Below are positions 1 through 28,030 of a stretch of 28,030 nt of DNA, piece by piece. Made by a program: the position numbers and the translations under genes. How positions within the stretch are numbered: position 1 is the stretch's first letter; the number at the start of each line of letters is the position of its first letter. This DNA comes from a virus: positions 1-28,030 of IMG/VR virus record IMGVR_UViG_3300037233_000026; one strand, 5' to 3'. The notes beneath the pieces are model-generated. The model searched no databases. It saw only the letters and a list, made by a program, of their open reading frames with translations, and had not been told where the DNA came from.

Positions 1-540
1 ACCGACTTCTCAAGTCTGCAAAACGGTGATGGCCTTTTCTTCGCCGGAAACGATTGGCTGTCCGGACTCATCGAAGATGTGACGGGTTCGATATTCAGCC
101 ACGTGGGCATCGCGGCGCAGCTCGAGGGGATATGGTGTGTAGTCCACGCATTTTCTCCGTTTGTTCACTCGCTGCCGCTGACTCGGGTTTTGCAAAACTG
201 GCAGAACACTGGAAAGTCATATCCCGGCTCTATCGCGATTGCGAGGTGGAACACAATGACCCCGACACAAGCCGTAATGGCGATCAGTGTCGGCGTTAGC
301 CAGTTCGGCGTGGCGTACAGCGACATGGACGTGGTGAAGGATTCTATGCGCGAGGCGGGATTCCCGATCGCGCCGGAATCACCGGATGGAAAGTCGTGGG
401 ATTGCAGCTTGCTTTTCGCCGCAGAGTATTTTGCCGTGGGCTGCGCGATCCCGCCGAACATCAAGGGATTTACAGCGCCGGGCGATTGCTGGGCTCCCGC
501 ACAGATGCAGCCCGTCGGAACGCTGTTGTTAAACCCATAA
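1..540 (+). CDS. Permuted papain-like (YiiX/NlpC-P60 type) hydrolase, 5' truncated
   Basis: The reading frame is open from base 1 and ends at 540, so the true start lies outside the window; 179 codons are visible. The start shows the pattern of circularly permuted papain-fold enzymes (YiiX/YaeF type): an N-GDGLFF segment near codon 9, then SHVGIA with a candidate catalytic His at codon 34. Near the C-terminus WDCSLLFAAEYFA places a candidate nucleophile Cys at codon 135, matching the family's 'CSELVA' position. Such enzymes hydrolyse amide or thioester bonds in peptidoglycan, lipids or proteins. In this setting, ahead of a lipoprotein and small membrane proteins, a role in lysis or envelope processing is an inference. 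An AAGGAG that overlaps its stop codon serves the next gene. Confidence 0.65.
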   Translation, partial: TDFSSLQNGDGLFFAGNDWLSGLIEDVTGSIFSHVGIAAQLEGIWCVVHAFSPFVHSLPLTRVLQNWQNTGKSYPGSIAIARWNTMTPTQAVMAISVGVSQFGVAYSDMDVVKDSMREAGFPIAPESPDGKSWDCSLLFAAEYFAVGCAIPPNIKGFTAPGDCWAPAQMQPVGTLLLNP

Positions 541-548
541 GGAGAACT

Positions 549-1103
549 ATGAAGCGATTTACTTACTTGCTTCCCATAATTGCGTTTTTGGCCATGGTTG
601 GTTGCGCCATCACCCCCAATGGAACGGCACCGGTCGTGACGGATGCTTTTATTGTCGGCAATGCCGAGGGGTTTGCAAGGATCGGACTTGCTGCCATTCC
701 CCCGGCCGATCAGGTTGCCGGGGCGCAGCTTGGCTATGAGGTCGCATTGGCTATCAACAGCGCGGCAAAAAATGGTGTTTCTCAGGCTGCGATTCTGGCT
801 CTGGCGCAGAAGTATCTCGGCCAAGCCGACCCGACGTGGGGTCCGGCGATCGGTGGATTCATTACCCTGATTATGACGGACGCGGCGCTCTACTCGAACA
901 CTTCCGTATCAACTACCGCGCCATCAACACAGCCCTCCACCGGGCAGTTCCAAGAATTTCTCGTGGATGCCAGTCAAGGCGTCGAAAACGCTTGCCTATC
1001 AATTCCCGGCGTCGGCACTCCGTCCAGCACCGCATTATCGCTTGAGCAGGGTGGGAGTGGCGGGATTGTGGTTAAGCATTTTTCGTGGACGCCGAAGCCA
1101 TGA
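549..1103 (+). CDS. Small predicted lipoprotein, function unknown
   Basis: The protein is 184 residues. The start at 549 is set by AAGGAG at 539-544 with five bases of spacing, and by the typical signal sequence that follows: MKR, a hydrophobic core, then AMVGC. The Cys at residue 19 is a plausible lipidation site, although the -3 position is Met, so the lipobox is not canonical. The mature part is Ala-, Gly- and Thr-rich with a Ser/Thr/Pro stretch (TTAPSTQPST). It has no recognised domain. It follows the papain-like gene directly and its stop overlaps a small ORF by ATGA. In phage lysis cassettes a lipoprotein often acts as an outer-membrane spanin, but this one is longer than usual and no partner is proven. 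Confidence 0.65.
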   Translation: MKRFTYLLPIIAFLAMVGCAITPNGTAPVVTDAFIVGNAEGFARIGLAAIPPADQVAGAQLGYEVALAINSAAKNGVSQAAILALAQKYLGQADPTWGPAIGGFITLIMTDAALYSNTSVSTTAPSTQPSTGQFQEFLVDASQGVENACLSIPGVGTPSSTALSLEQGGSGGIVVKHFSWTPKP

Positions 1104-1264
1104 ATAAGATCGATAAGCTGAAAAGAAAAATGGTTCTTTCCCAAATTTTGGAGGTCATGATCATGGCAGACGTAACAGCACGGTTCCGGGGATTACACCG
1201 GCGCAGGCCGATGCGATCGACACCACCCGCGCAGCTTTCAAAGGTCATCGCGGCACATAAGTAG
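1100..1264 (+). CDS. Small ORF, possibly frameshifted
   Basis: This 54-codon ORF starts in an ATGA overlap with the lipoprotein gene. A better ribosome site, GGAGG at 1150-1154, lies just before in-frame ATGs at 1157 and 1163. From about 1180 the other frame (positions congruent to 1 mod 3) reads much more like protein: TVPGITPAQADAIDTTRAAF, then a stop at 1255-1260. The frame starting MADVT at 1163 turns into an Arg-rich stretch at the same point. The simplest reading is a small gene starting at 1163 with a one-base indel near 1175-1180, either real decay or a sequence error. No function is recognised. Confidence 0.35.
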   Translation: MNKIDKLKRKMVLSQILEVMIMADVTARFRGLHRRRPMRSTPPAQLSKVIAAHK

Positions 1265-1276
1265 CGCCAATAACAG

Positions 1277-1308
1277 CGGCATCCGGGCTAACCCTTGGCT
1301 GCCGTTTT
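1277..1308 (+). terminator. Weak hairpin followed by TTTT
   Basis: CGGCA at 1277-1281 pairs with TGCCG at 1300-1304, with an inner GGG/CCC pair around CTAA, and TTTT follows at 1305-1308. The stem is interrupted and the T run is short, so this is at most a weak terminator or attenuator after the first two or three genes. Confidence 0.25.
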
Positions 1309-1309
1309 A

Positions 1310-1374
1310 GTGCGCCGGACTGACGCCGCCGCCGCCAGTTCACCCCCTCTGGCTCGCCTGCTCGTTCGGCGCAC
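1310..1374. repeat. 8-bp inverted repeat in a noncoding stretch
   Basis: GTGCGCCG at 1310-1317 is the exact reverse complement of CGGCGCAC at 1367-1374. The 49-base spacer contains a run of GCC triplets. The pair lies in the 118-base gap 1265-1382, which otherwise holds no gene. It may fold as part of the leader of the zinc-ribbon gene, or it may be chance. Confidence 0.35.
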
Positions 1375-1382
1375 GATCCAAT

Positions 1383-1577
1383 GTGCCTGATGCTTCAATG
1401 CCGCCCAAACCTCGCAAGCCGGTCATGCCCTGGCAAGCTGATTGTGTCGAGTGCGCCTATACCGCTCCTGATCCGATCAGACCACCAGTTCGCTGCCCGA
1501 AATGCGGCGGCTTTTCATGGGGTAAGTTTGTCGTGCCGAGAAGTTTGCTGATGAATTCAGGTCAACGTGAAAAATGA
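1383..1577 (+). CDS. Small zinc-ribbon protein
   Basis: This is a 64-residue protein if the GTG at 1383 is used; an in-frame ATG at 1398 would give 59 residues. Two knuckles, CVEC (residues 21-24) and CPKC (38-41), are separated by a short linker and followed by GGFSWGKF, which is the layout of a rubredoxin-like zinc ribbon. Zinc binding is expected from the four Cys; the role is unknown. The start lacks a convincing ribosome site. Its stop overlaps the next start (ATGA at 1574-1577), which supports it being translated in the same operon as the membrane proteins that follow. Confidence 0.6.
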   Translation: MPDASMPPKPRKPVMPWQADCVECAYTAPDPIRPPVRCPKCGGFSWGKFVVPRSLLMNSGQREK

Positions 1578-1930
1578 CCGGAGACCAACAATTCAATCTA
1601 ATTTTAGCGCTGTCCACCTGTGGCATTACCACGGCGGGTCTTGTAATTGTGGCGTGGATAGGGGCGAGAAACGGCGACAAAAGCGATAAGGTCATCAAGG
1701 CGACCGCAGAGCTGACAGATAAAACCGACGTGGTGCATGAGCAGATCAACGGCCATATGAAAGAGATTAATGAGCAGGTAAAACAGATTGCCCATACCGC
1801 CGGTGTTCAAGAGGGCATCGCACAGGCAAAAGCGGAGTCGGGAGACGCGGAGGCGCTCGTTGTTGGAAAGGCCATCATGGCTGCGGACAAGCCCACCCCC
1901 GAAGATGAAGGACCGGCAAAAACAGAATGA
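1574..1930 (+). CDS. Single-span membrane protein, holin- or spanin-like
   Basis: The protein has 118 residues. One hydrophobic segment spans about residues 8-30, followed by a basic/polar stretch and a long charged, probably helical region (about 35-90) with heptad-like spacing, ending in an acidic Pro/Glu tail. A single N-terminal span plus coiled coil fits inner-membrane spanins and some holin-like accessory proteins, but no signature motif is recognised. It is overlapped by ATGA at both ends and shares its architecture with the next gene, so the two may form a pair or be distant paralogues. Confidence 0.6.
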   Translation: MTGDQQFNLILALSTCGITTAGLVIVAWIGARNGDKSDKVIKATAELTDKTDVVHEQINGHMKEINEQVKQIAHTAGVQEGIAQAKAESGDAEALVVGKAIMAADKPTPEDEGPAKTE

Positions 1931-2289
1931 GTGAAGAAACAAAATCAGCCCGATTGGAGCGATTTGGAATATTGGCGGCCATCGCTGCCACGTTGCTGAC
2001 TATTTTCGGCGCGATCTTCGCCGGCGGTATTCGGCTCGGTCACATCGACGGCAAGCTCGACCAGCATTCTGCCGACATCGACAGAATCGGAACAACGGTC
2101 GATCAGGGCACCAAAAGCATCAGCGATAAGCTGGATAAGGTTTCAAGCGAGGTGGATTACATTGGGGGCGCGGTATGGGATCAAAAACATCCTACGCAAA
2201 GCTCGGCGACTCAACCACGCAATCCAATGGCGAGTGCGTCAACCACGCAATCCGGTATCGCCTCTTGGGATTTGGCGGATAAACCTTAA
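1927..2289 (+). CDS. Single-span membrane protein with coiled coil
   Basis: The protein is 120 residues. The transmembrane segment covers about residues 12-35. It is followed by a region with regular hydrophobic spacing (IDGKLDQHSADIDRIGTTV, then DKLDKVSSEV) that should form a coiled coil. The last 35 residues are Ser/Thr/Gln-rich and low in complexity, and are encoded partly by a 15-bp direct repeat. The start overlaps the previous stop (ATGA). The topology resembles phage proteins sometimes labelled holin or DUF-type membrane accessory proteins. Function is not established. Confidence 0.6.
   Translation: MSEETKSARLERFGILAAIAATLLTIFGAIFAGGIRLGHIDGKLDQHSADIDRIGTTVDQGTKSISDKLDKVSSEVDYIGGAVWDQKHPTQSSATQPRNPMASASTTQSGIASWDLADKP
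2211..2253 (+). repeat. 15-bp direct repeat read in two frames
   Basis: TCAACCACGCAATCC occurs at 2211-2225 and again at 2239-2253. The spacing of 28 bases is not a multiple of three, so the two copies are read in different frames of the same gene. This suggests a recent duplication in an unconstrained protein tail. Confidence 0.7.
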
Positions 2290-2291
2290 CC

Positions 2292-2441
2292 ATGCTGCTC
2301 ATATTACTCATCATCGTGCTGGTATTTGGCGTCGGCAGCGCGCCGGTCTGGCCGCATAGTCGGGAGTGGGGTTATGGGCCGAGCGGAATAATCGGCGTGA
2401 TTCTGTTGGTGCTATTGCTGATGATGATTTTGGGGCGTTAA
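2292..2441 (+). CDS. DUF3309 family small membrane protein
   Basis: The ORF encodes 49 residues starting MLLILLIIVLVFGVG. It has two short hydrophobic segments around a hydrophilic centre with WPHSREWGYGPSG. That centre is the hallmark of DUF3309, a family of about 50-residue proteins found widely in bacterial genomes with no known function; the length and the closing LGR also match. It begins two bases after the preceding stop and is followed by another tiny membrane protein. Finding it in a phage late-gene cassette is unusual; a role at the inner membrane is an inference. Confidence 0.8.
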   Translation: MLLILLIIVLVFGVGSAPVWPHSREWGYGPSGIIGVILLVLLLMMILGR

Positions 2442-2453
2442 CGAGGAGCCAAT

Positions 2454-2624
2454 ATGGATAAGTCGCTATTTTTTTGGATCATCTTCATTGTCGCCGCCAT
2501 CCTTGGCATCGGCGGTCCCTTCTACGGTCCATGGGGTCGCGCTGCTTCGATTGGCGCGTGGATCGTCTTGTTGCTGCTGATTGGTATCTTGGGTTGGGCC
2601 GCATTCGGTCCTATCGTTCGATGA
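2454..2624 (+). CDS. 56-residue membrane protein
   Basis: The start is supported by GAGGAG at 2443-2448, five bases before the ATG. The product (MDKSLFFWIIFIVAAILGIGG, then FYGPWGRAASIGAWIVLLLLIGILGWAAFGPIVR) has two hydrophobic helices separated by a short glycine- and aromatic-rich turn, giving a hairpin topology. The central FYGPWG loosely echoes the DUF3309 neighbour, so it may be a diverged relative or partner. Its stop overlaps the next start (ATGA). Holins of the two-span class have this size and layout, but the call stays open. Confidence 0.65.
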   Translation: MDKSLFFWIIFIVAAILGIGGPFYGPWGRAASIGAWIVLLLLIGILGWAAFGPIVR

Positions 2625-2737
2625 ACGGCCACCGCGACTACGACAAACACGGTTGCGGATGCGTGACGGCGATGGTGCTGATATTGTTGGGATTTGGACT
2701 CGCTCTTTTGTGGTGGATTACGGCGCATAGTCAATGA
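2621..2737 (+). CDS. 38-residue membrane protein
   Basis: This tiny ORF begins in an ATGA overlap and ends in another ATGA overlap with the beta-helix gene at 2734, which argues that it is translated. It has a polar N-terminus with a CGC motif (NGHRDYDKHGCGC) and one hydrophobic helix ending in WWITAHSQ. No family is recognised. It could alternatively serve mainly to couple translation of the downstream gene. Confidence 0.55.
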   Translation: MNGHRDYDKHGCGCVTAMVLILLGFGLALLWWITAHSQ

Positions 2738-4533
2738 ACGAAACTTTCAACGCAACCATCATCGGCAGCAACGGCACAACGATTGCCCTCAGTGGATCGT
2801 TGACGCCATCCGCGCCGGTCATCATCCCGCCGCCGGTGATTGTCACTCCTCCAGTGGTGGTTGCGCCACCGGTCGTAACGCCGCCGGTTCTGGCCGCATT
2901 GTCCGTCACGGCACTCCCGGTATTTCCGGGGCAGCTCTATACCTCGGATTCGCTGGAGATTCCCGGGCTGCCGAACGGGTTTCACGATTTTTCGCAGGTT
3001 GTGCCGCCCAATGCCCCGGTGGTCAGCAACGCGAGCAATCCGGCCCATCTGCCGACCGACTTTACCGATTTCAATTCCGCAATGGGCGCCGCGATCGCCA
3101 ATGGATCGGGATTCGTCCTCTTTCTCGACGGCGACACCTATGGCACTGCCTGCGTCAATGGGAATTTCTGCGGGATCAATGGCTCGAGCACGAAGTGGGT
3201 TGGCTTTGGCCGCACTGGTCGCAAGGGAATCACCGATCTATCCGCCGGCTCGCGTCCCGTGCTGCTCAACGGCATCGGCGTTGCCGGCTCGCCCGCCAAC
3301 GGCAAGAATTATGGAGGGCCATTAAGCCACTTCGCCGCGTTCGGCATCGACTTCTACGCCGATCAGCGTGACCCCGCGAGCAAGACGTTTAATAAAGCCT
3401 ATGCGGGCCAGGTCGGTTGCATTCAGATGATCGATCAGTCCTGGGGCGGCGCATCCGATCATATCGTGGTCGAGGATTGCCGCGGTCGATTCTTCCAAAA
3501 GATGCTCGACTTTGAGAGTGCGGCGGCCTATTCGATGAACACCGTCGCCATCTGGAGATGCACGGGCGTCGGCTGTTATGGCCAGAAATTCACCGCGTTC
3601 GATTATCACGTCCGCGATTGCCTGGTGGTGCAAAGCCTCTTCGATAACAGCGGATGGAACGAGACTGCCGCGCCCAAGGCCGATCCGACCGGCATGGAGC
3701 AGGGATTTTACACGGCCATCAATCCGACCACGGAAACCGCCGATCCGCAGCACCGCTATATCGGCTGCTGCTTCTCGCGGGCCGATTCAGAGGGATTGGA
3801 AGGCAACGCCGGTGGGCTGATCGACACGTCGCTCTTTTTGGCCAACTCGATTGCCGGCTATGTGGGCGTTTATCAATCGGGCATTCACAATTGCGTGGTG
3901 GATGGCGGGGGCGACGGCAAGGGTGGCAACGAATTCGATTTTGCGGGCGCGAATGGAATCATGATCGGCTCGGCTCTGACGCTCTCGACGGCGACATTGC
4001 CCGTCCCGCCGAAGATCGACGCGAACACGCGCGGCTGGGGATTGTTCCTCGACGCTTGCCCCAGCGGGTTTTTGGATTCAGTGACGGTCATCAACAAGCC
4101 TGAAGTGGTCAACTGCGGATTCGCATTGGGTGTCCGCGTTGCCGATCCGGCCAAGCAACTGAAATCACTGGCGACGATCGCGGCGGTCACGAATTGCAAG
4201 GTTTACAACTGGTATACCTGGAGCAGTAGTTATCCCGACCCGACCAAGGGCGCGCCGAACGTGCTGAACCTGAACGGACCTCCCAACGCGACGATTGCCT
4301 ATTCGGGTAACTACTTCCCCGGTGTGACGGGCGTTGCCGGCGTGACGGGGACGATCCCGAATTACGTCGATCCGACGCGATGCGCGCGGACGTACGCACA
4401 ATCAATCGGGCTATCAGGCGCTCCGGCGCTGCTGGCCGAGATGCAGAATCAATCGAGCTTCAATTGGAGTCCAGCGCTGGCTCCTGATGTTGTGGTGAAT
4501 TGGATTCAGGCGGGGTTTGAGGTGGGTCCATGA
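2734..4533 (+). CDS. Beta-helix-like surface protein with Pro/Val linker
   Basis: The product has 599 residues. After about 25 residues there is a striking linker of alternating Pro and Val (IIPPPVIVTPPVVVAPPVVTPP, about residues 30-52). Then comes a long beta-rich region with recurring short strands, Gly/Asn turns and Cys residues, as in right-handed parallel beta-helices (pectate-lyase-like fold) used by phage tailspikes. No catalytic motif can be named. No signal peptide is visible. It overlaps both neighbours by ATGA and heads a run of three large beta-rich genes, so a spike, fibre or polysaccharide-binding or degrading role is inferred. Confidence 0.6.
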   Translation: MNETFNATIIGSNGTTIALSGSLTPSAPVIIPPPVIVTPPVVVAPPVVTPPVLAALSVTALPVFPGQLYTSDSLEIPGLPNGFHDFSQVVPPNAPVVSNASNPAHLPTDFTDFNSAMGAAIANGSGFVLFLDGDTYGTACVNGNFCGINGSSTKWVGFGRTGRKGITDLSAGSRPVLLNGIGVAGSPANGKNYGGPLSHFAAFGIDFYADQRDPASKTFNKAYAGQVGCIQMIDQSWGGASDHIVVEDCRGRFFQKMLDFESAAAYSMNTVAIWRCTGVGCYGQKFTAFDYHVRDCLVVQSLFDNSGWNETAAPKADPTGMEQGFYTAINPTTETADPQHRYIGCCFSRADSEGLEGNAGGLIDTSLFLANSIAGYVGVYQSGIHNCVVDGGGDGKGGNEFDFAGANGIMIGSALTLSTATLPVPPKIDANTRGWGLFLDACPSGFLDSVTVINKPEVVNCGFALGVRVADPAKQLKSLATIAAVTNCKVYNWYTWSSSYPDPTKGAPNVLNLNGPPNATIAYSGNYFPGVTGVAGVTGTIPNYVDPTRCARTYAQSIGLSGAPALLAEMQNQSSFNWSPALAPDVVVNWIQAGFEVGP

Positions 4534-5786
4534 AGCGATCCCTCTACATCCTCGTCTCCATAATCGTCGCCATTGCCGGGCTGATCGTCTCATTGCCGGT
4601 CATCATCGCTGATGCTCAGGGCCAAACCCTCCCCGTAACTGTCACAGTCCAGCCCCCAACGCGGCCAGTCGCTCCACTCCTGCCATCCGGCGATAGAACC
4701 GGCAAGCTCGACACGCTGGCAATCGACACCGCTTGGTACAACGGTAATGACGTGCTGCTCGGAATGGGCGCGTGGTATCTCAACTACGCCCACCGCCCGG
4801 CCCACGCGTCTCTGGACGGCGCGAATGAATATCTGACCGTCATCGTCCCCGTTGGTGGCTGTCAGGATGCGATTCAAGGCACCGTGCTTGGCTCGGGCGT
4901 TCCAGCGTCGATGCGTGAAACTCCGGGCGTCAACGATGGTGGACACATTTCCAACCTGACGTTCGATTCCACCACCGCACCCAACACGAATCTCTATCAC
5001 GAAGATGCTCTTGAGCCGCAGTTAAATTACTCGAATCTGCGGATCATCCACGGCAACGGACCGGTTTGTAATTCGCCGGGCGCGACTTCCACCAACATCG
5101 AATTTATCCACGGCAGCTTGCAAACGGACAATAACTACGCCAAATATTCCTATCTGGCTTGGTATGGGATGCCGGACAATGGCATGAACGAATGGCAATT
5201 TGGTGGCGACGGAATCAGCGTTGCCCATGTTCTGTTCCAAGACACGCAGCGGGCGATTGTATTCCACTCGGAAACCAGCAATGTGTCGTTTCTGGATATT
5301 GATTGCGAGTCGGTCAACGCCGGGCCGACAAACGCCAATGAGGTGATCCTCGACGAGACTTTGGCCAAGGTGCAAAACGTTCTTTTCGATCAGCTTCAAG
5401 TCCACAATTGCCGTGGCTCTGCTTTCGATCCCGGCACACTTGGCTTCATTAACAACAAAATCACCCACTTCGATATTTTGGGCGGAGAGGGGATTACGTT
5501 CGGCTACAAGAATAATGCTGCGGCGACTTCCACAGGGAACGTCTTTAGCGAAGGGCAGATGACTGACTGCGGAACCTTCGCATTCTTCGGCAGCGTCGGT
5601 AACTCCGTGGATCATCTGGCGATCATCAATCCAAAGCCAACGTGGGGCAATCAGCAGCAGACGGAGCTTGCGAACTACGGGCCGCAGACGTTCTTTGTCG
5701 GTGCGGCGGGGAACACGATTGATCCGCAGACGGTGACGGTAGTGGGATTGCCGGTGGGGTGGAAACTGGGATCGAACGGTCAATAG
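4530..5786 (+). CDS. Beta-helix-like protein with signal peptide
   Basis: The 418-residue protein starts MKRSLYILVSIIVAIAGLIV, followed by a second hydrophobic part and ADAQGQ. This is a classic signal sequence with a plausible signal peptidase I site after ADA, or an uncleaved membrane anchor. A Pro/Thr linker follows, then a region of short repeated beta strands (HISNLTF, YSNLRII, VSFLDIDCES, VQNVLFDQLQVHNC) typical of a right-handed beta-helix. Virion spikes normally assemble in the cytoplasm and carry no signal peptide, so export is odd. Possible roles are modifying the host surface, or a spike that was captured from a secreted host enzyme. Confidence 0.6.
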   Translation: MKRSLYILVSIIVAIAGLIVSLPVIIADAQGQTLPVTVTVQPPTRPVAPLLPSGDRTGKLDTLAIDTAWYNGNDVLLGMGAWYLNYAHRPAHASLDGANEYLTVIVPVGGCQDAIQGTVLGSGVPASMRETPGVNDGGHISNLTFDSTTAPNTNLYHEDALEPQLNYSNLRIIHGNGPVCNSPGATSTNIEFIHGSLQTDNNYAKYSYLAWYGMPDNGMNEWQFGGDGISVAHVLFQDTQRAIVFHSETSNVSFLDIDCESVNAGPTNANEVILDETLAKVQNVLFDQLQVHNCRGSAFDPGTLGFINNKITHFDILGGEGITFGYKNNAAATSTGNVFSEGQMTDCGTFAFFGSVGNSVDHLAIINPKPTWGNQQQTELANYGPQTFFVGAAGNTIDPQTVTVVGLPVGWKLGSNGQ

Positions 5787-5801
5787 GATTTGGAGTAACC
5801 T

Positions 5802-8800
5802 ATGGGCGGAACTGGAAACGGGAAATTCTACGGAGCAGCGGTTGCCGCGATGCCCCTCCCCACACTTTCGGCGTGGGAGCCATGGTTTCAATCTCTCTTG
5901 GCGAATCGAATCGCCTATTGCCCCCTCGTTCAAAATGCCACCTATTTCTTCAGCAACTCAACCTCGGGTGCTTCTATAGGCAGCGACTCTCATGATGGAT
6001 TGGACGGAATTGGACTTGCTCTATCGGCTGGATCATATACCGCTTCCACACAAACACTGACGGGTAGTTCGTCGGCGACGTTCGTATGGTATCCGGGCGC
6101 ATTGGTTTATTTGAAATCTGGCGTGACAGCGGGGTTATACAAGTTGGCGTCCGGTAGTATTTCAGGGGGTACATTTACCGGAACGCTCGCTGTATCCGCT
6201 GATACGACTATCGAAGGATCACTTGCCGCGCCCCTCTCAAACAATTCCGGGGCGGTTACGAGCAGTAACGGGCCGTATCAAACGCTGGCCAAAGGTGCTG
6301 CTATCATCGCCGCGCTTCCTAGTCCGTATCTGGCGATGAACCTGCGGTTTAGACTTAATCGCGGCAGTCCCCCTTGGTATGCGGATCAGGCCAATAACAG
6401 CACACAATGGTCGATTCAGGGCAACTATTTTACTCTAGATTCCTACGGAGTTGGATCAGACCCGGTTTTGAGTTACTACCGATCCACCGCGCTGACATCT
6501 GCCGGTTGGAGCGTCTTCAGCAGCGCTTACCCAAATGTATGGACGCGATCAGCGCCGACTGCTACCGCGTGGTCAGGCGCTACCAACTATGTTCCAAACA
6601 ACTGGGTTACAGGCAGCGATAGCGTAACCTACTCAGCCAAGCTACCGAGCCTCAACAAAACTCCAGCATCGGGGGCGAATCCCACATATTGGGCGGCATT
6701 GGTTGGCACTGGAGTATCGTGGATTCGTGAGCGCAATAACCCGATTCGTGGGTATATGTGTTTGGCGAACCAATATCAGCAGGTCGTCACCTACACCCCC
6801 AGCGGAACACCGGTAGCCACAGATACCGTTACGGTTACACTCACTAATCTGAACGCGACAACGCACGCGGTGGGTCCCGTCACTGTCGGGGGCATAACTC
6901 AAGCCGCCGCGATTAGTGCCATGGTGGCGGCGTGGAATGCTGATCCCGTCGCCGCTGCCTATGCGACCGCCAGCGGAAGCAGCACATTCATCCTGACAAG
7001 CACGACGGCCACCAATTCAGCGGGAAACACAACCGTGTTTTCTATGCTGATGTCAAACGCGGCGCTGGCAATAACCCTTGGTGGAGGAAATACTGGAACG
7101 CTCTCATTTTCGGCGGGGGTTTCTACAGCGCCGGTAACTGATGCCGCGAATCTTTTGGCATGTCAAAATACTCCGTATAGTTTTTGTCTGACATCCACCG
7201 GAACCGTCTTGAACGTCAATCCCGGTTACGCGAATATTTCAGGGCAGAATTTCCCGGTAAATGCCGCGTTCGGGAACAACCTTTTTGAATACAATGTGCA
7301 GCAAGCTGTGAATTATCCGGCAATCTCTGTCCAGTTCGCTGATTCAGTTCGCATTCAGGACATTAGTGTAGATGGGTGGGGGCAACTGACTCCCTCAAGT
7401 GGAATCTCCAATCAATCAAATTACAGTATTTATCTTGCACCATCGGCACTCCTAAACTTCACCGTTTCTGGGATCACTACATGGCCGACGCCGGGAGCAC
7501 TATATTCCTCAACCAATGGGATGCAGTACACTGTTGTGTTATCCCCCACAACCGGAACATCTGGCACGATCTCGACAAACCTTACCGATTTACCCGGAAG
7601 TACCACCCCGCCCTATGCTGGGAGCACCCTCACTAAAGTAAGCGGTACGGGTGATTCAAGTATCACCTTCAGCGCTTGTGCATTTGGCGCTCCTTGCGAA
7701 GTTCTCGGCGTGGGACTCAAGGCTCTTTATAGCGGTTATCATGGGATTGGTCTTAATCTTGGCTATGGTTTTACCGGGAGTAGCGGCGTTGCTACTTTGG
7801 TCAATTCCACGGCTGGATACGCCACTGAAGAAGGGGCTGGAGATTATCCGATTATCTGCTTCGATGGAATCGGTGACGGTGGTAACAGTGAGGGAGAATT
7901 CATCGTCTATGAATGCGAAATACCCTATGGAGCACTCCCCAATGACACCGCTAGTTCTGGAGAAAGTGCGCAGACGGCCCACAATTTGCGCGAGTCTGGT
8001 CAACCGGGTTCTGGAAGCGGCTCATTTTATGGGCATGTTATTTCAGGAACAGTCGGCCTATACATCCGTGGTAATTGCACCATAGGCAACGGAAGACCCA
8101 ATTCGCCCAACAGCATTGGAGGAGGTCCACCCACGCCAACCGCTGCTACGCTCGCCGCGGTCAGATCGTTTATTTTCGGTGAGAGATGTTTGGGATTTCA
8201 GCCCATGAACAATCTCTTTTTGACGAACGCTAACGGAGTTGTCTTTAACAGTATCTATGAATTTTCGTCAATACCGGGATCGAACGGAACTGTGGTCTTA
8301 GGTGGGTGGGGTTGGAACAATGTCATTCGAGAAAACAATCAGTTCCAAACTGGCGGCGGAAAACCATCAGACGGTTACTACAACACCGTCAGCCAATCCG
8401 GCATGTTAGGAAGTTCTAGCAGCGAAGCGACAACGGCACTTTGGAATTGTACGCTTGAAATTCTTGAGGGTCGCGGCATCGATCAGATAGGTGTATCAGA
8501 TGGGGGAAATGTTCAATCGTCACTGACGGCTACGAATTGCATCTTCAAGACTCACAACAATAGCGGTTACACCAACTATCTGGGCATTCCAAACAACTCC
8601 ACCTCCCTTGTGAGCAATGCTTACTGCGGGCCGTGGCTAGTCGGCGGGGCGGGACCGGCCACGTCATCATCTGGATTTAATGCGGATACTACCGGACTTG
8701 TTTTGGCGGGCGTGGCAACGACTCATCCGCCAACCGCCGACTCGCCGCTTATCGGTGCCGGCTCTTCCGCTCCCGGACTTCAATACGACTTGAATTGGAA

Positions 8801-9320
8801 CTTTCGGCCAGCGGTTCCGTCGATAGGTCCGTTTGAAGCAATTACTCCTACTAGTGGTTGGGTTATTCCTCTGGCGGATACGGTGGAAGCTGGCGTATCG
8901 TTTGGTCCGGACTCTAATGGGGCAACTACGGGGACATTAAGCAACGGAGCGAACATGACGACCGTACCTTTCAGCTTCACTCCCACGGTAAGCACGGTTG
9001 CCACAACGACTGCGGATATTGTCACTCAAAACAACAGTGGAACGATGACGGCGACCATCGCTGCTCCGGGGAATGGAACTCTTTCTTGGCAGCTGATCGG
9101 AAGGAATCAGAGCGGGGATACTGGGGTGGTATTGCGTACCGACGCATCAACCCCGCAAGCGGAAATCTTGGAATCAACCAGTACGGCCAATAGCCCAATC
9201 TCTCCATCAGCGGAGATTATATATAATTTCAAGGGGTTGCCTCCCATGCCGCTCTATGCTTTCAAGCTAACTGGCGGCAACGCCAGCGGCGAAACGGCTC
9301 TCGTTTTCGGCAGCACCTAA
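5802..9320 (+). CDS. Large tail fibre/spike with carbohydrate-binding and beta-helix regions
   Basis: The product has 1172 residues; its start is set by GGAG at 5792-5795. Around residues 254-296 the pattern AW..ATNYV...V..S..V.Y.A...PS...TP...PTYW resembles small chitin/carbohydrate-binding modules of the ChiC/CBM5-12 type common in phage fibres. Residues about 328-440 hold a Thr-rich domain (VTVTL, then AAAISAMVAAWNADPVAAAYATASG) that also occurs twice in the decoration protein. The middle is Gly/Ser/Asn-rich beta structure. Residues about 979-1012 (SPLIGAG ... YDLNWNFRP ... IGPFEA) match the closing segment of parallel beta-helix surface proteins. The likely role is host-surface binding. 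Confidence 0.7.
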   Translation: MGGTGNGKFYGAAVAAMPLPTLSAWEPWFQSLLANRIAYCPLVQNATYFFSNSTSGASIGSDSHDGLDGIGLALSAGSYTASTQTLTGSSSATFVWYPGALVYLKSGVTAGLYKLASGSISGGTFTGTLAVSADTTIEGSLAAPLSNNSGAVTSSNGPYQTLAKGAAIIAALPSPYLAMNLRFRLNRGSPPWYADQANNSTQWSIQGNYFTLDSYGVGSDPVLSYYRSTALTSAGWSVFSSAYPNVWTRSAPTATAWSGATNYVPNNWVTGSDSVTYSAKLPSLNKTPASGANPTYWAALVGTGVSWIRERNNPIRGYMCLANQYQQVVTYTPSGTPVATDTVTVTLTNLNATTHAVGPVTVGGITQAAAISAMVAAWNADPVAAAYATASGSSTFILTSTTATNSAGNTTVFSMLMSNAALAITLGGGNTGTLSFSAGVSTAPVTDAANLLACQNTPYSFCLTSTGTVLNVNPGYANISGQNFPVNAAFGNNLFEYNVQQAVNYPAISVQFADSVRIQDISVDGWGQLTPSSGISNQSNYSIYLAPSALLNFTVSGITTWPTPGALYSSTNGMQYTVVLSPTTGTSGTISTNLTDLPGSTTPPYAGSTLTKVSGTGDSSITFSACAFGAPCEVLGVGLKALYSGYHGIGLNLGYGFTGSSGVATLVNSTAGYATEEGAGDYPIICFDGIGDGGNSEGEFIVYECEIPYGALPNDTASSGESAQTAHNLRESGQPGSGSGSFYGHVISGTVGLYIRGNCTIGNGRPNSPNSIGGGPPTPTAATLAAVRSFIFGERCLGFQPMNNLFLTNANGVVFNSIYEFSSIPGSNGTVVLGGWGWNNVIRENNQFQTGGGKPSDGYYNTVSQSGMLGSSSSEATTALWNCTLEILEGRGIDQIGVSDGGNVQSSLTATNCIFKTHNNSGYTNYLGIPNNSTSLVSNAYCGPWLVGGAGPATSSSGFNADTTGLVLAGVATTHPPTADSPLIGAGSSAPGLQYDLNWNFRPAVPSIGPFEAITPTSGWVIPLADTVEAGVSFGPDSNGATTGTLSNGANMTTVPFSFTPTVSTVATTTADIVTQNNSGTMTATIAAPGNGTLSWQLIGRNQSGDTGVVLRTDASTPQAEILESTSTANSPISPSAEIIYNFKGLPPMPLYAFKLTGGNASGETALVFGST

Positions 9321-10130
9321 ATGACCATCAACCTCACTATCAATCCATCCATGGGGTCAATATCAGCGGTGTCGTTAAACTCGCTCGCTGATATTTTCGG
9401 CAACACGCCATCCGGCTTCATCTCGCCGGCCGACTTCGCAAATATAGGTGGGAATAACTGGCAATATGCGTTCGCCGGAACAAGCGTAAGTTATAACTTC
9501 ACCTATGCCCTCACTACAAGCGGTGGAATTGGAATAGGCGTCTTCTCGGGAACAACCCAGGGTGTGGTTGGCTATCAAGGTCGTTACATCAACAGCACGA
9601 TTCTCAATCAATATCTCGGCTCGATCAACGTAGCTATCCAAAGCGATGCAGACAGCACGGGTCAGTCCAACTCGCTCGCCATACAGCAGTGCATCATGGG
9701 CGCCGAAGATGAGTGCGACGGAATAATCAGCCCCAGTCCAAACGGTAGAATGTGTGAGTACAACGTGCCGCTAAATTTTGGAACCAATTCAATCAACGCG
9801 GCGCTACAGCGCGTGTTATGCCAACTGGCTGGAGCGGATCTGTACGACAAGCGAATGCTGGTAAGCTCATCCAAGAAATCATCGGTTCCGTGGGGTAATA
9901 TCCGTGACCGGGCAATCAAGTGGCTGCGTAGCGTGGCGAATGGTGATGTATCATTACCAGGGGCTGCCACAACTTCGGTATGTACTGCGCCAACTGGTGG
10001 ATTCCAGACGGTTGATCCGGTTGGACGAAGGATTGCTCCGAATGGCGCACCGCTATATCCGTTTGGATGGAGCTTTGGAACCTTCGCATTAGGTCAATGG
10101 TGGGGGGCTGGATTTGGGTGGTGGGCATGA
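9321..10130 (+). CDS. DUF1320/gp36-like adaptor fused to an N-terminal beta domain
   Basis: The protein has 269 residues and begins immediately after the fibre stop. The first about 105 residues are beta-rich. From about residue 106 the sequence reads as a helical adaptor: SNSLAIQQCIMGAEDECDG, a 'VPL' turn, INAALQRVLCQLAGADLYDKR, then DRAIKWLRSVANGDVSLPG. This resembles DUF1320 (Mu gp36-like) connector proteins, in which helices with a Tyr/Arg pair precede a 'G.. L' end. The C-terminus is aromatic and Gly-rich. Connectors usually follow the capsid gene; here it sits before the small terminase, so it could also attach fibres. The family match is by eye only. Confidence 0.45.
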   Translation: MTINLTINPSMGSISAVSLNSLADIFGNTPSGFISPADFANIGGNNWQYAFAGTSVSYNFTYALTTSGGIGIGVFSGTTQGVVGYQGRYINSTILNQYLGSINVAIQSDADSTGQSNSLAIQQCIMGAEDECDGIISPSPNGRMCEYNVPLNFGTNSINAALQRVLCQLAGADLYDKRMLVSSSKKSSVPWGNIRDRAIKWLRSVANGDVSLPGAATTSVCTAPTGGFQTVDPVGRRIAPNGAPLYPFGWSFGTFALGQWWGAGFGWWA

Positions 10131-10564
10131 AGTTTCCCAGTTTATCCCATAGAAAAAGGGCGTTCCTCGCGGCGTTTGCCGAATGCGGCGTTATCTCTCG
10201 CGCAGCAACAGAATCAAAATGCAGTCGCCGCAATCACGTTCGCTGGCTTGAGGAAGATGGGGAATACGCGATCGCATTTGCAGAGGCGCACGACGAAGCC
10301 AACGATAAATTGGAGAGTGAAGCTCGCCGACGTGCGCATGATGGCTTGCTCAGGATGAAATTCTATCAGGGCGCTGCGATCATTGATCCGCGAACGAATC
10401 AGCCATACGTCGAACATGAATACAGCGACACGCTGCTGATGTTCCTGCTCAATGGCGAGCGCCCGCAAAAGTTCAAGCACAACGTGGACATGACCAGCGG
10501 CGGCAAGCCAGTTAATTTCACCTTGAACATCGGTAATCGAGACAGTGGAAGCGATCCAATATAG
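10127..10564 (+). CDS. Terminase small subunit
   Basis: The start at 10127 (ATGA overlap with the previous stop) gives 145 residues and removes an unlikely upstream extension. Residues 18-44 (AECGVISRAATESKCSRRNHVRWLEED) form the helix-turn-helix typical of small terminases, including the 'vs.AA...gvsr..v..W' pattern. A conserved 'LLMFLLNGERPQKFKHN' segment near the C-terminus (from about residue 104) is characteristic of this group. The protein recognises viral DNA and recruits the large subunit. It overlaps the large terminase gene by 20 bases. Confidence 0.8.
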   Translation: MKFPSLSHRKRAFLAAFAECGVISRAATESKCSRRNHVRWLEEDGEYAIAFAEAHDEANDKLESEARRRAHDGLLRMKFYQGAAIIDPRTNQPYVEHEYSDTLLMFLLNGERPQKFKHNVDMTSGGKPVNFTLNIGNRDSGSDPI

Positions 10565-11771
10565 CCGTCCCAAACTCTACGAAGCTCAACGAAAATTCGT
10601 AGACTGCGAAGCGAGATACACAATCGTTGAGGCCAGTACAAAAGCTGGCAAGACCGTGGCTTGCCTCGTGTGGCTTTTCGAGATGGCCATTAAGGGGAAG
10701 CGCGGTCAACATTTCTGGTGGATAGCTCCGATCTTTCCGCAGGCCCATATTGCTTACGAGCGACTAAAGAAATGGCTGAACGATTCGGGACTGGGTCGCG
10801 AAGTTTGGAGAGCCAACGAAACAAAGCAGCAGATAGAAATCGGGGGGCGATATATCGACTTCAAAGGCGCTGATGACCCCGACAGCTTGTACGGTGAAGA
10901 TGTTCAAGCCGCGGTCGTTGATGAAGCAAGTCGGTGCAAGGAAACCGCGTGGCATGCGCTACGGTCAACGCTCACGGCGACAAAGGGTCCGGTCAAGATC
11001 ATCGGCAACGTGCGAGGTCGAAAGAATTGGGCCTATCAGCTTGCCCGTAAAGCAGAGTCGGGCGAACGCGACATGGCTTACTTCAAGTTAACCGCGCAAG
11101 ATGCGGTTGACGGCGGCATATTCAGCCAGGCAGAAATCGAAGATGCCAAGCGTATGCTGCCCGCTGGTGTATTCCAAGAATTGTATTTGGCCGAGCCATC
11201 TGATGACGGCGGTAATCCATTTGGTTTGAAAGCCATAAATGCTTGCCGGATAGATAAGCAATCCATAGCTCCGCCCGTCTGTTACGGTATCGACTTGGCT
11301 AAAAGCGTGGATTGGACATGGATGATCGGGTTGGATCGGGATGGTGTTGAGTGCGCGTCTAATCGCTGGAAATCAGATTGGGGCCAGACACGAACACGGA
11401 TCATAGACGACACCGGATCGGTTCCAACACTGGTTGATAGTACGGGCGTGGGCGATCCCATCGTTGAGGATTTGTGCCGGGCCAAGATGAGTATTCAGGG
11501 CTTCAAGTTCTCATCCAACAGCAAACAGCAATTGATGGAGGGTTTGGCGGCCGCGATACAACAGGGGCGAGTGAGATTCGCGGACGAATTGCTTATCAAT
11601 GAGCTTGAAACATTTGAGTATGAATTTACGGGGCGTGGCGTGAAGTATTCAGCGCCCGAAGGACTTCACGACGACGGCGTGTGCGCGTTGGGACTGGCTG
11701 TTCGGCAGATGGAAGAACCAAAATACGCGATGGACTTGAACTTTTCAGGAATGCTGGCGAAGGCGAAATGA
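10545..11771 (+). CDS. Terminase large subunit
   Basis: The 408-residue product uses a GTG start inside the small-terminase gene. The ATPase part shows a Walker A-like segment at about residues 30-37 (ASTKAGKT) and Walker B at VVDEAS with D126-E127. The nuclease part shows the RNase H-like acidic triad candidates D250 (GIDLAKS), D298 (VDSTGVGD) and D376/D377 (HDDGVCA). This motor cuts concatemeric DNA and pumps it through the portal. The length is at the compact end for the family but all motifs are present. Its stop overlaps the next start. Confidence 0.92.
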   Translation: MEAIQYSRPKLYEAQRKFVDCEARYTIVEASTKAGKTVACLVWLFEMAIKGKRGQHFWWIAPIFPQAHIAYERLKKWLNDSGLGREVWRANETKQQIEIGGRYIDFKGADDPDSLYGEDVQAAVVDEASRCKETAWHALRSTLTATKGPVKIIGNVRGRKNWAYQLARKAESGERDMAYFKLTAQDAVDGGIFSQAEIEDAKRMLPAGVFQELYLAEPSDDGGNPFGLKAINACRIDKQSIAPPVCYGIDLAKSVDWTWMIGLDRDGVECASNRWKSDWGQTRTRIIDDTGSVPTLVDSTGVGDPIVEDLCRAKMSIQGFKFSSNSKQQLMEGLAAAIQQGRVRFADELLINELETFEYEFTGRGVKYSAPEGLHDDGVCALGLAVRQMEEPKYAMDLNFSGMLAKAK

Positions 11772-12163
11772 ACACTGAAAGAATTTGCATTGCTGGTGGT
11801 CCATCGGCAGGAAAAACGACATATGCGATGCAACTTAGTACAGATGTCATTTATCACACGGATGATTTGATAGAAAATCACAGTTGGAGCGAGGCTAGTC
11901 AAATAGCCTCTGAATGGTTCAATGAGCCAGGGCCGTGGATCGTGGAGGGCGTTGCGGTTCCGAGGGCATTAAGAAAATGGCTGGCCGCAAATGAATCAAA
12001 AAAGCCATGCGACAAAATTATTTGGATGAATGGATCATTTGTGGAACTATCGCCGGGTCAATCGGCAATGGTTAAAGGATGCAAAACGGTTTGGAATGAA
12101 ATTGTTGATGATTTACATAATCGAGACGTTGAAATAGTCGAAATAGGAAATTCTGAAAAATGA
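11768..12163 (+). CDS. P-loop kinase-like protein
   Basis: The ATG at 11768 (ATGA overlap) gives 131 residues. Walker A is residues 10-17 (GGPSAGKT). HTDDLI (about 35-40) resembles the Asp pair that binds substrate in nucleoside/nucleotide kinase-like P-loop proteins, and IVEGVAVPRALRKWL (about 58-72) fits the following helix. The usual Arg-rich lid is not evident. The gene looks more AT-rich than the terminase and portal genes on either side, with many AAA/ATT codons, which suggests later acquisition. It could phosphorylate a nucleotide or another small molecule, or assist packaging; only the P-loop is certain. Confidence 0.65.
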   Translation: MNTERICIAGGPSAGKTTYAMQLSTDVIYHTDDLIENHSWSEASQIASEWFNEPGPWIVEGVAVPRALRKWLAANESKKPCDKIIWMNGSFVELSPGQSAMVKGCKTVWNEIVDDLHNRDVEIVEIGNSEK

Positions 12164-13731
12164 GTCAATTCGGCGGTGTGAATCAACTCGGCTTCGTGGG
12201 CGATTGGTACTTCGGCGGATTCCCCGGCGCTGGCTGGGGGATGTATCAGGGCGTGGCGATGGATCAGCCACCTGTACAGCCGAAGCTAGCCAAGATTGCG
12301 GCGCCATTAGACAGGTCGTTATCGGTATCCACACCGTACACGATGGATTTGATGGCTGGGTATGGGTTTGGATTCACCAGTGCATTTGGATTGTCGTACG
12401 ATCCGTCGCCCCCGTCCAGCCCATGGCTATTCTGGTGGATGCGAAAACATCCGGCGATCGTGCTGGCTCATGCGGCTTCAACATTGCCGTTCTTGGCATC
12501 AACACGAAAATATGAGATTGACGATGACAAGGGCCAGCCCAAACTGGCCAAGCAGATGGCGGATGATGCCAATAAGCATCTGTTGGCATGGCTCAATCGT
12601 GCGATCCGCCCGGCCACAGAGTCGATGAACTTCGGCCAGTGGCTTCAAGAAGTGGTATGGGGGACAGTTGACGATCAAACGGTGCCCATCGGCCTCAACT
12701 CAGTGCTTCCAACCGAGGCAACGTTGCATTGTGACAGGCAGCGCCAGTTCGCGGGTTATCAGATTGGGACTGAGTATCGTGACAAGCGGTATGGATTTCT
12801 GGCTGTTGAACAACCGCATATACATCCCGTTCTGGGCTATGGGCGTAACGAAGCCGCGAAGAACGATTGGTGGCGGGCGTTACAGACTGACATCAGCGGC
12901 GATAAAGCAGCGATCAAGGCAAGCGGAATCCACATGATGATGTCGATTCCCAAGGGGATGACACTGGAGGGTCCGAACGGACAGCCAATGACGGCACCGA
13001 TGATCGCTAACCACATGGCTAATATTGCGGCATCCTGCAATGTCTTCACTGTTCCAAGGTTCGCTTGTTCATTGGAAGCGATTGAGCGAAATCCAGAGCT
13101 TGCCAAGATCAATATGGTGGACGTTAAAGAGTTTAATTGGGGTGACATGGGTCCGTTCATCCTGTCCATGCTCTCCCGCCTGGATCACTGTTATAAGAAC
13201 ATGATCCGATCATGGCTGCATCCTGAACGAGAAAGCACGGAAGGCAAGTTCGGCACGAAAGCGGAGAGCGGAACGCAAGGCCAGGCCATCGGCGTGAGAG
13301 ATTGTGAAGCAACTCATGCGAGACTATGCCAGCAATGGGACGATCAGGTAACTGCGACGTGGCGGCTGACGAACTACAGCAAGGATGCGCCGACGATAAA
13401 ATGTGTGGCGGCACCTCTAGCCGACCAGCAACAGGAGTTTTTACAGGGTGTCGCTGATGCGCTAATTGTGGATCGGAACACGGGGCCACTGACGCAAACG
13501 TACATCAACAAACCTAAGCTGCTTGAACGGGTTGAGATACCGCAGAACACGCCAGAGGAACAACAGGTTGAGGAAGCTGAGATCAAGGCCCAGCAACAGC
13601 AGGAGCAACAGACGCAGCAAGCCAATCAGAAGGTATCGGCCAGCGCGGATCGGTTTGAGCAGATGGGGATAGATAAGACTGCGGTTATGGCAAGATTATC
13701 GCGGCGGGTGAATGGTAATGGGCGGCATTGA
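12160..13731 (+). CDS. Portal protein
   Basis: The 523-residue product follows the terminase genes, the normal place for a portal. The segment WLFWWMRKHPAIVLAHAASTLP resembles the portal opening 'hp.v..a......'. A central long-helix region (NWGDMGPFILSMLSRLDHCYKNMIRSWLHPE) is followed by a Gly/Ser/Thr-rich loop (GTKAESGTQGQAIG), as in portals of the DUF935/SPP1 type. The C-terminal end is a Gln/Glu-rich coil (about 470-495). Twelve copies would form the DNA channel at one capsid vertex. The first 40 residues are Gly/Phe/Trp-rich and unusual. It overlaps the kinase-like gene by ATGA. Confidence 0.75.
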   Translation: MSQFGGVNQLGFVGDWYFGGFPGAGWGMYQGVAMDQPPVQPKLAKIAAPLDRSLSVSTPYTMDLMAGYGFGFTSAFGLSYDPSPPSSPWLFWWMRKHPAIVLAHAASTLPFLASTRKYEIDDDKGQPKLAKQMADDANKHLLAWLNRAIRPATESMNFGQWLQEVVWGTVDDQTVPIGLNSVLPTEATLHCDRQRQFAGYQIGTEYRDKRYGFLAVEQPHIHPVLGYGRNEAAKNDWWRALQTDISGDKAAIKASGIHMMMSIPKGMTLEGPNGQPMTAPMIANHMANIAASCNVFTVPRFACSLEAIERNPELAKINMVDVKEFNWGDMGPFILSMLSRLDHCYKNMIRSWLHPERESTEGKFGTKAESGTQGQAIGVRDCEATHARLCQQWDDQVTATWRLTNYSKDAPTIKCVAAPLADQQQEFLQGVADALIVDRNTGPLTQTYINKPKLLERVEIPQNTPEEQQVEEAEIKAQQQQEQQTQQANQKVSASADRFEQMGIDKTAVMARLSRRVNGNGRH

Positions 13732-13747
13732 TGGGTAGGATAAATTC

Positions 13748-14119
13748 ATGGATCAAACAACCGAAAAACTCGTGGCGCTTATCCGTGAAGAAGAGTTAGT
13801 CAAGCGCCGTCGCAACGGGCACCTTATCGGGGCGTGGCGTGACATTGAAACCGGTGAGTTGAAAGACTTCCACGGTACTGGCGTTCTGAACATGGAAACC
13901 CCGCAAGGTGTTCAGGCCATGAACATCGAGTTTCCAATCAACAACTGCAAGACGTTCGATGAAGCGTTCGCGGCGGCACAAGAAGCCATTAATTTGCACG
14001 TCAAGGTTTTGCAGCAGCAGTCTATGGCCATCCAGCAGAACCAGATTGCGCAGCAACAAATGGCGATGCGAGCAGCGCAAATACAGAAGGCCATTGGCGG
14101 TATACAGATTGCCAGATGA
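13748..14119 (+). CDS. Hypothetical protein with Gln-rich coiled coil
   Basis: The product is 123 residues and is not recognised. The N-terminal half is mixed and charged (LIREEELVKRRRNG, then GAWRDIETGELKDFHGTGV). The C-terminal half (about 72-118) is a continuous Ala/Gln/Met-rich helix likely to form a coiled coil. It lies between portal and the head morphogenesis gene and overlaps the latter by 11 bases. A small head or portal accessory protein is a reasonable guess. Confidence 0.6.
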   Translation: MDQTTEKLVALIREEELVKRRRNGHLIGAWRDIETGELKDFHGTGVLNMETPQGVQAMNIEFPINNCKTFDEAFAAAQEAINLHVKVLQQQSMAIQQNQIAQQQMAMRAAQIQKAIGGIQIAR

Positions 14120-14915
14120 ATCAGCCATTCTTGAACAACAGCGCAAGCGAGATGATGACGATGCGCTATTATTGTTGTGGGCTGCTCATGTTGGAAGCCA
14201 GTACAAGGGCTTACTGACGGGCGACGGGTGGACGTTTGATCCAAGCTCACAATTCTATATCAGCGACACCAACCACAAGCTATCCGATGATGAACTACGC
14301 AGCCTCGCAATCCATTTTATCGGCGGTGTATCAGGCGAAATGCGGGATAGTGCCGTCAAGATGCTTAACGACGGCATCAACCCCGAATCAGTGGCCGAGT
14401 GGAAGGCTGAGCAACAGCGAAAAGCAGAGGATGAATATCTCCTATTGTCCATGCTGGGCGCCGGTGGAGGATCGCATATCAATCAATCTGATCTGGACGT
14501 TGTAGCGGGCCACCCTACCACACCCAAGACGCCGGGGGCTGGAGTTTTAGACGCTGAGGTACGCCTAAAAGACTTCGCCTCGAAAATTGAGGCTGGTACG
14601 GCTGGGAGTGAAGCTGAGATTGTGCATAGGGCTGGGATGTATGCCGAGCCAGGATATGGGGTTTTTGAAACCATCAGGCGTGATTCGCATCAACGCATGG
14701 CTGCCGCAAAGGGGTTAAACCTACAGGAATTGAACGTATTAGACGATGGGGCGGCCCATTGCCGGGCTGGGTCGTTCACGCTGAGTTGTCCACAATGCAC
14801 CGCGGCGGGATGGACAGCTATTGGAAGCCTCCCGGATGTTGGCCTGCGATCCTGTGGCCCTATGTGTCGTTGTCATCTGATATTCCGCATTGCTCCTAAA
14901 GACAAGCCAACCTAG
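14109..14915 (+). CDS. Head morphogenesis (Mu gpF-like minor head) protein
   Basis: An ATG exists at 13959, but the stretch 13959-14108 overlaps the preceding gene and reads as a shadow. A TTG at 14109 gives MPDESAILEQQRKRDD and 268 residues. The C-terminus carries the family signature: NVLDDGAAHCRAG, a CPQC pair, a Pro/Gly segment, then GPMCRCHL, matching the 'D..C..C ... H..CRC' end of phage minor head proteins. Such proteins are few per virion, sit near the portal and may be ejected with DNA. Here the usual 'HP.CRC' reads 'GPMCRC'. Zinc or disulfide binding by the Cys cluster is possible. Confidence 0.7.
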   Translation: MPDESAILEQQRKRDDDDALLLLWAAHVGSQYKGLLTGDGWTFDPSSQFYISDTNHKLSDDELRSLAIHFIGGVSGEMRDSAVKMLNDGINPESVAEWKAEQQRKAEDEYLLLSMLGAGGGSHINQSDLDVVAGHPTTPKTPGAGVLDAEVRLKDFASKIEAGTAGSEAEIVHRAGMYAEPGYGVFETIRRDSHQRMAAAKGLNLQELNVLDDGAAHCRAGSFTLSCPQCTAAGWTAIGSLPDVGLRSCGPMCRCHLIFRIAPKDKPT

Positions 14916-14961
14916 CCGCTTTCCCTCCCTCCCAATCGAGGAGCAATCCGCAACCATCATC

Positions 14962-15162
14962 ATGAGCGCGATGGAGCAAGCCGGGCTGAACCCGCGCCGT
15001 CATGGAAATCGGCCAGATGTAGCGGAGCAGTGGCAGTCGTGGATTGCGGGGGAGACGACGCAGGGGGAGTTTGTGGAGGCGATGCGGTTGGTTTCGGTTT
15101 CGCCCAAAATTCCACCGCAAGGCACAAGCCCATCAGTGCTTAATCATAAGTCGTTGGTGTGA
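14962..15162 (+). CDS. Small hypothetical protein
   Basis: The product is 66 residues from the ATG at 14962. GAGGAG at 14938-14943 is rather far upstream, and TTG at 14890 or ATG at 14971 are alternatives. The sequence has a helical part (MEQAGLNPRRHGNRPDVAEQWQSWIAG and EFVEAMRLV) and a loose C-terminal tail. No family is recognised. It closes the transcription unit before the largest noncoding gap of the window. Confidence 0.5.
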   Translation: MSAMEQAGLNPRRHGNRPDVAEQWQSWIAGETTQGEFVEAMRLVSVSPKIPPQGTSPSVLNHKSLV

Positions 15163-15200
15163 CCTAGGACACATCAGGACAACCCCGGACAACCCCGGAC
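15161..15200 (+). repeat. Four 10-bp units ending in GGAC
   Basis: Successive ten-base units GACCTAGGAC, ACATCAGGAC, AACCCCGGAC and AACCCCGGAC each end in GGAC; the last two are identical. The exact ten-base period would put each GGAC on about the same face of the helix, as expected for a cooperative protein-binding array. It lies directly after a stop codon in the gap 15163-15342. Confidence 0.6.
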
Positions 15201-15241
15201 AATCACCCTGTTTTACCGAGCCATATAGCGGTAGATGGAAT

Positions 15242-15271
15242 TTGACGTTGGTTGATGCTGGTTGATTTAAA
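15242..15271 (+). promoter_or_regulatory. Candidate sigma70-type promoter with repeat in the spacer
   Basis: TTGACG at 15242-15247 and TTTAAA at 15266-15271 are separated by 18 bases. Between them TGGTTGAT occurs twice (15249-15256 and 15259-15266) with a ten-base period, which would be a natural operator position. A run of A residues follows. The hexamers match consensus only partly (five and four of six), so this is a candidate promoter for the protease/capsid genes. Confidence 0.35.
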
Positions 15272-15281
15272 AAAAAACTTT

Positions 15282-15314
15282 ATTTGGGGTCGATTTTACT
15301 TGACAACCCCAAAT
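15282..15314. repeat. 9-bp perfect inverted repeat before the protease gene
   Basis: ATTTGGGGT at 15282-15290 and ACCCCAAAT at 15306-15314 are exact reverse complements with a 15-base loop. If transcribed from the candidate promoter just upstream, this would be a 5' leader hairpin ending 28 bases before the start codon. On the minus strand it is followed by a T-rich run, so it could also act as a terminator for antisense transcription. Confidence 0.6.
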
Positions 15315-15342
15315 CTCGTCACGGATTTGCAAGGAACAAATT

Positions 15343-17073
15343 ATGCCAAAACTGGATTCGGAAGCGCGGGACGATCTTAGTGACGAAAGCTTTGCGCTTC
15401 CAAATCGTCGCTACCCAATTCCAGATGAATCCCACGCCAGAAATGCCCTCGCCAGAATATCTCAATTTGGAAGCGAAGAAGAAAAAGCAAAAGTCCGCGC
15501 GGCAGTCAAGCGTAAATTCCCGAACATAGACGTAGAAGGCAAAACGGCGGCAGACGCCACTAACACAGGAGCAAATATGCCAGAGCCAACAGTAGCCGCC
15601 GATGCGGGGGCTGGATTCTCAAAACTCAAGATGGGCAACGATGAAGTTTCAGTTCATAAGCCCAGCGGTTCGATGTCAAAAGAAGACGCCAAAAAAGTTC
15701 CGGTCGGTTCGATGATTAAACACATCGGCGGTCCCAACGGTGAAATGAAATTCCACGTCAAGGCGCATGAGAAGCAGCCTGGTGGAGATAACGTCGAACC
15801 AAAGTTGGAGCAGGTCGGCGGCCAACCATTAACCCCCAGCGGAACACAACCGCACCTCGGGCATCTAGCTCAGCATGATTCCTACGCGAAAGGGATGGGA
15901 TACAGCACTGATTGCTCGGTTGGCACCACCACCGGCATGAGTGCATGTACACCAGCGTTTATTCTGCAATTGGATGATGCTGATATCTCAGAAGTAGCGC
16001 CGGGCAACCTGCCGACGAAGAACGATGCTGGCGAACCGATTTACTACCGCAAGATGGCGATCGCCAAGGTGGGTAATTGGAAGCATCGTGGGACTGGCAA
16101 TGATCTGGTCATCACTCCCAAGCGCGCCGATGAGTGGGTGCAAAATACCACGGCGCTGAATGCGGCTGGCGTTCAACCTTTCATTCCGGGAATTCACGAT
16201 TTCAAATACGACTTTAAGAACCCCATTCCAGCCAAACACAACTACGGATTCATCAAGAGCGTGGAACACGACGGCCAGAAGGTCTACGCCGTGGTCGCCC
16301 TACATGGATTAGAAGCCTTAAAGATCGCCGCGAAGAATGGGCGTTCGGTAGGAGTTGTCAGTAACGCGATTGATGAGAAGGGAAAACAATATTTTGGTGA
16401 GAGCATTCACCATCTCGCCTTGCGGCCCAACCCGGCATTATCCGATTTGGGAGGCATGGCCAAGATCGCCGCATCAGCGGATGGCGCGACGATGGAGATT
16501 CCAGTTTACACAATGCCATCCGCTTCAACTCCGGCAACAGACCGGAAAGGATCAAACATGACTCCGGCAATTGCCGCGCAGGCCCGTACCGTATTCGGAC
16601 TCAGTGCCGATATTCCAGACGACAAGCTCGACGACGCCGTTGCACAGAAGGCAATTGAGCTTGCCCAAAAGATCAAGGATCAAGACAAGCGCATCATCGC
16701 TTTGTCTGCCGATGATCCGACAAGTCTCACGCCATCCAACCTCGCGGCGCATGAGTTCAACTCAGCGGCATTGTGGGACTTGGCGGCGAAGAAAGGCGTA
16801 CCAGCCGGCACGGTCAAGGCACTGAAAGACTTGTTCCGTACCGGCGAGAAGCCCAATCGCATCGCTCTGTCAGCTTCCGCCGAAAACGGTCATCCGTTGG
16901 AATTCAACGTGGCTCGCATTCTGGCTAACGCGACGATGCCGATTGGGCTTGAAATGCCGACCGGGCGTGACGCGACTTTCCCCGTGGCATTCGACGCGAC
17001 GGCCAACAGGCTTACCGATGCAAGGATCGACGAGCTCGCCAAGAAGGCCGGATACATGCGTAAGACGGCCTAA
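15343..17073 (+). CDS. Head maturation protease with DUF6582-like N-terminus and C-terminal scaffold
   Basis: The 576-residue product starts after AAGGA at 15331-15335. Residues about 10-60 (LSDESFALPNRRYPIPDESHARNALARI and KAKVRAAVKRKFPNI) match DUF6582, often joined to phage prohead proteins. The centre (about 260-375: ADEWVQNTTALNAAGVQPFIPGI ... VHH-type segment GESIHHLALRPNPALSDLGGM) resembles Mu gpI-like protease domains, where the His before 'aLt.nPAl' belongs to the active-site region. The last about 170 residues, with helix-forming DDKLDDAVAQKAIELAQKIKDQ, look like scaffold. Protease and scaffold in one frame, with internal starts, follows the Mu I/Z and lambda C/Nu3 plan. Confidence 0.7.
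   Translation: MPKLDSEARDDLSDESFALPNRRYPIPDESHARNALARISQFGSEEEKAKVRAAVKRKFPNIDVEGKTAADATNTGANMPEPTVAADAGAGFSKLKMGNDEVSVHKPSGSMSKEDAKKVPVGSMIKHIGGPNGEMKFHVKAHEKQPGGDNVEPKLEQVGGQPLTPSGTQPHLGHLAQHDSYAKGMGYSTDCSVGTTTGMSACTPAFILQLDDADISEVAPGNLPTKNDAGEPIYYRKMAIAKVGNWKHRGTGNDLVITPKRADEWVQNTTALNAAGVQPFIPGIHDFKYDFKNPIPAKHNYGFIKSVEHDGQKVYAVVALHGLEALKIAAKNGRSVGVVSNAIDEKGKQYFGESIHHLALRPNPALSDLGGMAKIAASADGATMEIPVYTMPSASTPATDRKGSNMTPAIAAQARTVFGLSADIPDDKLDDAVAQKAIELAQKIKDQDKRIIALSADDPTSLTPSNLAAHEFNSAALWDLAAKKGVPAGTVKALKDLFRTGEKPNRIALSASAENGHPLEFNVARILANATMPIGLEMPTGRDATFPVAFDATANRLTDARIDELAKKAGYMRKTA
15577..17073 (+). CDS. Possible nested product lacking the DUF6582 region
   Basis: An in-frame ATG at 15577 (residue 79 of the full protein) is preceded by AGGAG at 15567-15571 with five bases of spacing, a better site than that of the full-length gene. 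The product would begin MPEPTVAADAG and contain the protease and scaffold parts without the N-terminal domain. It is supported only by the start signal. Confidence 0.4.
   Translation: MPEPTVAADAGAGFSKLKMGNDEVSVHKPSGSMSKEDAKKVPVGSMIKHIGGPNGEMKFHVKAHEKQPGGDNVEPKLEQVGGQPLTPSGTQPHLGHLAQHDSYAKGMGYSTDCSVGTTTGMSACTPAFILQLDDADISEVAPGNLPTKNDAGEPIYYRKMAIAKVGNWKHRGTGNDLVITPKRADEWVQNTTALNAAGVQPFIPGIHDFKYDFKNPIPAKHNYGFIKSVEHDGQKVYAVVALHGLEALKIAAKNGRSVGVVSNAIDEKGKQYFGESIHHLALRPNPALSDLGGMAKIAASADGATMEIPVYTMPSASTPATDRKGSNMTPAIAAQARTVFGLSADIPDDKLDDAVAQKAIELAQKIKDQDKRIIALSADDPTSLTPSNLAAHEFNSAALWDLAAKKGVPAGTVKALKDLFRTGEKPNRIALSASAENGHPLEFNVARILANATMPIGLEMPTGRDATFPVAFDATANRLTDARIDELAKKAGYMRKTA
16558..17073 (+). 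CDS. Possible nested scaffold protein
   Basis: An in-frame ATG at 16558 (residue 406 of the full protein) follows GGAAAGGA at 16544-16551 with six bases of spacing. It lies just after the protease region, in a Pro/Ser/Thr-rich linker. The 171-residue product, beginning MTPAIAAQARTVFGL, is mostly helical and charged, as expected for a capsid scaffold. Mu gpZ and lambda Nu3 are made in the same way from the 3' end of their protease genes. Confidence 0.55.
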   Translation: MTPAIAAQARTVFGLSADIPDDKLDDAVAQKAIELAQKIKDQDKRIIALSADDPTSLTPSNLAAHEFNSAALWDLAAKKGVPAGTVKALKDLFRTGEKPNRIALSASAENGHPLEFNVARILANATMPIGLEMPTGRDATFPVAFDATANRLTDARIDELAKKAGYMRKTA

Positions 17074-17108
17074 TTCATTCACACAATCAACCACAGGAGT
17101 ATTTAACA

Positions 17109-18230
17109 ATGGCTACAAATGTTGCACGTATGGACCCGGCGCTGATCCTACAGCCCGCTCAACCGAGCATGTATGGGCGTCTGACTCCATCCCCCTTCGG
17201 TGCGAATCTCACACTGGCGAAGGGTCAGTCTCTTGGCCGTAAAACCAGCGATGGGAAGATGTATGCTTTTAACCCGCTGGCTACCGATGGCACTAACACC
17301 TGGGCTGGCTTTAACGCTCAGTCGTTGGGCACCGATGCCAGTGGAAACGTCTTCTACGTTGCGGGTACTACTACCGCGCAGTGGAATGTATGGGTTCCGC
17401 AAAGCCTGTACGGTTCGTTCTGGACGGGTGGAATCTTTATCCCGAATGATGTTTTCACCGCGTCGCCGACCGGAACATTGACAGCGGAAGTGGATACGTT
17501 GACTCCAGCGGGGACAATCACCGCGGCTGACAATTTTGTCATTGCGGTTCCCAGTACCGGAGTTGGACCCGACACGGAAGTTAATTTCGTCGCGGTATCC
17601 GGTTCGGTTACTCCCACCAACATCGTCACCGGCTTGAAAACAGCTTGGGCGGCTAACCCGATTGCGAACGCTCTCGCTACGGCGACTGGAACCGCAACAC
17701 TTATTCTGACGGCTAAGACATCGGGCGTTCCGATGAACCTAACCGCTTATTGCGAGGGCGTGGGTACTTTGACGCTGGTTATTACCACCCCAGCAGTTTC
17801 CGCTCAGACTGCCGAGGTGGATACATGGACGCTCACGACGGCCCCGTCAACTGGCGATGTGTTTACCATGACGATCACCTATCCCGGCCTCTCAACGGCT
17901 GCGGTGACGTTTACAGTAGGCGCTACACAGACGGTAGCGGCGGTCACGGCGGGACTCGCGGCCGCGTGGAATGCCAATAACACGGGAACCTATCCCAGCA
18001 CTGGCGCATCGGCCTACGCTGTGGCTACCAGCACGGCAACAACCGTTGTCCTGACCAGTGCGAATGCTGGTAGCGCGATGAATGTGGCGATGATCACCAC
18101 CAGCGCCAGCACCACGATTGCGAAAGCGATCACGACTCCCGCGCTTGGCCGAAACATTGCGGACATTCAAGCCAATGGCCGTCCTGGTGCTTATCAGGAT
18201 CAGGCAACGGGTTTCTGGATCATTCCGTGA
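17109..18230 (+). CDS. Head decoration protein with two inserted Ig-like domains
   Basis: The 373-residue product starts after AGGAG at 17095-17099. It lies between protease/scaffold and the major capsid gene, the place of lambda gpD. Residues 1-118 include SLGRKTSDGKMYAFNPLATDG, resembling decoration proteins. Residues about 121-230 and 231-340 are two related Thr/Ala/Val-rich domains with the shared core 'V..GL..AW.AN...A.ATATGTATLILT...G.PMN'. The last 30 residues (GRNIADIQANGRPGAYQD ... FWIIP) are separate. Ordinary gpD-like proteins are near 110 residues, so the extra domains probably project from the capsid surface. Confidence 0.6.
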   Translation: MATNVARMDPALILQPAQPSMYGRLTPSPFGANLTLAKGQSLGRKTSDGKMYAFNPLATDGTNTWAGFNAQSLGTDASGNVFYVAGTTTAQWNVWVPQSLYGSFWTGGIFIPNDVFTASPTGTLTAEVDTLTPAGTITAADNFVIAVPSTGVGPDTEVNFVAVSGSVTPTNIVTGLKTAWAANPIANALATATGTATLILTAKTSGVPMNLTAYCEGVGTLTLVITTPAVSAQTAEVDTWTLTTAPSTGDVFTMTITYPGLSTAAVTFTVGATQTVAAVTAGLAAAWNANNTGTYPSTGASAYAVATSTATTVVLTSANAGSAMNVAMITTSASTTIAKAITTPALGRNIADIQANGRPGAYQDQATGFWIIP

Positions 18231-18247
18231 GTAATTAACCGATACGG

Positions 18248-18302
18248 CGTGGGCCGGGTAGCTCCCGTGTGGGTTGCGAAAACAGACGCAACCCCGCCCA
18301 CG
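18248..18302 (+). ncRNA. Candidate three-way-junction RNA element
   Basis: Three nested helices can form: CGTGGGC (18248-18254) with GCCCACG (18296-18302), CGGG (18255-18258) with CCCG (18264-18267), and GGGTTGCG (18271-18278) with CGCAACCC (18287-18294, loop AAAACAGA). All are perfect pairs and only four bases lie unpaired at the junction. It sits between the decoration and capsid genes. It could be a processing site, an mRNA stabiliser, an attenuator, or a leader controlling capsid translation. There is no T run directly after it, so a simple terminator is less likely. Confidence 0.5.
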
Positions 18303-18350
18303 GCTAAAGTGCTATTCACATCTGTTTAACCCCGCGAATTCTGTTGCGCG

Positions 18351-18362
18351 ATTCCTAGGAAT
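18351..18362. promoter_or_regulatory. 12-bp palindrome over the capsid ribosome site
   Basis: ATTCCTAGGAAT is a perfect 12-bp palindrome that contains the AGGA used as Shine-Dalgarno sequence by the capsid gene, whose ATG is at 18369. It may be an operator-like site, or may partly hide the ribosome site, or be chance. Confidence 0.4.
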
Positions 18363-18368
18363 TAACAA

Positions 18369-19439
18369 ATGGCTATATTCAACTTTGTATATCCCGAAGC
18401 GCTACAGTTCTTCGAGATTCAACAGGATTTGATGCCGCGCGACGAAGCAAGCCGCGCGGGCCTGAAAATCCTCCCCAATAAGGACGCGCCCACCTTCAAA
18501 ATTCGCTGGTCGCAAGACGATAACAACTACGGCCTGATGGCTTTCCGTGGCCTGAATGGTCGGCCTACCAAGGTCAATCGGCTCGGCACGAACGTGTTCG
18601 AGCAGGAACCGGGCGTGTATGGTGAGTTTCAGGAAATTGAGGAGCAGGAGCTTACCGAGCGGGCGGCCATCAGTGATATCACCAAGCCCATCCCGATTGA
18701 TGAGCTTATCTTCAAAGCCAACAACCAGATCATCCAGCGCCAGAGCGAGCGTAAGGAATTCTCGGTGTGGCAACTGCTTCTGAACGGAACATATTCTGTT
18801 CCGGGTCCGGGTCCGAATGGCGTAATGATCTACACCGATACTTATCCGGTGCAGACGTATTCGCCGGTGATTCCATGGTCAGCGACGACTACGGCTACGC
18901 CGATTGCGAATCTCCAGTCCATGCAACAGAAGTGGATCGGTCACTCGGTTGACTTCGGAGCCAAGGCTAAGTTTTACATCAATCAGCAAGAGGCCAATTT
19001 CTTGCTCAACAACTCCAACCCCAATGACTTCGGCGGTCGGCGCATGATGTGGGGCAACACGATCAACAACATTGAAGCGGCCAATAGCTACTTCGCCAGC
19101 CAGAATCTTCCGCAGATTTTGATTTACGATCTTGGCTTCCAGAATCAGGCTGTATCTGGTGTTGAGACTTCGCTGTCACAGTACACACAGTTCATCCCAA
19201 CCGGCAAGGGTGTCCTTGTCGGCGTCCGCAGCGACGGTTCTCCAGTCGGCCATTTCATGAACACGATCAATCTCGCAAACCCCGGTCGTGGATCAGGTCC
19301 GTACTCTTTCGTGAAAGATTCAGCCAGTGGCCTCAATGCCCCCAAGGAAGTTCCGGGCAAGATTCAGGTTCACCGTGGATTCAACGGTGGTCCGATTCTG
19401 GAATTCCCAAGCGCTATCGTGTCTGTTACGGGCATCTAA
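18369..19439 (+). CDS. Major capsid protein (lambda gpE-like)
   Basis: The 356-residue product lies after the decoration gene. Its length and features fit the phage major capsid family Phage_cap_E: a helical N-terminal arm, then APTFKIRWSQDD ... GTNVFEQEPGVYGEFQEIEEQELTERA, where the protein describes the E-loop/spine region. A repeated 'F.VWQLLLNGTY' segment is followed by AKFYINQQEANFLL and LPQILIYDLGFQN, and by a C-terminal PTGKGVLVGV strand. Hundreds of copies form the shell. It follows a noncoding gap of 138 bases holding an RNA fold and a palindrome, which may set its high expression. Confidence 0.75.
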   Translation: MAIFNFVYPEALQFFEIQQDLMPRDEASRAGLKILPNKDAPTFKIRWSQDDNNYGLMAFRGLNGRPTKVNRLGTNVFEQEPGVYGEFQEIEEQELTERAAISDITKPIPIDELIFKANNQIIQRQSERKEFSVWQLLLNGTYSVPGPGPNGVMIYTDTYPVQTYSPVIPWSATTTATPIANLQSMQQKWIGHSVDFGAKAKFYINQQEANFLLNNSNPNDFGGRRMMWGNTINNIEAANSYFASQNLPQILIYDLGFQNQAVSGVETSLSQYTQFIPTGKGVLVGVRSDGSPVGHFMNTINLANPGRGSGPYSFVKDSASGLNAPKEVPGKIQVHRGFNGGPILEFPSAIVSVTGI

Positions 19440-19463
19440 CTTTCACCCACAAGGATAAACTAT

Positions 19464-20036
19464 ATGGCAACGCAAACTGAAAGACATACCGGGGTACAGG
19501 ACAAACCAGAGATTGACGCGCCTGCGCCGACCATAGCGCAAGCTAAACCCATAAACACGCATTTTGTTTCACCGACAGCCCTGAAAAATGAGCGTATTTT
19601 CAAAACGCATCAGCATTTTGGGCCATGGTTCGGAACCAAGGAGAATCCGGCGGTGTTTACCGAATCGGAGTTCCGAAAAGTCGTTCTTATCCCCAAAGCA
19701 GCGGTTGATTCGGGATCAATAGACCCCGAAACCTTCCATAACGATCTAATTAACAGTCGCAAGGCGCTGGGGATCATTGTGGAAGCTCCTGAATTGCAAC
19801 CCAAGCCGACGCCTGTTGGGCCAGAGAACACGACTGCTCCCACGATGAAGAACGCTGGTATTGCGGAGTCCACCCAAAGCATCATCGACGCCCGCAAGAT
19901 CGAATCGTCTGTCGGACAGGTCGATCTTGTCGCGGCTCGCGTTGCGGCTGGCCAGACTTCCGAGGAGGCCAAATCGGCGTCAATGGAACCCATTGTGCGT
20001 GAAAAAGGCGCGATTGACCCATCCAAGGTCAAGTAA
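19464..20036 (+). CDS. Hypothetical head-tail region protein
   Basis: The 190-residue product starts after AAGGA at 19451-19455. It is hydrophilic. A compact centre (about 40-90: NERIFKTHQHFGPWFGTKENPAVFTESEFRKVVLIPKAAVDSG) is flanked by Pro/Thr/Glu-rich, probably disordered ends. No family is recognised. Its place just after the capsid gene suggests a head-completion or decoration role. Its stop overlaps the next start (TAATG). Confidence 0.6.
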   Translation: MATQTERHTGVQDKPEIDAPAPTIAQAKPINTHFVSPTALKNERIFKTHQHFGPWFGTKENPAVFTESEFRKVVLIPKAAVDSGSIDPETFHNDLINSRKALGIIVEAPELQPKPTPVGPENTTAPTMKNAGIAESTQSIIDARKIESSVGQVDLVAARVAAGQTSEEAKSASMEPIVREKGAIDPSKVK

Positions 20037-20620
20037 TGCCCTACACCATCAACCAAGACCCATTCACGCAGATCCATGGGGCTATCTGGAGTGCTTTAAC
20101 GTCAAACCAAACATGGTCGGCGTTCGTTCCAATCGGCAACCGTGTATCGGCGATAGCGGGTCAACCAGCGTCGATGTCACAGATGGGTAACACCATCAAT
20201 GGAATCAGCGCCCAACCCAATTACATCAAGGAAGCGGCGGTAGAACCTGCGGACACCCCGGAAGTTCGGATAGCGCAGCGCAACTTCGCACAGGATGATT
20301 CTGGAACCAGCGGTAAGAACGTCGGTTTTATACAGACGTTCCTTATCCAGCTTGGCACATCTACGCTTTTGCAGGATTTAGCGCCGCTCAATCAGTTGAA
20401 GTTTCTGACATTGGTTGCGTTAGAGAAATCCAGGCAAGTTAACCCTACCTTGGGACTCGATGGGCTTGTTCGCATGTTCACCTTAGGCGCCGCACTTGAA
20501 AGAGATGCCGATCCGATGAATGAGGATGGCGAGTCTATGGGTGTCAAGGTCTGGTATGCGGTCTGGCCGATTACGGTTTATTTCCAACTTCCCAATTCGG
20601 TTTTCATGTCGATCCCGTAA
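20036..20620 (+). CDS. Hypothetical connector or tail-terminator-like protein
   Basis: The 194-residue product is translated from an ATG overlapping the previous stop and ends in a TAATG overlap with the gpG-like gene. It begins DPFTQIHGAIWSALTSNQTWSAFV, like tail-terminator or joining proteins that start with a helix of this kind, and later has strands FIQTFLIQLGTSTLL and YAVWPITVYFQL. This assignment rests on position and general layout, so it is tentative. Confidence 0.5.
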   Translation: MPYTINQDPFTQIHGAIWSALTSNQTWSAFVPIGNRVSAIAGQPASMSQMGNTINGISAQPNYIKEAAVEPADTPEVRIAQRNFAQDDSGTSGKNVGFIQTFLIQLGTSTLLQDLAPLNQLKFLTLVALEKSRQVNPTLGLDGLVRMFTLGAALERDADPMNEDGESMGVKVWYAVWPITVYFQLPNSVFMSIP

Positions 20621-21150
20621 TGTCCACCATCCAATCGAATATCGGCCTCACATTGACGGTCGATGTTGACCTATCTGGTACTCGTCAGTTTTTCGATAGC
20701 CTGAAATACAGCCTTCAAGATGTCAGCGGCGGAATCATGGGTACGGCGTTCAGTGAGGCCGGTGATTCCTACATGCGGGGAGTCCAAAGCCGATTTGATA
20801 CGTTTAAGCATGGCGGTGGAGACTGGCCGCCCCTCTCACCGAAGTATGCCGCACGTAAGATGAAGAAGCTGGGTTACGCCACGCTTCTATTCTACACCGG
20901 GGATTTGAATCTCAGTCTGTATCCCGGTCAACTGAACAACGTCAAGCTACCTTTGCCGGATGGGATCGTTGTCGGCACGGACGATCCCAAGGCACATTTC
21001 CATCAGTACGGAACACGCAAGATGCCGGCCCGACCGATATTGGTTCAACCCGATGATCCGTCCATGCCGCCAACGACTCTCGATGATATGAAGTTCGATC
21101 TTGAAAAAGGTTTGCAGGCCCAAATCGACGCGATCGCCAGCAACCTATAA
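20620..21150 (+). CDS. Virion morphogenesis (gpG/tail-completion) protein
   Basis: The 176-residue product shows the signature of the phage virion morphogenesis family (Mu gpG, P2 S-like): GGGDWPPLSPKYAARKMKK at about 64-82, LLFYTGDLNLSL, then VGTDDPKAHFHQYGTRKMPARPIL at about 118-141. These proteins help complete head or tail ends and join them. The usual 'R.fLG' is 'RPILV' here. The gene overlaps its upstream neighbour and is followed by a short gap with GGAG before the next start. Confidence 0.8.
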   Translation: MSTIQSNIGLTLTVDVDLSGTRQFFDSLKYSLQDVSGGIMGTAFSEAGDSYMRGVQSRFDTFKHGGGDWPPLSPKYAARKMKKLGYATLLFYTGDLNLSLYPGQLNNVKLPLPDGIVVGTDDPKAHFHQYGTRKMPARPILVQPDDPSMPPTTLDDMKFDLEKGLQAQIDAIASNL

Positions 21151-21162
21151 CACGGAGTAAAA

Positions 21163-21669
21163 ATGGCAACAACCCTTTCAGCCCCCAATGTCGTAAACCC
21201 TACAGTCGGCGCTACTTTCGCTTCATTCATATTCGCCACGGGAATACCGGCCTCCGCAGCACCGACGGTTCAGCAGGCCGATAGCTTGACGGTTGGCTCG
21301 TCAGCAGGTCAGGTGAATTGCGGATATTCCGCCAATATTTCCGTCACCAGCGGAACTCCTTTTACGTTCAACCTTTTGAGCGGAAACGATCAATATGGAA
21401 ATGCTGTTGCGATGGTGCATTTGTGCGCCCTTTTATTCATCAATAATTCCGCGACTACCGCACAGATTTTTACTGTAGGCGCTGGCACTCATCCGGCGAT
21501 GGGCAGTGACCAGGGAACGGCGCAGGCGAACGGCGGTTGCGTCTATTGGTACAACCCCAACCCCGGCTATGGTCCGCTCGTGGCTGCAACAAACGACACC
21601 ATAACAATCACGGTTGCTTCTGGAACATCTGTATCCGGAACATTGATCGCCCTTGGCCGAACCACCTAA
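21163..21669 (+). CDS. Hypothetical beta-rich virion protein
   Basis: The 168-residue product starts after GGAG at 21154-21157. It is rich in Ala, Thr, Ser and Gly, with few charges and a strand-turn-strand pattern (FTFNLLSGNDQYGNAVAMVHLCALLFINN, then TITVASGTSVSGTLIALGRTT) resembling trimeric or decoration-type virion proteins. No family is recognised. It could be a tail tube-associated or head fibre protein. Confidence 0.55.
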   Translation: MATTLSAPNVVNPTVGATFASFIFATGIPASAAPTVQQADSLTVGSSAGQVNCGYSANISVTSGTPFTFNLLSGNDQYGNAVAMVHLCALLFINNSATTAQIFTVGAGTHPAMGSDQGTAQANGGCVYWYNPNPGYGPLVAATNDTITITVASGTSVSGTLIALGRTT

Positions 21670-21689
21670 TACTTTTTTGGAGACCTGAA

Positions 21690-21890
21690 ATGGCTACACA
21701 GATTCCACCCACCGAAGAAGAAATCCCCGCTCTCGAAAAAGAACTTGTCGATGCAATCCATGCGGAGATGAAGGCAATCGCCGATAAGGCTAAAGCCGAC
21801 ACCGCCAGCGAAGACGCGCGCAAACGCGGAGAGCAGGCCGCTAATTCGATTGCGTCGATTCGCGCCAAGCTGTCCCTCATCCATCAGTAA
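21690..21890 (+). CDS. Small helical protein
   Basis: The ATG at 21690 follows TTGGAGA at 21678-21684, which gives 66 residues; longer upstream extension in this frame is a shadow of the previous gene. The product is almost wholly charged helix (EEEIPALEKELVDAIHAEMKAIADKAKAD) and likely forms a coiled coil. It is not recognised. It may be a small scaffold-like or assembly factor. Confidence 0.6.
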   Translation: MATQIPPTEEEIPALEKELVDAIHAEMKAIADKAKADTASEDARKRGEQAANSIASIRAKLSLIHQ

Positions 21891-21910
21891 TCTAACCGAG
21901 GCATAACAAC

Positions 21911-22360
21911 ATGGCTTCAAACCCAAAAACAGGTTTTCTTGCCACCTTCGCGGTCGGCACAAACGAGCTTGATACGATCAGTTGGACGATCCGCCAGACA
22001 ACGCAGAAGGTCGATTCAACCAGTTCAAAAAGCGGCATCTATCCTATCCCGCTGACAACCTATCTTGGCTTCATGGCTACGATGGTGTTTAACACGGATT
22101 TTTCCAACCCAACATTTTCTGGTGGGCCTACCATCGGCGTTCAAACGGTGCTGACAAACCTGAACTTCTACCAGTTGCAGGCTGGTGGACGCGGGGCGCT
22201 GGGAACGATCACTACTCCGAGCAGCAATACAAACCCCGGCTGGACGGCAACCCTTGGGACCGTGCTGGATATTACCGATGGTGTCAACGTAGCGGGAACG
22301 GCAATCCAGAGGTATTCGATGATTGTGCAATGTTACGGCGTCATAACTACCCCGTACTAA
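21911..22360 (+). CDS. Probable tail tube (major tail) protein
   Basis: The 149-residue product begins after GAGG at 21898-21901 and stands directly before the chaperone pair, where the tail tube gene is normally found. The N-terminus (GFLATFAVGTNELDTISWTIRQTTQKVDSTSSKSGIYPI) reads like tail tube proteins, which start with a beta strand followed by a Ser/Thr loop. The C-terminal ATLGTVLDITDGVNVAGTAIQRYSMIVQCYGVI is strand-rich. The call rests on position and general pattern. Confidence 0.5.
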   Translation: MASNPKTGFLATFAVGTNELDTISWTIRQTTQKVDSTSSKSGIYPIPLTTYLGFMATMVFNTDFSNPTFSGGPTIGVQTVLTNLNFYQLQAGGRGALGTITTPSSNTNPGWTATLGTVLDITDGVNVAGTAIQRYSMIVQCYGVITTPY

Positions 22361-22372
22361 TTGGAGGATCGC

Positions 22373-22870
22373 TTGGCAGAATTACAAGATTTAGCTGGCA
22401 CGGATATTGATTCCTTTCCGGGCCACACGCTTTCACCACTGACGTTGCCAGACCTGGCATTGGCTGAACGGCAATCAGCCAATCAGTACATACAGAGGAT
22501 GGAAGAGGCGGTGTCTTTGTTCTCTCCGGAAGTGGCGGAAGTATACCGCGTTCGCGCTGCTGATAACGTGAAAAACACCTTCACCATCGGCTATCCTAAT
22601 TTTGATTCATGGGCGAAGTCCAGCGCCGGCTTGTTCTTTCTCGCGTGGCTCAGCTTTCGCAAGACTGAACCGAAGATGACGTTCGGTCAGGCGACGGAAA
22701 TTTGCAGTAAGATGGGGTGGAGCAACCGTAGTGCTATTCTGTCTATGGCGGGCTACAACTTCCCAAAACCCGTAGCCGCGCCGGTACAGAACAACCCACA
22801 AGCTGGACAATCGCCTATCGACTCTGCGAGCCAGCCCCAGTCGGACGCGGCTACTCCTACGATCAAGTAA
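22373..22870 (+). CDS. Tail assembly chaperone (G-type)
   Basis: GGAGG at 22363-22367 stands five bases before a TTG at 22373, giving 165 residues; an earlier TTG at 22361 overlaps the ribosome site itself and is unlikely. The protein is charged and helical up to about residue 130 (SWAKSSAGLFFLAWLSFRKTEPKMTFGQATEIC), then ends in a Pro/Gln/Ser-rich tail. Position directly before the tape measure, and a slippery heptamer at 22762-22768, identify it as the shorter product of a G/GT chaperone pair. Confidence 0.7.
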   Translation: MAELQDLAGTDIDSFPGHTLSPLTLPDLALAERQSANQYIQRMEEAVSLFSPEVAEVYRVRAADNVKNTFTIGYPNFDSWAKSSAGLFFLAWLSFRKTEPKMTFGQATEICSKMGWSNRSAILSMAGYNFPKPVAAPVQNNPQAGQSPIDSASQPQSDAATPTIK

Positions 22871-23118
22871 ACTCAATGTCACTGGCTCAGATTCGTCACG
22901 CCCTGGGCGGCGATCCTGAACCAGACGTGTTTGATTTCTTGAATGAGCATCGCAACACGGCGCTCATGAAAATAGCAAAGCGATTGAACATTCTCCCCTA
23001 TCAACTCCTGTCTCTACCCACCCAAGACGTTATTTCGCAACTTGAAGCGGAAGGCGTTTTTGTCCTGACACATCAGCTAGAACAAATCCTTATAAACTTT
23101 ATTAACGGAGATAAATAA
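22373..23118 (+). CDS. Frameshift fusion tail chaperone (GT-type)
   Basis: A -1 slip at C CCA AAA (22762-22768) would move ribosomes into the frame of the downstream ORF. The fusion would have 132 codons from the first gene plus 116 from the second, 248 residues in total, close to the size of lambda gpGT. The -1 frame is closed by TAG at 22729-22731 just upstream of the slip site but fully open from 22732 to the stop at 23116-23118. The newly read bridge (RLCEPAPVGRGYSYDQVNSMSLAQIR) looks like normal protein and joins smoothly into the ORF. The fusion binds the tape measure in known systems. Confidence 0.75.
22762..22768 (+). promoter_or_regulatory. -1 frameshift slippery heptamer CCCAAAA
   Basis: The zero-frame codons are TTC CCA AAA CCC, so the site has the form X XXY YYZ (C CCA AAA). 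After a one-base slip, tRNAs would re-pair with CCC and AAA. It lies 33 bases after the last stop in the -1 frame, which is the expected position. Confidence 0.7.
22876..23118 (+). CDS. T-part of the tail chaperone
   Basis: Read alone from its ATG this would be 80 residues (MSLAQIRHALGGDPEPDVFDFLNEHRNTALMKIAKRLN ...). There is no ribosome site before it. Translation is therefore better explained as the 3' half of the frameshift fusion. Its helical, mixed-charge sequence fits the T domain that contacts the tape measure. Its stop overlaps the tape measure start (TAATG). Confidence 0.6.
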   Translation: MSLAQIRHALGGDPEPDVFDFLNEHRNTALMKIAKRLNILPYQLLSLPTQDVISQLEAEGVFVLTHQLEQILINFINGDK

Positions 23119-25163
23119 TGTCGGCTGCGCCATCGGCAGTAAGCATCCTCGCAGAATTCAGGATCGGAAATAGCCAGAATTTTGACGCCGATATCGAGGC
23201 TTTGCAATCAAAGCTGGTGGCGGCGTTTGAAGGCATGTCCATTCCGATCAGCGCCGCCGTTACGGCTGGGGTGTCTGAGGCTGCGCCAGCGATACAGCAG
23301 ACGGTGGCTGCCGCTGTTGGGGCTGGGGTGTCGGAAGGGATGGCGTTAGGTGGTGGAGTTCCTGAGATGGCTTACAGCCCATTCGGATCGGTTGGTTTGG
23401 ATTCCATTGGGGGCGGTGGCGCTGGTTCGCGCCTCCCTCCCGGATTTGACATGAATCAGGATGAGGGTGGTAGTGGCATCATGGGGCTTGGGAGCATGAA
23501 TCGGATGCTGTCGGCATTCATGCTGTTGCGGGCGGCAAGATCAGCAGAGGAGTTTTATGTAAAAGACGCTGACATGCAGGAATCTGAATTCAAAGCAGAA
23601 AACATGCCGGAGAGAACGGAATCCCAACGGGCTTCAAAGTCTGCGCAAATCATCAAGACCAATCAGGCCGAGATTGATGAGAATGAAGGGTTCATGGGAT
23701 ATCTCAAGGAATCAATTCAACACGGCGGATTGATATCGGGGCTTAAATTCTATGAACTGGATCAGGGGGTTCGGAAGGAAAAGATTGGAGAAGCGGAAGC
23801 CGCTGGATCGAATGCGGAGATGAATGTTGACCAGCAAAAGGAAAGGCGCATTCAACTCGAAAACGAACTTACAAAGGCCCATTTCGAGGGCAATGAGGCT
23901 TTGGCCAAGCACCTAGAATTACAGATTAATATCAACGCCCGGCAGGAGGAAATGAACGCTATTCATGCACGTTCTGGAGATACCTTTGCATCAACCATCG
24001 GCCAAGAAATGCTCTCCGCGCAGACCGCTCGTCAACAGGGAATAAGTTTTCTTTCCACCAAAGAAGACATCCAGAGCGACGTTGATACAAATATGAGGTC
24101 TGATATCGATCTGCTTCGCAGCGTCGGACGTGGCGGATCAGCCAATCGTGCAGAATTTGAGATAAAGCACAATGAGGAACGCGAAAAATTGGTGAATGAT
24201 ATTGAGCGAATGAAGATGCCCAATTCGGGGGCAACGCGCGATCAATTGAATTCAGCCGAGAGCCGTCTGGGCGCACTCGACAGAACATGGCCTGCGGATA
24301 TAACAGCCTTCAATAACAGCATCAACCAAAGCACCAAGTATATTAACGAGCGCACGAGTGAATTAACTCTGGAAAACAGCGGCAATATTTTGGCGGCCGA
24401 GCGACAACGGATTGAGTATCAAACCAACAAGGCGGCAGAGGATGCGGATGATGGAACGCCATCCGGTAAATCCAGAGCGGCGGCGATTCGTGGCGAGGGC
24501 GCGGCAGAGGAACAACATCTACATGCTGGCATCCGCCTTGAATCCCCCATGCAGGCATGGCTGGGTATGCAGCACTCCGCGATGATGTCACACCCAGCAC
24601 ACGCCGCCACAGCGGAAACCAACCCGCACAAGCCCGGCACGAAAGCGTATCAGGAGTGGGAGACACAGAAGCACATCCGCGAAACGAACGCGGCGCATCA
24701 CCCAGGAATTTCCGGACCTCACCCCGACGCCTTTTTGAACATGCACGCGCAGAATGAAGCCACCCACAAATATCTGCATGGTCTAACCGCCGGACAGGAG
24801 CAGAGCATCCACGATCACGGACTAGGCTACGCATCGGCCCATCGCGATTCGTGGGAGACAGAATCAAAGCGACAGCACGACGCGGCGATGGGAAGGGTGC
24901 ATGACGCACAGGAAAAGGGCGTACAGGACCGGATAAAGCACGCGCACGAATTTGATGCTGGACTATTGGATCATGCGCACATCAGCCCACCGTCAATGCA
25001 GTTTGGTCCGCACGGAGAACGATTGGGCAGCGGCCCGGCATATGCGCCGGGCGATGCCGCTGGGCATCCATCCATTGCGGCGTCAACCGCACAATCGCTC
25101 AACAACGCCGCCAGAATTTTAGAGAAGTCCGCGCCCCATATCCTCATCATGCAACCCAACTGA
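23118..25163 (+). CDS. Tape measure protein
   Basis: The 681-residue product follows the chaperone pair, is Ala/Gly-rich at the start (VSEAAPAIQQTVAAAVGAGV), and then has long charged helices with heptad spacing (about 150-470), as tape measure proteins do. By the known relation of about 0.15 nm per residue the tail would be about 100 nm. The last about 215 residues are unusually rich in His (about 25), for example AAHHPGISGPHPD, IHDHG and KHAHEFDAGLLDHAH, and show no lysozyme or peptidase motif. The gene is translated from an ATG overlapping the chaperone stop. Confidence 0.75.
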   Translation: MSAAPSAVSILAEFRIGNSQNFDADIEALQSKLVAAFEGMSIPISAAVTAGVSEAAPAIQQTVAAAVGAGVSEGMALGGGVPEMAYSPFGSVGLDSIGGGGAGSRLPPGFDMNQDEGGSGIMGLGSMNRMLSAFMLLRAARSAEEFYVKDADMQESEFKAENMPERTESQRASKSAQIIKTNQAEIDENEGFMGYLKESIQHGGLISGLKFYELDQGVRKEKIGEAEAAGSNAEMNVDQQKERRIQLENELTKAHFEGNEALAKHLELQININARQEEMNAIHARSGDTFASTIGQEMLSAQTARQQGISFLSTKEDIQSDVDTNMRSDIDLLRSVGRGGSANRAEFEIKHNEEREKLVNDIERMKMPNSGATRDQLNSAESRLGALDRTWPADITAFNNSINQSTKYINERTSELTLENSGNILAAERQRIEYQTNKAAEDADDGTPSGKSRAAAIRGEGAAEEQHLHAGIRLESPMQAWLGMQHSAMMSHPAHAATAETNPHKPGTKAYQEWETQKHIRETNAAHHPGISGPHPDAFLNMHAQNEATHKYLHGLTAGQEQSIHDHGLGYASAHRDSWETESKRQHDAAMGRVHDAQEKGVQDRIKHAHEFDAGLLDHAHISPPSMQFGPHGERLGSGPAYAPGDAAGHPSIAASTAQSLNNAARILEKSAPHILIMQPN

Positions 25164-25165
25164 TT

Positions 25166-25750
25166 ATGACAGACGACGAAAAGAAAGCAGCACAGGAGCA
25201 GGAGGCTAAATATCTTCTAGCCGCGGCTGATTCTCTAGCCAAGGCTCGTGCCGAAAATCCCAACCTTGTTGATCCGGAATTACCGAATATTACAGTACCA
25301 GAAGTAGAGTGGATTTTTCCCGGTCGCGCCCACACTCACCATCCTAACGGACACGCGAACACATTGAGGGGTGACGCTAAGCTACCACGCTATGCCGAAA
25401 AGGCTAAAGAGATGATTGCCAAGGCTGATGAACTGGACAAGGTTGAGAACCGCCAACTACGTTCTTTGTTTCGTTTCCATAGCCTGGAAGATTACAAGGG
25501 CCGACGCCGGGCAATCTACAACCTGATTTACTGTCACGGCCACCATACCGCCGTCTGGCATACCTACCCGAAAGATCAATGGTCCGAAGATGAGGCCAAA
25601 GATTTTCATGCGGCGCGGATAAACCATCCCGATTTCAAGAAGCCCAAGATGACGCTGCATGAATTTAACCAGCACGTCAAACGGCAAATAGCAATCCAGC
25701 ATGGGGAAAATCTTGTGGCGGGGCAGAAACAACAGGAGAAAAAGTCGTGA
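25166..25750 (+). CDS. His-rich hypothetical tail protein
   Basis: The 194-residue product starts two bases after the tape measure stop. It opens with a charged helix, then has HTHHPNGHAN, a helical centre, YCHGHHTAVWHTYP (about 123-136), and several more His-containing segments; about 14 His in all. No family is recognised. Metal binding is an inference from the clusters. Its stop overlaps the next GTG start (GTGA). Position suggests a distal-tail or tail-tip protein. Confidence 0.6.
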   Translation: MTDDEKKAAQEQEAKYLLAAADSLAKARAENPNLVDPELPNITVPEVEWIFPGRAHTHHPNGHANTLRGDAKLPRYAEKAKEMIAKADELDKVENRQLRSLFRFHSLEDYKGRRRAIYNLIYCHGHHTAVWHTYPKDQWSEDEAKDFHAARINHPDFKKPKMTLHEFNQHVKRQIAIQHGENLVAGQKQQEKKS

Positions 25751-26610
25751 GCCTTCCGGCGTTTATGCAACCTTTTTCCGTCACTTACTTGGGAATTCAA
25801 GTATGGGACGAGGCTTGCGGTGAGACGAAAATAAACCGTTTCGGAAAATCTACCGCTTTCCGGCAAGTGCTGATGTCTTGGCTGGATCGTGTGCCGTTCA
25901 TCAATGCGGTTGGAGCGTATGCGGGGATCAACGTTGCGTTCCAGCCATTCTACGTTCCGGCAATCAGCTACCCCGACGCACCAGGTTTTCTAGGGTTTGA
26001 TAGTCTTGAAACGGAGGGGCTGGCAACGCTACCGACCGGCACAACCATCGGTCCTAATGGGATGGTGGGTTACGGGTTGGCACGGATGCGAATAACATTC
26101 GCATCACCACCATATCTAGAAATAGATCAGGGCGTTTTGTCGATCGACTTTGCGATTCAGGATTTGGAATTGCCGACAAATATCAACAGTTACTTTTTTA
26201 ATGGATCATCTTCAACTCCGGTCGATTCCAGCCAAGTACCTGCGCAAGAGGCAACGTTTACCAGCTTTACATGGACAAAATTCAACCTGGCCTCCATCCC
26301 CACTTCCACCATAGAAGCGGCCTGTGCTACACCGATTGATAACTCAGGCTTGTTTGGAACCAGCGTAGGCAATCTCCGTCTGATGGGCGTAAAAACCAAT
26401 CGCAGAATGGGCCAGACTGGCGCTGAAATGTGGGATCAAACGGTTGTGCTGGTCAATAATCCTTTTGGTTGGAACAATGTTTTTTTTCCTCACGCTTTGG
26501 GTGGTACTGATACCTTCACACCAATTTCAGATCACGCTGGTAATCCTCCGTTCAAGTTAGACACGGGCGGAAACATCCCGGCGTTATGTGGGCCGTCTGC
26601 GAGCTTCTAA
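25747..26610 (+). CDS. Hypothetical tail-tip protein
   Basis: The 287-residue product uses a GTG start overlapping the previous stop (GTGA). It is strand-rich with many aromatics and a clear run of YLGIQVWDEACGE near the start. No motif is recognised. In siphoviruses, genes right after the tape measure often encode distal tail and hub proteins, so a tail-tip role is inferred. A poly-T run within codons at 26480-26487 is only a Phe-Phe pair. Confidence 0.55.
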   Translation: MSLPAFMQPFSVTYLGIQVWDEACGETKINRFGKSTAFRQVLMSWLDRVPFINAVGAYAGINVAFQPFYVPAISYPDAPGFLGFDSLETEGLATLPTGTTIGPNGMVGYGLARMRITFASPPYLEIDQGVLSIDFAIQDLELPTNINSYFFNGSSSTPVDSSQVPAQEATFTSFTWTKFNLASIPTSTIEAACATPIDNSGLFGTSVGNLRLMGVKTNRRMGQTGAEMWDQTVVLVNNPFGWNNVFFPHALGGTDTFTPISDHAGNPPFKLDTGGNIPALCGPSASF

Positions 26611-26613
26611 CCC

Positions 26614-27138
26614 ATGGGATCTAAAGCTGTATCACTTCCCGATGCGCAGGAGGGTGCCGCAGGGGTCATCGACTCCGTACCCGTCTACAACTACAAGAAT
26701 GCGCTGCTAGGCCAAGCGGCGCGTGTTACGGCTGGCGCTGGTGTTTCGATAGCCAGCACACCAGCGGGTACAAGATTCAGGGCGAGGGTTCAGCCCAATA
26801 ACATAGTCGGACCCGTCCAGTTCGGCTCCGCCTATTCCGTCCAGGGCTGGTACAACGGCCTGATCATCCTCGGCAGCGCCACTACGGTAGCCAACGGGAC
26901 GATCCCCGCAGGCGCATTGCCGACAAGCCCACCATCGGGCGGTGGGTTCTACACCGGTGGCGCGTGTCTCATCATCAACCAGCCGGATCGGTTTTTAACT
27001 GCCGGGCAATACCCCATTCCAGCCAATCAGATTTGCTGGGTCGCAATCAAAGTTGGTACGACCGGGCCGAGCGATTCGCCAGCCAACACACCCATCTATG
27101 CCTGCCAGACCGATGCCGATTTCTTCTGCACCACCTAA
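26614..27138 (+). CDS. Hypothetical beta-rich tail protein
   Basis: The 174-residue product begins three bases after the previous stop. It is Gly/Ala/Pro/Thr-rich, with strands such as TRFRARVQPNNIVGPVQFG and ICWVAIKVGTTGPS, and ends in Cys-containing YACQTDADFFCTT. No family is recognised. It looks like a small tail fibre, baseplate or decoration protein. The next gene follows without a gap. Confidence 0.55.
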   Translation: MGSKAVSLPDAQEGAAGVIDSVPVYNYKNALLGQAARVTAGAGVSIASTPAGTRFRARVQPNNIVGPVQFGSAYSVQGWYNGLIILGSATTVANGTIPAGALPTSPPSGGGFYTGGACLIINQPDRFLTAGQYPIPANQICWVAIKVGTTGPSDSPANTPIYACQTDADFFCTT

Positions 27139-28030
27139 ATGGCAAACGGCGATCGCATTAAAAGTTTGAGTACGGGGAAGGCGCTCAGGAAACTGAATGG
27201 CGAATATCTCCGCCAGACTGGCACCGGTACTGGCAGTGTTTGCGGAGGGTGTGGATGCAATCAATTCCCCTGCGCCGCATGCCTTGCGTCGATGCAGAAT
27301 CTTTTGGTGGAGATTTCTGGAAACGCTTTTGGATCGGCCCTGAATGCAGCTAGTGGGTACTCCTCCTCAATTAGTACGATAGGTGGGACTTATCCGCTCA
27401 CTAACATCGGCGCGGGCTTTGGAATTTGTGATTGGTGCGGCTGGTTTCCGCTTAGCGGGCGCATCACCCGCAGAGAAGGAGCGGGCGCGCCGGATCTTTA
27501 CAAATGCGTCTATTGGCTGGGGGTGGAGGCATATTTCGATGCCAACTTAGATTTTTTTGTGTATGCGTATCTGGAGATGGATCCGCCTTGGGGTTACGGC
27601 GCAAACAATTGGTGCGTACTCTTGCCCGGTGAGGTTGCTCCAACAGGCGTTCCCCAAATGCCCTATGTTTTTGTGGGGGCCATTTATAATCAATCTGGGA
27701 CCGGAACTGGCACCGGAACCGAATCTGGCGCTCAAATTATTGAGGGTTTTTGCCTCAATCCCACGGGAACAGGAACCGGGACTGGGACCGGGACTGGGAC
27801 CGGAACAGGCAGCAAGCCCACTCCAACGTCGGTCACGGTACAAAATACTCTTGGATACACGTTACAGGGTGTTGGCATTCCCAATTTAGTGGGAGGGCAA
27901 GCCGTTTGTACTTGGGGAACGGGCACCGGCACAGGCACAGGATCGGTTTTATCCCCAAGCAGTTGTCTTACGTATCACTCGATTCCTGCTTGCTGCCCTA
28001 CCGGCACCGGAACCGGCACCGGCACTTCCA
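27139..28030 (+). CDS. Gly-Thr dipeptide-repeat, Cys-rich protein, 3' truncated
   Basis: The ATG at 27139 directly follows the preceding TAA, and the frame is open to the window end (297 codons so far). Alternating Gly-Thr tracts lie at 27217-27234, 27697-27720, 27763-27810 (the longest, 16 residues), 27916-27942 and 28000-28026. Synonymous Thr and Gly codons are mixed within the tracts, so the dipeptide pattern is kept at the protein level. Cys clusters CGGCGC, CAAC and CDWC suggest metal binding or disulfides. Globular aromatic-rich segments separate the tracts. A tail fibre or tip protein with flexible or glycosylated linkers is likely. Confidence 0.65.
   Translation, partial: MANGDRIKSLSTGKALRKLNGEYLRQTGTGTGSVCGGCGCNQFPCAACLASMQNLLVEISGNAFGSALNAASGYSSSISTIGGTYPLTNIGAGFGICDWCGWFPLSGRITRREGAGAPDLYKCVYWLGVEAYFDANLDFFVYAYLEMDPPWGYGANNWCVLLPGEVAPTGVPQMPYVFVGAIYNQSGTGTGTGTESGAQIIEGFCLNPTGTGTGTGTGTGTGTGSKPTPTSVTVQNTLGYTLQGVGIPNLVGGQAVCTWGTGTGTGTGSVLSPSSCLTYHSIPACCPTGTGTGTGTS

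Follow-up and report, generated by a model that had tools for sequence, protein, structure and literature searches.

Two adjacent open reading frames in the tail module of a virus contig, designated ORF A and ORF B, very likely constitute a tail assembly chaperone pair of the lambda G/GT type that is expressed by −1 ribosomal frameshifting. A programmed −1 frameshift joining the two had been proposed in an earlier note on this DNA, and the proposal was borne out by comparison with homologues: a slip site is present in ten of ten, and the bridge between that site and the ATG of ORF B shows conservation as protein when read in the −1 frame but none in frame 0. The window, by which we mean the whole 28,030-nt stretch of DNA that was analysed, is a 28-kb virus contig that we read as a phage infecting Phycisphaerales, a little-studied group of soil bacteria; the same phage occurs, in pieces, in a Phycisphaerales MAG.

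ORF A most likely begins at the TTG codon at 22373, with a GGAGG motif 5 nt upstream and the same start in its relatives (MSDLK/MSELQ), and ends with the stop codon at 22868–22870. It shares 34–36% identity with five full-length relatives and is mostly helical with a low-complexity C-terminal tail past the slip site; its AF2 model was all-helical and of low confidence (pLDDT 58). About 100 nt 5′ of the stop codon lies CCCAAAA, which, as originally described, is in slip phase (the ORF A frame reads ttc cca aaa ccc, corresponding to X XXY YYZ). The −1 frame is closed by a TAG at 22729–22731 and thereafter remains open for 128 codons and a stop, so that a −1 shift would yield an A+B fusion of 248 aa, identical in length to that given before. 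No other such heptamer is present in ORF A. When the codons of ORF A were shuffled, the chance of finding some in-phase heptamer in its −1-open part was 0.11–0.12, and across the 28,030-nt window CCCAAAA occurred 7 times against 5.65 expected, i.e. without enrichment. The heptamer in the window alone is thus weak evidence and not significant, and homologues were sought; it is the comparative evidence that carries weight. The ATG of ORF B (22876–22878) is located 5 nt after the TAA of ORF A and, in agreement with the remark that ORF B has no ribosome site, is preceded by no Shine-Dalgarno-like motif, while such motifs are present at ORF A (GGAGG) and at the next gene at 23118 (GGAG). Taken alone this absence is weak evidence, because several other genes in the window also lacked a motif in the same scan.

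Features of the tail module discussed in the text (positions in the window)
Feature	Position	Strand	Remarks
Upstream gene, probable tail tube protein	21911..22360	+	By position; beside ORF A in homologues
Shine-Dalgarno motif GGAGG of ORF A	22363..22367	+	5 nt 5′ of TTG 22373
ORF A, putative 'G' tail assembly chaperone, 165 aa	22373..22870	+	Relatives; remote homologues adjoin tape-measure genes
−1 open region with 'T' domain (ORF B)	22732..23118	+	Relatives' profile without the window, E=1.1e-13
Slippery heptamer C CCA AAA	22762..22768	+	In phase; slippery heptamer in 10/10 homologues
Bridge, read in the −1 frame	22769..22875	+	W, R, L, G..G and Y.Q conserved 5′ of the ORF B ATG
5′ arm (GTAGCCGCG) of possible stem	22772..22780	+	3 nt past the heptamer
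3′ arm (CGCGGCTAC) of possible stem	22846..22854	+	Pairs with 22772–22780, 9 bp
Downstream gene, 681 aa, probable tape-measure protein	23118..25163	+	By position; tape measures of remote relatives

A search with a downstream gene identified two copies of the tail module, both diverged, in genomes of Phycisphaerae (L116 and L117). Profile searches with ORF A recovered three viral contigs (L120, L121 and L122) and, from further Phycisphaerae genomes, L127, in which ORF A is partial, together with the remote homologues L125, L126, L128 and L132, giving a total of ten homologues of which six are close and four remote. In all ten, ORF A contains a slippery heptamer in phase close to its 3′ end, from which the −1 frame runs open into the following ORF. 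The sequence A AAA AAA serves in L116, L117, L120–L122, L125, L126 and L127, with G GGA AAA overlapping it in L121 and L122, while the remote L128 and L132 have C CCA AAA. The window thus differs from its close relatives in slip sequence (C CCA AAA against A AAA AAA) at an unchanged position, and across the homologues the site is kept though its sequence and the residues it encodes differ. A homologue with a separate ORF B start and no heptamer, which the earlier note had regarded as evidence against a frameshift, was looked for and not found among the ten. A phylum-wide search for further homologues returned nothing new, so the family looks restricted or rare.

The same layout and slip site in ten homologues from independent assemblies also bear on the alternative that ORF A and ORF B are one gene disrupted by an indel or by an error in sequencing. 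A broken gene would likewise appear as ORFs in two frames with conservation continuing across the junction, but an independent contig that is 99.9% identical to the window does not differ from it in either ORF, and no relative was found in which the two are fused in frame and lack a slip site. The copy of ORF A in the MAG (L103, G003:C62) was at first a candidate deletion; there an NN scaffold gap, elsewhere in ORF A, replaces 49 bases and is accompanied by junk at the contig end, and the difference is an assembly artefact rather than a variant. We give a broken gene next to no credence.

The −1 reading of the bridge was supported by several comparisons. A T-domain profile built from five relatives, with the window left out, matched the −1 frame of the window (E=1.1e-13) in an alignment that starts at nt 22771 (residue 14 of the open frame). 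This point lies one codon 3′ of the heptamer and precedes the ORF B ATG by 35 codons; the other ORFs of the window gave no convincing match to this profile. Against a profile made from the bridges of the relatives only, the −1 translation scored 11.4 bits compared with a best score of 7.7 bits in 2000 shuffles, which upholds the description of the bridge as protein-like, and the frame-0 tail encoded by the same DNA scored at random (rank 1461 of 2001). Codon positions were compared in the four nearest relatives (L116, L120, L121 and L122), which form two independent pairs and do not include the window itself. At the three frame-0 codon positions, the substitution counts were 31/3/68 for the sequence preceding the heptamer, 10/17/14 for the overlap and 51/90/64 for the stretch that belongs to ORF B only. 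The pattern in the overlap differs from that of ORF A (P=1e-8) and matches that of ORF B (P=0.93); on this comparison of sequences, coding constraint switches from frame 0 to −1 at the heptamer in these four relatives. The comparison of synonymous rates in the overlap that had been suggested gave a divided answer, with a significant drop between L116 and L121 (P=0.014) but not in the pooled independent pairs (P=0.35).

These observations can be set against coupled re-initiation, in which ribosomes terminating on ORF A would restart at ATG 22876 and no fusion would be made. The arrangement of the two genes is compatible with such coupling, as the ATG is only 5 nt past the stop codon in the window, the stop and ATG overlap in L117 (ATGA), and TTGA is found at the ORF A stop in L116, L121 and L122. 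However, W13 and L19 of the bridge, both invariant, and the GY.YDQ motif are all encoded 5′ of the ORF B ATG and of every such start, the −1 frame already exhibits the substitution pattern of ORF B before the ORF A stop, and ATG 22876 is without a Shine-Dalgarno motif. In L120 the corresponding codon is CTG; the −1 frame there opens 6 nt before the heptamer and contains no ATG, GTG or TTG until position 5570, which is inside the conserved domain. In L125 and L126 the −1 frame opens exactly at the heptamer. Together, the −1 conservation, the switch of frame and the openings in L120, L125 and L126 argue for translation of the bridge and against production of ORF B solely from its own start. Re-initiation may add some free T protein and cannot replace the fusion; as the sole explanation we consider it very unlikely.

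A change of frame could also arise during transcription, by slippage of RNA polymerase on a run of A rather than by any event in translation. Runs of 9–10 A are present at the site in L125, L126 and L127, and one study found higher frameshifting with longer A-run cassettes (PMC3711429). In the window, by contrast, the heptamer has only four A, ORF A is without an A run of at least 6, and the −1 site is in the exact phase for two tRNAs, and there is scarcely any chance that transcriptional slippage accounts for the arrangement. It is conceivable, if rather unlikely, that the mode of frame change has been exchanged within the family, some phages relying on two-tRNA slippage at C CCA AAA and others, partly or wholly, on RNA polymerase slippage over 9–10 A, the fusion and its ratio being kept.

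Ribosomal frameshifting would proceed as follows. Most ribosomes would read ORF A through to its stop codon and make the short G protein. On reaching C CCA AAA, some would slip: the tRNAs for Pro and Lys would shift their pairing one base back, to CCC and AAA, and translation would carry on in the −1 frame across the bridge and T domain as far as 23118, giving a GT protein of 248 aa. If lambda is a guide, G would coat the tape measure, and the tail tube protein would be recruited by the T portion of GT. Comparison of sequences establishes the heptamer, how the two frames relate and the −1 coding conservation; we infer the slippage, its efficiency, the function as chaperones and any part played by a downstream hairpin.

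A stimulatory RNA fold after 22768 had been put forward for examination, and here the outcome was mixed. In the window a 9-bp stem could form and the fold had a minimum free energy of −31.9 kcal/mol (z −2.7; 2 of 200 shuffles were as stable), but this stability is unexceptional in comparison with neighbouring sequence, and in the relatives z ranged from −3.2 to +1.3, with other hairpins and no covariation in the outer stem. The downstream hairpin is suggestive only as a stimulator, and some tailed phages seem to use none (PMC5009743). A conserved hairpin with a 12-bp outer stem, found 3′ of the heptamer in the relatives, is not claimed as an element, for want of covariation and because the need to encode W-R-G in part dictates its sequence.

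The assignment of the pair as tail chaperones depends on position and remote homology and not on a direct family match. The genes at 21911–22360 and 23118–25163 had no family match of their own in Pfam or PHROGs. In the remote L132 and L125, ORF A/B is followed by a gene recognised as a tape measure (it matched several PHROG tape-measure families and, for L132, Pfam TMP_3 at E=2.7e-21), and the gene 5′ of ORF A in L126 weakly matched a PHROG major tail protein (E=7.7e-4). By synteny, the pair in the window is probably located directly 5′ of a tape-measure gene. The T domains have in common the pattern G[YW][ST]..[QE][VI]..[ML][ST]...Q, identified by eye, which may resemble that of known T proteins. 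The proposal of two tail chaperone ORFs thus gained support from the position of the remote homologues, but not from Pfam or PHROGs, in which ORF A, ORF B and the T domain had no match; the closest approach was that of the L132 T domain to a PHROG tail assembly chaperone, at E=0.21 only. A tblastn search of annotated phages with ORF A, the tape measure, the gene at 25747 and the tail gene gave nothing usable, and Foldseek with AF2 models of ORF A (pLDDT 58) and the T domain (72) found no significant match and no known chaperone. As judged from sequence, the pair would work like G/GT and is not a member of a sequence family described in Pfam or PHROGs.

The putative tape-measure gene varies greatly in length, from 681 aa in the window (23118–25163) to approximately 426 aa in L145 (7657–8937), 297 aa in L144 (7337–8230) and, on the reverse strand, approximately 319 aa in L116 (about 10886–11845) and 126 aa in L117 (11645–12025). 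Despite this spread, the C-terminal end of the putative tape measures of the close relatives appears common to them. The relatives also carry a short gene, in one or two copies, on the opposite strand between the T domain and the tape measure, at 9800–10845 in L116 (reverse orientation) and 6797–7279 in L144, and the window has none; this gene encodes a hydrophobic stretch and the motif DGPGQYR..GVHK.TK.D..KY.QA.SAANA.

The slip heptamer of lambda is G GGA AAG, unlike the C CCA AAA or A AAA AAA found here. The gpG/gpGT proteins of lambda are tail assembly chaperones made via a −1 frameshift, and the likeness lies in the gene order, which here would be a probable tail protein gene, then G, then T in the −1 frame and a probable tape measure, in a heptamer near the end of G, in a T without a clear start of its own and in the G-T fusion, with no sequence similarity detectable in Pfam or PHROGs (PMC5009743). 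The gp93/gp94 chaperones of phiCbK have the same layout, with a −1 slip site before the tape measure, but the site is AAAAAAC (GGGAAAC in Colossus) (PMC3556154). The comparison with phiCbK is one of layout; no annotated phage matched ORF A. CCCAAAA itself has been described as a phage slippery site in Lactobacillus phage BH1, in the gene for the major head protein and not in a tail chaperone (PMC6950654). Of the suggestion that both the heptamer and the gene pair were divergent from well-described ones, the part concerning the proteins therefore stands and that concerning the heptamer does not.

Scans of viral contigs with single proteins (ORF A, ORF B and the capsid protein) returned only the near-identical contig, and a search with a two-sequence capsid alignment made no addition. 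A Phycisphaerae phage (G029, L109) has a capsid protein 41–42% identical to that of the window and, in reverse orientation at 10359–11050, a G-like ORF with an in-phase A AAA AAC and a −1 ORF before the next long gene, but no similarity was found between its tail genes and those of the window, a combination of capsid and tail that shows module exchange. The terminase of the window (10545–11771) is 50–59% identical to proteins from Zavarzinella, Hyphomicrobiales and many viral contigs. Its relatives are plentiful in many bacteria, and since their structural genes are unrelated to those of the window they could not be used as a test of the frameshift; the region is strongly mosaic. At the end of the contig, an ORF at 27139–28029 encodes long Thr-Gly repeats (ACCGGGACTGGG units) and possibly a virion surface protein.

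The frameshift signal is real and conserved, the frameshift itself is very probable, and its mechanism would be ordinary in kind, long known from lambda. The sequence family is new; this type of frameshift and the use of CCCAAAA as a slippery sequence were already known. A gene finder without a frameshift model would report two unrelated hypothetical proteins here, and the alignment of this unannotated chaperone family is usable by gene callers. The family further documents turnover of the slip site at a fixed position, between C CCA AAA, A AAA AAA and an overlapping G GGA AAA. It would extend the reach of G/GT frameshifting to phages of Phycisphaerae (Planctomycetota), where we found no annotated relative among tail chaperones.
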